Assembly (NCBI GenBank): GCA_015068085.1
Contig: SVLF01000006.1
Location: forward strand, 1-64,000
Direction: 5' to 3'
Length of the DNA: 64,000 nucleotides
From: Oscillospiraceae bacterium
GTDB taxonomy: Bacteria; Bacillota; Clostridia; Oscillospirales; JAAYXM01
Part shown: in pieces, positions 1 to 64,000 of the stretch
Layout: each line of letters begins with the position of its first letter
Position numbering within the stretch: the stretch's first letter is position 1
The notes under the pieces: generated by a model
Told to the model about the DNA's origin: nothing
What the model saw: the letters and a program-made list of their open reading frames with translations, nothing else
Database searches by the model: none
Made by a program: the position numbers and the translations under genes

Positions 1-458
1 AGACCGTTATGTGCAATATCGTTTTTTGCGACAAGCATAAGTCCGCTTGTGTCCTTATCAAGCCTGTGCACAATACCGGGACGAAGAACTCCGTTTATTC
101 CCGAAAGGCGCTCTCCGCAATGATACATAAGCGCATTGACAAGCGTTCCGTCAGGATTCCCCGCGGCGGGGTGAACCACCATTCCGCGAGCCTTGTTGAT
201 AACCAGCAGATCATCGTCCTCATAAACAATGTCCAGCGGTATGTTTTGCGGAACAACATCAATTTCGCGTGGCTCGGGAATCGTTACTTCTATCTCATCC
301 CCCGCGCGCAGCTTGTAATTCTTTTTGAGCGCCGAAACGCCGCCGCTCTCAATGAGAGCCGCTGCGGCGTTTCTTGTTATATCCAATTTTTGCGAGAGGA
401 ACACGTCAAGACGCGTTCCTTCATCACATATTTCTGCCGTGAGGATAACCTTATTCAT
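1..458 (-). CDS. RluD-family 23S rRNA pseudouridine synthase (partial, 3' end outside window)
   Basis: Minus-strand translation [25 protein letters not shown]...[38 protein letters not shown]...[23 protein letters not shown]; S4-like N-terminus and HRLDKDTSG catalytic motif. Not in ORF track because truncated. Confidence 0.9.
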   Translation of the reverse strand, partial: [152 protein letters not shown]

Positions 459-918
459 CTTTCTTCTCTGCCTTATCATAAAAGAATATTGCGTAGATAA
501 AGAACAGAACTGCACCGACGGTTACGCATATATCAGCGACGTTGAAAACCGGAAAATTGATAAGCTCAAAATCAAACATATCGACAACCGCACCGCGAAA
601 AATGCGGTCAATGAGGTTTCCGAGCGCACCGGATAAAATCAGCGTAATTCCCCAGCTTCCGAGCCTTGAGCTTATTTTCTTTGTCAAAAGAATATAAACC
701 ATAAAAACACACGCAACAATCGGAATAACCGTGAGCAGAATGGTTTTCCCCTGAAGTATGGAAAACGCGGCGCCGGTGTTTTCAACATAACGCAGATTGA
801 ACACACCTTCGATAATCGGTATTTCTCCGAACGGACGAAGTGACTTTACCGCCCACAGCTTTGTAATTTGGTCAAGTGCTGTAAGAAGCACAACGGTTAA
901 AAACTGAACAATCACCAA
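451..918 (-). CDS. lspA: Lipoprotein signal peptidase (signal peptidase II)
   Basis: 155 aa, LDQITKLWA, NTGAAFS, GALGNLIDR and VVDMFDF motifs, four TM segments. Confidence 0.95.
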   Translation of the reverse strand: MVIVQFLTVVLLTALDQITKLWAVKSLRPFGEIPIIEGVFNLRYVENTGAAFSILQGKTILLTVIPIVACVFMVYILLTKKISSRLGSWGITLILSGALGNLIDRIFRGAVVDMFDFELINFPVFNVADICVTVGAVLFFIYAIFFYDKAEKKDE

Positions 919-927
919 CTTACCGTC

Positions 928-3699
928 TTACCCCTTAACAACAGCAGTACAACGCGGGCAAAGCTCGGGATGCTCAGGATCTGTTCCTGCTTCTTCCGAG
1001 AAAGTCCAGCAACGCGGGCACTTTGTGCCGGATGCCTTTTCAATCTTGACCGAAATGCTCTCGATTTCGCTGCCAAGTGCTTCCTCCTTGGTAACATTTA
1101 CAGACGATACGATAAAGAGCTTGTCAAGACCGTCAATTGCATTGATGAAGTCATAAGCCTCACCGTTTGCGGAAATCGTAACCTTAGCCTCAAGAGACTT
1201 TCCGATTTCCTTTGCAGCACGTGCCTCTTCAAGCGAACGGTTTACACGGTCACGAAGAGCCGCGACGCGCTCCCACTTCTGTTCAAGAGCTGTATCAAGA
1301 ACAGCCTCGTCCACCTTCGGGATGTCGTTGAGCATAACGTTTTCAAGACGGACACCGTTATGATGCGGCATTGCCTTCCAGATTTCATCGCTTGTAAATG
1401 CAAGAATCGGAGAGAGGATGCGTACAAGAGTATCAAGGATGCGATAGATAACAGTCTGTGCGCCGCGGCGTGATGCGCCGTCAACGCTGTCGCAGTAAAG
1501 TCTGTCCTTGATAACATCGAGGTAGAAGTTTGACATATCAACAACACAGAAGTTGTGTACGGCATGGACAACCGTGTAGAACTCATACTTGTCATATGCC
1601 TCAATGCAGCGAGCAAGGAGCGTGTTAAGACGGGAAAGAGCCCATTTATCCATTTCACAAAGCTCGGCCGTCGGAACACAGTTGTTCGGATCAAATCCGG
1701 CAAGGTTGCCGAGGATATATCTTGATGTGTTTCTTATCTTGAGGTAAGTGTCCGAAAGCTGCTTGAATATCGCATCGGAGCAGCGCATATCCTGACGGTA
1801 ATCGGCAGAAGCTGCCCAAAGACGAAGGATATCCGCACCGTACTTTTCGATGATTTCTTCCGGTGCAACGCCGTTTCCGAGAGACTTGTGCATTGCCTTA
1901 CCCTCACCGTCAACCGTCCATCCGTGAGTGAGCACCTGACGGTACGGCGCCTCTCCGCGAAGCGCAACCGCTGTGAGAAGCGATGACTGGAACCATCCGC
2001 GGTACTGGTCTGCACCTTCAAGGTAAAGGTCTGCCGGCCAGCACTTCGGAGAATCAAGCTCCATGGAAGCTATATGGGTAGAGCCGGAGTCAAACCAACC
2101 GTCGAGAGTGTCAGTTTCCTTTGTAAAATGAGTTCCGCCGCAATGCGGGCAGACATAGCCTTCCGGCATAAGCTCGGAAACGTCCATTTCAAACCATGCG
2201 TTTGAACCCTTTTCACCGAATATCTTTGAAATCTTTTCAATCGTTGCATCATCGCAAATCGGCTTCTCGCACTTTTCGCAATAGAAAACAGGAATTGGGA
2301 GACCCCAGTGACGCTGACGGGAAATACACCAGTCTGCACGCTCGCGAACCATTGATACAATGCGGTCATAGCCCCACTCAGGGAACCACTGTACCTTACC
2401 GCAGGCAGCAACCGCTTCATCCTTGAATGCATCAACAGAACAGAACCACTGATCAGTTGCGCGGAAGATAATCGGTCCCTTACATCTCCAGCAGTGCGGA
2501 TAGCTGTGGACGATATCCTCGGATGCAAAAAGCGCACCGGATTCTTTCATATCAGCAAGGATTACGGGGTTGGACTCTTCAGTCTTCATACCCGCATATT
2601 TTCCTGCATAGTCTGTGTGGCGGCCGGTGTCGTCAACCGGAACAACCATTTCCATTCCGTAGCGGCGGCAGGTCTGATAGTCGTCAGCACCGAAGCCCGG
2701 AGCTGTGTGAACGCAGCCTGTACCGGATTCCATTGTTACGTAATCTGCAAGAAGCAGACGTGATGTTTTGGGAAGGAACGGATGGTCTGCAAGCATATTT
2801 TCAAAGAAAGCACCCGGATGGTGGTCGATTACTTCAAAGCTGTCAAAGCCGCCGACCTTCATAACCTTGTTTGCAAGAGCCTCTGCCATAATGTAATTCT
2901 CGCCGTTCGGAGCTTTTACAATTACATACTCCTCAGACGGATTGAGGGCGATCGCAAGGTTACCCGGAAGCGTCCATATTGTTGTTGTCCAGATAACGAA
3001 ATATGTGTTTGAAAGGTCAATGCCCGAAAGCTTGCCAAGGTCATCGTTTACCTTGAACTTTACATATACTGTTGTGCACGGATCATCCTTGTACTCGATT
3101 TCAGCCTCAGCGAGAGCCGTTTCGCAGACCGGGCACCAGTAAACAGGCTTAAGTCCTTTATAGATATAGCCCTTCTTATACATTTCACCGAAGATTTTAA
3201 CCTCTTCAGCCTCAAATTTCGGATCCATTGTGAGATACGGATTTGACCAGTCACCAAGTGCTCCGAGGCGCTTGAACTGATTTCTCTGTACGTCAACAAA
3301 GTTTTCCGCAAACTTCTCACAAGCAGTGCGGAATTCCGGAATGGACATATGCTTGCGGTCAAGCTTGTTCTGCTTTATAATTGCAGACTCGATCGGCATA
3401 CCGTGGTTATCCCAGCCCGGAGTGTACGGTGCCGAGAACCCGGAAACGTTCTTGTAACGAACGATAAAGTCCTTTAAGCATTTGTTCATTGCAGTACCCA
3501 TATGGATGCTGCCGTTGGAGAACGGAGGGCCATCGTGAAGAATAAACGGCTCTCTTCCTTCGTTCTTTTTCATTATCATCTGATAGAGATTTTCGTTTTC
3601 CCAAGCTGCGAGCATATCCGGCTCACGCTTAGGAAGGCCTGCACGCATCGGGAACTCCGTTTTCGGCAGGTTAATTGTGCTGTTGTAATCCTGAGACAT
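928..3699 (-). CDS. ileS: Isoleucyl-tRNA synthetase
   Basis: 923 aa; HDGPPFSNGSIHMG (HIGH) and KAMHKSLGN (KMSKS-like) motifs, C-terminal Zn-binding CPRCWTF...CPRC. Confidence 0.97.
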   Translation of the reverse strand: MSQDYNSTINLPKTEFPMRAGLPKREPDMLAAWENENLYQMIMKKNEGREPFILHDGPPFSNGSIHMGTAMNKCLKDFIVRYKNVSGFSAPYTPGWDNHGMPIESAIIKQNKLDRKHMSIPEFRTACEKFAENFVDVQRNQFKRLGALGDWSNPYLTMDPKFEAEEVKIFGEMYKKGYIYKGLKPVYWCPVCETALAEAEIEYKDDPCTTVYVKFKVNDDLGKLSGIDLSNTYFVIWTTTIWTLPGNLAIALNPSEEYVIVKAPNGENYIMAEALANKVMKVGGFDSFEVIDHHPGAFFENMLADHPFLPKTSRLLLADYVTMESGTGCVHTAPGFGADDYQTCRRYGMEMVVPVDDTGRHTDYAGKYAGMKTEESNPVILADMKESGALFASEDIVHSYPHCWRCKGPIIFRATDQWFCSVDAFKDEAVAACGKVQWFPEWGYDRIVSMVRERADWCISRQRHWGLPIPVFYCEKCEKPICDDATIEKISKIFGEKGSNAWFEMDVSELMPEGYVCPHCGGTHFTKETDTLDGWFDSGSTHIASMELDSPKCWPADLYLEGADQYRGWFQSSLLTAVALRGEAPYRQVLTHGWTVDGEGKAMHKSLGNGVAPEEIIEKYGADILRLWAASADYRQDMRCSDAIFKQLSDTYLKIRNTSRYILGNLAGFDPNNCVPTAELCEMDKWALSRLNTLLARCIEAYDKYEFYTVVHAVHNFCVVDMSNFYLDVIKDRLYCDSVDGASRRGAQTVIYRILDTLVRILSPILAFTSDEIWKAMPHHNGVRLENVMLNDIPKVDEAVLDTALEQKWERVAALRDRVNRSLEEARAAKEIGKSLEAKVTISANGEAYDFINAIDGLDKLFIVSSVNVTKEEALGSEIESISVKIEKASGTKCPRCWTFSEEAGTDPEHPELCPRCTAVVKG

Positions 3700-3741
3700 T
3701 CATATAACTCCCTTTTACAGTATCGTTTTTATATTTTAATG

Positions 3742-4542
3742 TTAGTCTTCGCTTTTCATATCATAGCTTGTGCCGAACTTGAGATTTTCAAACTCAACAC
3801 GGTGACGGCGATGGGGCTTCTCTGCGGCGGCTTCAAGTGCCGCCATCTCTTCCTCTGTCGGAATATCGCTCTCAAAAGATATGGTATCCGACACTTTTTT
3901 CATATCGGCATCCTCGTCTTCCTCAGGCTCCTGCAGAGGCTCGGCTTTCACCGGTTTTTCCTGAATCTGTTCTTCTTCAAGCTTTATCTTTTCATCAAGT
4001 GCCAGAGCAATTTCATCAAGCGTGTCACCAATGCGTGAAGGCGTACCTTCCGGCTCTGTTGCAGGAGGCGTTTCTGGTGCAACAGCATTCTTCAAAGAGA
4101 TAAACTTTTCATTCTCAGCCGCAAACATAGCCGTAATGTTATCAATAAACTGAGCAGTTTTGTTTCTTGCGTCAAGAAGCTTTTTCTCTTCTGCTTCAAC
4201 AAGCGAAGTAAGCTCACGGATACGGGCTTTTGCATCATCGCTTGCATTTGCGAGCATCTCACGGCTTTTCTTCTCGGCATCGGCTATCATATCGTTTGCC
4301 ATATTCTGTGCCGTTATAAGAGCCTTGCGCATTGCCTCATCAACACTTCTGTAATCCTCTACGGTATCAGCAAGAAGCTTTAACTTCTTCTTGAGAACCG
4401 TGTTTTCCTTAAAAAGCGTTGTGTAATCTTCGGATATCGCAGAAAAAGCCTTATCAACATCTTCCGTGTCATATCCCCCGAAAACAGCTTTGTCAAATTT
4501 GATTTCTTTTAGTTCATTAGGAGTAAACATTATCCCCATCAC
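3742..4542 (-). CDS. DivIVA domain-containing protein
   Basis: MFTPNELKEIKFDKAVFGGYDTEDVDKAFSAISEDY: DivIVA N-terminus followed by coiled coil; start may be M5. Confidence 0.9.
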   Translation of the reverse strand: MMGIMFTPNELKEIKFDKAVFGGYDTEDVDKAFSAISEDYTTLFKENTVLKKKLKLLADTVEDYRSVDEAMRKALITAQNMANDMIADAEKKSREMLANASDDAKARIRELTSLVEAEEKKLLDARNKTAQFIDNITAMFAAENEKFISLKNAVAPETPPATEPEGTPSRIGDTLDEIALALDEKIKLEEEQIQEKPVKAEPLQEPEEDEDADMKKVSDTISFESDIPTEEEMAALEAAAEKPHRRHRVEFENLKFGTSYDMKSED

Positions 4543-4572
4543 CTCTGTTTTTTCTGTTTTTCTATTTAATTA

Positions 4573-4839
4573 TCACAGTATTATGCTGCGAATTACATCT
4601 ATGAGAATGTACGCAACAAGCACCGAAAAGTCAATCGGGATTCCCTGCAGGAACGGAATTTTCCATAAAACCTGACGGATTGGCGCAAGAATAGGCTCAG
4701 TAACCGCATAAAGGAACTCTCCTATTCCGCCGGTATTTGCCCCCGGAAACCACGAAAGAAGCGCACGCACAATAAACAGAAGCTCATAAACGCGAAGAAG
4801 CGCGCCCAGAAACCCCCGTATTATATATAACAGACCCAT
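4573..4839 (-). CDS. YggT family membrane protein
   Basis: 88 aa, two TM, RALLSWFPGAN...FLYAVTEPILAPIRQVL; position next to sepF. Confidence 0.9.
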   Translation of the reverse strand: MGLLYIIRGFLGALLRVYELLFIVRALLSWFPGANTGGIGEFLYAVTEPILAPIRQVLWKIPFLQGIPIDFSVLVAYILIDVIRSIIL

Positions 4840-4865
4840 AACCGTATTCCTCGTGTGAAGCGTTC

Positions 4866-5294
4866 TTAAAAATAGAGACCGTTGTTTTCGAGCTCATCGA
4901 TAAGATCGCCCTTAAGGTCAACGTTATAAGGAGTGATGATATATGTGTTGTTTGCAACACGCTTAATCTGACCGTCGTTAGTATAAGCAACACCGCTTAA
5001 GAAATCTAAAATTCTGCGTGCTGCATCCTTGTTGGTAGACTCAAGGTTGAGTACAACCGTACGCTTTTCTTTAAGGTGATCGGCAATCTCCGTTGCATTT
5101 TCATAACGCTCCGGCTTTACAAGAACAACCTGAAGCTGAGTTGTTGTGTGGATGTTCACAACCCTGTCGTCACGGCGCGGAGGGGCATATGATTCGCGAA
5201 CCTTTGCCCTGTCGTCACTCGGCATGAATTCTTCAAACTCATCCTCGTCTTCTTCAACCTTTGCCCATTCCTTAAACTTTTCCATGAAACCCAT
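4866..5294 (-). CDS. sepF: Cell division protein SepF
   Basis: 142 aa; central VVLVKPERYENATEIADHLKEKRTVVLNLESTNKDAARRILDFLSGVAYTNDGQIKRV typical of SepF. Confidence 0.93.
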   Translation of the reverse strand: MGFMEKFKEWAKVEEDEDEFEEFMPSDDRAKVRESYAPPRRDDRVVNIHTTTQLQVVLVKPERYENATEIADHLKEKRTVVLNLESTNKDAARRILDFLSGVAYTNDGQIKRVANNTYIITPYNVDLKGDLIDELENNGLYF

Positions 5295-5383
5295 GATAAC
5301 TTGTCCTCCTGAAATTTATTTCTTATGCTTAAGCCAAGGGAAGTTGATTCCCTCATACCTTAAGCATTTCGACTTTTCCCGGC

Positions 5384-6079
5384 TTAATAATGGCGGGCAC
5401 CGAATATTCCCGTTCCGACGCGAACCATATTCGCACCGCAGAGAATTGCGTTCCGGTAATCACCGCTCATACCCATAGACAAAAACTCCATACTAATATT
5501 ATCGTATTTTTTTGCTCCAATGTCAATAAATAATTGCTTCATTTTTATAAAAAAGCTTTTTTGTTCTTCTTCATCCTTGGAAAACGGGGGTATTGTCATC
5601 AGTCCGCGCACACGCACGCCCGGCAATTTTGCTATATTCTGAACAAGCGAATGTGCATTTTCAATATCCGCACCGCTTTTGCTTTCTTCCCCGCCGATGT
5701 TTATCTCAACAAGAATATCCTGAACAATTCCGTGCTTTATGGCACATTTTGAAATTTCCGCCGCAAGCTTTTCCGAATTCACGGACTGGATAAGCGAAAC
5801 CTTACCGACGAGATATTTCACCTTGTTTGTCTGAAGCGTTCCGATGAAATGGAGAGGTGCACCTGTATATGCCCCGTCTTCGTATTTTTCAAGAAGCTCC
5901 TGCACACGGTTTTCGCCGCAGGCATCAATCCCTGCCGCCACCGCCTCACGGACGCGGTCAGATTCGTTCATCTTCGTTGCTGCAACGAGCGTTATGTCGG
6001 CACCGGTTCTGCCTGTAAGCCTTGCCGCTTCGTCAATCTCACGGCGTATGTTCTGTATATTTTCCGATATTGAGCTCAT
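5384..6079 (-). CDS. YggS family pyridoxal phosphate homeostasis protein
   Basis: 231 aa; ITLVAATKM, GENRVQE, HFIGTLQTNK, LMTIPP, SMGMSGDY motifs. Confidence 0.93.
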   Translation of the reverse strand: MSSISENIQNIRREIDEAARLTGRTGADITLVAATKMNESDRVREAVAAGIDACGENRVQELLEKYEDGAYTGAPLHFIGTLQTNKVKYLVGKVSLIQSVNSEKLAAEISKCAIKHGIVQDILVEINIGGEESKSGADIENAHSLVQNIAKLPGVRVRGLMTIPPFSKDEEEQKSFFIKMKQLFIDIGAKKYDNISMEFLSMGMSGDYRNAILCGANMVRVGTGIFGARHY

Positions 6080-6090
6080 ATCCTTATCCC

Positions 6091-7311
6091 CTATTTTACA
6101 ATTTTCTTATTTTCTAAATTCTTTGCCGAGACCACTATTTCATCATACAGCAAAAGCGACTTGGTATCAGCCGTATCATATGCCGAAACGTAATAGCTGT
6201 CTTTTTCGAATATTATGTCTACAGGCTTGAATTTCACCTGAGAATCAATGAGACAATAAACACCGTTGATGCCCTCTTCACTCACTCTGAGCGCCTCTCG
6301 CGGCACCTTGAGACCGGAATACGTTTTTACAACCGCACGTGCAGAAGTCTTTCGCACCTTCGTGAAGCTTCCGATATGAGTGTTGCACTCAAACACAACA
6401 AGCACACGCCCGCCCTCCGGCTCCGTCAGGCGAACAACCTCACCCGTAACCTGCGGGAGAGCTTTGTCATTGAACTTAAGCGTCATTTCCGCACCCTCAG
6501 AAAAACGCGCGGCGCTTTTTTCATCAACGGTTGCCGCAAAATACCAGATATTACTTGAAACAAGCTTGCCTACGGCATTTTTGTCCGGCGTTGCGTATTT
6601 TTCTCCGGTAGAAATAAATTCCGAAATCGGTGACGTTAATACAAGCGACGGCGTCATAACCTCTTCATATCCGTCGGCATACTGAGAAAAGTATCCGGCG
6701 GCGGATGCATAAATCCTGCTTTTGACGGCAGCCGCATTTCCAAGCTTCGCACGCTCTGCACGAAGCTGCTCAATAACCTCCAGAAGCTCCGCCTTATCGC
6801 GGTAGATATATTCACGCATAAGTGTTGAGAGCTTAAGCTCTTCAACAGCTGTATCTGTGTTTTCGGAAACAGGCTCCTGTTGCATTCTGACAAGCGAAAT
6901 CGCATATTCGGAAATTCTGTCATTTGCCGCATTTATATCATAGCTCTCTCCGCTTTGCGAATAAAGCGCCGTCATTCTTTCTATCTGCTCATCAATCTCT
7001 GCCGCCTCATGGCTTTTGCGTGCAGCATCCTCATTTGCAAAAACGACTGCCACAGCGCTTCCGTTTGCAACACGCTCTCCCTCGTACATATTCATTTCGA
7101 GCACACCGGAACCGTAGTTTTTCACCATTACACGCTCGTCGCGGACAACAACACCGTCCATCTGCACGGCATCGTCAACCTCGGTGTATACCGCGCTGAC
7201 CGTTCTTACCGGATTATACAGTGCCCGGTATGCCTGATATCCTATGTATGCACACAGCAAAACCGCAAGCACAACCGTTATTATCCGCGGAATTACGCTT
7301 TCCTTTTTCAT
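6091..7311 (-). CDS. HlyD-like membrane fusion / periplasmic adaptor-type protein
   Basis: N-terminal TM then VKNYGSGVLEMNMYEGERVANGSAVAVVF lipoyl-like segment; located between yggS-like and hfq. Confidence 0.7.
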   Translation of the reverse strand: MKKESVIPRIITVVLAVLLCAYIGYQAYRALYNPVRTVSAVYTEVDDAVQMDGVVVRDERVMVKNYGSGVLEMNMYEGERVANGSAVAVVFANEDAARKSHEAAEIDEQIERMTALYSQSGESYDINAANDRISEYAISLVRMQQEPVSENTDTAVEELKLSTLMREYIYRDKAELLEVIEQLRAERAKLGNAAAVKSRIYASAAGYFSQYADGYEEVMTPSLVLTSPISEFISTGEKYATPDKNAVGKLVSSNIWYFAATVDEKSAARFSEGAEMTLKFNDKALPQVTGEVVRLTEPEGGRVLVVFECNTHIGSFTKVRKTSARAVVKTYSGLKVPREALRVSEEGINGVYCLIDSQVKFKPVDIIFEKDSYYVSAYDTADTKSLLLYDEIVVSAKNLENKKIVK

Positions 7312-7332
7312 TACACTTGTGCCGGAGAAAAA

Positions 7333-7596
7333 TTATCCTATAATGCAATCCTCCCCCAGCTCCTCCTCTTCGCTTGGTTGGAAATATCGGAGCGCACGTG
7401 ACGGTACAACCGTCGAAATCGCATGCTTATATATAAGCTGCTGACGCCCCTCGCTTACAAGCACTACCGTAAAACAATCAAAGCCGCGCACAACGCCTTT
7501 GAGCTGGAAACCGTTTGTCAGAAATACGGTAACACTTACGCCCTCGGCTCTTGCCTTATTCAAGAATACATCCTGCAACCCTGCTGTTTTTGTCAT
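7333..7596 (-). CDS. hfq: RNA chaperone Hfq
   Basis: 87 aa; [59 protein letters not shown] Sm1/Sm2 motifs. Confidence 0.96.
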
Positions 7597-7635
7597 GATA
7601 AATCACACTCTTTCTTTATACATTTTTACTGTATA

Positions 7636-8586
7636 TTATATACTGTCGAAAGAGACGAAATTTATCGAAGCCTGTAGTACATCGGAAAAATTTTTTGTTT
7701 TATCGACCGCTATCCAATTTATGCTTTTGTTGCGCCTGAACCACGTCATCTGGCGCTTTGCATATCTGCGCGAGGCCTGCTTTATGTTCTGAATTGCCTC
7801 CTCGCGAGAAGCTTTCCCCTCAAAATACGAGACAAGCTCTTTATATCCTATTGCCTGCATTGCTGTTGTATCGGAAGATATGCCCGAAGATAAAAGATTT
7901 TGTACTTCGCGCTCAAGACCGGAGGCCATCATTTCGTCCACCCTTCGGTTTATCCTGTCATACAAAAGCTCTCTGTCCTCATACATAAGACCGATATAAA
8001 CTGCATTGTACCTCGGCGGACGCGCTTTGCTTTCATCATCGTGAGCACTTATCGTCTTACCGCTCATATTATAAACCTCAAGCGCCCGGATGACGCGCTT
8101 TACGTTGTTTTCGTGTATCTGCGCTGCCCGCGCGGGGTCTACCTCTTTTAACATCGAATGTATATACGCCGCACCATGCTTTTCGTACAAATCAAAAAGC
8201 TCGCGGCGGCATTCTGTATTCTCATCATACTCGGCAAAATCCGTTCCGTTTACAAGCGAGTCAACGTACAGTCCCGTACCGCCCACTATTATCGGAAGCT
8301 TTCCGCGGGCAAGTATGACATCCGTAATCTCTCCGGCGTCCTTTACATACCGTGCGGCAGAATAGGTTTCTGCGGGGTCAACAACGGACAGCATATGATG
8401 CGGAACATTCCGCATTTCATCACGTGTCGGCTTTGCCGTGCCGATGTCCATTCCGCGATATATCTGCATTGAATCGCAGGAAACAACCTCACCGTCAAAA
8501 TGCTCAGCCAGCGATACGGAAAGTGCGGTTTTGCCTGATGCCGTGGGTCCGACGATGCAGACTACTCTTTTTTTGTTATCTGTCAT
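7636..8586 (-). CDS. miaA: tRNA dimethylallyltransferase
   Basis: 316 aa; GPTASGKTALS, DSMQIYRGMDIGTAKP, GGTGLYVDS, QAIGYKE motifs. Confidence 0.97.
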   Translation of the reverse strand: MTDNKKRVVCIVGPTASGKTALSVSLAEHFDGEVVSCDSMQIYRGMDIGTAKPTRDEMRNVPHHMLSVVDPAETYSAARYVKDAGEITDVILARGKLPIIVGGTGLYVDSLVNGTDFAEYDENTECRRELFDLYEKHGAAYIHSMLKEVDPARAAQIHENNVKRVIRALEVYNMSGKTISAHDDESKARPPRYNAVYIGLMYEDRELLYDRINRRVDEMMASGLEREVQNLLSSGISSDTTAMQAIGYKELVSYFEGKASREEAIQNIKQASRRYAKRQMTWFRRNKSINWIAVDKTKNFSDVLQASINFVSFDSI

Positions 8587-8592
8587 ATCAAA

Positions 8593-10566
8593 TCACACTA
8601 TTCGCTTGAATTTCTTTTCAAGCTCGTTTTTTGTGTACTCTATCATAACCGGTCTGCCGTGCGGGCAGTAACGGATATCATCACTTAACAGCACGCGCTT
8701 TGCAAGAGCGAAAAGCTCCTCGGGGCTGTTCTTCTGCCCGGCTTTGATTGCCGCCTTGCAGGCGACGGAATACATCGTTTCCGAAATGACCTCCGGAAGC
8801 GATGCACGAGCTCCGCTCGCAAGCGTTTCTGCAAGAGAATCAAGAACAGCTACAGCATCGTGCGCATCAATTCCGTCCGGCACTGCGGAAACCGCAACCG
8901 AGCCGTCACCGAAATCGTCTATTTCAAATCCAAGACCAAGCACCTCTTCCCGATTGTCAAGAAGCGCCGCAGCGGCACGCTTGTCAAGCGACATAATCTC
9001 AGGAATAAGCAAAAGCTGAGTTTGTGGCGCACCTACACTTGCGCGCAGCTTTTCAAAGATAATACGCTCGTGCGCGGCATGCTTATCAATAAAGATTACA
9101 GACGCTGCACTTTCTACAATAATATATGTATTCATTGCCTCTCCGATATATCGGATATCAGAAACCGCTTCACTTTGCGCTGCGCTTTCTGCATTTATAT
9201 CTTCAGATACAGGCATAGAAGCCACCGGCGCTTGCGGTACGGTCTTAACCGGCTCGTTTTCCTGCTTGTATTCCTGTACTTTTGAAGGCTCGTTCTCCGG
9301 CAAGGTTTCTTCCTTTACAGAAGAGTTTTTTATTGTATATTCAGGCATCTGCGGTGAAGAGAGCACCGTTCTTATGCCATCCGAAGAGCGGTTAAAATCA
9401 AACCGCGGCATCTTTGGAACTCCGGAATCCTTCTTTTTTTCTTCAGGAGTTTCCACCTCTTCTGTCTTTACGGGCACGGGCTGTTTTTCTTCAGGAATCT
9501 CTATTCTGGTCTGGTTTTCGGTTATGTTGTCAATCGGCGCTGCTTTTTGTATCTGCGGCGGTACGATCTCGCGCTTTTCACTCTTCTCGAGAGCCGTTTT
9601 CACCGAGAAATAGACGAGGTCAAACACATCACGCTCACGCGCAAACTTCACTTCGGTCTTTGCGGGGTGAACATTTACATCCACCTGACCGAGCGGAATT
9701 TCCATCATAAGGACACAGGTCGGAAAGCGCCCTTTCATTATGCGTTCTTTATATGCATTGTCAAGAGCGACAGACAGCATACGCGATTTTATCGGTCTTC
9801 CGTTCACGAAAAAGAACTGCATCGCGCGGTTTCCTCTCGATGACTGCGGAGAGCATGTAAAGCCCGAAACCTTCATTCCGTGGAGATCCTGCGAAACGTT
9901 ATGCATATTGTTTGCAAAATCACGCCCGAAAAGCGCATATATGCAGTTTTTCATAATACCGTCGCCCGGTGTGTGCAAAATATCCTTGCCGTCTTTTATA
10001 AACTTTACGGAAACCTCAGGATGCGAAAGCGCCGCGGATTTTACGACGGCTTCAACCGCTGCAGCTTCTGTTGCATCCTTTTTCAGAAAGCGCATACGCG
10101 CAGGAGTGTTATAAAAAAGCTCACGCACGATGATGGTTGTACCGTCAGGACAGCCGGATTCGCTCTCGCGGATTACCTGACCTGCTTCAACACGGACGGC
10201 AACTCCCATTTCCGCGTCGGCTGCTTTTGTGATAAGGTCTATCTTTGAAACGGACGAAATTGCAGCAAGCGCCTCGCCGCGGAAACCCAAGGTGGCTATT
10301 TTTTCAAGGTCATCTGCCTTTGATATCTTGCTGGTTGCATGACGAAGAAATGCAGTTTTCGCATCGTCCGGTTCCATACCCGAGCCGTCATCCGTAACGC
10401 GGATATATGTTATTCCTCCGTTCTGGATTTCAACCGTTACGGATTGTGAATGAGCATCAATTGCGTTTTCAACAAGCTCTTTTACTACCGAGGCGGGATT
10501 TTCGACGACTTCTCCCGCCGCTATCATATTAGCAATATGCTGACCTAAAACGTTTATACGTCCCAC
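8593..10566 (-). CDS. mutL: DNA mismatch repair protein MutL
   Basis: 657 aa; GHL ATPase motifs IAAGEVVENPASVVKELVENAIDA, TDDGSGM, GFRGEAL; C-terminal ACKAAIKAGQ...CPHGRPV. Confidence 0.97.
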   Translation of the reverse strand: MGRINVLGQHIANMIAAGEVVENPASVVKELVENAIDAHSQSVTVEIQNGGITYIRVTDDGSGMEPDDAKTAFLRHATSKISKADDLEKIATLGFRGEALAAISSVSKIDLITKAADAEMGVAVRVEAGQVIRESESGCPDGTTIIVRELFYNTPARMRFLKKDATEAAAVEAVVKSAALSHPEVSVKFIKDGKDILHTPGDGIMKNCIYALFGRDFANNMHNVSQDLHGMKVSGFTCSPQSSRGNRAMQFFFVNGRPIKSRMLSVALDNAYKERIMKGRFPTCVLMMEIPLGQVDVNVHPAKTEVKFARERDVFDLVYFSVKTALEKSEKREIVPPQIQKAAPIDNITENQTRIEIPEEKQPVPVKTEEVETPEEKKKDSGVPKMPRFDFNRSSDGIRTVLSSPQMPEYTIKNSSVKEETLPENEPSKVQEYKQENEPVKTVPQAPVASMPVSEDINAESAAQSEAVSDIRYIGEAMNTYIIVESAASVIFIDKHAAHERIIFEKLRASVGAPQTQLLLIPEIMSLDKRAAAALLDNREEVLGLGFEIDDFGDGSVAVSAVPDGIDAHDAVAVLDSLAETLASGARASLPEVISETMYSVACKAAIKAGQKNSPEELFALAKRVLLSDDIRYCPHGRPVMIEYTKNELEKKFKRIV

Positions 10567-10594
10567 GAAAATCCCTCCTTCATATAAAAATCAA

Positions 10595-13210
10595 TCATTC
10601 AGCTTCACGCGCACGCTTTGCGATATCAAAAAGAACGGATATCGCTTCAAGCGGAGACAACGTGTTTACATCCATGTGCGCAAGCTCAGACAGAATGAGA
10701 TCCCCCTCGTGTGAGCGCACGCGCTCTTTCGGAATTACAAACTCAGGCTTTGTTATCGCCTTATCTTCTTCAAGGCTTTCGAGGATTTCCCTTGCACGGA
10801 GCGTCACGGAATCCGGGATTCCGGCAAGGCGGGCAACCTCTATACCGTAGCTGTCATCTGCACTTCCGCGCACGATTTTGCGCAGGAAGGTTATGTCAAA
10901 GCCGTGTTTTTTAACGGCGATGTTATAGTTTTTAACACCGTCAAGCTTGCCCTCAAGCTCCGTGAGCTCGTGATAATGGGTTGCAAACAGCGTTTTTGCG
11001 CCGATGCATTTTTTATCGGAGACATACTCTATAACCGCACGTGCAATTGCCATACCGTCAAAGGTGGATGTTCCCCTGCCTATTTCGTCGAGGATGATAA
11101 GGCTTCTTTTCGTTGCTTTTTTTACAATCTCGGAAACCTCGCTCATCTCAACCATAAATGTTGACTGACCTGAAGCAAGGTCATCGGATGCGCCTATTCT
11201 TGTGAAAATCCTGTCTACCACGCCGATTTCCGCACTTTTTGCCGGAACAAAGCAGCCGACCTGTGCAAGAAGCGTGATAAGCGCAACCTGGCGCATATAT
11301 GTAGACTTACCCGCCATATTAGGACCGGTAATTATCGCCATACGGTTATCGCCGCAATCGAGATGCGCGTCATTCGGAACAAAAAGCGAATCGCGCATTA
11401 CGCGCTCAACAACAGGGTGTCTGCCGTCCTTGATAACGATTTTAGAGCCGCAGTTCACCTTCGGTCTGTTATAGCCGTAGCGCGCCGATACAGACGCAAA
11501 GTTTACGATAACGTCAAGCGTTGCAAGCGCAGTTGATGTTTCCTGAATGCGCACGGTGTTTTCACACACGCGGTCACATATTCTGCGGAACATCTCATGC
11601 TCAAGGCGATAGAGCTTTTCCTGAGCGCCGAGAAGCTTCTCTTCAAGGATCTTAAGCTCTTCGGTTATGTAGCGCTCGCCTCCGGTAAGAGTCTGCTTTC
11701 TTATGTAGTGGTCCGGAACTTCGCCGAGGTTTGATTTTGAAATCTCTATATAATAACCGAAAACACGGTTATAGCCTATTTTCAGATTCTTTATTCCCGT
11801 TTTTTCCTTTTCACGGGCAGTAAGCTCTGCCATATAGCCTTTGCTGTCCTCCTGCATACGGCGAAGCTCATCGACATCTGCATTATATCCCTTGCGGATG
11901 ATTTTACCCTCTGTAATCGTTGTGGGCGGCTCATCGTCAATTGCTTCGTTTATAAGCGTGTACATATCTGCAAGAGCGTCAATCTTTCCGTTGAGGTCGC
12001 AAAGCAGCTTTGCATCAAATGCCCCAAGCTTTTCTTTTATTGCAGGTAAAGCCTCAAAGGTTTTGGACATTGCCACAAGGTCACGCGCATTTGCAATACC
12101 GTAAACAACGCGGCCGAGCAGTCGCTCAATATCGCGCACGAAGCGAAGGCTTTCGTTTAATTCCTCGCGCAGCATCGGCTCTGCAACAAGTGCGGCAACG
12201 CTGTCAAGTCTCTCATTTATATCATCAACCTTCATAAGAGGCTTGTCTATCCAGCTTTTGAGAAGGCGGCTTCCCATAGAGGTTTTTGTTTTATCTATCG
12301 CCCAGAGAAGTGAGCCTCGCTTTTCCTTACTCCGCATCGTCTCGCAGATTTCAAGATTTCTGCGCACGGACGGGTCAAGAAGCATATACTCCTCACGCGA
12401 GTAAAACTCCATTTTATTTATATGCGAAAGGTTTGTTTTCTGAGTCTGGTGAATATAGGCAAGAAGTGCGCCGGCAGCATTGACCGTCGGGCTGTTTTCC
12501 GCAAAGCCTACAGCAGACGGCTCACTCACTTTGAAATGCGCGCAAATGGCATCGCGGGCATTTTCAAGAGAAAAGCCTTCATCATAACCGCACTCAACAT
12601 TAATACGGAGATTTTTCTTCATATAGTCGCACGAAAAAGCGTCCAGAGAAAAATCAAAGTTTACAATTGCCTCACTCGGGGAAAACTTGACTATTTCACT
12701 GATAATCTGATCCTTAACATCGCTTCCCGAAAGCTCACAGCTTGACGCCGAGCCGGTTGAAATGTCTATAAAGCACACTGCGGCGCTCGTTCCGGCAACG
12801 TATATACTGCAGATATAGTTATTGCTGTTCTCATCAAGCATTGTGTTCTCAATGACAGTACCGGGAGTGACAACTCTTACTATATCACGGTGGACAAGCT
12901 TTTTACCTTTACCGGCATCCTCAGTCTGCTCGCATATTGCCACCTTATATCCTTTTGCGATAAGACGCGCAATGTAGGTCTCTGCAGAATGATACGGAAC
13001 ACCGCACATAGGCGCGCGCTCAGGCATACCGCATTCCTTGCCGGTAAGCGTAAGCTCAAGCTCACGCGAGGCGATGTTTGCATCCTCGAAAAACATCTCA
13101 TAAAAGTCACCGAGACGGAAGAACAGAATGCTGTCTTTATTCTGCTCTTTAATCTGGAGATATTGCTCAATCATCGGAGAATATTTCTGCTCACTCATAC
13201 CGTTACCCAC
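10595..13210 (-). CDS. mutS: DNA mismatch repair protein MutS
   Basis: 871 aa; FYEMFFEDA, GPNMAGKSTYMRQ, DEIGRGTSTFDG motifs. Confidence 0.97.
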   Translation of the reverse strand: MGNGMSEQKYSPMIEQYLQIKEQNKDSILFFRLGDFYEMFFEDANIASRELELTLTGKECGMPERAPMCGVPYHSAETYIARLIAKGYKVAICEQTEDAGKGKKLVHRDIVRVVTPGTVIENTMLDENSNNYICSIYVAGTSAAVCFIDISTGSASSCELSGSDVKDQIISEIVKFSPSEAIVNFDFSLDAFSCDYMKKNLRINVECGYDEGFSLENARDAICAHFKVSEPSAVGFAENSPTVNAAGALLAYIHQTQKTNLSHINKMEFYSREEYMLLDPSVRRNLEICETMRSKEKRGSLLWAIDKTKTSMGSRLLKSWIDKPLMKVDDINERLDSVAALVAEPMLREELNESLRFVRDIERLLGRVVYGIANARDLVAMSKTFEALPAIKEKLGAFDAKLLCDLNGKIDALADMYTLINEAIDDEPPTTITEGKIIRKGYNADVDELRRMQEDSKGYMAELTAREKEKTGIKNLKIGYNRVFGYYIEISKSNLGEVPDHYIRKQTLTGGERYITEELKILEEKLLGAQEKLYRLEHEMFRRICDRVCENTVRIQETSTALATLDVIVNFASVSARYGYNRPKVNCGSKIVIKDGRHPVVERVMRDSLFVPNDAHLDCGDNRMAIITGPNMAGKSTYMRQVALITLLAQVGCFVPAKSAEIGVVDRIFTRIGASDDLASGQSTFMVEMSEVSEIVKKATKRSLIILDEIGRGTSTFDGMAIARAVIEYVSDKKCIGAKTLFATHYHELTELEGKLDGVKNYNIAVKKHGFDITFLRKIVRGSADDSYGIEVARLAGIPDSVTLRAREILESLEEDKAITKPEFVIPKERVRSHEGDLILSELAHMDVNTLSPLEAISVLFDIAKRAREAE

Positions 13211-13215
13211 TTCGT

Positions 13216-14616
13216 TTAAATTAATTCACCGTACATTCCCCATTTTGAGGAATCGGTAATGCGTGCTTTTGTAAAAGTACCCACAAGGGAAGGCTCTCCC
13301 TTTACATAAACCGGACGGTTGCTTTCACACCTTGCAAGAAGGTTATATCCGTTCTGCTCCTCCTGAACGGCTTCAACAAGAACATCCACTTCTGCACCGA
13401 GAAGCTTTCTGCTTTTTTCTTCGGTCATGCTGTCCTGCAAATCAAAAAGGCGCTGAAAACGTGCCACCTTTTCACTGCGTGGGGTGGGGTCCTCCATCTC
13501 AGCAGCAGGCGTGCCGCTTCGCTTTGAATATATAAATACAAACAAGCCGTCAAAGCCGATATCGCGCGTAAGGCGCATTGTTTCTTCAAAATCATCATCC
13601 GTCTCACCGGGAAAACCGACTATAACGTCGCTCGTTACGGAAATGTCCGGCATTTTGCTTCTCGCATAAGAGACAAGCTCACGGTATTTCGTGCTGTCAT
13701 ACCGGCGGTTCATAAGAGACAGTATCCTGTCACTGCCCGACTGGAACGGCAAGTGAATGTGCTTTGCAACCTTTTCGCACTTTGCCATCGTATCAAACAG
13801 ACGCGGCGTTGCATCCTTCGGGTGGCTTGTCATAAAGCGTATTCTGAAATCGCCGGGGATGTCGTTTATCATTTCTAAAAGCGAAGAAAAATCCACGTTC
13901 TCATCAAGGTCATTCCCATAGGAATTTACGTTCTGCCCGAGAAGCGTTACATCGCGGCAACCCTCGCGCACCAGCGCCGCAACCTCGGCGACAACCTTTT
14001 TGGGATCACGTGAGCGCTCTCTTCCTCGGACGTAAGGCACGATACAATAGGTGCAGAAGTTGTTGCACCCATACATTATTGAAACCCACGCCTTTGTTTT
14101 GTCCTTGCGAAGCACGGGAAGCCCCTCTGCAATATATCCGTCAGACTTCTCGATATCAAACACGCGCTTTTCACCGGTCAATGCGCGGTATAAAAGCTCC
14201 GGAAAACGCGGCAGTGCGTGAACGCCGAAAACAAGCTTTACGTGCGGATAGCTCTTTTTAATTTTTTCCGCCATCTGCGGCTGCTGAACCATGCACCCGC
14301 ACACCGCAATAAGGCAATTTCTTTTTCTCTTGACGTGGATAAGCTGACCTACATTTCCGAGAACTCTCTGCTCTGCGTGCTCACGCACGGCACAGGAGTT
14401 AATAACAATAAGGTCGGCATCGTTTTCATCAAACACCTGAGTATATCCCATTTCCATGAGTATACCGCGGATAATCTCGCTGTCCGCCTCGTTCTGCTGG
14501 CAACCGTAAGTGTCAACAAATGCGGTGGGACTCTTTCCCGTATTTAAATCTGCCACAGCACGGATATATTCCTGCTGACGGCAAAGCATTTCTTCCGGAA
14601 GCTCTTTAACATTCAT
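13216..14616 (-). CDS. miaB: tRNA-2-methylthio-N6-dimethylallyladenosine synthase MiaB
   Basis: TYGCQQNEADSE, radical SAM CNNFCTYCIVPYVRGRE, TRAM domain. ORF track start 14706 lies in intergenic hairpins; MNVKELPEE start at 14616 preferred. Confidence 0.94.
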   Translation of the reverse strand: MNVKELPEEMLCRQQEYIRAVADLNTGKSPTAFVDTYGCQQNEADSEIIRGILMEMGYTQVFDENDADLIVINSCAVREHAEQRVLGNVGQLIHVKRKRNCLIAVCGCMVQQPQMAEKIKKSYPHVKLVFGVHALPRFPELLYRALTGEKRVFDIEKSDGYIAEGLPVLRKDKTKAWVSIMYGCNNFCTYCIVPYVRGRERSRDPKKVVAEVAALVREGCRDVTLLGQNVNSYGNDLDENVDFSSLLEMINDIPGDFRIRFMTSHPKDATPRLFDTMAKCEKVAKHIHLPFQSGSDRILSLMNRRYDSTKYRELVSYARSKMPDISVTSDVIVGFPGETDDDFEETMRLTRDIGFDGLFVFIYSKRSGTPAAEMEDPTPRSEKVARFQRLFDLQDSMTEEKSRKLLGAEVDVLVEAVQEEQNGYNLLARCESNRPVYVKGEPSLVGTFTKARITDSSKWGMYGELI

Positions 14617-14874
14617 AATTTTCAAAAATTCCCCATTCTTATGAATATATACATAATCACAGTGTATTATACCATAAGCGCAAGCGAAATGGTATAATGT
14701 AGCCATATTTTCCGGTTTCCGGCAAAGCCGGAGAGGAAAATGGCATTAAATCAGTATAATAACTGCTATTAGCAGTTATTATACCACATCTTGTGTCTGA
14801 TTTAAATACTTTTCTACAAAATTTTCAAAAAAATATTTTTTCTCAATTTATTGGAGAAAAGTTTTTATTATCTA

Positions 14875-14903
14875 TTGATTTGCTGCTTTCTTTTTGCTAT
14901 AAT
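14875..14903 (+). promoter_or_regulatory. Sigma-A-type promoter for ceramidase-like gene
   Basis: TTGATT-N17-TATAAT. Confidence 0.65.
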
Positions 14904-14938
14904 ACAATAAAATTCAGTTTCGAAAGAAGGACTGCTTT

Positions 14939-16276
14939 ATGAAAACAGGTTTTTCCAAAGTATGTATTAACCCGCCCTACGGTGCACCGATATGCGGATA
15001 TTATGAAGAACGCCTTGTAAAAGGAATAGCGGATGATTTATTCGTCCGCACAATTGCATTTGATGACGGCGAAAAAAAGGCTGTTGTTATCACGGTTGAT
15101 GTGTGCGAGCTTTCACAAAAATATTTTGACTCTATGAAAGATGCAGTTGCTTCTGCGTGCGACATACCACGCGAAGCGATATTTATAAACCTCTCCCACA
15201 CCCATACAGGTCCCGTTATCGGAAAGGACTTCGCATCAGAGCTTCGAAGCAGTGATGCCTATGACGAATTTTTCATCACAAGCGTTCGAGATGCGGCAGT
15301 TTATGCAATTGCAGATTTGAAAGAAACAGAAATTGAAACTGCCTGCGGACAGGCAAAGGGAATTTCCTTTATCCGCCGCTACAGAATGCGCGACGGCTCA
15401 GTCGCAACAAACCCCGGTGTCGGAAACCCTGACATTGACCACGCACTTGGAACGCCGAATGAAACGGTTAAGCTTGTAAAGCTTGTGCGTAAGGGCGGAG
15501 AGGATATCTTCATTGTCAGCTTTGGCACGCATCCGGATTCCGTCGGCGGGGAATATATCAGTGCAGACTATCCCGGTTATGTTTGCTCTACTCTCGAAAC
15601 GGCACTTCCGGGAACAAAATGCATGTTCCTCCAGGGCTTCCAGGGCGATGTAAACCACGTCAACCCTGCTCCGACCTCAGGCGAGAGTGCGATATCTGCA
15701 ATCGACTTTGACAGCGTTCCGCGAAGCCTTGCACACGCAAAGCACATGGGAAGAATAATCGCAGGGGCAGTTCTCGCTATCTGCTCAATCACAGAAAAGA
15801 TAAACGCAGATAAGATTTCGTATGCTTTTTCAAGAGTTGATCTTCCCTCACATCAGGAAAACGACAAGCTTGAAGAAGCAAAAAGGATCTGGACCCTTCA
15901 CGAAAACGGACGTGATGACGAGCTTCCGTATAAGGAAATGGAGCTTACAACCGTAGTTGCGGAAGCAAAGAGAATTGTAAAGCTTCAGAACGGTCCGGAG
16001 TCTTTCCCGTTTTATCTCTCTGCCGTCAAAATCGGCGAGCTTGTTTTTGCAGGAATCGGCGGTGAACCGTTCACAGAAATAGGAAACAGAATTGCGAATG
16101 CATCTCCGTTTAAAGAAACTATTCTCTGTGCTCTCACAAACACCTCGGGCGGATATATTCCCACAACGCAGGCATACAGCGAGGGCGGATATGAGGCAAG
16201 AAGCTCTTCCCTTGCCCCGGGCGGCGACGATATCATTGTCGAAGGTATGACAAAGCTTTTTGATGAGCTTAAATAA
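14939..16276 (+). CDS. Neutral/alkaline ceramidase-like N-terminal-domain hydrolase
   Basis: 445 aa; FSKVCINPPYGAPICGYYEERLVKGI...DDLFVRTIAFDDGEKKAVVITVDVCEL, NLSHTHTGP; paralogue of 58359..59705. No obvious signal peptide. Confidence 0.7.
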   Translation: MKTGFSKVCINPPYGAPICGYYEERLVKGIADDLFVRTIAFDDGEKKAVVITVDVCELSQKYFDSMKDAVASACDIPREAIFINLSHTHTGPVIGKDFASELRSSDAYDEFFITSVRDAAVYAIADLKETEIETACGQAKGISFIRRYRMRDGSVATNPGVGNPDIDHALGTPNETVKLVKLVRKGGEDIFIVSFGTHPDSVGGEYISADYPGYVCSTLETALPGTKCMFLQGFQGDVNHVNPAPTSGESAISAIDFDSVPRSLAHAKHMGRIIAGAVLAICSITEKINADKISYAFSRVDLPSHQENDKLEEAKRIWTLHENGRDDELPYKEMELTTVVAEAKRIVKLQNGPESFPFYLSAVKIGELVFAGIGGEPFTEIGNRIANASPFKETILCALTNTSGGYIPTTQAYSEGGYEARSSSLAPGGDDIIVEGMTKLFDELK

Positions 16277-16291
16277 ATAAAATAGCTTTAA

Positions 16292-16325
16292 AGCTGTGAC
16301 AGAAAATTTCCGTCACAGCTTTTTG
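16292..16325 (+). terminator. Rho-independent terminator
   Basis: AGCTGTGAC...GTCACAGCT followed by TTTTT. Confidence 0.8.
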
Positions 16326-16338
16326 CATAATTTATTTT

Positions 16339-16542
16339 TTAACTCGCTCCGCTTGTGATAAGCTCACCGCACAGCCTGCACGCACTTTGAGAATATTCCT
16401 TCAGCATCTCATTCGGTACGGTAAGCGCATTTGCCGGAATCACGCAAGAATTATTCTGCATGGCAAGCTCCAGCGCAAGAAACGTATCCGAAAGAAAAAC
16501 TATGTTATCAAGTATTTTTTCCAGTTGAAATAAATTTTCCAT
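16339..16542 (-). CDS. Small hypothetical protein (67 aa)
   Basis: ORF preceded on minus strand by GATAGGAGAATGAA Shine-Dalgarno-like sequence; no recognised family. Confidence 0.55.
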   Translation of the reverse strand: MENLFQLEKILDNIVFLSDTFLALELAMQNNSCVIPANALTVPNEMLKEYSQSACRLCGELITSGAS

Positions 16543-16602
16543 TTCATTCTCCTATCAAAAATGTATTTGACAGAGGAAGTCTGCATAGTGTATAATATTT
16601 AT

Positions 16603-16676
16603 GCTGACAGTTCTCCTGTCGGGATTAAGTAGAGTGTTTGTAACTTGTTCAGGGTCGCAATGCTCTACTTTTTTAT
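16603..16676 (+). ncRNA. Putative small RNA 1, convergent with RHH gene and antisense to leader of 67-aa ORF
   Basis: TTGACA(16567)-N18-TATAAT(16591) upstream; hairpin GACAG-TTCTC-CTGTC; terminator stem AAGTAGAG/CTCTACTT plus T6; homologous to 16950..17022. Confidence 0.6.
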
Positions 16677-16838
16677 TTCTTCGTAAACCTTTTCAATTCC
16701 TTCCATCACTATCTGATACTGCGTTTTTCCCGTTTCTGCACAACAAAAAGCAAGTTTTTCTTTATCTTCTTTTGTTGCACGAATTTTAATCTCGGTAGTT
16801 TTAGGATTTGACGTAGGTCTACCTGTCCGTGGACTCAT
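16665..16838 (-). CDS. Ribbon-helix-helix (CopG-like) small protein, copy 1
   Basis: Manual translation MSPRTGRPTSNPKTTEIKIRATKEDKEKLAFCCAETGKTQYQIVMEGIEKVYEEIKK*, 57 aa; GAGGTGG RBS upstream. Below ORF-track length cutoff. Confidence 0.82.
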   Translation of the reverse strand: MSPRTGRPTSNPKTTEIKIRATKEDKEKLAFCCAETGKTQYQIVMEGIEKVYEEIKK

Positions 16839-16949
16839 TTTTCCACCTCACTTTCGTTCACACAAAAGTCAAGAGTTTTTATTTTTGCATTATCTTCTCC
16901 TATCAAAAAATATATTTGACAGAATGCTACGCCTATATTATAATATTTA

Positions 16950-17022
16950 CAGACGGAGCTTTCTCTGTCGGGAAAGATAACAGCTACGAACTTTTAACAT
17001 GGGTAAGTGGCTGTTATTTTTC
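16950..17022 (+). ncRNA. Putative small RNA 2, convergent with RHH gene
   Basis: TTGACA(16916)-N17-TATAAT(16939) promoter; hairpin GACGGAG-CTTT-CTCTGTC; terminator stem ATAACAGC/GCTGTTAT plus U-tract; loop AACTTnTnnCAnGGGT shared with copy 1. Confidence 0.6.
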
Positions 17023-17194
17023 ATTTTTCGGCATTCATAAGCATGCGTATCCCTTGTCGAATTGCTTCACCTTTCGTTATTTCATGCTTTTTGCAGTATT
17101 CTTGCAGTTTTTTTTCAGTTTCTGCATCAAGCCTTATGCTATAACGAACATCCTTGGGATTTTCCGCTTTAGGTCTGCCCGTTCTTGGTGACAT
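17021..17194 (-). CDS. Ribbon-helix-helix (CopG-like) small protein, copy 2
   Basis: Manual translation MSPRTGRPKAENPKDVRYSIRLDAETEKKLQEYCKKHEITKGEAIRQGIRMLMNAEK*, 57 aa; TTGACT-N17-TATAAT and GAGGTG upstream on minus strand. Confidence 0.87.
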   Translation of the reverse strand: MSPRTGRPKAENPKDVRYSIRLDAETEKKLQEYCKKHEITKGEAIRQGIRMLMNAEK

Positions 17195-17280
17195 AATTTC
17201 ACCTCACTTTTTGCCACACCTATATTATAGTTTATGTCACGCAAAAAGTCAAGAGTTTTTTTCCTTTTTTTATTCATCAA

Positions 17281-17309
17281 ACCGGCGGTGCAAAATGCAC
17301 CGCCGGTTC
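17281..17309 (-). terminator. Hairpin downstream of PEPCK gene
   Basis: AACCGGCGGTGC...GCACCGCCGGTT perfect inverted repeat. Confidence 0.6.
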
Positions 17310-17327
17310 ACTTATTGCTTTATGAAA

Positions 17328-19109
17328 TTACTTATCAAGACGAGCCTTGAGAGCTTCGAGCTGATCATACATTTCCTTCGGCATTCTGTTGCCTACACTC
17401 TGAATCTTAGCATAGAACTCTTCGAGGTTTGCAGCATCCTCTTTCCAGAGCTGCGGATCAACGGAGAGAATCTCCTTAAGAACATCGAGAGTTACCTCAT
17501 CCTCGATACCCTCACGGTTGATGTCCTCAGCCTTCGGAACATAACCGATTGCTGTCTCGTCTGCGCCGATTTCATCATCGCAGCGCTTGAGGATCCACTC
17601 AAGAACGCGGAGGTTGTCACCGAATCCCGGCCAGAGGAACTTGCCGTCATCGCTTGTTCTGAACCAGTTTGTGTTGAAGATCTTCGGCTTCTTTGTGATC
17701 TTCTTGCCCATTTCAATCCAGTGGTTGAAATAGTCACCCATGTTGTATCCGCAGAACGGAAGCATAGCCATCGGATCACGACGAACAACGCCGACTGCAC
17801 CTGCAGCTGCAGCAGTTGTCTCGGAAGCCATAGCAGAACCTACGAATACACCGTGGTTCCAGTCAAATGACTGGTAAACGAGCGGAGCAGTTTTTGCACG
17901 GCGGCCGCCGAATACGATAGCAGAGAGCGGAACGCCCTTCGGGTTCTCGAATTCCGGAGAAATGCACGGGCAATTTGATGCCGGAGCTGTGAAACGGCTG
18001 TTGGGATGTGCACCCTTCTCGCCGGACTCGCAGTCCCACTTCTCGCCCTTCCAGTTAAGAGCATTCTTCGGCGGGTTCTTATCAAGACCTTCCCACCAAA
18101 CGGTGTTGTCATCAAGGTTGTGAACAACGTTTGTATAGATTGTACCCTTAAGGCAAGACTTAAGAGCATTCGGGTTAGACTTAAGGTTTGTTCCCGGAGC
18201 AACACCGAAGAAGCCTGCTTCGGGGTTGATAGCCCAGAGACGACCGTCATCACCAACACGAATCCATGCGATATCGTCGCCTACGCACTCAACCTCATAT
18301 CCCTTATCGAGGTATTCCTTCGGCGGAATAAGCATAGCAAGGTTGGTCTTACCGCAAGCAGACGGGAACGCTGCTGCGATATATTTTTTCTCTCCGCTCG
18401 GAAGCTTAACACCGAGGATAAGCATATGCTCTGCCATCCAGCCTTCGTTCTTGCCCTGATAGGAAGCAATACGAAGAGCAAAGCACTTCTTACCGAGAAG
18501 AACGTTGCCGCCGTAACCGGAGTTGATAGACCAGATTGTGTTATCCTGTGGGAACTGAACAATGTATCTCTCTTCAGGATCCATGTTTGCACGGCTGTGA
18601 AGACCGTGAACGAAATCAGCACTGTCGCCAAGGTTGTCAAGAACAGCCTTGCCGATGCGTGTCATGATAGCCATATTAAGAACAACATAGATAGAATCCG
18701 TAATTTCGATGCCCGGCTTCGCAAACGGAGAACCTACAACACCCATTGAGAACGGGAGAACATACATTGTCTTGCCCTTCATGCTGCCGTCGTAAAGCTT
18801 TCTGAGCTTTGCGTACATCTCAGCAGGATCCATCCAGTTATTTGTTGCGCCTGCCTCTTCCTTTGTGGGAGCACAGATGAAAGTACGGTCCTCAACGCGA
18901 GCAACGTCGTCAATTGCAGTTCTGTGGAGATAGCAACCGGGAAGCTTCTCTTCGTTGAGCTTATAGATTTCGCCTGTAGCGCAACCCTCTGCGCGGAGAG
19001 CCTCAAGCTGCTCCTCGCTGCCGTCGATCCAAACGATCTTATCCGGCTTGACAAGGTCAGCCATTTCGTTGACCCAGTCGTTTACAAATTTGTTTGTCGT
19101 TAAACTCAT
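17328..19109 (-). CDS. pckG: Phosphoenolpyruvate carboxykinase (GTP-type)
   Basis: FPSACGKTNLAMLIPP, ECVGDDIAWI, NPEAGFFGVAPGTN; start at MSLTTNKF preferred over ORF-track start 19139. Confidence 0.93.
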   Translation of the reverse strand: MSLTTNKFVNDWVNEMADLVKPDKIVWIDGSEEQLEALRAEGCATGEIYKLNEEKLPGCYLHRTAIDDVARVEDRTFICAPTKEEAGATNNWMDPAEMYAKLRKLYDGSMKGKTMYVLPFSMGVVGSPFAKPGIEITDSIYVVLNMAIMTRIGKAVLDNLGDSADFVHGLHSRANMDPEERYIVQFPQDNTIWSINSGYGGNVLLGKKCFALRIASYQGKNEGWMAEHMLILGVKLPSGEKKYIAAAFPSACGKTNLAMLIPPKEYLDKGYEVECVGDDIAWIRVGDDGRLWAINPEAGFFGVAPGTNLKSNPNALKSCLKGTIYTNVVHNLDDNTVWWEGLDKNPPKNALNWKGEKWDCESGEKGAHPNSRFTAPASNCPCISPEFENPKGVPLSAIVFGGRRAKTAPLVYQSFDWNHGVFVGSAMASETTAAAAGAVGVVRRDPMAMLPFCGYNMGDYFNHWIEMGKKITKKPKIFNTNWFRTSDDGKFLWPGFGDNLRVLEWILKRCDDEIGADETAIGYVPKAEDINREGIEDEVTLDVLKEILSVDPQLWKEDAANLEEFYAKIQSVGNRMPKEMYDQLEALKARLDK

Positions 19110-19418
19110 TGTGAATTTGCCCCTTTCGTAATTGTGCATTTTTTGCTATTTACTATTTTATTATGTTTTGACGCAAATATCAAGAGTAAATTGGAAGAAA
19201 AACAAAATTTTAACAAAAACTTTTTATTCATTTTGACTATAAATAAAAAAATCCATCGCAATTTTCGTGTTTTTGTAAAAAATTTCCAGTGGTTTTCTCC
19301 TCGTTTTTCTTCTTACGCCCATTTTATTATTTATCTTTTTCTTTTCGCCATACATTTCCCGTGAGGTTATTTATAAAAAACAGTATATACTCTACCTTGA
19401 AAGGAATGATAAAATAAT

Positions 19419-21737
19419 ATGGATGTCAAAAAGGAAGTTAAACAAAAACTCACGCTGAAGGAAATTCCTTCCCTTGTAAAAGAAAAAATACCGCCGGCTT
19501 TTATTGTTTACCCGCTGAATTTTTTTGTATCTTTTCTTCTTTCAAGAGGTGTTATCCTCGGCACGTCCGCTCCGTTCGGACTTGCCGTAAGCGCCGTACT
19601 CGGCATGCGCCGCGGAACGCTCTTCGGTCTTTTGGGGGCAACGCTCGGTTATCTCAGCATAATTGATGTAATAAATTCACTTAAATACATAGCCTGCATT
19701 GTTCTTATATATACTGCGCACTTCGTTTTTGCCGATACTTCTCTTTCAAAGAAGCGCGCATTTGCACCAATGACGGTTATCGTTCCGGCAACGTGCATAA
19801 ATCTGATTTTTCTTGCAGATGCCGGCTTTCCGATTTTTGACTGCGCGGTATATGCATTTGAGATAACTATCGCCGCCGCGTGTACTCTTCTTTTCCCGTA
19901 TGCCGACAGCTCGCGGAAGCTGCGCGGAAATTACTTCTCTGCCGGAATACTTGCGCTGTGCGCAGCGTTCACCATAGCCCTCTGCGGCGTCAAAATTGCA
20001 GAACTTATATCCGTTGGTCATATACTCGCCTGCAGCATCATACTGTTAGCAGCGTATACAGGCGGAATGAGCGCGGGTGCCGTTACGGGGCTTTCACTCG
20101 GCTTTGCGCTCTCTCTGGCTGAATCTTCAGCAGATTTTTGTATGGTGTACGGTCTTCTCGGAATATGCACGGCACTTTTCTTTGGCAGAAACAAGTATCT
20201 CGCTGCCACGCTTTCGTGTCTGTTTTCACTTCTCGTGTCCGTCTTTCTCAATCCTTCAGCTTTACTTTCCGCCGGTATCTCATTTGCTCTCTCGTGCATA
20301 ATTTTTTTCCTCACACAGAGCATATTCGCTCGCTTTTCACGCCGCTTTTTTGCAAAGCAGGCATCTCGGCGCGATGTCCACATACGTGCATACACCTCGG
20401 AGCGTTTAAAGCTCGCCGCAGAGTCCTTCCGCAACCTTGCACACCTCCTCGGTGATGCACGCGGACGCGCTTCGGACTCTCCGCAAAATGAAAAAAGCCT
20501 TTTTGAAAAGACATCCCGTGAAGTATGCAAAAAATGCACGCTTGCAAAAATCTGCTGGGAGCGCGATTTTGAGGCAACGCGCGATGCGATAAACAACGCA
20601 ACCCACGCAATCCGCGAAAACGGAACGCTCTCGGCAAAGGACTTTCCCATTCACTTTTCCTCAAGGTGTATTCATATTGAAAATTTTGTAAACACCGTAA
20701 ACCGCGAAATATTCTCAATGCGCTACAGAAATCAGTTTGAAGGGCGGCTCCGCGAAAGCCACGCACTTCTTACCAAGCAATACGCAGATGCTTCACAGGT
20801 TTTTTCTTGCCTGTCTGCCGATATTTCCGACAACGCGCGTTTTGATGAGGAGGCCGAGCTTGCACTTTCCGATTTGTTGACCTCTTACGGAATACTGTGC
20901 GATACGGCGGTCTACCGCGATAGCCTCAACCATGTAAACATCCACTTGTGCGGCAAGGATCTTTCGCGCATTGCAAATGAGTTTGAAAAGTTCTCCGCGG
21001 AGATAAAGCACCTATGCGGAGTGGAGGTCTCCCCGCCGCAGTATACGCGCGGAGATGCACTTGATGATATGGTCATACGCGAAAAGCCACGGCTCCGCGG
21101 AGTTTTTGGCGCAGCAGTAAAACGAAGAAGCGGCGCAGAAGTAAGTGGTGATTCAGGCAGCTTTTTCCGTCCGACAAACGCACACCTTGCGCTTCTTCTT
21201 TCCGACGGAATGGGCAGCGGAAAGCTTGCCGCTCACGAAAGTGCACAGAGCGTGAAGCTTCTGGAAGGGCTTCTCAAATCCGGAATCGCGCCTTCAGACG
21301 CGCTCTCAACGCTTCAGGCGGCACTGACGCTTAAAGCGGAATACACCGGCGCTTTTGCAACACTCGACCTTATGTATGCAGATATGTTCACGGGCGCGTG
21401 CGAATTCTACAAGTTCGGCGGTGCGCCTACATATATAAAACGCGGACGGCAGATGCGTCGTATAACAGCCTCTTCCCTGCCTGCGGGAATGAGCATCGGA
21501 GACGGTGCCTCCCCCGACCGCACCTGTATAAATCTTTTCGAAGGTGATTTTGTAATAATGGCAAGTGACGGGATTTCAGACGGCAGTGACGACGGTAAGC
21601 TTCTTGAATTTCTTTCAAAAACCGACGAAACGTCTCCCAAAGCTCTTGCCGATGCAATACTCGCATATTCCTTTGCCGTATACGGAAAGAACGACGACAT
21701 GACCGTTGCAGTTGTCAAAATTGAAGCGGAAGAATAA
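19419..21737 (+). CDS. spoIIE: Stage II sporulation protein E (SpoIIE-like PP2C phosphatase)
   Basis: 772 aa; multi-TM N-terminus, VCKKCTLAKICWE, C-terminal LLLSDGMGSGKLAAHESAQSVKLLEGLLKSG and DDMTVAVVKI. Confidence 0.93.
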   Translation: MDVKKEVKQKLTLKEIPSLVKEKIPPAFIVYPLNFFVSFLLSRGVILGTSAPFGLAVSAVLGMRRGTLFGLLGATLGYLSIIDVINSLKYIACIVLIYTAHFVFADTSLSKKRAFAPMTVIVPATCINLIFLADAGFPIFDCAVYAFEITIAAACTLLFPYADSSRKLRGNYFSAGILALCAAFTIALCGVKIAELISVGHILACSIILLAAYTGGMSAGAVTGLSLGFALSLAESSADFCMVYGLLGICTALFFGRNKYLAATLSCLFSLLVSVFLNPSALLSAGISFALSCIIFFLTQSIFARFSRRFFAKQASRRDVHIRAYTSERLKLAAESFRNLAHLLGDARGRASDSPQNEKSLFEKTSREVCKKCTLAKICWERDFEATRDAINNATHAIRENGTLSAKDFPIHFSSRCIHIENFVNTVNREIFSMRYRNQFEGRLRESHALLTKQYADASQVFSCLSADISDNARFDEEAELALSDLLTSYGILCDTAVYRDSLNHVNIHLCGKDLSRIANEFEKFSAEIKHLCGVEVSPPQYTRGDALDDMVIREKPRLRGVFGAAVKRRSGAEVSGDSGSFFRPTNAHLALLLSDGMGSGKLAAHESAQSVKLLEGLLKSGIAPSDALSTLQAALTLKAEYTGAFATLDLMYADMFTGACEFYKFGGAPTYIKRGRQMRRITASSLPAGMSIGDGASPDRTCINLFEGDFVIMASDGISDGSDDGKLLEFLSKTDETSPKALADAILAYSFAVYGKNDDMTVAVVKIEAEE

Positions 21738-21792
21738 ACAGGATGAACCTTGGTTAAAATCTTAATAAAAGATTTAACGGAGATGCATTATA

Positions 21793-22068
21793 ATGGTTAA
21801 AGGAATTACAAAGCAGGTAATCGTGGTTAAAACTCCGGTTTCAGGAATGTTCGAGCAGGCGATATTCATTCTCGGTGACAATGTTGCGGATGCATCCTCC
21901 GTCGATGCTGACGGTATCCTCTCTGAGGCTTGCGCCATAGCGGATGATTACGTTCGCACGCACTGTGCTCCGGTAAAAAAATCACCGAAAGCGCTCTTGA
22001 TTACGGCACTTATAAGCTCTTGCGTCACGCTCGTTCTCTCCTGCCTTACATTTATCTTTATTATTTAA
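21793..22068 (+). CDS. Small hypothetical protein with C-terminal TM segment
   Basis: 91 aa ORF with terminal hydrophobic ALLITALISSCVTLVLSCLTFIFII. Confidence 0.6.
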   Translation: MVKGITKQVIVVKTPVSGMFEQAIFILGDNVADASSVDADGILSEACAIADDYVRTHCAPVKKSPKALLITALISSCVTLVLSCLTFIFII

Positions 22069-22133
22069 CTTGTACACTCACAGCCTCTTTTTCATACGAA
22101 AGCAGCCGGCGAAAATGCCGGCTGCTTTTGTAA

Positions 22134-23102
22134 TTATTGCATTTCTTCTTCCGTTCCCTCTTCTTCCGTTTCGTAAAACGGTTCGTCGTAGATAAAGCGG
22201 TGGAGCTTGTCCGCCGCGGCGTCAAGGTCATATACCATGGCATAGCTTGAATTTGATTTATACGAGCCGTCCAGCGGGAATCTTCCCTGCTCAAAGACCG
22301 GCTTACCCTGCAAAACGACAGCACCTGCGATTCTCAGAATCTCGTCATTTGAAAGCGAGGTTTCAACCATCGGGATAAGGCTCTTTATAAGCGCGGGATA
22401 TCTTACAGGATTTGTGGCAAGTGCTTTATTCATAAGCTTTTCCATAACCTCACGCTGACGCTCGGTGCGCTCAAAATCCGCATTTCCGACGTATCTTATG
22501 CGCGCATAGGCAACCGCCTGATAGCCGTAAAGCGTAACCTTTCCCGCCTTTTTTATGAGATCGGGCTTTTCTCCCACCTCATTTGCCATTTCCTTTATAT
22601 ACTTATTGGCGTTTCTTCTTTCCGCTTCCGTCACTTCAACCTCAACGCCGCCGAGAGCATCAACAATTCCGGCAAGCTGATTGAAATTGAAAGAAACGTA
22701 ATCGGTTATGTTCATTTTGAAGTTCCGGTTTATCGTCTTTATCGCAAGCTCAACACCGCCGCGCGCATATGCGCCGTTGAGCTTATATTTACCGTAACCC
22801 GGTATATCAACAAGGCTGTCACGCATAAGCGATACTGCTTTTATCTTTCCGTGCTTCATATCAACGGAAACTATCATCATCGCATCGGAGCGACCTGCCA
22901 CTTCATCTGTTCTGCTGTCCACACCGAACACGGCAATATTTATAACCTCATCAGAAAGACCCTCGTGCGTGTCAAGCTCCTCTTCGTTCAACTCAACATC
23001 ACCGCGATCAATACTGTTTAACATCTGCGTTGCGGCAAAGCAGGCAACGCCGGCAACAAACATAAAAGCCACAACAACCCAAAATATAACTCTTTTTTTC
23101 AT
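22134..23102 (-). CDS. LytR-CpsA-Psr (LCP) family protein
   Basis: 322 aa; N-terminal TM, NIAVFGVDSRTDEVAGRSDAMMIVSVDMKHGKIKAVSLMRDSLVDIPGYG, YARIRY motif. Confidence 0.93.
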   Translation of the reverse strand: MKKRVIFWVVVAFMFVAGVACFAATQMLNSIDRGDVELNEEELDTHEGLSDEVINIAVFGVDSRTDEVAGRSDAMMIVSVDMKHGKIKAVSLMRDSLVDIPGYGKYKLNGAYARGGVELAIKTINRNFKMNITDYVSFNFNQLAGIVDALGGVEVEVTEAERRNANKYIKEMANEVGEKPDLIKKAGKVTLYGYQAVAYARIRYVGNADFERTERQREVMEKLMNKALATNPVRYPALIKSLIPMVETSLSNDEILRIAGAVVLQGKPVFEQGRFPLDGSYKSNSSYAMVYDLDAAADKLHRFIYDEPFYETEEEGTEEEMQ

Positions 23103-23209
23103 CGGATATTTCCTGTCCTTTTCGCAAATTACCTATATATATTAGCATATTCGACAATGATATTCAACTTTTTATAAATATTTTTTATTAATTTATTGTG
23201 AATATACCC

Positions 23210-23238
23210 TTGCAAAGTAAGAAAAAACGTAGTATACT
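23210..23238 (+). promoter_or_regulatory. Sigma-A-type promoter
   Basis: TTGCAA-N17-TATACT upstream of aldolase gene. Confidence 0.5.
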
Positions 23239-23298
23239 TTATAATAGATAATTTTGGCATATATACATATGTATTTTAAATTCAGGAGGTCAAACACA

Positions 23299-24249
23299 AT
23301 GAACGAAGTATTAAAGCAAATCGGCGCTTACGGCGTCGTGCCGGTCGTTAAGATCGACAACGTTGAAGATGCTCTTCCGCTCGGAAAGGCTCTTATCGAC
23401 GGCGGTCTCCCGCTCGCTGAAATCACTTTCCGTACAGCAGCTGCAGAGGAAGCTATCCGCGTTATGGCAAAGGCATATCCGGAGATGCTTATCGGTGCAG
23501 GTACCGTTCTCACAACAGAGCAGGTTGACAAGGCTGTTGCAGCAGGCGCAAAGTTCATCGTTTCTCCGGGTCTCAATCCGAAGATCGTAAGCTACTGCGT
23601 AAGCAAAAACATCCCGATCACTCCGGGCTGCAGCAATCCGTCCGACATCGAAGCAGCTATCGAGCTTGGTCTTGACGTTGTTAAGTTCTTCCCGGCAGAA
23701 GCTTGCGGCGGACTTAACGCTATCAAGGCTATGAGCGCACCTTACGGCGGCATTAAGTTTATGCCGACAGGCGGCATCAGCGAAAAGAACATCAACGAGT
23801 ATCTTGCATTCAACAAGATTCTTGCTTGCGGCGGAAGCTGGATGGTTAAGGATGCTCTTATCAAGGAAGGCAAGTTTGATGAAATCACAGCTATGACAAA
23901 GGCTGCTGTCCAGAAGGTTCTCGGCTTTGAGCTTGCTCACATCGGTATCAACACCGAAACCGAGGCTGATGCTCTCGCAGTTGCAAACCTCTTCTCCGCT
24001 GCGTTCGGCTTTGCTGTAAAGAACGGCAACAGCTCTGTCTTCGCAGGAACAGGCGTTGAGGCTAACAAGAACGGCGGCAAGGGTAAGAACGGTCATATCG
24101 CTATCAGGACAAACAACATTGACCGCGCAATGGCTTACCTCGAGAGAATCGGCTTTGAGATTGATGCAGAGTCCGTAAAGCCGGGCGTTGCTGCATACCT
24201 CAAGCAGGAATTCGGCGGCTTTGCTGTTCACCTTCTCCAGGCGAAGTAA
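23299..24249 (+). CDS. KDPG/KHG aldolase fused to a C-terminal VOC/glyoxalase-like domain
   Basis: YGVVPVVKIDNVEDALPLGKALIDGGLPLAEITFRT...GAGTVLT...KFFPAEACGG...PTGG; C-terminal ~100 aa HIGINTETEADALAVANLFSAAFGF...GHIAIRTNNIDRAMAYLERIGF. AGGAGG RBS at 23284. Confidence 0.9.
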   Translation: MNEVLKQIGAYGVVPVVKIDNVEDALPLGKALIDGGLPLAEITFRTAAAEEAIRVMAKAYPEMLIGAGTVLTTEQVDKAVAAGAKFIVSPGLNPKIVSYCVSKNIPITPGCSNPSDIEAAIELGLDVVKFFPAEACGGLNAIKAMSAPYGGIKFMPTGGISEKNINEYLAFNKILACGGSWMVKDALIKEGKFDEITAMTKAAVQKVLGFELAHIGINTETEADALAVANLFSAAFGFAVKNGNSSVFAGTGVEANKNGGKGKNGHIAIRTNNIDRAMAYLERIGFEIDAESVKPGVAAYLKQEFGGFAVHLLQAK

Positions 24250-24273
24250 TTTCGTTTCTCAGTTAAAATCAAA

Positions 24274-24304
24274 CGACCGAAGGGTATTTAACTCTTCGGT
24301 CGAT
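24274..24304 (+). terminator. Terminator-like hairpin
   Basis: CGACCGAA...TTCGGTCG. Confidence 0.55.
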
Positions 24305-24326
24305 TAAATAAATATTCATTCATATA

Positions 24327-24355
24327 TTGACAAAACGCGATAAGTGTTGTATAAT
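24327..24355 (+). promoter_or_regulatory. Sigma-A promoter for argG
   Basis: TTGACA-N17-TATAAT, perfect consensus. Confidence 0.8.
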
Positions 24356-24397
24356 ATTCACATTAAGCTGAATAAATATTTACGGAGGTATATAAAA

Positions 24398-25615
24398 ATG
24401 GATAAGTCCAAAATCAAAAAAGTGGTCCTTGCCTATTCCGGCGGACTTGACACATCTATCATCATTCCGTGGCTCAAGGAAAACTACAACAACTGTGAGG
24501 TTATTGCTGTTTCCGGCAACGTCGGACAGGCAGATGAGCTTGAGGGGCTTGAAGAAAAGGCACTTAAGACAGGCGCTTCAAAGCTCTATGTTCTCGACCA
24601 GACGGATGAATATGTCGATGAATACATAATCCCGACAATGAAGGCAGGCGCAATTTACGAGGAGTATCTTCTCGGCACAAGCCATGCACGTCCGTGCATC
24701 GCAAAGGGGCTTGTTGAGATTGCTCTCAAGGAAGGTGCAGATGCTATCTGCCACGGCTGCACCGGTAAGGGCAACGACCAGGTTCGCTTTGAACTCACAA
24801 TAAAGCATTTTGCACCGAATATGCCGATTATTGCTCCGTGGCGTGAGTGGGATATCAAATCCCGTGATGAGGAAATCGACTACGCGGAGGCACACAACGT
24901 TCCGCTTAAGATTAACCGCGAAACAAACTATTCCAAGGATAAAAACCTCTGGCACCTTTCACACGAGGGTCTTGACCTTGAGGACACAGGCAATGAGCCC
25001 ATGTACGAAAAGCCGGGATTCCTTGAAATGGGAGTTTCTCCGATTGCTGCTCCCGACAAACCGACTTATGTTGAGATTGAGTTTGAAAAGGGTTGCCCCG
25101 TCGCTCTTAACGGCGAGAAGATGAGCGCAAAGAACATTATCCTCGGTCTTAATAAGCTCGGCGGAGAAAACGGCATCGGTATTCTTGATATCGTTGAAAA
25201 CCGTCTCGTCGGCATGAAGTGCCGCGGCGTGTATGAGACTCCGGGCGGAACAATCCTCTATAAGGCACACTCTGTTCTTGAGTCCATCTGCCTTGACAAG
25301 ATGACTCTCCATGAGAAGCAGAAGCTCGCTATCACATTTGCAGAGCTTGTATACAACGGTCAGTGGTTCACCCCGCTCCGCGAAGCTCTCTCCGCCTTTG
25401 TTGACAAAACTCAGGAGAAGGTTACGGGTAAGGTTCGCTTAAAGCTCTATAAGGGCAATATGATCAACGCCGGCGTATGGAGCCCGTATTCTCTCTACAG
25501 CGAAGAAATTGCAACCTTCGGCGAAAGCGATTACGACCAGAAGGACAGCGCAGGCTTTATCAATCTCTACGGTCTCCCGATAAAGGTTCAGGCTATCGTT
25601 GACGGAAAGAAGTAA
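24398..25615 (+). CDS. argG: Argininosuccinate synthase
   Basis: [37 protein letters not shown] before MDKSKIKK. Confidence 0.97.
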
Positions 25616-25619
25616 CATT

Positions 25620-26993
25620 ATGAGCAAAATGTGGGCCGGAAGAACTTCCGGAATTACAGACAGCATCGCGGATGATTTTAATTCCTCCATCCGCTTTGAC
25701 TGCAAAATGTACCGTCAGGATATCCGAGGGAGTATGGCGCATGCGCTTATGCTCGGCGCACAGGGCATTATAACAAAGGATGAAGCAGACACGCTTATTG
25801 CAGGTCTTGAAGGGATACTGAACGATTTAGACTCCGGTGCGCTCGAATTTGATATGTCCTGCGAAGACATCCATATGTTCGTTGAGCAGGTGCTTACCGA
25901 GCGCCTTGGCGATGTAGGCAAGAAGCTCCACACCGCACGAAGCCGCAATGACCAGGTAGCAGTTGATTTGCGTATGTATCTCCGCGATGAGGTTGATGAA
26001 ATCAGCGGGCTTATCCGAGATGTTATCGCTGCGCTCGTTTCTCAGGCTGAGAAATATAAGAGCGCGATTATGCCGGGATATACGCACCTTCAGCGCGCAC
26101 AGCCGATAACCTTTGGGCATCATCTTATGGCATACGCCATGATGCTTCTGCGCGACATCGACCGTCTTTCCGACTGCAGAAGGAGAATGAACGTCTCCCC
26201 CATCGGATGCTGTGCACTTGCAGGGACGACTTATAACACCGACAGACGCTTAGAGGCACGCGAGCTTGCATTTGATGATATTATGCTCAACAGCCTTGAC
26301 GGCGTTTCTGACCGCGACTATTGCATAGAGCTTGCAAGTGCTCTTTCAACCCTTATGATGCACCTCTCGCGCATGAGCGAGGAAATTATCCTCTGGGCAA
26401 GCTGGGAATTCAAGTTCGTTGAGCTTTCGGATGCTTACACCACCGGTTCCTCAATAATGCCGCAAAAGAAAAACCCGGATATGGCAGAGCTTATCCGTGG
26501 AAAGACAGGCAGAGTTTACGGTGACCTTATGGCATTGCTTACGGTACTCAAGGGCATTCCGCTTGCGTATAACAAGGATATGCAGGAGGACAAGGAAAGC
26601 ATTTTCGATGCGGTTGAAACCGCCGGGATGTGCCTTAAAGTTCTCGCTCCGATGCTTGAGACAATGAAGCCGATACCTGAGAATATGAAGCGTGCCGCAC
26701 AGAAGGGCTTTATAAACGCGACAGACCTTGCAGATTATCTTGTAAAGAAAAACCTTCCGTTTCGAAGCGCATACAAGATTTCCGGTCAGCTTGTTGCAAA
26801 GTGCATTGCCGAAGGAAAGGTTTTAGAAGAGCTTACCATTTCGGAATACAAGGAATTCTCAGAGCTTTTCGAGGAGGATCTGTACAACGAAATAAGCCTT
26901 GAAACCTGCGTTGAAAAGCGCATTTCCGAAGGCGGAACAAGCGTTAAATCCGTGGAAGCTCAGATTGAATATGTAAAAAGCAAAATAAAATAA
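25620..26993 (+). CDS. argH: Argininosuccinate lyase
   Basis: MWAGRTSG, HTARSRNDQVAVD, GSSIMPQKKNPD signature. Confidence 0.97.
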   Translation: MSKMWAGRTSGITDSIADDFNSSIRFDCKMYRQDIRGSMAHALMLGAQGIITKDEADTLIAGLEGILNDLDSGALEFDMSCEDIHMFVEQVLTERLGDVGKKLHTARSRNDQVAVDLRMYLRDEVDEISGLIRDVIAALVSQAEKYKSAIMPGYTHLQRAQPITFGHHLMAYAMMLLRDIDRLSDCRRRMNVSPIGCCALAGTTYNTDRRLEARELAFDDIMLNSLDGVSDRDYCIELASALSTLMMHLSRMSEEIILWASWEFKFVELSDAYTTGSSIMPQKKNPDMAELIRGKTGRVYGDLMALLTVLKGIPLAYNKDMQEDKESIFDAVETAGMCLKVLAPMLETMKPIPENMKRAAQKGFINATDLADYLVKKNLPFRSAYKISGQLVAKCIAEGKVLEELTISEYKEFSELFEEDLYNEISLETCVEKRISEGGTSVKSVEAQIEYVKSKIK

Positions 26994-27009
26994 GATAAAG
27001 TAAAGAATT

Positions 27010-27052
27010 ACACCGCACAAAAGGCTTTTGCTTTCTGTGCGGTGTGTTTTTC
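27010..27052 (+). terminator. Rho-independent terminator after argH
   Basis: ACACCGCACA...TGTGCGGTGT GTTTTT. Confidence 0.8.
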
Positions 27053-27097
27053 ATTTTTTAAACGGTCAGAGCTCTCAAAGCCGTCCTGCCCATTCTC

Positions 27098-29887
27098 TTA
27101 CCGTGCCTGCGACGGACGCAGCGCGATGAAGATATCCTTATCTGCCATAAAGAGCTTTGTGAGTTCTTCTTCAACGTTTTCATATATTATATATTCCGTC
27201 TTTCCGTCTGTTGCTTTTGCAGAGAGAAGCTTTTCTCCATCGTACACCATAACCGTTATAACCGAAAAATCACTTGTCATTCCTGTGAGGGTTCTATTCT
27301 TTGCCGTTGCCCATATAATTATATCTCCGGTTTCGAGATATTCTTTTCTGATTTCCTTAATACAGTTATCCGCATAATTCCATTTATTTTCTTCTCCTGC
27401 ATAAAACCTTCTTCCGCCCCAAACTCCATCTATAAGCATTGCCTTGATACTTTCATATTCCGGTGCAGGCTCATCTTTAAATTCAAACATATTGGTCTGC
27501 TTTACATATTTTTCCGTGCTCATCAGAAGTGAGTTCTCCGGCATAAGCGGATTAATCCTGAAAAGATTTCTCAAAATATCCTCAGCTGACGGAAGCTTTG
27601 TATCTTCTCCTGCTTTTTTTAAAATATTTTCTGCAAAATCGGTGTTTGTGCCAAGCTCCGGCAGCTCGCTTTCCTCAATGGAAGGTATCGCATTCAGCTT
27701 TTCTCCGCCGACCGTATTTTTGATGACGTTTGAAGGAATGTTATCAACCATTCCGCCGTCATTTACGATTACAGAACCCGGGTCTGCAGTTACTTTAACC
27801 TTATAGCCAAAGCTTCGCTTTTCTCCTGACTTGATATCATCCAAACTCCAAGTTATGACGCCATTCTTATATTCTCCTCCGCCTATGATTGAGCCTTCAA
27901 CAAGTTCTGTGCCTTCGGGAATTGTTTCTGTAACCTTGATTCCGCTATATACAACCTTACTGTGATCTGCGTTATATATCTCGTCATAGATTATATCCTC
28001 GGTGATTTTCGATACACTTGTTGCCAATCTGTCCGTCTCATTTGCAACGACAATTTTATATGTAAGCTCACCGCCGTAAAGGGCCGTTCCATATGATGTG
28101 ATATCAACGGTCCTGTCTATACTCATCGCCGGATACTTTATACGGCTCTTTGCCTTTTCCGGAATGCTCACATTCTTTACAATGTCGTTACCGGGATCGT
28201 CATCATACCCTTCCTCTACAAAAAAATCGAGAGGACGTAAATGAATTACCGACGAGATATTCTTTGAATTAAACGGATACGGATGAATACGTATTGCCTG
28301 AACCGCTCCGTTTGCCTCCTCCTTGTCTATTCCCGTTTTTGTATCTATCTTATATCCCGAACAGTCAAGAATTCTTCCGTTTCCTACATAAAGAAGTGCG
28401 TGAAGATTTGTGACTATAAAATCACCCGGACGCATAACCTCATCTCTGTTTTCAAGATGCGGATACAAATATTTTTCCCTTGCTTCATCCGGAGTTAAGA
28501 GATTGCCTTCTGCATCATAATACGAGTAATGAGTTTCTCCCTCAAACCCGTCATCTTTGAACGTAAGACCGGTTGTGTAATCCGTAAACGAACCGGATTC
28601 GAACAATCCATATCCGGTAAAAAGCTGTGTGTTACTTTCATAAGACTCTTTATACTTATCAAAATTAATCCAACGAAGCTGTGCCGCGTCCATATCTCTG
28701 TCTGTAATCGGCTCGTTGACCTTGCTGTCGCACGTCTGCGTATATTCCTGATTATCACCCGTCCTGAAAGCTTCGGTCGTCGTAAGTCCCAGCGGACGTC
28801 TTGTCCCTTCCCACAGAATTTCCATTCCGGCACCTTCGTAATAGCACTGATACGCATAATCCGAGCAAACTGAATATAAACATTTATCCGATGTTGCCTC
28901 TTCCGGCGGAGTCAGCGTCGATAAGCGGCTTGTTCCTCCCACATACGGAAACAATTCCGAGAGATATGTTGAATCGTACTGCACATACGGATTTTTCACA
29001 TAATATGCGAGAGCCGTAGCAACAACAGCCTCTTCGACATCGCCTCGCGTGGTAATTTTGCTGCCCGCGGGTGCAACCTCTTTTTTTGTTTTGCGGCACA
29101 GCGTGCAGGTATATGTAATCTCACCGTTTTTGTTGCTCTCCGCTTTCTTGGTGAGCTCACCGTCGTTCCACTTATGCGGATTCTTCTCGGTATGTTTTGC
29201 ATCAGAAGCACATATTCTTGCGCACGTTCCGTCTCCGTTGTCTGTCCACCCTGACCATACGCATATGTGCTTTTCAAGAAGTTTTCCTATTGCAGCAGCC
29301 GCTTCTCCGCGCGTGATGCTCTTCTTCGGGAAGAGATTTTTTTCGTCCGCATCAAAGATGATCCCCTCGGAAACCGCCCACGCGACAGCGGTTACGGAAT
29401 CCTTGGAAATTTCGGTTGCGTCTGCGTAATCATCAAGCAAAACACCGGTATTCGCCCTGCATTTTCCCGTAAGCTTTGCCCAATTGTACATAAAATACGC
29501 CGCATGCTCACGATCCACCGCTTTACCTACGCCAAAGCTTTTGTCGGAATATATTTTGGCTATTCCGTTTTCATACGCCCATTTTACAGCTTCTTCATAG
29601 TATGCGCCTGCGGCTATGTCCGTAATCCCAGCTTCCGCTTCACTCTTTTTCAGCTCATCGGCACGCCACAAAAGCGTTATAAACTGCTCTCGTGTAATTG
29701 TATCGTAATATCCGAATTTTCCGTTGCCATATCCCTCTATAATCTTCTTTTCTGCAAGCTTTGAAATATACTCCTTTGCCGCGTCATTTTCGCCCACATC
29801 CGAAAAGACCGGAAGCTCCGCCGCAGCAATGCCCGCAAGCATACTGCAAAGCAAAAACACAGCCGTAAGTTTTTTCAAAATCCTCAT
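27098..29887 (-). CDS. Secreted SLH-domain surface protein with NlpC/P60-like and DUF11-like regions
   Basis: 929 aa; signal peptide; N-terminal SLH repeats (FSDVGENDAAKEYISKLAEKKIIEGYGNGKFG...ITREQFITLLWRADEL); GDFIVTNLHALLYVGNGRILDCSG; C-terminal TVPEGTELVEGSI-like repeats. Confidence 0.75.
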   Translation of the reverse strand: MRILKKLTAVFLLCSMLAGIAAAELPVFSDVGENDAAKEYISKLAEKKIIEGYGNGKFGYYDTITREQFITLLWRADELKKSEAEAGITDIAAGAYYEEAVKWAYENGIAKIYSDKSFGVGKAVDREHAAYFMYNWAKLTGKCRANTGVLLDDYADATEISKDSVTAVAWAVSEGIIFDADEKNLFPKKSITRGEAAAAIGKLLEKHICVWSGWTDNGDGTCARICASDAKHTEKNPHKWNDGELTKKAESNKNGEITYTCTLCRKTKKEVAPAGSKITTRGDVEEAVVATALAYYVKNPYVQYDSTYLSELFPYVGGTSRLSTLTPPEEATSDKCLYSVCSDYAYQCYYEGAGMEILWEGTRRPLGLTTTEAFRTGDNQEYTQTCDSKVNEPITDRDMDAAQLRWINFDKYKESYESNTQLFTGYGLFESGSFTDYTTGLTFKDDGFEGETHYSYYDAEGNLLTPDEAREKYLYPHLENRDEVMRPGDFIVTNLHALLYVGNGRILDCSGYKIDTKTGIDKEEANGAVQAIRIHPYPFNSKNISSVIHLRPLDFFVEEGYDDDPGNDIVKNVSIPEKAKSRIKYPAMSIDRTVDITSYGTALYGGELTYKIVVANETDRLATSVSKITEDIIYDEIYNADHSKVVYSGIKVTETIPEGTELVEGSIIGGGEYKNGVITWSLDDIKSGEKRSFGYKVKVTADPGSVIVNDGGMVDNIPSNVIKNTVGGEKLNAIPSIEESELPELGTNTDFAENILKKAGEDTKLPSAEDILRNLFRINPLMPENSLLMSTEKYVKQTNMFEFKDEPAPEYESIKAMLIDGVWGGRRFYAGEENKWNYADNCIKEIRKEYLETGDIIIWATAKNRTLTGMTSDFSVITVMVYDGEKLLSAKATDGKTEYIIYENVEEELTKLFMADKDIFIALRPSQAR

Positions 29888-29963
29888 AAATCACACAACT
29901 CCTTTTTTCTTAAATCCAACTCGAAATCAACCGGACGGAGGAACTCCCGTCCGGTTGCTATTT

Positions 29964-31523
29964 TTACTTTATCCTTTTGTATGCTTCATCGTAAATTGCA
30001 AGAATCTCGTCAATCGGTTGCTCAGCAAGCTCTGCCTGGAACTTATCCCATTCGGACATCGGGCGCTGTCCGAGAACAAATTTCTGAAGGTTTTCCTCCA
30101 CAAATGTATTAAGCGATGTGTTGTAATCGGCAAGCATTTCAGCCTCGGCAGATGACATACTCATATATGTGGTAGGCTCAAGCTCCGGAAGTGTGTGTTC
30201 AAGCACAAAGTCTGTTGTTGCTGCCTGCTCCTCTGACATACACGCCTCTGCGGCTGCAGGATCGATGCGGAGATATGAACCGATTGTCTGAAAACCGTAA
30301 AGAATCTGGGCATTGTTCTCATTTTCCGGGAAAATGAAACGCTTCTTGCCGTCAACAACCTCGTAAGTCTCACCTTCCTTGCCCCACGAAACAATCTCAC
30401 TTCCTTCGTCGGAGTAGAACCAGTTGATGTATCTCATTGCATTTGCAATACTTGCCTCATCACCGGTATTCGGGACAGCCATGCCTGTTGGGTCGTTATT
30501 GAACTTGTTCATCATTGCAACACCGAGTCCGTTTTCCGCCTTCGGAGGCTTCATCGCCGCAATTGTATATTCAGGATTTTTCCCTCTTCCGATATTGTTG
30601 AAGAAGTCAATACGAATCTGATACTCCGGCATTATAAATCCACGGTCAGTGGACATGAGCTCCTGCCACGAGGTTGCGCTGATTGTGAAGAAATCCTGAG
30701 GAAGCAGCTTTTCATCTACCATCTTTTTAAGAAACTCCACTATTTCACGCATTACCGGTTCGCTTGCACCGTAGCACCACTTCTCATTTTCAAAATCATA
30801 GTATGCGCCGTAACGGAAATATGGTTTCCACGACGGTCCCATAACGTTTATATTGGACATTCCCGAACGCAAGCAGAACGGATAGGAATCCGGATAAAGT
30901 TCCTTAAGTTTCTTTGAGACAGTGTAAAGCTCATCAATCGTTTCAGGAGTCTTTATATTATGCTTTTCAAGTATATCCTTGCGGTAGAGCCAGCCACGGA
31001 TATTCTTTGAGCGTTCCATACCGTAAATCGGAGTGTAATAAACCTTTCCGTCGATACCCTTACGTGTATTCTTCATCCACTGCTCGTTCTCAGGACGGGA
31101 GTTCCAGAACGCATTATAATCAGGAAGGAATTCTTCATAATCATCGAACGCTACAAATGCCCCCTGCTCACTATAGTCTGAAAGCTTACTTGGCTTACTC
31201 ATAAAACCAAATACATCCGGCAAGCTATCCGGAGTTGCCATTACAAGCGTAAACTTTGTTCCGAAATCAGATGACGGAATTGCGTTTACGTTTATCGTTC
31301 CGCCGATAGATTCCTTTATGTACTCCCATACCTTCCAGTTTTCATCATACGGCCAGGATGCGTGGCTTGCGATGGTGATGTCAAGTACTGCATCATCGGG
31401 AATTGCTTTGCCTTCGGGAATGTCGTATGAAATGTCTGAGTTTCCTGCTCCGGTGTTACCTCCGCACGCGCAAAGCGCAAGCAGCATAACTGTTGCGAGA
31501 GTTAATGCGATTAGTTTTTTCAT
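29964..31523 (-). CDS. ABC-type sugar solute-binding lipoprotein (paralogue 1)
   Basis: 519 aa; lipobox LLALCACGG; paralogous to 46292..47854 and 61729..63267 (SHASWPYDENWKVWEYI). Confidence 0.87.
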   Translation of the reverse strand: MKKLIALTLATVMLLALCACGGNTGAGNSDISYDIPEGKAIPDDAVLDITIASHASWPYDENWKVWEYIKESIGGTINVNAIPSSDFGTKFTLVMATPDSLPDVFGFMSKPSKLSDYSEQGAFVAFDDYEEFLPDYNAFWNSRPENEQWMKNTRKGIDGKVYYTPIYGMERSKNIRGWLYRKDILEKHNIKTPETIDELYTVSKKLKELYPDSYPFCLRSGMSNINVMGPSWKPYFRYGAYYDFENEKWCYGASEPVMREIVEFLKKMVDEKLLPQDFFTISATSWQELMSTDRGFIMPEYQIRIDFFNNIGRGKNPEYTIAAMKPPKAENGLGVAMMNKFNNDPTGMAVPNTGDEASIANAMRYINWFYSDEGSEIVSWGKEGETYEVVDGKKRFIFPENENNAQILYGFQTIGSYLRIDPAAAEACMSEEQAATTDFVLEHTLPELEPTTYMSMSSAEAEMLADYNTSLNTFVEENLQKFVLGQRPMSEWDKFQAELAEQPIDEILAIYDEAYKRIK

Positions 31524-31554
31524 TTTGAAGTTACCTCCTTAGTTTTTTGTTTAT

Positions 31555-31576
31555 ATTAACACATAGGTGTGTTAAT
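31555..31576. promoter_or_regulatory. Perfect inverted repeat upstream of solute-binding protein gene
   Basis: ATTAACAC-ATAGGT-GTGTTAAT. Confidence 0.45.
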
Positions 31577-31632
31577 CGTTTTTTCGTTTGCGGAGACCCG
31601 CAAACAGGCTTGCCCTGCCGGGCGGGGTTTTT

Positions 31633-31830
31633 CAAAGGGGTTCTCTTGCGAACCCCTTTGGATCCCCACGCTTTTGCCGCTGCCCGCGCACCGGATAAAT
31701 CATCGCGCTTATCACAGAGACTTGCGTAAACGGCAAAATTGAAATTTTGCCCACGCCGTCTTTTCTGTGATTTCGCTGTGATTTATTCCCGCTTGGCGCG
31801 AAAGGCGGCAATACTAAACAAGAACGTTTT
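31633..31830. repeat. 198-bp composite palindromic repeat, copy A
   Basis: Same order and length as 41201..41398; 69-nt core 31711-31779 differs from the other copy at one base. Confidence 0.85.
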
Positions 31831-32069
31831 AGGTTTCCGTGGGGTATGCAGCCCCCACACGCCCTATTCCACGTACTGCTTTCCGTCGTTGCGTGCGGAG
31901 GGGTTAAAAGGGGAGGTTTCCTTGCGCCACGGGAGTTGGCGCGCGAGTTCTCCCCTTTTTCGCGTTCTTTGCTTACTTTCTTGGCGAAACAAGAAAGTAA
32001 GAACCCCTTCGGGAATTTGCCGAAAACAAAAGAATTCATTCCTTCAACCGCAGGCGAAAAATAGCTTTT

Positions 32070-35000
32070 TTACTTTATGTAATCTAAAATCCTCTTGATA
32101 AGTACTGCAACCTCTGCGCGAGTGGTGTAATCCGTCGGGGCGATGCGGTTGTTCTTGCCGTTGACGAGGTCTGCGCCGATGAGGGCGGTGACTGCTTCGC
32201 GTGCGTAATCTGCGACGGTGCCAAAGTCCTCGTAGTTAGGTTCGTCATAAATGTCGAACTTCACATCAAGTTTCTGCAATGCACGGTAGACTATTACCAT
32301 CATATCCTGGCGGGTTATCGTATTACGCGGGGCAAACTTGTTATCACCGATGCCGTTTACAATACCGCTGTTTCGTGCTATCGCAAGCTCCGGTGCGAAG
32401 TAATCATTTGCCGATACGTCTGCAAAGTTCTCGGTATTTTCACTTTCAAGCTTGAATGCACGGACAAGAAGCAGTGCAAAATCAGCTCTTGTTATATTGT
32501 TCGCCGGAGAGAATGTGCTTGCAGATGTACCCTTTATAATTCCGGCTGTCGCAAGGGTGTTTATCGCATCCTCTGCCCAGGCGTGGTTGCCAAGATCGGT
32601 GAATTGCGGTTTTTCCACCTCATCCGCCTCGCCTACGCTCGGCACCTTCTCCTCAAGGAGAAGGCTTTCATCTTCATCAGTTTTGTCGGATGTGTCGGAT
32701 TCATCGGTCTTGGTTTCATCATCCGGTTTGTCGGTCGGTGCGGCACCGCCGCCACCGCCACCGCCACCACCGCCTCCGGCGGGTGTGGCGGTAGTTCCTG
32801 TTCCGGAATTTTCCGTTTTATCTGATGATGTATTTCCGGTTGTCGAACCGTAAACGGTTACGATAAAGTGAACGGTATCAGACATTACGCCGTTATCAAC
32901 CGTTACCGCAACGTGGTTGTCACCCACCTGAGAGCTGTCCGGCTTCCATGTGAGAACTCCGGTTTCGGAATTGAGGCTCATTCCGCGCGGAAGCGTTGTG
33001 CCCGCAAGCGTGTACTCACGGTCGCTTGTAACATTCAGCGGAATATTTATTGAGCTTCCCGCACTTGTTGTGTACTCTCCGGAAACCGAAATTTCCGGCG
33101 CCGCATCAGTCGTGTAAGTAAGCGGAATTCTGTAGGTGTCATCCACCGCAAAGTTCATCACATAATCGCTTCCATCCTCGGTAAGCGAGCGGAAGTATGA
33201 GACGTCTCCCGTTCCTATACGGATGTTATCTTTTGCCTTTTCCGCGCTCTTGATGATGTACGCGCCGTTCTGACCGCCGTCGTTTTCGATGACAATCATT
33301 CTGCCGACAAGCTCTTCCGGAGCTATCTCTTCGTTATATGTTACTTCCATAAAGTTATCAAGAGAGAGCGTATCGGTAAAGCTTACTATCTTACCGGTTA
33401 TAGCAGCATCCTTGTTCTGTATCGCCTCGCCGAGAGTTTTACCGTCGTGGAGATATGTTCTCACAACATCAGTATTATCGTCTGCCGCAACACTGTAAAC
33501 ACCTACAAAGCCCTCAAAATCAAAGAGATTATCAATTCTGTAAGCTGTCTCGTTGTTTGCCGCATATACAACGTAGTCCACGCGTCCGTTTGTAAGCTCA
33601 ACCTTTATCGCGGCAACAGTCTCATTTCTTCCGACTTCCGTTCCGTCGGCATGCTTTACCGGAACGCGGGTAAGCGAGCTTATCTTGCTGCTGTCCTCAT
33701 ATGGCTCGATTACGGAAGTAAAGAGCGTATCAAGGTTCTTTCCGCTTCTGCGGACAAGGAGATAGTCCGTCCATTCCGGGTTCATATCTCTCTGAACCGG
33801 CTGACCGTCGGCAACAGCTACCTCAGATATATTAAAATCGTTAAGCTGAGTAAGCTTTAAGTGGAGATTCCGCTTTCCCTTCAAGGTCTTGCGATAATCT
33901 TTTATCTTGAAGTCTATCGAGAACTCTCCCGTTCCCGGCTCTACGGCACGCTCAACATTTGCAAGCCAGTTATATCCGTTGGTTGCAGTATACTTTACTT
34001 CCTCGCCAAACGGAACGTCAATACCTGCGTAGCTTCCTCGCGGCTGTGCCGCCATATTCACACCCGTCACAACGCTTTCCTCAGACTGGCTGTGGAAGCT
34101 GTAAACATGCTCGTCACCGCCCTTAATGCGGAAGAAATCGAGCGCGTAGGAAACTGTGTCGTCCACATCGATTGAAACAACCGTTCTGCGGTAGATATCC
34201 GTCACACCCGAATATGCGTTGGGTGCATCGGCGTCCATAATCTTGATGCTTCCGGCATCTTCGAAGTGGTATGGGAAGCCTGTTTTCTTTATTCTTGCCT
34301 GTGCCTTGTCATTTACCACAACGGTGTTGTGTGAGATTGTGCTCTCTGTCCAGTTCTCACCCTGAGTTGTACCTGCACCGCCCGATGATGAGAAGTAACC
34401 AAGGTCCGGCGCCATATTAAGGCCAAATGCATCAAGACCGAGATTGAGCGCATCTTTATGCTTATGAGTTGTCGCTGCGCCGCCAAAGTACATCCACCAA
34501 TCACGCATTGTGTTTGTCTGCGTGGGGTTTGTTACCTTATCGTACATGACACCATCACGGAGTGCTGCAAACCCGTAGCCCGTTGCAATTGAACTTTCGG
34601 AGAAATTGTATTCACCATACTGCTCTACAAGCTGTTTTATCTGTTCTTGCGGAGATTCCGGATCTTTTACGAAAATGCCGTAGTGAATTCCGTCAGTCTT
34701 TCCTTGGTTCGTATGCCAGAGAAGCTGAGCGAACATCGGGTCACCCGTAAGCCGCAATCCCTCAAGCCACGAGGAAGTGTATGTCGGGAATGAAACACCC
34801 GCAAAGGTAGCTGAGCTGTCACCGATGTTCGCACCGCGAACACCTGCGAGGATAAGGTCAAGTCCCATATAGAGCATCTTTATAAACTTCGGATTCTTGC
34901 GAAGATTATCTTCATCACGGAGGCCGTCCCAGTTTTCAAGTGCATCAATATACGGAATAAAGTTTGAAACCCACATTGACATATATCCCATTGAAGATTC

Positions 35001-38000
35001 GTCTGCATAACCGTCGCGGTCAATCTGATTGAACAGTGCAGGACGCATTCCGCCGCCGGTGCATTTCGTCTGTGATGTAGCACCCGGCTGCATAACAAAC
35101 TCTATCATTTCCTGTGTATCGGGGTCACGATCCAGAATAACTGCTGCCTTTGCAAGGTTGTGCTGCTTAAGACCAAAGTTACCTGCAAGCTTTGCGTTCT
35201 TTATCGCAGTGTACGTCTCATAAATGATATTATCCTCTGCGTTCTGGCGGATAAGCTCACCGTTGGTTTTCTTATTGTCAAGGTTCCATTTTTCTGCATA
35301 GCCGGAAAGAACAGATACAACCTCCGGATCATCATAAATATCAAAGAACGCATCATACGCTGTGGTCAGCTCACGGTTTAAGAAGTTTTCCCAGATACGT
35401 CCGACAACCTTTCCGTTGCCCCCGCCATCTGTGGATGACTGGAGATCCGGACAGTCTGTTTTGTAGTCAAAATAAGGATAAAGGTCTGCAACACGATCAA
35501 GTATTATCGCGCCTGCGCGGGCATACTTTTTGTCTCCCGTATAGAGATACGCATCGCGGAACGCCTGAACCGAACGGTAGATAAGCTGGTCCTTATCTGA
35601 GCCATACCACAGTCCATCGTGATTGAATACAGCAATATACCGATGAACGTTTTTAATCTTTGCTCCTTCACTGCTTGTGTTGTAACGGCCTGTATCATAT
35701 CCAAATCCGTCGTCAACGCCCCAGAAATATCCGGTGTTCGGAACTCTGCTGTCTCCTCCGGTTTTGAAATCACCCCAGCCCTGGGTTATCTTATCACCGT
35801 AGAACGGGTCAATCGGCTTTTCACGAAGCTCATTGTATGTTGCGTTGTAAAGATTACCCTTCGGGTCGCCGTAGCCGTAGGGGTTGTCCTTTGCCCAGTC
35901 AAACACCACATACTCGCCTTTTTCGTTTCTTTCACCGCGTCCGCAGAGAATACCGTTTTCTTCTCTTGCAAGCGTGTAGTCAAACTCGCCATGTTCATCC
36001 AAACCGCGCTCGTAATATGCTCCGAAATCATTACTCGGGAAGAGGCGCTTACAATCCGGGCACTGAATCTTCCACGGGCGGTTTATCGTGTCAATGTTCC
36101 ACGCATATTTGCCATACTTATAGTTAAGGTCAACTCCGCAATAGAAGCAGCGCCAGATCATCGGATCTTCCGTTTCTACAAGATCGAATGCACGCGGCAG
36201 CGTATGCGCGGTTATCATATTATATATGTAATCGAGATGCGGCAGATATCCATCTGCTTCTTCAATCACGCTTTCAGCTGTCGTTTTTGCCCAGTCGTAA
36301 AGCTTTATATTTTCGCGCGCTGCATCTATTTTTTCTTTGGTGTAATACGTTGATGCAACCTTACCGTCACGGACGGAAATCGTTATCTTTTCACTGCGCG
36401 GTACACCATCAAGAGTTACCGTTACGGTAACATCCGTAACACCTACATCTACCGGAGTTACGCGGCCGTTTCCGTCAACGGTGAGAACGTTTTCATCAGC
36501 GGAGGAATATACCGCGGCACCTGCCGGAATAGGAAGACTCTTTCCGTCATTGTCATATGCGCGGAGATAAAGCTCTGTTCCCTTGCCGCCTGCCTTTATA
36601 ACCTGAGTTACAGCGCCGAGCGTAAGGCTCGCAAAGCCATATTCTATTACGTTAAGCGGAATCGGCTCTGAGAAATAATCATTTCCGTTAAAGGTCACCT
36701 TTGCCTTAATGGTTGTTGAACCGACTGTCTTACCGACAAGCTTTGTTTTGCTTTCCATAACTGCAACCGATGTATCTTCAATGATATATTCAACCGAAAT
36801 ATCTCCGGAATCTATTTTACGTCCATTGGAAAGATATGCATTGACCGCAGGAGCGCCCGAGCCGTTCACAAATATATCATACTGCGGATGTACAAACTCA
36901 ACGCGCGAGAGCGTATCCCCGGTTACCGTGATGTCAATCGTATTCGAGAGTGTGTCGTCACCGATTTTTGCAGTTGCGGTTATAGTTGCATTTCCCGGAG
37001 CAATGGCTGTAAGCTTCGAGCCTGACACGCTAACAACATTTGAATCCGAGGAAGAAAAAGTGATGTTATTATCCGGATCAGCTTTGTTTCCATGCTTGTT
37101 TCCAAAGCTGTATTCTCTTCCGCCACCCAATATAACCTTCGGTGTAACCGTCGTAGTTTCTCCTGCTGCCATTGAGGTCTTTTCTGCAGAGAGCCCGACA
37201 GATTCAAGACCTCCGACACCTTCAACATATGAAAGCTGAAGATACGCCGGAATCATATGCGAATAGTTGCCCTCCGGACTCTTTGTCATCGCGCGGAAGA
37301 TTATCGTATGTACACCGCGGGTGAGGTACATTGTGTTAAGGGATTTAAGTGCATTGTAGTTTCTGTTCGTGGACATATCCGTCCAGAAGCAGAAATTACC
37401 CAAATATGCTCCATCCATATAGAGGTTTGCGTTCTTTGCGCCGCGATAGTACTGAGTTCCGAGGAAGTCTATCTCATACCAGCCGTCGTAATCGACCTGT
37501 ATATCTATAGCAAGGTCTGCATTTTGCGTCTGTCCGACAGATGTAATCTGTGCATGTGTTCCCTGAGAATAGCAGCGTAGCTTTGAACTCGACGGAGCAG
37601 ACACATCGCTTGATGTTTTGGCTGCATTTATCCGCCAGCCGTACTCATCAATCATTACATCCGAAGCATATCCCGAGCCGGGCTTTCTGAAATCAATAAG
37701 CTTGCTCTTCGGAGAATTCGGCGTAACCTTAATTTCAAACGGATCACTGTCGATTGTGTATTCTCCGCACGTTACCGTTGCAATAACCGTTACGGAGTCA
37801 CATTCTGAAACACCGGTAATAACACCTGTTTGGGAATTAACCTTAAGATACTTTTCATCCTCAGTATTCGCAAGTCTGTACGAAACTGTGCAGACATCCG
37901 GGTTTGCAGGAGATCCGCTTACGTGGCCTGCGCGGTAGCTGAGGCTTCCGGTAAAACCTGCTTCAACACTCTCCGAGCCGATGATTTCAGCCCAGGCAAG

Positions 38001-41000
38001 CGGGGTGTTGTCTGCAACGGTCACACTTACAGAACCTTTTACTTCGATTCCCGCAGACTCTACATACAGAATAATATCAGCCTTACCTGCATTGTGAGCA
38101 GTAACCACGCCGTCCTGTGATACAGATGCAACGGACGGATCTGAGCTTTCATACCAGTATACCGAGCTTTCACCGACATACGGTGTATCGTCATTGTTAA
38201 AGAGCGCGTAATCAAGTGTTGTTGTCTCGCCATGGAAAAGGTTTGGCTTTTCGGCTGTAACCGCAACCTTTGTGAGCGTTCTGATAATCGGACCGAGCGT
38301 AATAGTGTTAAGATAGCAGAGTGATGTTCCTGCATTGCTGTCCTTTGACGGAGTGAATACAAGGAGATATTCGCCCGCCTCCGGAACGTTTACCCAGAAA
38401 TCCGTAACGCTTGTTATCTCTTTGGGATCACCCTTGAGGGAGCTGTGAATACCAACGTATTTTGCTTCTTTGAGAAGTCCGTCAATCTCGTCGGCTTCAT
38501 AGCGCTTGTTCGGGTCTGCCTTTATCATATGAACGTGGGTACGGACACCTGTATCTGAGGTCGTTCCGCGGCCTATAGAAAGGCTGTAACGTCCTGCGTT
38601 CTCAACAAGAAGCCTTACCGCGAGATACGGACCCGGAGCTTCTTTGTGCTTTCCGTTGTTCGGCTCGTTCCAATATTTTTCCACAAGGTCAAGACGAACA
38701 TAATTTGTGTTTACCTGCGGGTTAAGGCAGGATGCAAGATAGTTCTGAGCTCCGTCCTTATAGAGATACTTTGTCGGATGCTCTATTGCCCACTTCGGCT
38801 CTGTCTCCTTCATAGCGGAGAAGGCTTCCACCTTTTCGCCCTGTGCATTTGTCGTTATGCACGGCTTCCAGCTTGCTATACCCTGGTTTCTGATGAGTGA
38901 GCTGCCGACACGTCCGTCAACCCATGTTCTGTTGACGGTCTCGCCGCTGTCACCGAACACATAGTAGTTGTTAGTATCCTTTGCCGTTGCCTTATACATT
39001 TTTGCAAGGTCAAATGCACCGCTTGTCATGTTGTATACAATCGGCTCGCCCTGATATTCCGGAAGTCCTTCAATCGGAGCATCGGGGACTGCAACCCCAT
39101 CCGGCTCGGGATCGGGTTCCGGTTCAGGCTCCGGCTCAGGTTCGGGATCTGTTCCCGGGCCCGGTTCGGGCGTTGTGCCACCGGTTACCACCACATCAAC
39201 AGTTGCCGTCTTTGTGACGTTGCCGATTGTCGTTGATACCTCAATGGTCGTTGAACCGGCAGCAACTGCCGTAATAACACCTGCATCGTCAACAGTTGCA
39301 ACAGCTGTGTTGTTTGATTTGTAGGTGGGCGTCCCTTTGACGGAAGTTTGATTGATGCTCTCAATTTTTCTTCCGGTGTTGGAATAAGTATTAATCACAC
39401 TTACTGTTGCCGAGGTTTCGCCATCTGTTGAAAGATCAACACGGTCATGAGAGAGCTCTATTCTGTCAAGCACTACTTCATGAAGAGAAAACTCGGTAAA
39501 ATAGCCTGTCAAAGCAGTGTTTGCCACAGAAGTGCTGTTGACGTTAAGACGAGGTACCATTCCCACAGTATCATTACCGTCAGTCAGATCCATATTGCTT
39601 CTATACTGCAATACAGAGGGAGTTGCAAACATTTTCCATCCGGTCGTGGAATCGGTCACCTCATAATCACCGTCATTCCATACGGCAGCGGTTTTAATAT
39701 GCGCATTCTGAGTTGTCCCCTTTTTCCATGCTGTAGAGATTCCTGCCAATACCGTTGCCGGTGCAGGCAAGTTATTCTCCGAAGTTTTATCAAGCTTTAT
39801 CCATCCGGTAAACTCATAAATCTTTTCATTTCTTGTTGTATTTATTCCGTCACCGGATTTTGCCTTATCGTCGCTTGTTGTTATGTAAAATCTTGTCCCG
39901 TTGGTTACCGTTTTCAAACCGTGAACCGCCGAAGTCCGCCCCGGCATATCGGTGAACGATTCTAACGTGGATGTAATTTCAGAAGTTGCTTTGGTTCCTC
40001 CGAAAATCCAGATGGTATCAGATTCTTCGGTAGTTGTGCCAAGTCCACCGTCGTCATAAATGCCATTTCTGAAATAATCATCGCCGGACTTTCCGGGTGC
40101 CGTGCTGATTCTATTCTCACCGACAACCGGGATTTCAATCGTGTGGTTCTTTCCGCCTGCGCTTACCGTGACGGTTGCTTTACCCATTGCAACGCCGGTA
40201 ACCTCGCCGTTCTGTGCAACGGTGAGAACACCCTCCGGCGCGACGGAAAGCGTTGCCCCTGCCGGAACACCGGAGATTGCAAGAGTATCGCCGACATGGA
40301 GAAGCTTCTGCGGGAAAGAAAGAAGCGATTCTTCCTCTTCATCCTCTCCCTCGTCCGGAGACTGACCTGCCGGGACGAGCTTTATACCGGAAAGGGAGAT
40401 AGTCTGCTTATACGCCGATTTTACCGACTCGCCTTTTTTCACATAATACTCGTAAACGTTTCGTCCGTTGGGATATGATTCCTGATTGCTGTGCGTTGAA
40501 AGGCCAATCGGGCTGTTTTTCAGAGACTCGGAATCGCAGTAAAGAACAAAATAATAATTTTTGCCTTCCGTGAGCGAAATTTCCGATGCATTTTCTCCCT
40601 TAAGCACCGGCTGATATGTATCCTTCTGCGCTGTGCTGAAATTAAAACGTCCGAAAACGTTTGCATATGCATCTGCGTAAACATCATCAAGGAAATAGCA
40701 GGGCTTTGCCTTATTATCCGTCATTGATGACGGTGATGAGCATCCGCTTGCACTACAAGCCGTGCTTCCCGTGTTTTCAACAATGAAAATTGCCGCATCG
40801 GCAGAAGTCACGGTCGGGTCATCGGATTTCAGATAAAGATTGAAATCGCCCGACGTTGCCGCTGTGAACGGTATTGCCACATACGCAGTGTTGCTATTGC
40901 GCGTATTATCCATCATCGCACGGCACTGAGCTGTTATTTTCAGCACGCCGTCCGCAACGGAAGAAGTGTAATAAGTTGCATTGTTCTGAATAAGTGTGCT

Positions 41001-41120
41001 TCCATCCGGTGTGATCACCTGTGCCTCGGCTGCGGCAAATACCGGTATTGCCGGGAGCAGCGATATCATCAGCGCGATGCTTAAAAGCAGTGATAAAATC
41101 CTGTTCAGTTTAGTTTTCAT
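32070..41120 (-). CDS. Giant SLH-anchored surface protein with Ig-like (Big_2) repeats and heparinase II/III-like polysaccharide lyase core
   Basis: 3016 aa; signal peptide; Big_2-like repeats; alpha-toroid/heparinase II/III-like segment with WKIQCPDCKRLFPSNDFG and STISHNTVVVND; He_PIG-like segment; Gly10 tract; three C-terminal SLH repeats. Confidence 0.85.
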   Translation of the reverse strand: MKTKLNRILSLLLSIALMISLLPAIPVFAAAEAQVITPDGSTLIQNNATYYTSSVADGVLKITAQCRAMMDNTRNSNTAYVAIPFTAATSGDFNLYLKSDDPTVTSADAAIFIVENTGSTACSASGCSSPSSMTDNKAKPCYFLDDVYADAYANVFGRFNFSTAQKDTYQPVLKGENASEISLTEGKNYYFVLYCDSESLKNSPIGLSTHSNQESYPNGRNVYEYYVKKGESVKSAYKQTISLSGIKLVPAGQSPDEGEDEEEESLLSFPQKLLHVGDTLAISGVPAGATLSVAPEGVLTVAQNGEVTGVAMGKATVTVSAGGKNHTIEIPVVGENRISTAPGKSGDDYFRNGIYDDGGLGTTTEESDTIWIFGGTKATSEITSTLESFTDMPGRTSAVHGLKTVTNGTRFYITTSDDKAKSGDGINTTRNEKIYEFTGWIKLDKTSENNLPAPATVLAGISTAWKKGTTQNAHIKTAAVWNDGDYEVTDSTTGWKMFATPSVLQYRSNMDLTDGNDTVGMVPRLNVNSTSVANTALTGYFTEFSLHEVVLDRIELSHDRVDLSTDGETSATVSVINTYSNTGRKIESINQTSVKGTPTYKSNNTAVATVDDAGVITAVAAGSTTIEVSTTIGNVTKTATVDVVVTGGTTPEPGPGTDPEPEPEPEPEPDPEPDGVAVPDAPIEGLPEYQGEPIVYNMTSGAFDLAKMYKATAKDTNNYYVFGDSGETVNRTWVDGRVGSSLIRNQGIASWKPCITTNAQGEKVEAFSAMKETEPKWAIEHPTKYLYKDGAQNYLASCLNPQVNTNYVRLDLVEKYWNEPNNGKHKEAPGPYLAVRLLVENAGRYSLSIGRGTTSDTGVRTHVHMIKADPNKRYEADEIDGLLKEAKYVGIHSSLKGDPKEITSVTDFWVNVPEAGEYLLVFTPSKDSNAGTSLCYLNTITLGPIIRTLTKVAVTAEKPNLFHGETTTLDYALFNNDDTPYVGESSVYWYESSDPSVASVSQDGVVTAHNAGKADIILYVESAGIEVKGSVSVTVADNTPLAWAEIIGSESVEAGFTGSLSYRAGHVSGSPANPDVCTVSYRLANTEDEKYLKVNSQTGVITGVSECDSVTVIATVTCGEYTIDSDPFEIKVTPNSPKSKLIDFRKPGSGYASDVMIDEYGWRINAAKTSSDVSAPSSSKLRCYSQGTHAQITSVGQTQNADLAIDIQVDYDGWYEIDFLGTQYYRGAKNANLYMDGAYLGNFCFWTDMSTNRNYNALKSLNTMYLTRGVHTIIFRAMTKSPEGNYSHMIPAYLQLSYVEGVGGLESVGLSAEKTSMAAGETTTVTPKVILGGGREYSFGNKHGNKADPDNNITFSSSDSNVVSVSGSKLTAIAPGNATITATAKIGDDTLSNTIDITVTGDTLSRVEFVHPQYDIFVNGSGAPAVNAYLSNGRKIDSGDISVEYIIEDTSVAVMESKTKLVGKTVGSTTIKAKVTFNGNDYFSEPIPLNVIEYGFASLTLGAVTQVIKAGGKGTELYLRAYDNDGKSLPIPAGAAVYSSADENVLTVDGNGRVTPVDVGVTDVTVTVTLDGVPRSEKITISVRDGKVASTYYTKEKIDAARENIKLYDWAKTTAESVIEEADGYLPHLDYIYNMITAHTLPRAFDLVETEDPMIWRCFYCGVDLNYKYGKYAWNIDTINRPWKIQCPDCKRLFPSNDFGAYYERGLDEHGEFDYTLAREENGILCGRGERNEKGEYVVFDWAKDNPYGYGDPKGNLYNATYNELREKPIDPFYGDKITQGWGDFKTGGDSRVPNTGYFWGVDDGFGYDTGRYNTSSEGAKIKNVHRYIAVFNHDGLWYGSDKDQLIYRSVQAFRDAYLYTGDKKYARAGAIILDRVADLYPYFDYKTDCPDLQSSTDGGGNGKVVGRIWENFLNRELTTAYDAFFDIYDDPEVVSVLSGYAEKWNLDNKKTNGELIRQNAEDNIIYETYTAIKNAKLAGNFGLKQHNLAKAAVILDRDPDTQEMIEFVMQPGATSQTKCTGGGMRPALFNQIDRDGYADESSMGYMSMWVSNFIPYIDALENWDGLRDEDNLRKNPKFIKMLYMGLDLILAGVRGANIGDSSATFAGVSFPTYTSSWLEGLRLTGDPMFAQLLWHTNQGKTDGIHYGIFVKDPESPQEQIKQLVEQYGEYNFSESSIATGYGFAALRDGVMYDKVTNPTQTNTMRDWWMYFGGAATTHKHKDALNLGLDAFGLNMAPDLGYFSSSGGAGTTQGENWTESTISHNTVVVNDKAQARIKKTGFPYHFEDAGSIKIMDADAPNAYSGVTDIYRRTVVSIDVDDTVSYALDFFRIKGGDEHVYSFHSQSEESVVTGVNMAAQPRGSYAGIDVPFGEEVKYTATNGYNWLANVERAVEPGTGEFSIDFKIKDYRKTLKGKRNLHLKLTQLNDFNISEVAVADGQPVQRDMNPEWTDYLLVRRSGKNLDTLFTSVIEPYEDSSKISSLTRVPVKHADGTEVGRNETVAAIKVELTNGRVDYVVYAANNETAYRIDNLFDFEGFVGVYSVAADDNTDVVRTYLHDGKTLGEAIQNKDAAITGKIVSFTDTLSLDNFMEVTYNEEIAPEELVGRMIVIENDGGQNGAYIIKSAEKAKDNIRIGTGDVSYFRSLTEDGSDYVMNFAVDDTYRIPLTYTTDAAPEISVSGEYTTSAGSSINIPLNVTSDREYTLAGTTLPRGMSLNSETGVLTWKPDSSQVGDNHVAVTVDNGVMSDTVHFIVTVYGSTTGNTSSDKTENSGTGTTATPAGGGGGGGGGGGAAPTDKPDDETKTDESDTSDKTDEDESLLLEEKVPSVGEADEVEKPQFTDLGNHAWAEDAINTLATAGIIKGTSASTFSPANNITRADFALLLVRAFKLESENTENFADVSANDYFAPELAIARNSGIVNGIGDNKFAPRNTITRQDMMVIVYRALQKLDVKFDIYDEPNYEDFGTVADYAREAVTALIGADLVNGKNNRIAPTDYTTRAEVAVLIKRILDYIK
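32616..32670. repeat. REP-like palindromic element inside coding sequence
   Basis: CACCTCATCCGCCTCGCC...GGCACCTTCTCCTCAAGGAGAAGGC with CCTTCTCC/GGAGAAGG stem; related sequence at 63888..63940. Confidence 0.6.
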
Positions 41121-41144
41121 ACATTGTTCTCCTTTCTGTTTTTG

Positions 41145-41196
41145 AGCCTCCCTCGCCTAAAGGGAGGGGGACCGCCGGATGGCGGTGGAGGGATTT
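41145..41196. repeat. ~50-bp palindromic repeat (CCCTCC/GGGAGG family), copy 1
   Basis: GCCTCCCTCGCCTAAAGGGAGGGGGACCGCCGGATGGCGGTGGAGGGATTT; inverse orientation to copies at 45293 and 63483. Confidence 0.8.
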
Positions 41197-41200
41197 CCCA

Positions 41201-41398
41201 CAAAGGGAACTTTGCTCAGTTCCCTTTGAAACCTTCCACGCTTTTGCTGCTCGGCGCGCACCGGATAAATTATTCGCTCATCACAGAGACTTGCGTAAAC
41301 GGCAAAATTAAAATTTTGCCCACGCCGTCTTTTCTGTGATTTCGCTGTAATTTATACCCGTTTACGCTTATAGGCGGCATTCCTAAACAAGAACGTTT
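41201..41398. repeat. 198-bp composite palindromic repeat, copy B
   Basis: Aligned by eye with 31633..31830, same orientation. Confidence 0.85.
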
Positions 41399-41457
41399 GC
41401 GTTCCCGAATAACGCGGGGAGGGTGAACGCCGTCCATCCTCCCCTGCTGTTGTTTAG

Positions 41458-43176
41458 TTATTCTGCATTGTTCACAGGTAAATTATAAATCAATTTCAAT
41501 CCGCCTTCAAGTATCGCATAGCCGGAAATGTTTCCCTTGTTATCATCATCAACTATTGTGAACTGATCTGCATTCTTGTTTGTCATAGCATAGTCTGTTC
41601 CGTCAATTGTGATACCACGCTCAAGCACATTATCAAAGCCGAAGAACTCTGCCATAACTGCTGTCTTTCCGCCAAGCAAGAATGTACCGAGGATTATTCT
41701 GCGCTTTTCACCATCAAACACAGGAGCGGCTTCTTTATAAACCGGTGTTACAGTGCAAGATTCCCAAGCATAGAATGTATAATTAGGATCTGTTGATACA
41801 ATTCCGACATCAACATCGTTGACCGTCTTTTTCCATCCCCAGAATTCCTGTCCTTCCGGCTCTGTTGGTTCCGGGCATTCAACCGGTGTTCCCCAAGCGT
41901 ACTCGACAGGCTCTGCATCGCCGATTGTTATTTCATACTTAATCGGTTCGCTGTAAATTGCTTCCTTGATTCCGTATACCGGTTCTTTCCATCCGGTCGC
42001 CTGACCGTAGCCTGCCATATACGGAAGCTCATCGCCGTTTGCAAGCTTCTGTCCGTTTGCGTTGTAGTATTCTGTAGCTGCAGCGGTTGTTCCTGCCTTA
42101 TCATACACTGCAATGAGGTAGTTTTTCTCATTGCTCGGTGTGTAGGTAAATTCATTTGCAAAAGAAACAATGCGTTTTCTGTCTTTACTTTCAAGTCCCC
42201 TTGCCCAGTAACGGAAGGTGTAACCACCAACCTCTGCATCGGTTGTTACGATGTATGTTCCGTTTTCATCGCCAGTAGCTTTGATGTTTGTCGGTTTTAT
42301 ATCTGTTCCGTCTGTTGCGTATGCAAGCGGGATAACGTCAGCATTTGCAGGCGTGCTGTTTTCAACCGTGGCAGACGGTGTGAATGCAGAAACGTATTCG
42401 GGTGATTCTGTAGGTTTTTCCTCTGTTTTCACAAGCTTTATACCAGAAAGAGCAAATGTCTGCTTGTATACCGAAGGTACCGAAACATCATTTTTCACAT
42501 AATAATCGTAAACGTCTCGTTCGTTGGGATATGTTTCCTGATTGCTGTGCGTTGAAAGACCAATGGGCTGATTTTTAATAGATGTTGCATCACCAATCAA
42601 AATAAAATAATAATCCTCATCCTTAACTAATTCCACTTTGTTCTCCGCATTGTATACTTGAGCATCTTCATTTGGGGTAGCTTTGCTAAAATCAAACCTA
42701 CCTTTTACATTTTTAGCGTAGAATCCAGAGTAGTCGTCGCTAACAAAATAGCAACCTTTTACTTTACCGTCACTTATGCTTGGTTTTGAACTACAAGTAT
42801 CTCCACAAACAGCAACACCTGTATTTTTCACAACAAACACCGATACATCTGCTGACGTGGTCGTCTGTTCCGCAGATCTAAGATACACTGTTGCCTGTCC
42901 ACTATATGTTGCTTTGAACGGTATCGCCACAAACGCAAAATATGCATTTCGTGAATTATCGCCCATCGCTCTGCACTGAGCCGACCATTTCAAAACTCCA
43001 TCATCTATTGACACGCTGTAACGCGGAGAACTTCCCTGATTTCCCATAACAAAGCTTGTGCTATCTTTAAATTCAATCTTTTGTTCTATCACCGTCCCCG
43101 CTCCTTCCGCGAATACTGACGGAATCAATGACAGAAGCATTGCCGCCGCAAGGATAATTGATAATAGTTTTTTCAT
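41458..43176 (-). CDS. Secreted protein sharing its N-terminal module with the giant SLH protein
   Basis: 572 aa; signal peptide; AQCRAMGDNSRNAYFAFVAIPFKA...CYF...GLSTHSNQETYPNERDVYDYYVK matches N-terminus of 32070..41120; no SLH repeats seen. Confidence 0.75.
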   Translation of the reverse strand: MKKLLSIILAAAMLLSLIPSVFAEGAGTVIEQKIEFKDSTSFVMGNQGSSPRYSVSIDDGVLKWSAQCRAMGDNSRNAYFAFVAIPFKATYSGQATVYLRSAEQTTTSADVSVFVVKNTGVAVCGDTCSSKPSISDGKVKGCYFVSDDYSGFYAKNVKGRFDFSKATPNEDAQVYNAENKVELVKDEDYYFILIGDATSIKNQPIGLSTHSNQETYPNERDVYDYYVKNDVSVPSVYKQTFALSGIKLVKTEEKPTESPEYVSAFTPSATVENSTPANADVIPLAYATDGTDIKPTNIKATGDENGTYIVTTDAEVGGYTFRYWARGLESKDRKRIVSFANEFTYTPSNEKNYLIAVYDKAGTTAAATEYYNANGQKLANGDELPYMAGYGQATGWKEPVYGIKEAIYSEPIKYEITIGDAEPVEYAWGTPVECPEPTEPEGQEFWGWKKTVNDVDVGIVSTDPNYTFYAWESCTVTPVYKEAAPVFDGEKRRIILGTFLLGGKTAVMAEFFGFDNVLERGITIDGTDYAMTNKNADQFTIVDDDNKGNISGYAILEGGLKLIYNLPVNNAE

Positions 43177-43324
43177 GTTTTCTTCCTCCTTGAAATGTAT
43201 AAAAATGTACTACCACCCCGCCCGGATTTTTTGCATAAAAATTCAGGAAGAGGCAGATGTTTTATTTCGTGGCACATATCGCCACACTTTTGTAATAACA
43301 TTTTAACATTTCCGAGCGAAAAAT

Positions 43325-43348
43325 CCAATGTAAAATATTGCACGTTTT
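43325..43348. repeat. 24-bp direct repeat bracketing hicAB, copy 1
   Basis: CCAATGTAAAATATTGCACGTTTT, identical to 44132..44155. Confidence 0.9.
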
Positions 43349-43355
43349 GGCAAAA

Positions 43356-43383
43356 CAAAAAGCCCGGCATCAAACCGGGCTTT
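43356..43383 (-). terminator. Terminator downstream of hicB
   Basis: AAAGCCCGG-tttgatg-CCGGGCTTTTT on minus strand. Confidence 0.8.
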
Positions 43384-43406
43384 GAGAGTTGTAACAATAT
43401 TCTGCC

Positions 43407-43778
43407 TTATATTCTTTGTGCCGAATGCTCAGCATTGTTTTTTGAAAGGAGATACAGACAATATTGATTCATACTAATCCCTTCGCGCTTTGAATTCTCC
43501 GAAAGAGACTTGTGAAGCGATTTTGGAATACGCAGCTTGAATTGTCCGCTATAGCTTTCACAAGACGCCGGTTCCGGCACCGGAATTCCGTCCTCAAGAC
43601 ACGCTGTTATCCAGCATTTTTTCGCATCTTCAATAAGCCGCATTCCCTCCTCCACATTTTCTGCCGAGGTTATGCAGCCGGGAAGCTCCGGGCAATGAAA
43701 AACATATCCCGTACCCTCTTCCTCTCTGAGAATTTCAATCTTGTAATTCAGTGACATATAGAAGCTTAAATCCTTCAC
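43407..43778 (-). CDS. hicB: HicB-family antitoxin
   Basis: 123 aa; YVFHCPELPGCITSAENVEEGMRLIEDAKKCWI then RHH-like C-terminus FKLRIPKSLHKSLSENSKREGISMNQY. Confidence 0.88.
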   Translation of the reverse strand: MKDLSFYMSLNYKIEILREEEGTGYVFHCPELPGCITSAENVEEGMRLIEDAKKCWITACLEDGIPVPEPASCESYSGQFKLRIPKSLHKSLSENSKREGISMNQYCLYLLSKNNAEHSAQRI

Positions 43779-44033
43779 TTATATTTCCTCCTCGTTCAGA
43801 TATTGTTTTACGGCATCGCTGACCAATGTGATGTAAACCTTATCTATCGGCGTTTTTTTCTTCGGGATAGTTATAGGTGTGCAACCGTTTTTACGGAATG
43901 TATAATGGCTGCTTCCGCCTTTCGGCTGATGCTCCGCATATCCGATTTTAATCAGCGCCCGCGCAAGCTCATCAAACCGCAACGACCTGTCCTTTTCAAG
44001 TATACGCTCTATAAGCTTATCCCATTTACTCAT
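43779..44033 (-). CDS. hicA: HicA-family toxin (dsRBD-like mRNA interferase)
   Basis: 84 aa; LIKIGYAEHQPKGGSSHYTFRKNGCTPITIPKKK; immediately upstream of hicB. Confidence 0.88.
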   Translation of the reverse strand: MSKWDKLIERILEKDRSLRFDELARALIKIGYAEHQPKGGSSHYTFRKNGCTPITIPKKKTPIDKVYITLVSDAVKQYLNEEEI

Positions 44034-44048
44034 ATTTATCCCTCTGTT

Positions 44049-44104
44049 TTGGTGTCATATATGGTGTCTGTATTTATTATATGCTTAAAAGTCACCTTTG
44101 TCAA
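44049..44104 (-). promoter_or_regulatory. hicAB promoter with candidate operator
   Basis: Minus strand TTGACA-N17-TATAAT (44104..44076); TGGTGTC direct repeat at 44049-44068 between -10 and the gene. Confidence 0.7.
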
Positions 44105-44131
44105 GAAAAATCAACCTTTTCCTTTGCATCA

Positions 44132-44155
44132 CCAATGTAAAATATTGCACGTTTT
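44132..44155. repeat. 24-bp direct repeat bracketing hicAB, copy 2
   Basis: CCAATGTAAAATATTGCACGTTTT. Confidence 0.9.
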
Positions 44156-44239
44156 TTTCGGGATTTGTGCTTGATAAGACACTCTTTTTATGATAAAATA
44201 AAGTAAACTCGGTAAATTATCGGCAAGGAGGTGTCAGTT

Positions 44240-45268
44240 ATGTCAGAAAAAGTGATTATTCCCCGGCTTCATAACGGAACTCACCCATCGTTAAAGAGTA
44301 CGGCATTTTCTCTTCGCATACAACCATTTCAGGTTCGCGTTAATGAGTTTTCGCGCGTCGGCGAATCTCACTGGCATGACTATACCCAGCTTTGGTACAC
44401 CGTTTCCGGCTCGTATGATCAGATGATAAACGGCGAGCGGGTACGTATGACTCCCGGCAGCCTTGCGCTCATTTTTCCGTTTACCACACATTCCATAGAC
44501 ACTTCCGCAACCACACCCGAGGAAACCCGCATTATCTGTATTTCCATATATGAAGACCTTTTCAGCAAAAACATTATGCCGTTCCGCCCGCTTTCTTACG
44601 TATCTTCCGTTTTTGACAAGCTCCTTCTCACGCCGCTTATTAATCTTTCCGGCAAGGAAAAAGAGCGTATGGACGAGCTTTTTGAGAACTGCAACGCAGA
44701 ATATGCGCGGCATAATGATATGCAGGAAAGGAAAATCTTCAATATCATTTCCAACATTTTTGAGCTTCTTGCAATCAACAGCAGATCAAAAATATCCGAT
44801 GCAAAGCTTTTGCGTGCCGTTGATCAGTCTATTGTCATATCCGAGGCAGCCCGGTTTATCGGAGAAAATGCAAAAGAGGCCATCCCGCTTGATGAAATCG
44901 CAAAGCTTACCTTTATGTCCAAGCGCTCATTTAATGACAAGTTTAAAAGCTGCACAGGACAAACCTTTTATGATTTCTATATGCGTTCGCGAATGGTACA
45001 CGTTATAAAGCTTCTTAGGTTTTCAAATAAATCTCTTTCCGAGATTGCAGACGAATGCGGCTTTTATGACAGCGTTCACTTAAGCCACACTATAAAAAAT
45101 ATGTATGGCTTGTCCCCCGCAGAGCTTCGTGAACAAATGCTTTTGCGAAGCCTGAACTACGGAGAGCTGCTTCACGCAAAGCGTATGGAACGTATAGCGT
45201 GGATGAATATAAGCGATGAAAAGATCGACCTTTTCTATCGCGGTTCAATAGGCGAAAAGGTATTTTAA
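44240..45268 (+). CDS. AraC-family transcriptional regulator
   Basis: Cupin-like N-terminus; C-terminal double HTH IPLDEIAKLTFMSKRSFNDKFKSCTGQTFYDFYMRSRMVHVIKLLRFSNKSLSEIADECGFYDSVHLSHTIKNMYGLSPAELRE. Alternate start 44231. Confidence 0.92.
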   Translation: MSEKVIIPRLHNGTHPSLKSTAFSLRIQPFQVRVNEFSRVGESHWHDYTQLWYTVSGSYDQMINGERVRMTPGSLALIFPFTTHSIDTSATTPEETRIICISIYEDLFSKNIMPFRPLSYVSSVFDKLLLTPLINLSGKEKERMDELFENCNAEYARHNDMQERKIFNIISNIFELLAINSRSKISDAKLLRAVDQSIVISEAARFIGENAKEAIPLDEIAKLTFMSKRSFNDKFKSCTGQTFYDFYMRSRMVHVIKLLRFSNKSLSEIADECGFYDSVHLSHTIKNMYGLSPAELREQMLLRSLNYGELLHAKRMERIAWMNISDEKIDLFYRGSIGEKVF

Positions 45269-45292
45269 AGCGCAGATTTCGATATGACGCTA

Positions 45293-45343
45293 AAATCCCT
45301 CCACCGCCATTCGGCGGTTCCCCTCCCTTTAGGCAAGGGAGGC
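45293..45343. repeat. ~50-bp palindromic repeat, copy 2
   Basis: AATCCCTCCACCGCCATTCGGCGGTTCCCCTCCCTTTAGGCAAGGGAGGC. Confidence 0.85.
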
Positions 45344-45421
45344 TTTTTATGCGCTTTTTTACATTGCAAATCACGAACATATATGTTACAATACCTTCGT
45401 ATACTTTTGGAGGTATTTTTT

Positions 45422-46231
45422 ATGCGCAAAATCGGAATAAGATATTACGATACAAACCTGACTGAAGAGAGCTTCCGCGCGATGCGCGACGGAGGGATGA
45501 CTGCCGTTGAACTGTGCCTTGTGAAAGAGCCGGACAGTCTTGATTTTAAAAAGGTACGCACTCTTGCGGATACATATGAAATTGACATCTGGACCACGCA
45601 TCTGCCGTTCCAGCGCCAGTGGAGCGTGATACAGCCAACTAAGGAGGAACGCGACTGGGCGTTTGATTTCCAGCTCAAGATGATTGAGCGCGCAACGGAT
45701 ATCGGATGCACGCGCTTCGTTTCTCACCCGAGCTTTATAATAAAGGAAGAGTGGAACCGCGAGGAATGCCTTAACCAAACTAAAGACGCACATTTCCGTC
45801 TTGCCGAATTTGCGGCAGCGCGCGGTGCGGAAATTGCAGTTGAAAATATGATCCCCGTATGCCTCGGAAGAACGGCAGATGAGCTTATGGATATAGTCAG
45901 CGTGAATGACAAGCTCCGCATCTGCTTTGATACAAACCATCTGCTTCTCGGTACTCATGATGACTTTCTCGACAAGGTACGCGATAAGCTTATCACCGTA
46001 CATATCAATGATTATGATTTCGTTAACGAGCGCCATTGGCTTGCAGGTGAGGGCAAGATTGATTGGGTGGCTCTTTATAAGAAGTTCTGTGAAGTGGGAT
46101 ACGAGGGGGCATGGATATACGAGCTTTCCCCCGGCAGTATAAACGACTTCAGAAGCCGTCCGCTCACCGTCCGTGATTTTTACAACAACGCCATGGAAAT
46201 CTTCTCCGGAAAACAACCGGCAATAGTGTAA
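45422..46231 (+). CDS. Sugar phosphate isomerase/epimerase (xylose isomerase-like TIM barrel)
   Basis: MRKIGIRYYDTN...AVENM...ICFDTNHLLLG...VHINDYD. ORF-track start 45284 overlaps the repeat; 45422 start follows GGAGG. Confidence 0.85.
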   Translation: MRKIGIRYYDTNLTEESFRAMRDGGMTAVELCLVKEPDSLDFKKVRTLADTYEIDIWTTHLPFQRQWSVIQPTKEERDWAFDFQLKMIERATDIGCTRFVSHPSFIIKEEWNREECLNQTKDAHFRLAEFAAARGAEIAVENMIPVCLGRTADELMDIVSVNDKLRICFDTNHLLLGTHDDFLDKVRDKLITVHINDYDFVNERHWLAGEGKIDWVALYKKFCEVGYEGAWIYELSPGSINDFRSRPLTVRDFYNNAMEIFSGKQPAIV

Positions 46232-46244
46232 CAACCAACATAAA

Positions 46245-46279
46245 ACCGGCACTGCATTTTCGCAGTGCCGGTCATTTTT
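46245..46279. terminator. Bidirectional terminator between convergent genes
   Basis: ACCGGCACTGC-atttttc-GCAGTGCCGGT. Confidence 0.8.
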
Positions 46280-46291
46280 ATACCGATATTC

Positions 46292-47854
46292 TTATTTGTA
46301 GTTCTGATATGCGTTGTCGTAGATTGCAAGAATCTCGTCAATCGGCTGAGCGGCAAGCTCTTCCTGGAACTTATCCCACTCAGTAAGCGGGCGCTGACCG
46401 ATAATGAACTTTGTGAGGTTCTCCTGTACCATCGTGGTAACAGAGGTATTGAGGTCGGAAAGCTGCTGCGACTCTGCAGATGAAAGCTGCATATAGCTTG
46501 TCGGGTCAAGCTCCGGATATGTGTACTCGAGCAGGAAGTCTGTTGTAGCTGCCTGTTCCTCGGAGATTGAAGCGTCGATGGATTCCGGATCTACACGGAG
46601 ATAAGCACCGATTGTCTGGAAGCCATAGAGAAGCTTTGCATTGTCGCCCTCGTTCGGGAGGATGTACTGCTTCTTACCGTCAACAACCTCGTATGTCTCG
46701 CCTTCCTTACCCCAGCTGATAAGCTCACAGCCCTCGTCGGAGTAGAACCAGTTGAGATAACGCATTGCGTTTGCGATAGATGCTGCATCACCTGTGTTCG
46801 GAACACCAAAGCCCATCGGGTCGTTATTGTACTTGTTGAGCATATTGACACCGATACCGTTTGTGGACTTCGGTGGCATCATTGCTGCAATTGTGTATTC
46901 CGGCTTCTGAGCACGTGCGATGTTATTGAAGAAGTCGATACGTACCTGATACTCCGGCATAATGAAACCGCGGTCGGTAGTTACAAGCTCCTGCCATGAA
47001 GATGTGTTGATTGTGATAAAGTCTGCCGGGATGAGCTTCTCATTTACCATCTTGTTAAGGAAGGTAACGATTTCAAGCATAACTTCGCTCTCGGTAACGC
47101 CATAGCACCACTTTTCGTTTTCGAAATCATAGTATGCACCGGTGTGGAAGTTCGGCTTGAAAGACGAACCGATAACGCTGATGTTGTTAAGCCCCGATCT
47201 CATGCAGAACGGGAAAGAATCCGGATAGAGCTCTTTAAGCTTCTTTGAAACGGTGTAAAGCTCGTCGATTGTCTCGGGAGTCTTAAGCCCGTGCTTATCA
47301 AAGATATCCTTACGGTAGAGCCAGCCGCGGAGATTTGTTGCGCGCTCCATACCGTAGATGGGAGCAAAGTAAACCTTGCCGTCTGCTGCGCGGCGGGTGT
47401 CGCGCATCCACTGTTCATCCTCCGGAAGAGAATCCCAGAACTTGTTGTAGTCCGGAAGGAATTCTTCGTAATCATCAAGCGGAAGGAATGCACCCTGTTC
47501 ACAGTAGTCTGCAAACGTTCCGGGCTTGCCCTGGAAGCCGAATACGTCCGGAAGAGAATCCGGAGCCGCCATTGTGAGCGAGAACTTTGTGCCAAAGTCT
47601 GAAGACGGAACAGCGTTTACGTTGATTGTTCCGCCGATAGACTCTTCGATGTACTCCCATACTTTCCAAGTTTCGTCATACGGCCAGGAAGCATGGCTTG
47701 CGATGGTGACGTCAAGAACTGCGTCATCCGGGATTTGCTTACCCTCGGGGATGTCATACGAGACTTCGCCGCCGGCACCGCCGTTTCCGCCGCCGCATGC
47801 GCAGAGAGCGAAAACCATTACGAGCGCGAGGATAAGTGCTGTGATTTTTTTCAT
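46292..47854 (-). CDS. ABC-type sugar solute-binding lipoprotein (paralogue 2)
   Basis: 520 aa; lipobox VFALCACGG; high similarity to 29964..31523. Confidence 0.88.
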   Translation of the reverse strand: MKKITALILALVMVFALCACGGGNGGAGGEVSYDIPEGKQIPDDAVLDVTIASHASWPYDETWKVWEYIEESIGGTINVNAVPSSDFGTKFSLTMAAPDSLPDVFGFQGKPGTFADYCEQGAFLPLDDYEEFLPDYNKFWDSLPEDEQWMRDTRRAADGKVYFAPIYGMERATNLRGWLYRKDIFDKHGLKTPETIDELYTVSKKLKELYPDSFPFCMRSGLNNISVIGSSFKPNFHTGAYYDFENEKWCYGVTESEVMLEIVTFLNKMVNEKLIPADFITINTSSWQELVTTDRGFIMPEYQVRIDFFNNIARAQKPEYTIAAMMPPKSTNGIGVNMLNKYNNDPMGFGVPNTGDAASIANAMRYLNWFYSDEGCELISWGKEGETYEVVDGKKQYILPNEGDNAKLLYGFQTIGAYLRVDPESIDASISEEQAATTDFLLEYTYPELDPTSYMQLSSAESQQLSDLNTSVTTMVQENLTKFIIGQRPLTEWDKFQEELAAQPIDEILAIYDNAYQNYK

Positions 47855-48072
47855 GTGTGTTTCCTCCTTATTTTTCGCGGGTTACCGCGTTTTTTAACGT
47901 ATATAATTATACCCGAACGTTGCGCCGTTGTCAACGAAAATATGAAAATTCTGTAATATAATTTCAATATTACGAAATTTTTGAAAGCACCTTATTTTGT
48001 TATTTAGTTGCCAAATTTATCAAAATATGCTAAAATAGGAACACAAATATCTTACGGGAGTTTTAATTATCC

Positions 48073-48822
48073 ATGGAACAGGAATTACAAAAAAGATTAT
48101 GCGATTTAGCAGATAATACAGCCCGGACGAACCGGCAAAGCTCCACCGCATTCCTCACCCCGGCTGAAAGCGCCGAAGCAATGAAATTCTGCCGCACACG
48201 CCGCGATGTGACTTATCTTTTTTCAGGTGGCTTTGACGGCGCAGAAAGAATGCGGCTGTTCTTTCTGCCCGACTATATCTCCGCAGAGGATTTTCCGCTT
48301 TGTGAAAACATAACGGCAATTCACGCAAAATGTCCGTTCGGGAACCCGTCACACCGCGACTGGCTCGGCTCGCTTATGGGACTCGGCATCAAGCGCGAGA
48401 CCGTCGGAGATATCTTAGTTCTCGGCGACGAAGGATATATTCTCTGCACACCGCAGGTCGCCGGTTTTATATGCGACAATCTTACAAAGATCGGCAGATT
48501 CGGCGTAAAATGCCAAACAGTCCCGCTCTCCGACATCCGCGTTCCCGAGCCGGTCTTCGATGTTGTTTCGGGAACGGTGGCATCGCTTCGCGCCGATACC
48601 GTTCTTTCCCTTGCATTCGGAATATCGCGGACAAAAGCGGCAGAGCTTATCCGTGACGGAAAATTCTCACTTGACCACATTGAAGAGACAAGCCCCTCCT
48701 GCGAAATATGCGAGGGCGCCCTTCTCTCCCTTCGCGGCTACGGCAGAGCACGCCTTTCCGGTATCGGCGGCATGAGCAAAAAAGGGCGTCAATTTATTGA
48801 AATCCACGTGTTTTCGTCTTAA
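48073..48822 (+). CDS. YlmH-like S4-domain RNA-binding protein
   Basis: 249 aa; AIHAKCPFGNPSHRDWLGSLMGLGIKRETVGDI, S4 region TVLSLAFGISRTKAAELIRDGKFSLD. Confidence 0.85.
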   Translation: MEQELQKRLCDLADNTARTNRQSSTAFLTPAESAEAMKFCRTRRDVTYLFSGGFDGAERMRLFFLPDYISAEDFPLCENITAIHAKCPFGNPSHRDWLGSLMGLGIKRETVGDILVLGDEGYILCTPQVAGFICDNLTKIGRFGVKCQTVPLSDIRVPEPVFDVVSGTVASLRADTVLSLAFGISRTKAAELIRDGKFSLDHIEETSPSCEICEGALLSLRGYGRARLSGIGGMSKKGRQFIEIHVFSS

Positions 48823-48825
48823 ACA

Positions 48826-48856
48826 GCAAAAGACTTCCCCGCCGGGAAGTCTTTTG
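48826..48856. terminator. Bidirectional terminator
   Basis: AGCAAAAGACTTCCC-cgcc-GGGAAGTCTTTTGCT. Confidence 0.8.
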
Positions 48857-50068
48857 CTATTTAACGGCTGCTTTTGTCTTAATCGTTGCGGCGTAAGCGC
48901 TGTTGCAGAGACCGAGGAATGCGGAGATTATGAAGAGAAGCTCTATACCGAGCGTCTGCCATATCCACCCGCCGAAAAGCGCGATGAAGATAGTTATAAC
49001 GTGGTTTATCGACACGCCTGTCGATATCGTTGCCTTTACCTCTTCTTCACTATCAGACAAGTCCCTGACGTAAACATTTGACGCCATTGACGCAAGCGAA
49101 ATTATCGCATCAAGCACGTAATTTATACAACATATTATAAACGCAATATTTGTCGGGAAAATTCTGTGCGCAAAGCCATAGAAGAAGCAGACGGCAACAA
49201 GAATGAGCGTATCTGCAACCATAACTGCCTTATATCCGATTCTGTCAATAATACGCCCGACAACCGGAGATGCGAAGAAGCACGCGATTGCAGAAACAGC
49301 GAAGAGAAGACTTATCGTTGCGGCATTTGCACCGTAGTGGAGAATGAGCACATACGGTCCGAAGGTAAGGAAGACCTGCTTGCGGGCGCCGTAAAACATT
49401 TCGAGCATATAGTATTTGGTATACTTTTTATGGAAGTAAAAGCGTCGCTTGTTTTTATCGGTTTCGCTTTTTCCGAAAATGCGGAGCGAAAACGCAACGC
49501 CCACCGCCGCAAGAACAGCCGCCACCCAGAAAAACGCCGTATACGCTCCCCTGCCCGAAAAAGCGAGAAATGCAGGGATTATCACGAGATACCCGAAAAG
49601 CGTTCCTATCTGATTAACCGAGGTCTGCGCACCCAGTGCCGCCCCGCCGCATCCCGGTGCGGCGTATTTGAGCGAAAGCGTGCTTTTCATTCCTATCTGC
49701 ATATGCTCACCGACAGAATATGTGCATATGGCAAGGATTGCAAGAACCTTAGTCGGCGGAAGAATTGCATGCATCGTCATTCCGCCGAGCATAATCACAG
49801 CGCCTGCCTTATAAATCGTTTCCGCAGACAGCATATAAAACGCCGCAAGGATGAATATAAGAAGAATTCCCGGAAGCTCTCGGAAAAATTCGGTTACACC
49901 TCTGTCCATCTCACCCATTTTAACAATTTCAGCAAGGAAGTTGTCGAGCATTCCCTTATACAGGCCGTAAGATATACCCGTAATAAGAACGGACAGCAAA
50001 AACAGCCGGAACGGAGTGTTCTCTGCAAAGACTCCCTTTATTCTCAGAACTGACAGCTTGTTTTTCAT
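48857..50068 (-). CDS. Major facilitator superfamily transporter
   Basis: 403 aa, about 12 TM; SPVVGRIIDRIGYKAVMVADTLI motif. Confidence 0.83.
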   Translation of the reverse strand: MKNKLSVLRIKGVFAENTPFRLFLLSVLITGISYGLYKGMLDNFLAEIVKMGEMDRGVTEFFRELPGILLIFILAAFYMLSAETIYKAGAVIMLGGMTMHAILPPTKVLAILAICTYSVGEHMQIGMKSTLSLKYAAPGCGGAALGAQTSVNQIGTLFGYLVIIPAFLAFSGRGAYTAFFWVAAVLAAVGVAFSLRIFGKSETDKNKRRFYFHKKYTKYYMLEMFYGARKQVFLTFGPYVLILHYGANAATISLLFAVSAIACFFASPVVGRIIDRIGYKAVMVADTLILVAVCFFYGFAHRIFPTNIAFIICCINYVLDAIISLASMASNVYVRDLSDSEEEVKATISTGVSINHVITIFIALFGGWIWQTLGIELLFIISAFLGLCNSAYAATIKTKAAVK

Positions 50069-50165
50069 AACTTTACCTCATAACTTTGTCTTTTTCGGAT
50101 AATATAATAGCACAAAAGCTTACACATTTCAACATATGCGTAAGCTTTTGTGTTGATTTTTTCTT

Positions 50166-51476
50166 TTATTTACCTGCCTGCATCTCCGAAACTGCCTCTA
50201 AAACTGCATCCGCCATAAAGATGAGCTGTTCCTCAGAAAGTCCGTAAAGTGGAAGGTGGGTAAAGCGTTTGTAGAACACTTCCTCGCACACCGGGCATGT
50301 TGCCGCAATGCTGTCGCGGTCGTATCCGTGCTCACGGATAACATCAAAGCGATAAAGCGGACCGAAATGCGGAATGTTTGTAACGCCCTTTTCGGTGAGC
50401 TTTTCCTTCAATGTCTGAATATCTCCGCCTGCCTTTGCGGGATCTATCTGGAGAAGATACATATGGAAGGACGGCTGAATGTCCTTTTCATTGACCTTTT
50501 GCGGGATAATTGCGTCATTCTCCGCAAAGCGACGTGTGAGATACTCTGCCGCCGCTCTTCTCTCTGCAATGATTTTCTCATTACGCGCAACCTGAAGCTG
50601 AAGCCCAAGCCCCTGGATTTCGGTTGTTGAGCTGTTGCCGGCAACGGATGTGCCGTACTTGCCCTTAATGGACGTAATGTCGTAAAGCCAGTTATCAATT
50701 TTGCGGGAGAAATCAAGACCGAGGAAGCGCGCACGCTTCATATCCTCGCGGAAGCTCTCTATATTTGTGGTAAGAATGCCTCCCTCGCCAAAGGAAGTGA
50801 TGTTCTTTACCTCGTGCATGGAAAATCCTGCGAAATCACCGATTGTGCCGACCTTTCTGCCCTTATACACCGCGCCGAAGCCGTGTGCGGCATCTTCAAG
50901 GACGAGAATGTCATGCTTTCTTGCAATTTCCATAAGCGGATCCATGTCTACCGGATAGCCGCCGATATGTACGGGAACAATCATCTTTGTCTTATCGGTA
51001 ATCTTGCGCTCAACGTCCTTCGGGTCCATATTGATGGTCTCAGGGTCAACGTCTGCAAAAACAAGCTTCGCACCGACAGAGAGCGGATATGCCATTGTAG
51101 CGACAAAGGTGATAGCCGGAACGATAACCTCATCTCCCGGGCCTATGCCTGCATATTTATATGCAATTTCAAAACCGGCGGTGCAGTTTGCAACAAAAGC
51201 GCATCCGCGTGTTCCGAGGTATTCATCCACCATATCCTCTGCCTTTTCAACCTGAGAGCCGAGAGAAAGCTTTCCCGGAGGCGTGGAAAGCTCCGAGAGC
51301 TTATAAACCTCTTTCTTTATGTTGTCAAAAATTGCGTCGTATTCCGCGCCTTCACCCTGCATAAGAAACTTTACAACGGCAAGAAGATCGTCTGCGTTGT
51401 AGTTTTCACCGACAGCCGCCCAGGGAACGCGGGTTTCTCCGGTGTTGTATCTGAAATCTGTAGCCTTTTTTGCCAT
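50166..51476 (-). CDS. DegT/DnrJ/EryC1/StrS family aminotransferase
   Basis: 436 aa; GPGDEVIVPAITFVATMAYPLSVGAKLVFADVDPETINMD, VLEDAAHGFGA, FSMHEVKNITSFGEGG. Confidence 0.9.
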   Translation of the reverse strand: MAKKATDFRYNTGETRVPWAAVGENYNADDLLAVVKFLMQGEGAEYDAIFDNIKKEVYKLSELSTPPGKLSLGSQVEKAEDMVDEYLGTRGCAFVANCTAGFEIAYKYAGIGPGDEVIVPAITFVATMAYPLSVGAKLVFADVDPETINMDPKDVERKITDKTKMIVPVHIGGYPVDMDPLMEIARKHDILVLEDAAHGFGAVYKGRKVGTIGDFAGFSMHEVKNITSFGEGGILTTNIESFREDMKRARFLGLDFSRKIDNWLYDITSIKGKYGTSVAGNSSTTEIQGLGLQLQVARNEKIIAERRAAAEYLTRRFAENDAIIPQKVNEKDIQPSFHMYLLQIDPAKAGGDIQTLKEKLTEKGVTNIPHFGPLYRFDVIREHGYDRDSIAATCPVCEEVFYKRFTHLPLYGLSEEQLIFMADAVLEAVSEMQAGK

Positions 51477-51666
51477 TTTTAATTTACTCCTTCCCCAATG
51501 TTATAAGTATATTGTAATGCACAGAATATGTTTTGTCAACGATTATTTCACCGAATGAATAAATTAAAAATAACAGAAAACTCTCCGGAGGCAGGCTTTG
51601 ACAATCCGCCAAAACCTGTCCCGGAGAACTTTATATTCTATATATCTTACAAAAATACAGTTTAGC

Positions 51667-52917
51667 TTACAGCTTGCGAACCTTTTCTGCTGCGTTCTTT
51701 ATACCGAGGATGATGTTGTCAAGGTCGGTCTTTGTAAGACGCGGATGATGCGGAGTGTTAATCTCACGGCGATAGAAGAAGTCTTCTGCCTTCGGGCAGA
51801 TATCCTGGGCATATCCAAGCCCCTTAAGCGATGTAAAATGGTATGTAGGCTGATAATGCAAAATACCCTGAACACCTTCTTCGCGGTAAAGCACGCGCAT
51901 AAAGTCATCACGGCTTGCGCCAAGCTCTTTTTCCTCAACACAAACGGTGTAGAGGTGGTAAATGTGCTTGCAGTTCGGATCCTCATAAACAGGTGTGATA
52001 CCCTTGATACCCTGCAGACCTTCATTGAGGTATCTTCCGTGCTGAATACGAAGCTCATTGAGCATATCAAGCTTATCAAGCTGACAGTTACCGACAGCAC
52101 CCTGACACTCCGTCATACGGTAGTTGTTGCTCCACTTGCCGTTGATGAGATGGTTGTCAAAGTGGGACGGAATCCAGTAATCAGTCTGATTTTCCCAATC
52201 AACATTTCCCATGCAACGAAGCTTGTCAATACGGTATGCAAAATCGTCGTTGTTGCAAGTGATCATACCGCCTTCGCCAAGAGTTGTAATGTTTTTGAGG
52301 GAATGGAAGCTGAAGCAACCGAAATCACCGATAGAGCCGGCTTTTCTTCCCTTATACTCTGCACCAGGTGCGTGAGCACAGTCTTCAAGAACAAGAAGAT
52401 TATGCTTTCTTGCAATCTCCATAATGGGATCCATATCGACCATCTGGCCACCGTAGTGAACAACAGAGATAGCCTTTGTCTTATTGGTAATCTTCTTTTC
52501 AACCTCAGCCGGGTCGATATTGAACGTGCGCGGGTCAATATCCGCATAAACCGGCACGCCGCCTTCTTTAAGGATTGCAAGCGATGTTGCAACAAACGTG
52601 TTCGGGGTTGTGATAACCTCATCTCCCGGGCCGATGCCCATTGCGCACATTGCAACGTGCATTGCCGTTGTGCAGTTACTTACTGCAAATGCATACTTCG
52701 TTCCGCACATCTCCGCAAAGCGGCGCTGGAAGCGCTGAACCTCGGGACCCATTGTGAGAGAATCCTGATGCATAGTTTTGAGAAGAGCCTGCTCCTCTGC
52801 CTCATCGTAAATGCTTCCGAAGAAGGAATACGGAACCTTCAATACTACACCGTCATCAACCTTATAGCTACTGGTGATGCCGCCGTCGGAATCTTTTCCT
52901 ACAGAAACCTTTGCCAT
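51667..52917 (-). CDS. DegT/DnrJ/EryC1/StrS family aminotransferase
   Basis: 416 aa; GPGDEVITTPNTFVATSLAIL, VLEDCAHAPGAEYKGRKAGSIGDFGCFSFHSLKNITTLGEGG; paralogue of previous gene. Confidence 0.92.
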   Translation of the reverse strand: MAKVSVGKDSDGGITSSYKVDDGVVLKVPYSFFGSIYDEAEEQALLKTMHQDSLTMGPEVQRFQRRFAEMCGTKYAFAVSNCTTAMHVAMCAMGIGPGDEVITTPNTFVATSLAILKEGGVPVYADIDPRTFNIDPAEVEKKITNKTKAISVVHYGGQMVDMDPIMEIARKHNLLVLEDCAHAPGAEYKGRKAGSIGDFGCFSFHSLKNITTLGEGGMITCNNDDFAYRIDKLRCMGNVDWENQTDYWIPSHFDNHLINGKWSNNYRMTECQGAVGNCQLDKLDMLNELRIQHGRYLNEGLQGIKGITPVYEDPNCKHIYHLYTVCVEEKELGASRDDFMRVLYREEGVQGILHYQPTYHFTSLKGLGYAQDICPKAEDFFYRREINTPHHPRLTKTDLDNIILGIKNAAEKVRKL

Positions 52918-53144
52918 AATTTTTACCTCCGTTTACAAATGATTTAAAGAGTAAAATAATTATACTCTTCCGCACCTTAAAAGGTACATTATTTAACTTG
53001 ATTATACACTGTCCCGGGTTGTTTGTCAATAATTATTTTAAGCAATGAAATAATTATTTTGCAAATTCATCTATTGACAAAATTTTACATATTTGATATT
53101 CTATAATCCCCGGCAAAATTCGACTTAAAAGGACGGATGAAACT

Positions 53145-53384
53145 ATGAAAGAAACGGGAATCGTAAGAAAAATTGACGAACTCGGAAGAATTGTTCTTCC
53201 CATTGAGCTGCGCAAGCTTCTCGGGATTGACCAGCGTGATCCGATTGAGATCTTTGTTGACGGAGATGCAATTATTTTAAAAAAGCATCATTCCAAATGC
53301 ATTTTCTGCGGGTCGGATTCCGCCCTTTCCGAATATAAGGGAAAGCACGTTTGTGTCACTTGTGCCAAAAACCTTACAAAATAA
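53145..53384 (+). CDS. AbrB/SpoVT-family transition-state regulator
   Basis: 79 aa; MKETGIVRKIDELGRIVLPIELRKLLGIDQRDPIEIFVDGDAIILKKH plus C-terminal CIFCG...CVTC. Confidence 0.93.
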   Translation: MKETGIVRKIDELGRIVLPIELRKLLGIDQRDPIEIFVDGDAIILKKHHSKCIFCGSDSALSEYKGKHVCVTCAKNLTK

Positions 53385-53401
53385 TTTTTATATGTATGAA
53401 G

Positions 53402-53445
53402 TTGGGCTGCAAAAAGTCAATCTCTTTTTGCAGCCCAATTATTAT
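53402..53445 (+). terminator. Strong terminator hairpin
   Basis: TTGGGCTGCAAAAAG-tcaatct-CTTTTTGCAGCCCAA. Confidence 0.85.
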
Positions 53446-53497
53446 AGGGGATAGGAAAAAGGTTTTGCGTTCCGGAACCTTTTTACATTCCCTGTTT

Positions 53498-54358
53498 TCA
53501 TTTGCCGCAGCAACCGTAAGATACGGGCTTGCAATCACACGGCGGATTATCGGGAATTGCCCTCGACGGCGGGAAAAACTCTCCGACAGGGAATTTGATT
53601 TTCCGGAAAAGGTCGCAGGGGCTGTCTTCGCTGGAGCCGACGCATTCCTTTTCGGGCATGCAGAAATCGTATGCCGGAATGAGAATCTGACTGTCGCGTT
53701 CAAGGCGGACGATAGAAAACTGACCGAGAGTTACAAGAAGGTTCTTGCAGCCTCCGCTGACGACGAGTTCATCATCAAAATACTCTTTTATGCATTGCGG
53801 TACGTCACAAAGCTCGTCGCAGTTGCATTCGCACTCCGGCGGAGTGCAGCTGCACACCGTTTTAGCCTCGCAGATATCCGCGTCAAGGAATATCGGATCA
53901 ACCGCTTCAACGAATGCCGTCGGCATATTTGATGCACACTTAGAGCAAGCCGGAAGCTCGGAGCTGAATATCTTCACATCACCCTCGCTGCCGAAGAGAA
54001 TTACGTTTTTGTCGTAAATCGCAAGCCCTTTTACCTTCTGTGTTCTTCCGTTGCACGCACAGACCTCTGCTGTGATATAGTAGAAAAATCTTATATCAAC
54101 CGAGTAAAAGCCGCGGTTGAACGCTACATCGCGCACATCTATGTTCGTCCAGAGAAGCTTCGCATCACGGCTCTTTACGCTTGTTGCGCAGTCGAGAATT
54201 TCCTGGGAACAACGAGTGGGATACACGCGCAGGTTCTCTATGCACTCTTTATCACGGCATGAGTCGTAGATTCTTTTTGTATGGATACACACAGCCTCTT
54301 TAACACACGGCGGATTTCCGTGGATCGGGCCGGGCAAAACCTTATCAGGCATTTGCAC
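53498..54358 (-). CDS. Cys-rich hypothetical protein (candidate spore surface/coat-associated)
   Basis: 286 aa with 26 cysteines; internal FYSVDIRFFYYITAEVCAC; adjacent to ger operon and abrB-like gene. Confidence 0.55.
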   Translation of the reverse strand: MQMPDKVLPGPIHGNPPCVKEAVCIHTKRIYDSCRDKECIENLRVYPTRCSQEILDCATSVKSRDAKLLWTNIDVRDVAFNRGFYSVDIRFFYYITAEVCACNGRTQKVKGLAIYDKNVILFGSEGDVKIFSSELPACSKCASNMPTAFVEAVDPIFLDADICEAKTVCSCTPPECECNCDELCDVPQCIKEYFDDELVVSGGCKNLLVTLGQFSIVRLERDSQILIPAYDFCMPEKECVGSSEDSPCDLFRKIKFPVGEFFPPSRAIPDNPPCDCKPVSYGCCGK

Positions 54359-54438
54359 ATAACCTCCCGTAATAATGTTTTGAAGTCTCCTTCACTACAT
54401 ATTATGCGAGGTTTCCTTTTCGGTGAAAAAAATGGGCA

Positions 54439-55515
54439 TTACTTCCCTTTTCTTTTCTGAGCGAACACAAGAAGAAAGAGCGGCAAAAGCGCATACACCG
54501 CAACAACCCATCCCGCCCCGGGCGTCCATTCCACCATCCCGCGAAGGGCAGACAAATCACGGTAAATAAGCTGTGTCATAGCAGCGCTACTAAGCGCAAG
54601 CGGAAGGCTTAGTCCTTCTTTTTTTGTGATTCCGAACATCCCGCAAATCATATCCTCACTAAACAGCAGACATACCGACGTTTTAAAAAACAACGACAGC
54701 GTCATTGCAATGCAGGCGAGAATCTCGGTGTGCTGAATGAACCCGCCAACACCGCGAACTGACATTGCCGTGAACACAGGATAAAAATCCGTGCCTGCGA
54801 TATCCCCACCGAGCGTCGCAACCGTCACGGCAGCGATAAGCGCAAGAGAGAGAGCCGAGCCTGCAACCGACCACAAAAAGAACTTTTTTCGCGCAGGTCC
54901 CTTCTCCATTCGCGTATACACCGAAAAAAGAGCAAATACCGTTCCGAACCGGTTTAAAAACACCTCTCCCGCTCCGCTGAAAAATGCACCAATCTCTTTT
55001 CCTGAGGGAATAAGACGCGAAAACTCCATCCACCTGATTCCGAAAAGAACGAACACAGCAAGCACCGCCGCCGAAAACCAGAACAAAAGCCGCGCTGCAC
55101 CGGACACTGCACACAGCCCGCTACGGAGTGCAAGAGCGGAAATAATTGCAATAAGGAGCGGAAGAACAATCTGCGGGGTTCTGAAAAGCGCTGTTATCTG
55201 CACAAAGCGGGAAAAAACCGTAAGCGAAAGAATGCATGTAACAAGCGCAAAAAAAGCTGTTACGCCGCCGAAAAAGCGCGCGCCCCATTTCCCGAACACC
55301 GAAGAAAGCACCTCATAAAAGCTCTTTTCCGGAAATTTGTCGCATACGGATGCAATACACCATGCAAGAAGGGTTGCCGCCGCGCCTGCAATAATATGTG
55401 CCGCCCACGCGCCGCTACCTGCATCGCTTCCCGACATCACGGAATAAGTGTTTGCAAAAATCACAAGAGCGCACACCGCCGCGCCCGAGCCGTTTGTTAT
55501 TCTTCCGTCTCGCAT
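54439..55515 (-). CDS. GerAB/GerKB-type spore germination permease
   Basis: 358 aa, about 10 TM, endospore germination permease-like; in operon with GerAA and GerAC types. Confidence 0.85.
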   Translation of the reverse strand: MRDGRITNGSGAAVCALVIFANTYSVMSGSDAGSGAWAAHIIAGAAATLLAWCIASVCDKFPEKSFYEVLSSVFGKWGARFFGGVTAFFALVTCILSLTVFSRFVQITALFRTPQIVLPLLIAIISALALRSGLCAVSGAARLLFWFSAAVLAVFVLFGIRWMEFSRLIPSGKEIGAFFSGAGEVFLNRFGTVFALFSVYTRMEKGPARKKFFLWSVAGSALSLALIAAVTVATLGGDIAGTDFYPVFTAMSVRGVGGFIQHTEILACIAMTLSLFFKTSVCLLFSEDMICGMFGITKKEGLSLPLALSSAAMTQLIYRDLSALRGMVEWTPGAGWVVAVYALLPLFLLVFAQKRKGK

Positions 55516-55519
55516 ACAT

Positions 55520-55714
55520 TTACCTCATAAATATAGAAATCATTCCGGAAAGAGACGCACCGACGTGGTCGCTTTCCGCGGCGATACCCGAAAATACCGC
55601 CAGAAGAAGAGATATGACGCCAAGTACTATATATGCGCGCTTTTCTTTGCCCTCACGCGCCCGAAAATCAAAAAACAATGCCGCTAAAAAAACAGCAGGA
55701 AGAACATAACTCAT
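55520..55714 (-). CDS. Small two-TM protein in germinant receptor operon
   Basis: 64 aa; MSYVLPAVFLAALFFDFRAREGKEKRAYIVLGVISLLLAVFSGIAA; overlaps gerC-type gene end. Confidence 0.7.
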   Translation of the reverse strand: MSYVLPAVFLAALFFDFRAREGKEKRAYIVLGVISLLLAVFSGIAAESDHVGASLSGMISIFMR

Positions 55715-56703
55715 TTCTTTCCTCCGAGAATATTACTTACAATTACCTCACACGTCACCTCCGGCACTTTTCCGTCCGTTGCGAAAATCTCTCCGATGTC
55801 GTTTTTCTGTGCATAGGAAATCAGACCCGAGAATGCGTTTTCAAGATATTCCTTTGCGCTGTCTTTCATCATTTCCGAATTGACCTTCCCCTGCGCTCCC
55901 GCAGGAGAGAGCACGCACTTAACATTGAGCTTCACGGCATCTCCCTGCACCTTTTTCTCTATATCATTTGCAAGTATTTCAAAAGAGGCACGCCCTCCCC
56001 GCGGCAGAGCAAGCGTCGGGAGATATCCTCCCGAACCTTTTTTTCTCATTAACGACAGAGCAAGTATCTGCTCTCCGTCAAGAAAGGCGGCAATCTTTCC
56101 GTTTTTCATAACCGCACCGCCTGAAAGAAGCATCTTTTCGTCCTCTACGCTTGCCGTCGGCAGGATATATTCGCCATCCACCTCACGTTCCCTGAAAATC
56201 TCCCACACGCGCTTTGCGAAAAACCGTCTTGAATTTTCTTCATTGGCGAACATATCCGAAATACTTTCAAAGATATCGCTCCCGCCGGGCGGCGCGGTTT
56301 CAATAAGTTCTTCCGCACGGCTATCACGCACAATCACCGGTGCAATGTCAAGATAAACATCCTGTACGCGCAGAACAGTATCGAGAATTTCGTCGGTAAA
56401 TTGTGCAGCTTCCTCTCCGATGAGAATACAGCTTGTGTGCCCCCAGTAAAGCTTTTTATCCGCGCGGCAGCTGAGCTCTCTTACCGCCTCAAAAAAGCTT
56501 CCGCCCTCTGCTGTGTATTTTGCCCCCTCTTTATCGTCAATTCCCCCGGTGGGCGCGCACACCACGGTTACGCGAACACCATTTTCTGCGGCATCTATCC
56601 CGACACCGTTTACAATCTCCTGCATATTAAGCTCGTTATAGTCAAAGCATCCACCAAGCATAAGCAAAAGGCACGCCGAGAAGAAAAGTCTTATAAACCG
56701 CAT
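55711..56703 (-). CDS. Ger(x)C family spore germination lipoprotein
   Basis: 330 aa; lipobox LLMLGGCFDYNELN, EIVNGVGIDAAENGVRVTV typical of GerAC. Confidence 0.9.
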   Translation of the reverse strand: MRFIRLFFSACLLLMLGGCFDYNELNMQEIVNGVGIDAAENGVRVTVVCAPTGGIDDKEGAKYTAEGGSFFEAVRELSCRADKKLYWGHTSCILIGEEAAQFTDEILDTVLRVQDVYLDIAPVIVRDSRAEELIETAPPGGSDIFESISDMFANEENSRRFFAKRVWEIFREREVDGEYILPTASVEDEKMLLSGGAVMKNGKIAAFLDGEQILALSLMRKKGSGGYLPTLALPRGGRASFEILANDIEKKVQGDAVKLNVKCVLSPAGAQGKVNSEMMKDSAKEYLENAFSGLISYAQKNDIGEIFATDGKVPEVTCEVIVSNILGGKK

Positions 56704-58208
56704 TAAAGCTTCCTCCGGAAACGTATTTTATTAAGACGTGATATCGCATACGGACGATGAATCATCCGTTCTCTCAACACTCGTATATACCCGTCCTTTG
56801 CCCCGTCGCGCGTGTGAGGAATTATATATGAAGTAAAGTCCACACCGAAGGACCGGAGCGATGATATATACGCGGCAAAGCCTATCACGCACACTGCATA
56901 TCCGTATATTCCGAGAAGTGAGGAAAAAAGCAGAAAAACAAGCCGGAGAATTGCAATTGCGCCGTCAAGCTTCGGTGTAAGAAACGACGCTATTCCGCAC
57001 ATTGCTACAATTATAATCATCTCGGCAGATACAATGTTGGCGGTAACTATGCTCTGACCGAGTACAATGGCGCCAACGGTACTTACCGTAACACCTATCG
57101 CCTTCGGCAGGCGCACCCCCGCCTCACGCAAAAGGTCAAACAAAATAAGAAGCAAAAGCATTTCCACCGCCGCCGGAAACGGAACCTGCGCCCGGCTTTT
57201 TGCAATACTTATAAGAAGATTTCGCGGTATCATCTCTTTATGATATGATATTAGCGCAATATAGAGCGCCGGCAGGCTCACTGCGGCAAAGAACGAAACA
57301 AAGCGCAGAAGCCGCGTAAAGCTTGCGAAGATGTGGTTTTCATAATAATCCTCGTTCGCCTGAAAATTTTCAAGAAACAAATACGGAAACGTAATTGCAT
57401 ACGGCGTTCCGTCAACGAGCAGTGCTGCCCTTCCCTCAAACAGCTTTGCCGCAACAACGTCCGGCCGCTCAGTTTTTCCCGTTGTATCAACAAGCGAAGT
57501 GGGGCTGTCCGTAACAAGCTCTGAGATGTAATTTACATCAAGCACAGAGTCAATTTCAAACGACGAAAGACGGCGCTCCATTTCTTTTATAAGCTTTTCT
57601 TCACACAAGCCCTCAATATAAACAAGGCAGGTTCTCGTCCTGCTGACCTTTCCCACCTCTATAAACCTGAATTTAAGGTTGGGATTCTTGACCTTACGCC
57701 GTATAAGCCCGATATTTGTGACGATAAGCTCCGAAAATCCTTCCTTTGGTCCGTTCACGGCGTTTTCCGTTTCGGGAATGCTTATTCCGCGGATTGCGTA
57801 TTTTTTTGAGTTTGCCGCAATCGCGCGCGGGCAGGTATCCACAAGCACAACCGTATCACCGATAAGCACGGAGGTTACAGCATCAAAGGGCGTGTCCTTC
57901 ACGCTGACATCATCTGTGCTTATTACAGTCGCGGCAAGAGTTTCCGAAAGAGTATCTCCGAAAACAATCCCTTCCGGATTGAATTTAAGAAGTGGACGGA
58001 CAACATTCTGGTCGATAACAATGTTATTTACAAGCACCTCGGTGAAAATCACACAGCCGCATACTTTCTCATCATATCTGTTCCTGAATGGACGGAAGAT
58101 AACCGTTTCATCGTCGCCGAGAATTTCACGCATAAGCGCAACATCCCGCTCGAGATTTCCGGTAAACTGCATATTTTTAAGCTCTTCGGCAGAAAAACCT
58201 TTTCGCAT
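56703..58208 (-). CDS. GerAA/GerKA-type spore germination protein
   Basis: ALLVDGTPYAITFPYLFLENFQANEDYYE..., C-terminal TM domain; start at MRKGFSAEELK preferred over ORF-track 58313. Confidence 0.9.
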   Translation of the reverse strand: MRKGFSAEELKNMQFTGNLERDVALMREILGDDETVIFRPFRNRYDEKVCGCVIFTEVLVNNIVIDQNVVRPLLKFNPEGIVFGDTLSETLAATVISTDDVSVKDTPFDAVTSVLIGDTVVLVDTCPRAIAANSKKYAIRGISIPETENAVNGPKEGFSELIVTNIGLIRRKVKNPNLKFRFIEVGKVSRTRTCLVYIEGLCEEKLIKEMERRLSSFEIDSVLDVNYISELVTDSPTSLVDTTGKTERPDVVAAKLFEGRAALLVDGTPYAITFPYLFLENFQANEDYYENHIFASFTRLLRFVSFFAAVSLPALYIALISYHKEMIPRNLLISIAKSRAQVPFPAAVEMLLLLILFDLLREAGVRLPKAIGVTVSTVGAIVLGQSIVTANIVSAEMIIIVAMCGIASFLTPKLDGAIAILRLVFLLFSSLLGIYGYAVCVIGFAAYISSLRSFGVDFTSYIIPHTRDGAKDGYIRVLRERMIHRPYAISRLNKIRFRRKL

Positions 58209-58287
58209 CGTATCTTCCTCCGTTGCATTTATGTGGCTTATTTTGCCACGAAATTGGAGTTTTATACGATAGCGACGGAAAGAAACA

Positions 58288-58323
58288 CGGGCTTGCAGCA
58301 AAATACATTTCACTGCAAACCCG
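58288..58323 (-). terminator. Terminator-like hairpin downstream of ceramidase-like gene
   Basis: CGGGTTTGCAG...CTGCAAGCCCG (minus strand). Confidence 0.6.
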
Positions 58324-58358
58324 TTGCTGTTTATTCACTTGTGAAAATCTCAATTGCT

Positions 58359-59705
58359 TTAAAATCCTGATTGTTCAAGAAGCGATATAGTTACATTAAC
58401 CATATCAGTACCTAATTTTGGTTCAGGAGTATTTGCACCGGTGATAGTCGGTTCGTATCCACCTTGCTCAATCGCTTCCTCTGTGGGAAGATAGCAATCA
58501 ACAGTTCCATTTGAAAGTTCACCGATTATGATGTTTTTATCTGCAAATCTTTCTCTTAAAGCTTTACCGTATTCAACAAAAACTTCTGCTGGCCAAGTTA
58601 CTATAGCAGAATCACCGAGAGAAAGAACCATAACCTCAACATCTATCATTTTGATAGGATTATTGAATGCAGCAAGTGTTGCAAGAGCAATAAGGTGGCG
58701 ACCATTAAAGCTCAGATGTTCCATACCATATCCTTCAAACTTCACATTATCTCCATGAAGAAAACGATTTGCAGTTTCCACATACTCTTTGGTAGGAACA
58801 CGAAGTTTTGCCGAGATAAACTCACGCGACACCTTCGGAATGATCGAATCAGACAGTTCGATTTTGCTTTCCAGTTCACAAATTGCATCAAAAAGCGCAT
58901 GAGCTGTTTTTTGATAGATCGGAAGCTCCGGATTGGTTTCTTCAATTTTTGACTTTACGGGAACTTTTAATAGATTGAAATGGTTTGTGTTGCCACAAGG
59001 GCCTGTAAAGAAAACGCTCTCAACATCATCGCCGAATCTTTCGTTCACAAGTTTTGCGAGATATCCGGGGTAATCTGCAGAAACTTTGTTGCCCCCAATC
59101 ATGTCAAGGTGTACTCCATAGTTTGATATGAATGCCAATTTTTTTCCTTGTTCGTCCGTAACCTTACCTATCACAAAGGATATATCCGGTGTTCCCGCAG
59201 TTCCGACAATATTGGAATTCATTCCACCTTGATTTGTCACAACTTTCCCATTCTCCGTAAGATACCTACGGATAAATGCATATCCCGGGACTTCAGTTTT
59301 CAAAAAACCGATTTTTGCCGGGACAAGCTTGTTAAAAGCATTAACTGCCGCAGAAATTGCACCTTCAACAAGCGTATTGATATATATAGGATTATGTTCA
59401 CCCACATCAAACCAGTCAAATGTCGGACCGCCGGTATGCGTATGAGATGCAGAAACGGAAATATTTTTTTCAGGTATTCCGCATGCCTCGCAAATTCCAC
59501 GGCGAATGCGAAGTACATCATCCCGGCGAAGGTTTATTGTATCGCAAACAACTGCGACTGAAATCGCACCATCATTTTCAAACACCATCGCTTTTGCATA
59601 CAACGGATCAAGCACACCTTCAACAAAACGCTTTGAATAATAACCGGGGATAACCATACCCTCTTGCGGAGTTATATCACATTTTGCAACACCAAATTTA
59701 AACAT
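58359..59705 (-). CDS. Neutral/alkaline ceramidase-like N-terminal-domain hydrolase (second paralogue)
   Basis: 448 aa; GVAKCDITPQEGMVIPGYYSKRFVEGVLDPLYAKAMVFENDGAISVAVVCDTINL, SASHTHTGGP. Confidence 0.72.
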   Translation of the reverse strand: MFKFGVAKCDITPQEGMVIPGYYSKRFVEGVLDPLYAKAMVFENDGAISVAVVCDTINLRRDDVLRIRRGICEACGIPEKNISVSASHTHTGGPTFDWFDVGEHNPIYINTLVEGAISAAVNAFNKLVPAKIGFLKTEVPGYAFIRRYLTENGKVVTNQGGMNSNIVGTAGTPDISFVIGKVTDEQGKKLAFISNYGVHLDMIGGNKVSADYPGYLAKLVNERFGDDVESVFFTGPCGNTNHFNLLKVPVKSKIEETNPELPIYQKTAHALFDAICELESKIELSDSIIPKVSREFISAKLRVPTKEYVETANRFLHGDNVKFEGYGMEHLSFNGRHLIALATLAAFNNPIKMIDVEVMVLSLGDSAIVTWPAEVFVEYGKALRERFADKNIIIGELSNGTVDCYLPTEEAIEQGGYEPTITGANTPEPKLGTDMVNVTISLLEQSGF

Positions 59706-59746
59706 ATATCTTTTTCTCCTTGTATTTTTTCAAACAGGACAGAGTC

Positions 59747-60661
59747 TTAATATGCATCAACTCTGCCACCTATATTGCGACCAAAATGGAAATCCCCTTG
59801 CACCTTGACACCATCAGAAAAATAAATGAATGTATCGGGATGCGCTTTCATCAAGCTCATAAACTCATTCATATTCTTATTATGAAGAACCGTTACAACC
59901 ATAGCATATTCCTCATCGGAATACATTCCGCGAGCTTTCAGTATTGTTGCACTATGCTGATAATTATGTATTATTTCATCACGAATGATTTCGGGATTTT
60001 TTGTGATTATTTTAACTTCAAGGGCATATCTTTCTTTTCTCAAAATAGCTGCCGCAGTCCATTCAAATACAAAAATCTGAATAACTGATAAAAGAATACT
60101 TGTCAGATCCCAATAAACAAAATAGGAACACAAGATAACCGCATAGCATATAATACTTATTATTCTTTCTATGTTAAAATTCGGTTTTTTCAGATTAACC
60201 AGGCAGCCTACTATATCAATACCTCCCGTTGAACAGCCTATTTTCAACATCATACCTGTACATATTCCCAGCGCCACACCGGAAAATATAGATGCAATAA
60301 CACGATAACCAATTTCTTCCCCTGCTGTTAATCCTAAAGGGATAAAGGTGTAAAAATTAATCTTTTCCAAAAGTATTACACCGAAAGAATCTATGAGGAT
60401 AAACGCTATTACATAAAAGACATATCTTTTCTTTAAGAATATCCACGCGAGTATCATCAAAGGGATATTTATAGCCAGCTTAAACCAACCTATGTTTATC
60501 CCCGTAATTTCATAAAGTATAGTACTTATTCCATCGACTCCACTGGGAGAAAAATTAGATGGAATTACGAATACATACAAAGAAACAAAAGATATTGTAA
60601 CTGCCAAGAGCATTATAATAATACTTTTAATTTCCATTTTGATTTTATCTTTTTTAATCAT
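59747..60661 (-). CDS. YitT family (DUF2179-type) membrane protein
   Basis: 304 aa; FVIPSNFSPSGVDGISTILY, GCSTGGIDIVG, C-terminal soluble domain. Confidence 0.85.
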   Translation of the reverse strand: MIKKDKIKMEIKSIIIMLLAVTISFVSLYVFVIPSNFSPSGVDGISTILYEITGINIGWFKLAINIPLMILAWIFLKKRYVFYVIAFILIDSFGVILLEKINFYTFIPLGLTAGEEIGYRVIASIFSGVALGICTGMMLKIGCSTGGIDIVGCLVNLKKPNFNIERIISIICYAVILCSYFVYWDLTSILLSVIQIFVFEWTAAAILRKERYALEVKIITKNPEIIRDEIIHNYQHSATILKARGMYSDEEYAMVVTVLHNKNMNEFMSLMKAHPDTFIYFSDGVKVQGDFHFGRNIGGRVDAY

Positions 60662-60692
60662 ATAACACCTCTAAAATTCTAAACTCTATGTG

Positions 60693-60716
60693 AAGGGCGC
60701 ACGTTTGTGCGCCCTT
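60693..60716. terminator. Perfect hairpin downstream of creatininase-like gene
   Basis: AAGGGCGCAC-gttt-GTGCGCCCTT. Confidence 0.55.
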
Positions 60717-60766
60717 GCAAATAACATAAATTACTTTTCCATTTTCGCATTTCTTATCAACTGTGC

Positions 60767-61636
60767 CTATTTCAAGTTTTTGTATACGTTCAAAACGTCG
60801 TCTGCAAAGCGGGTCACCGTCACATGGTGCATCTCCCTTGCAAACTCAGGTGTAAATTTTCTGTACTCTGCTTTGCAAGGGCGTACAGACCCTTCAAAAT
60901 CGTCTTCCTTCAATGCTCCGTAATGCTGAGGATACTTTGTTTCGTCTAAGAATTCAGGCTTGAAATATTCTGGATTTATTGCTGCGTTAAGAGCGGTTTC
61001 CCAAAGCCCTCCATGGCGCAACTTTTCAGAAATATTGTGTTTTGAATAATAGTCTCTTATTACGTCACGATTATAATCCTCAGACTGTATTGCCATTACG
61101 CGCATACCATGGAAATTCCCCACATTTTCGTTCTGCACTCCTTCCAAGTTCCTTTCGTCAGTATGACCAAATTCAGAAACAATTTTCTTAATCATATCCT
61201 CCGCCGGACCATGGAAGCCTACAAAAACACAAAGCTTGAATTTCATTTCCAGAGCAAGTGCTTCAAGAAGCTCAAGATATAACGACTCGCAAATCTCGCG
61301 GCTGAAAAAAACCCCGGGATATAGCCCTACTGTCATTTTATATTCTTCTTCAAAAAGCGGATCTGTATACTTGCTTTGAATTTGTTCACGAGTCCACGAT
61401 GGTGGCGCGCCTGCCGGAGCTACAGGAATAAGAGGAAACACAATTCCGCCGGTTTTCTCCGCAGCTTCCAAACACCACCGATAACCGTTATTCGTATCCA
61501 CACCGAGCACGTTACATTCTTCGTGGTATTCCACCGGTCCCACTGCAACATAAACTATCGATGCGCGTTCCTTTTCCTTGTTAAACTCGTAAGGAGTTAA
61601 TTCTTCATACTTATGCATATTACGTGACATAACCAA
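60767..61636 (-). CDS. Creatininase-family (creatinine amidohydrolase-like) protein
   Basis: 289 aa; VAVGPVEYHEECNVLGVDTNNGYRWCLEAAEKTGGIVFPLIPVAPAGAP, FVGFHGPAEDM. Confidence 0.65.
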   Translation of the reverse strand: MVMSRNMHKYEELTPYEFNKEKERASIVYVAVGPVEYHEECNVLGVDTNNGYRWCLEAAEKTGGIVFPLIPVAPAGAPPSWTREQIQSKYTDPLFEEEYKMTVGLYPGVFFSREICESLYLELLEALALEMKFKLCVFVGFHGPAEDMIKKIVSEFGHTDERNLEGVQNENVGNFHGMRVMAIQSEDYNRDVIRDYYSKHNISEKLRHGGLWETALNAAINPEYFKPEFLDETKYPQHYGALKEDDFEGSVRPCKAEYRKFTPEFAREMHHVTVTRFADDVLNVYKNLK

Positions 61637-61728
61637 TTTTCCTCATTTTTAAGTATTTATCACAACACTTAATCCTTTCGCGTAATCTTCCATTCGTTTA
61701 ATAAACACTTCATAACATCAGCTATGCT

Positions 61729-63267
61729 TTACTTTATTCTTGCATATGCGCTCTCATAAACCTCGAGAAGCTCATCTACATAGAAATCCCTCTTGAGAGT
61801 TTCGACGAAACTGTCAAAGTTTGAAATCGGTTCCTGGTTGAGGATAAATTTCGTGAACATTTCGTTTGTGTAGCTGACGAGAGCCGGTTTGTAATCGTCG
61901 ATGAACTTATTCTCTTCCTCATTGAAAGCGAGGTAGAGCGTCGGATTTGCATATGGCATTGTGTGCTCAATGACCATATCACGACCGGCTGATATATCCT
62001 CAGATTCAAAAGCGAGAATAGCATCAGGGTCCATACGCACAAATGTGCCATAAGTTCCGAATCCATAAAGCGTGTTTGCCTGAGTTCCTGCATCGTCGAG
62101 AATATACTTTTTCTTTCCGTCAACTATCTCATACGTTTCGCTTTCCTTACCCCATGAAAGAAGTTCATACGCCTCGTCTGTGTATAACCAGTCGACGAAC
62201 TTTGCAGCAGTAGCTATTTTTCCTTCATCGCCCGTATTGCAGATTACAACGCCTGTCGGATCAACATTGTACTTATTGACCATCGGAACGCCGTTTTCAG
62301 CATCTGCAACAGGCGGAACCATCGCCTTAAGGTCGAAGGATGGTTTTGCCTTTCTTGCAATGGAATTGAAGAAGTCAATTCTCGTCTGATAGTCAGGGAA
62401 GATAAATCCGCGGTCTGTTGTGATAAGTTCCTGCCATGTCGTGTTGTCAATTGTCATAAAGTCAGACGGCATTAGCTTCTCACTGACCATCTTTTTATAG
62501 AATTCCGTGACATCACGCATCGTGTCTTCGATTGCACCATAGCACCACTTGCCCTCGTTAAAGTCATAATAGAACTCTGCGGTCCAATATTCCTTCCAGG
62601 ATGGGCCGGAGCCATTTATGTGGTTAAATGCCGAGCGCAGGGAGAAGGGATAGGAATCCGGATAAATGGCCTTCAGCTCCTTACATACGTCATAGAGCTC
62701 ATCAAAGGTTGCCGGAATTTTGAGGTTGTGCTTCTCGAAAATATCCTTACGATACAGCCATGCACGTACATTCTGAGACAACTCGCGGCCAATAACCGGG
62801 CTGTAATATATCTTGCCGTCATATGACTTGCGGGCAGCGACATTATTTGCGTAATCCTCTTCGGAAAGAGTTTTTACCCATGCATTGTAGTTGGGCATAT
62901 GTTCCGCTACATCTTCAAAAGGAATCAAAGCACCCTGTATAGCATATCCGTCTGTGCCCGTCTTAGATGTGAAGGCAACAACATCTGCGAGGGTTTCGGG
63001 AGAAGCAAACATAATCGAATATTTTGTGTCTGGATCTGTGAGAATGGCAGTTACATCAAGTGTAACACCGCTTCCCTCTTCGATATAATCCCAAACCTTC
63101 CAATCTTCGCGATAGGGCCAGCTGGAACTAGAAACCGTGACAAGCTTGATAACATCATTTTTCGTTAAAGAATCACTATTTGCAACTGTCTGTTGCTTAC
63201 CGCCTGTACAGGCGGTAAGCGCAAAAATCATAACCAACACGAGGATAAAAGCTGCTAATTTCTTCAT
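61729..63267 (-). CDS. ABC-type sugar solute-binding lipoprotein (paralogue 3)
   Basis: 512 aa; lipobox IFALTACTGG; SSSSWPYREDWKVWDYIEEGSG; same family as the other two. Confidence 0.87.
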   Translation of the reverse strand: MKKLAAFILVLVMIFALTACTGGKQQTVANSDSLTKNDVIKLVTVSSSSWPYREDWKVWDYIEEGSGVTLDVTAILTDPDTKYSIMFASPETLADVVAFTSKTGTDGYAIQGALIPFEDVAEHMPNYNAWVKTLSEEDYANNVAARKSYDGKIYYSPVIGRELSQNVRAWLYRKDIFEKHNLKIPATFDELYDVCKELKAIYPDSYPFSLRSAFNHINGSGPSWKEYWTAEFYYDFNEGKWCYGAIEDTMRDVTEFYKKMVSEKLMPSDFMTIDNTTWQELITTDRGFIFPDYQTRIDFFNSIARKAKPSFDLKAMVPPVADAENGVPMVNKYNVDPTGVVICNTGDEGKIATAAKFVDWLYTDEAYELLSWGKESETYEIVDGKKKYILDDAGTQANTLYGFGTYGTFVRMDPDAILAFESEDISAGRDMVIEHTMPYANPTLYLAFNEEENKFIDDYKPALVSYTNEMFTKFILNQEPISNFDSFVETLKRDFYVDELLEVYESAYARIK

Positions 63268-63281
63268 AATATATTTCTCCT

Positions 63282-64000
63282 TTATTTGATATAGTCAAGT
63301 ATTCTCTTGATAAGAACCGCTACTTCTGCGCGGGTTGTGTAGTCAAGAGGCGCGATGAGTCCGTTCTTTCCGTTGACGAGACCTGCGGAGATGAGCGCGG
63401 AGACGGCATCTTGTGCGTAAGGTGCTACGGTGTCAAAGTCGGGGTATTGTGATAACACCTCATCCGTCAGCGGGAGGGCGCCAATCCCTCCACCGTCTTC
63501 GACGGTCACCCTCCCTTTAGGCAAGGGAGGCATTTTTTCGAGGGTGGTCAGTGCGCGGTAGACGATTACCATCATATCCTGACGGGTGATGGAGTTGCGT
63601 GGCGCGTACTTATTATCACCTATTCCACCGACAATGCCCGTGTTTCTTGCTATTGCAAGTTCACTTGCGAAGTAGTCGCTTGCCGATACATCTGTAAAGT
63701 TGTCCGCGTTGTCACTTGTGAGATTAAATGCACGGACAAGGAGCAGAGCAAAGTCCGCTCTTGTTATGTTAGCCGAAGGTGAGAATGTATTCTCCGATGT
63801 TCCGCGGATTATGCCGTTCTGTGCAAGAGTATTGATTGCGTCCTCTGCCCATGCGTGTTTACCAAGGTCGGTGAAACTTGATTTTCCCACCTCATCCGCC
63901 TCGCCTGCGCTCGGCTCCTTTTCCGGGGAGAGAAGGCTTTCATCACTGTCCTTTTCATCGGATTGGGTGGAATCCGGTGCTGCACCGCCTCCGCCGCCGG
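63282..64000 (-). CDS. SLH-domain surface protein, C-terminal part (continues past window end)
   Basis: SLH repeats paralogous to C-terminus of 32070..41120; frame stays open to 64000 (GGGGGAAPDSTQSDEKDSDESLLSPEKEPSAGEADEVGKSSFTDLGKHAWAED). Confidence 0.88.
   Translation of the reverse strand, partial: GGGGGAAPDSTQSDEKDSDESLLSPEKEPSAGEADEVGKSSFTDLGKHAWAEDAINTLAQNGIIRGTSENTFSPSANITRADFALLLVRAFNLTSDNADNFTDVSASDYFASELAIARNTGIVGGIGDNKYAPRNSITRQDMMVIVYRALTTLEKMPPLPKGRVTVEDGGGIGALPLTDEVLSQYPDFDTVAPYAQDAVSALISAGLVNGKNGLIAPLDYTTRAEVAVLIKRILDYIK
63483..63531. repeat. ~50-bp palindromic repeat copy 3, in frame within SLH coding sequence
   Basis: AATCCCTCCACCGTCTTCGACGGTCACCCTCCCTTTAGGCAAGGGAGGC; encodes MPPLPKGRVTVEDGGGI on minus strand. 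Confidence 0.88.
63888..63940. repeat. REP-like element within SLH coding sequence
   Basis: CACCTCATCCGCCTCGCCTGCGCTCGGCTCCTTTTCCGGGGAGAGAAGGC; related to 32616..32670. Confidence 0.55.

Follow-up and report, generated by a model that had tools for sequence, protein, structure and literature searches.

What kind of control circuit is formed by two small ribbon-helix-helix (RHH) genes on a bacterial chromosome, each with a convergent promoter behind it? The locus that raises this question lies in a 64,000-nucleotide stretch of DNA (the window), and it had been likened to the control circuit of pMV158-type plasmids. The analysis below points to a different relative. The locus is probably a Gram-positive variant of the arc-sar-ant arrangement of phage P22, with a switch at the Shine-Dalgarno sequence (SD) and an exchangeable controlled gene (the cargo), here on a chromosome and with a cargo that is not an antirepressor.

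The sar RNA of P22 has served as a textbook example of an antisense RNA from 1987 on, and has been treated as a peculiarity of one phage. The results indicate that the three-part design, with a different and testable switch in the leader, is common in Clostridia, streptococci and a fusobacterial phage. This design of RHH gene, antisense RNA and cargo is absent from Rfam, and it occurs in phages and also on chromosomes, with other cargo genes. No earlier description of a Gram-positive module like arc-sar-ant was found in the open-licence literature or in Rfam. It would also account in part for the many small genes that lack annotation in bacteria of this kind.

The features of the locus are collected in Table 1. 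According to the ORF list and the sequence, the order on the minus strand is RHH1, RHH2 and then a 67-aa frame. A PEPCK gene (17328-19139) lies upstream on the same strand, and a 445-aa gene (14939-16276) faces the locus. The whole appears to be two stacked RHH-antisense RNA-cargo modules, with one small gene that is apparently double-locked. Both 57-aa RHH genes and the 67-aa frame are present where the original prediction had placed them. Its two plus-strand units of promoter, hairpin and terminator were also found, with perfect -35 and -10 hexamers and predicted RNAs that end at the RHH stops. The tandem copies it described are borne out; copy 1, however, is reduced to M-Q-K-stop behind its RNA. 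That annotation would easily overlook such a locus is likewise supported.

Table 1 Features of the stacked RHH modules, in window coordinates.
Feature	Position	Strand	Basis
RHH1 promoter TTGACT-17-TATAAT, overlapped by an inverted repeat that is probably the RHH operator	17206..17252	-	11/12, repeat I2
RHH1, 57-aa RHH repressor	17021..17194	-	Pfam RHH_1, phrog_876, model
Predicted antisense RNA 1: 5' hairpin and terminator reaching RHH1 stop	16950..17026	+	fold z -7.4
Promoter of antisense RNA 1, TTGACA-17-TATAAT	16916..16944	+	12/12
SD and remnant start of lost copy-1 cargo, M-Q-K-stop	16879..16904, frame 16879-16890	-	sequence
RHH2, 57-aa RHH protein; own promoter without -10 region	16665..16838	-	PHROG match, comparison with L007
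Predicted antisense RNA 2: 5' hairpin and terminator reaching RHH2 stop	16602..16674	+	fold z -4.3
Promoter of antisense RNA 2, TTGACA-18-TATAAT	16567..16596	+	12/12
SD-hiding leader hairpin of 67-aa ORF: antisense-promoter complement pairs with UUUGAUAGG	16547..16579	-	fold; locus-specific pairing in relatives
Cargo: 67-aa predicted helical-hairpin protein	16339..16542	-	ORF, congener homologues, model mean pLDDT 86
Inverted repeat at operon end, probably a terminator common to the facing gene	16272..16340	.	repeat I1

RHH1 matches the Pfam family RHH_1 (E 3.6e-4), and phrog_876, 'transcriptional repressor', is matched by all 42 of the 42 aligned RHH relatives. A structure model from a single window sequence has helices at residues 24-37 and 41-56. 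Upstream of the RHH gene, a promoter scoring 10/12 or better (TTGACT/TATAAT) is found in 83 of 86 relatives, and the inverted-repeat score there averages 8.5 versus 5.7 after shuffling. The RHH protein may well regulate its own promoter.

Copy 1 lost its cargo, because the frame behind RNA 1 is only SD-ATG-CAA-AAA-TAA (16904-16879). Upstream of RHH2, TTGACTTTTGTGTGAAC runs straight into GAAAGTGAGG. In L007, a close relative of RHH2, the same flanks have a -10 region and a second GTGTGAAC in between. It seems that the -10 of RHH2 was lost by deletion between two GTGTGAAC repeats. Given that RHH2 lacks a -10, both modules are probably a single operon, transcribed from the RHH1 promoter (17252-17224).

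Other stacked loci likewise show cargo starts that break off. L009 has a stub MQLPQTVEISS, followed by the full cargo MQLPKVLEVKG..., and L079 has MDITKIS and then MDIMRIE... There are longer arrays too. L064 contains three RHH-antisense modules in series, with near-identical antisense promoters and the stub MSEERKRV behind two of them. L141 (G094 contig 12, 712500-717500) has at least six tandem RHH genes within 1.7 kb, with an antisense unit behind at least the last two, and this array ends in a 93-aa cargo. The genome of L141 (G094) holds 16 RHH copies, and its relative G027 has 13.

The two antisense promoters, both on the plus strand, are the only sigma-70-type sites that score 12/12 in the 2.8-kb region. 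Each predicted RNA has a 5' hairpin and a long-stem terminator, for a length of about 73 nt (RNA 2) or 77-80 nt (RNA 1), and the T-run of the terminator abuts or enters the RHH stop codon. The fold z given for RNA 1 is relative to shuffles, as is that for RNA 2, and was computed on 16950-17029; the minus-strand leaders fold well too, at z -3.7 and -4.8. Both RNAs are presumably transcribed. In the own 3.17-Mb assembly, estimated to be 88% complete, the promoter-plus-hairpin pattern has no third occurrence, and no members of the RHH family were found beyond RHH1 and RHH2.

Among relatives, the antisense -10 most often ends 67 nt away from the RHH stop. The terminator stems covary: six pairs survive in what is a poor MAFFT alignment, and each of them has changed in both halves of the stem, in 2 to 29 sequences. 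The covariance model lacks the strength needed to search genomes, and spread was therefore gauged through the RHH protein. Loops are often UUGGU-like. YUNR, which forms the U-turn in kissing loops of antisense RNAs (PMC4485353), is found in or next to the apical loop in 76 of 86, although this is a loose motif. Rfam returned nothing relevant for the window and 20 relatives, and no curated RNA model matched.

How often does the RHH gene come with such a promoter? Relatives were picked on RHH protein sequence alone among candidate stretches of 85,462 species genomes, using the best 80 of 176. For 70 of the 87 distinct RHH genes, the 60-nt slot behind the RHH stop contains an antisense promoter that scores 9/12 or better. 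Dinucleotide shuffles give a chance level of 5.0, and the opposite strand gives 6. At 22 of the 87 the antisense promoter is perfect, versus 0. A search of viral contigs, with single RHH proteins as queries, found a convergent promoter, equally spaced, at 83 of 103 RHH relatives. In all 14 of the 14 phage or plasmid copies examined, including that of Fusobacterium phage Funu2, a site resembling an antisense promoter lies at 62-95 nt. The co-occurrence of RHH gene and antisense promoter is not due to chance. A check on such co-occurrence had been suggested along with the original prediction, and the outcome is strongly positive in genomic and viral relatives alike.

Of the 295 genomes examined in the order, 23 contain a match to the RHH family profile, in a few cases a weak one, and the module also occurs in streptococcal, C. 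difficile and fusobacterial phages. Relatives were found via the MSPRTGRP-type start of the protein, and RHH genes that share the arrangement but diverge further in sequence would therefore have been missed.

The SD of the 67-aa ORF (16549-16556) lies outside predicted RNA 2. The leader can be divided into three segments. Segment 1 is complementary to the ~25 nt at the 5' end of the predicted RNA, segment 2 is the complement of the antisense promoter between -10 and -35, and segment 3 is the next 32 nt, including the SD. Duplex energies were compared to those of partners swapped between loci, by which the promoter and SD consensus is kept. Over 69 loci, the duplex of segments 1 and 2 has an energy of -19.2 kcal/mol versus -9.4 when swapped (z -21.7), and that of segments 2 and 3 reaches -12.4 versus -8.9 kcal/mol (z -11.2). 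The control pair, segments 1 and 3, comes to -7.4 versus -7.2 kcal/mol (z -0.9). In 65 viral-contig loci not close to the first set, the z values are -23.5, -13.3 and +0.5 respectively. Kinship of the loci inflates z, and the control pair carries the same kinship. The leader can thus form two mutually exclusive hairpins, since segment 2 has two possible partners, the antisense target and the SD region, and both pairings are locus-specific. This two-way hairpin, which links the RNA to the SD, is absent from the original prediction and is new here.

The mismatches in these duplexes tell the two pairings apart. Between segments 2 and 3 there are 64 G-U and 11 A-C mismatches, versus about 42 and 17 with swapped partners, an excess of G-U as expected for RNA pairing. 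Between segments 1 and 2 the G-U to A-C counts are 59:39, versus 37:23 swapped. There is no G-U excess here, so this repeat may act partly as DNA, for example as an operator. It has a slight similarity to the RHH operator (7.03 versus 6.77, reached by 2.6% of permutations).

SD hairpins without a cargo behind them are weaker (mean -10.3 versus -13.3, p 0.03). In window copy 2, the minimum-energy leader already has its SD hidden, even without the RNA. The leader of copy 1 favours the open form, with segments 1 and 2 paired. Once segment 1 is left out of the fold, the SD hairpin is available to both copies. In a sister species, G001, the corresponding site beside PEPCK holds one copy of the module. 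Its cargo is homologous, its antisense promoter is perfect and the SD hairpin is retained. In the sister species leader, UUUGAUAGG of the window has become AUUGACAGG, facing the same UCUGUCAA, which turns one G-U pair into G-C.

The following working is proposed. The RHH protein would repress its own promoter via the inverted repeat around the -10, and this would limit the RHH-RHH-cargo mRNA. The convergent RNA, made constitutively, would pair with the part of the mRNA that directly follows the RHH stop. When there is no antisense RNA, segment 1 could pair with segment 2, and the SD in segment 3 would stay open. With antisense RNA on segment 1, segment 2 would be free to pair with segment 3, the SD would be hidden and the cargo would go untranslated. 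Cargo would then be made only if both locks fail. It is this direction of the switch that we infer, along with the role of the 67-aa protein as cargo.

Since the antisense -35 box is also part of the anti-SD strand, the relatives would provide a large natural series on how an SD hairpin co-evolves with an antisense RNA and the promoter of that RNA.

Arc of P22 is a 53-aa RHH repressor. In that phage, sar is an antisense RNA against ant, and ant is controlled by Arc and Mnt (PMC2629481, PMC11016777). P22 has the order that is predicted for the window: a small RHH repressor, then a convergent antisense RNA, then the controlled gene. The fetched immI sequence has the end of arc at 531, the SD of ant at 586 and the start of ant at 600. 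The best-scoring antisense promoter there is 8/12, with its -10 at 72-74 nt from the arc stop; in the window this distance is 68 and 76 nt. The antisense strand of P22 folds into a 5' hairpin and a 14-bp terminator stem, and a 5' hairpin with a long terminator at the RHH stop is also what the sequence predicts for the window. Viral relatives of the module carry antirepressors, three of them with the P22_AR_N domain. Because phage cargos are often antirepressors, and because the promoter is at nearly the same distance, immI is the closest known system.

There are differences however. In P22 the antisense promoter is inside ant, and sar therefore covers the ant SD itself. Here the promoter is upstream of the SD, which the predicted RNA does not cover, and segment 2 is the go-between. 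There is also no divergent mnt, as the gene upstream of RHH1 is PEPCK on the same strand, and the window cargo is not an antirepressor.

The copG-RNAII-repB operon of pMV158 is the second analogue, after immI. There too, the downstream gene of an operon is under the joint control of a small RHH repressor and a countertranscript. RNAII is 48 nt long and consists of a single hairpin with a tail of 17 nt, and a normal SD is missing from repB (PMC4485353). The window, unlike this, has predicted RNAs of ~73-80 nt with two hairpins, a normal SD and no Rep, so the earlier choice of pMV158 as nearest relative gives way to P22.

The cargos are diverse. In C. difficile phiCDIF1296T the annotated cargo is a KilAC antirepressor, in Fusobacterium phage Funu2 it is Rha, and several streptococcal phages have the module, then a small ORF and then an antirepressor. 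Antirepressor-type Pfam families account for 31 of 86 viral cargos (Rha 10, Bro-N 7, ORF6N 7, AntA 4, P22_AR_N 3), a sum of family counts that assumes no protein is counted double. In bacterial genomes, ORF6N and Rha together make up 10 of 63 cargos, and the rest is mostly HNH genes and many small unassigned frames. No Rep was found by Pfam among the 63 genomic and 86 viral cargos.

The 67-aa cargo of the window has homologues in two of four congeners, and only there among the 295 genomes of the order. The one in G001 is 45% identical and sits behind its own RHH gene and antisense RNA. G003 has four homologues (L136, L138, L139, L140), with small Xre-type helix-turn-helix (HTH) genes near at least three, and no RHH of this family was found in it. 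The cargo family therefore seems to move between different small regulators. The model of the protein, from a single sequence, is a helical hairpin. A structure search with it against the PDB gave no match at E below 1, and the protein has no significant Pfam or PHROG match, nor one to an antirepressor or toxin family. The earlier suggestion of dual control of a small non-Rep protein, by a protein and an antisense RNA, finds computational support, the RNA being predicted and the cargo not being Rep.

Other readings start from the same parts. The convergent promoter could act by transcription itself, through polymerase collision or promoter occlusion, with RNase III on the duplex and the leader hairpins incidental. 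Perfect promoters do oppose the RHH-cargo transcript in both copies, but interference alone does not need a pairing of segments 2 and 3 that is locus-specific and replicated, and we consider this unlikely. Similar doubts apply to premature termination of transcription upon antisense binding, as in pT181 and pIP501, where an antisense RNA also selects between exclusive leader hairpins. The outcome there is a terminator; here the common feature is SD hiding, together with an RHH repressor. Many relatives (L007, L014, L063) have a U-rich stretch between the hairpin of segments 2 and 3 and the start codon, as attenuation would have it. Behind the SD hairpin of the window comes AUGAAAUG, which has no U-run, as is also the case in L044, and this makes attenuation improbable.

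RHH proteins are often antitoxins, and it is natural to think of a type II toxin-antitoxin operon with the 67-aa protein as toxin. By eye, an RHH relative without RNA unit in L027 (2001-2474) is followed by a RelE/ParE-like frame, and an MNT/HEPN-like pair occupies the slot of the module in a sister species (L104). Yet a 57-aa RHH protein leaves little space for a toxin-binding tail, the cargos are mutually unrelated and include antirepressors and HNH proteins, and the 67-aa family persists in G003 next to Xre-type genes instead of this RHH family. A toxin-antitoxin operon is accordingly quite improbable. In L027 itself, the same RHH family apparently serves as antitoxin. Least probable, and very much so, is a chromosomal remnant of a pMV158-type replication control region. 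The order of repressor, countertranscript and downstream gene is the same, and RHH2 has a sub-threshold Pfam match to RepB-RCR_reg. The predicted two-hairpin RNA is however unlike RNAII, and a plasmid collection gives two matches only, both C. difficile elements, one of which on inspection has a phage antirepressor gene behind its RHH. With no Rep cargo, this candidate is largely refuted by the cargo survey.

A further idea concerns the stacked copies without cargo. Conceivably, if rather doubtfully, these are an immunity bank, in which each retained repressor and RNA would silence in trans the matching antirepressor operons of incoming phages or elements. If so, the arrays (two modules in the window, three modules in L064 and no fewer than six RHH genes in L141) would document earlier superinfections.

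Two congeners differ at the site behind PEPCK. In G004, no module was seen behind PEPCK when the sequence was read by eye. Sister species G002 (L104), also read by eye, has an MNT-like nucleotidyltransferase and a HEPN-like gene there instead. The intergenic site behind PEPCK may therefore be a hotspot for small cassettes.
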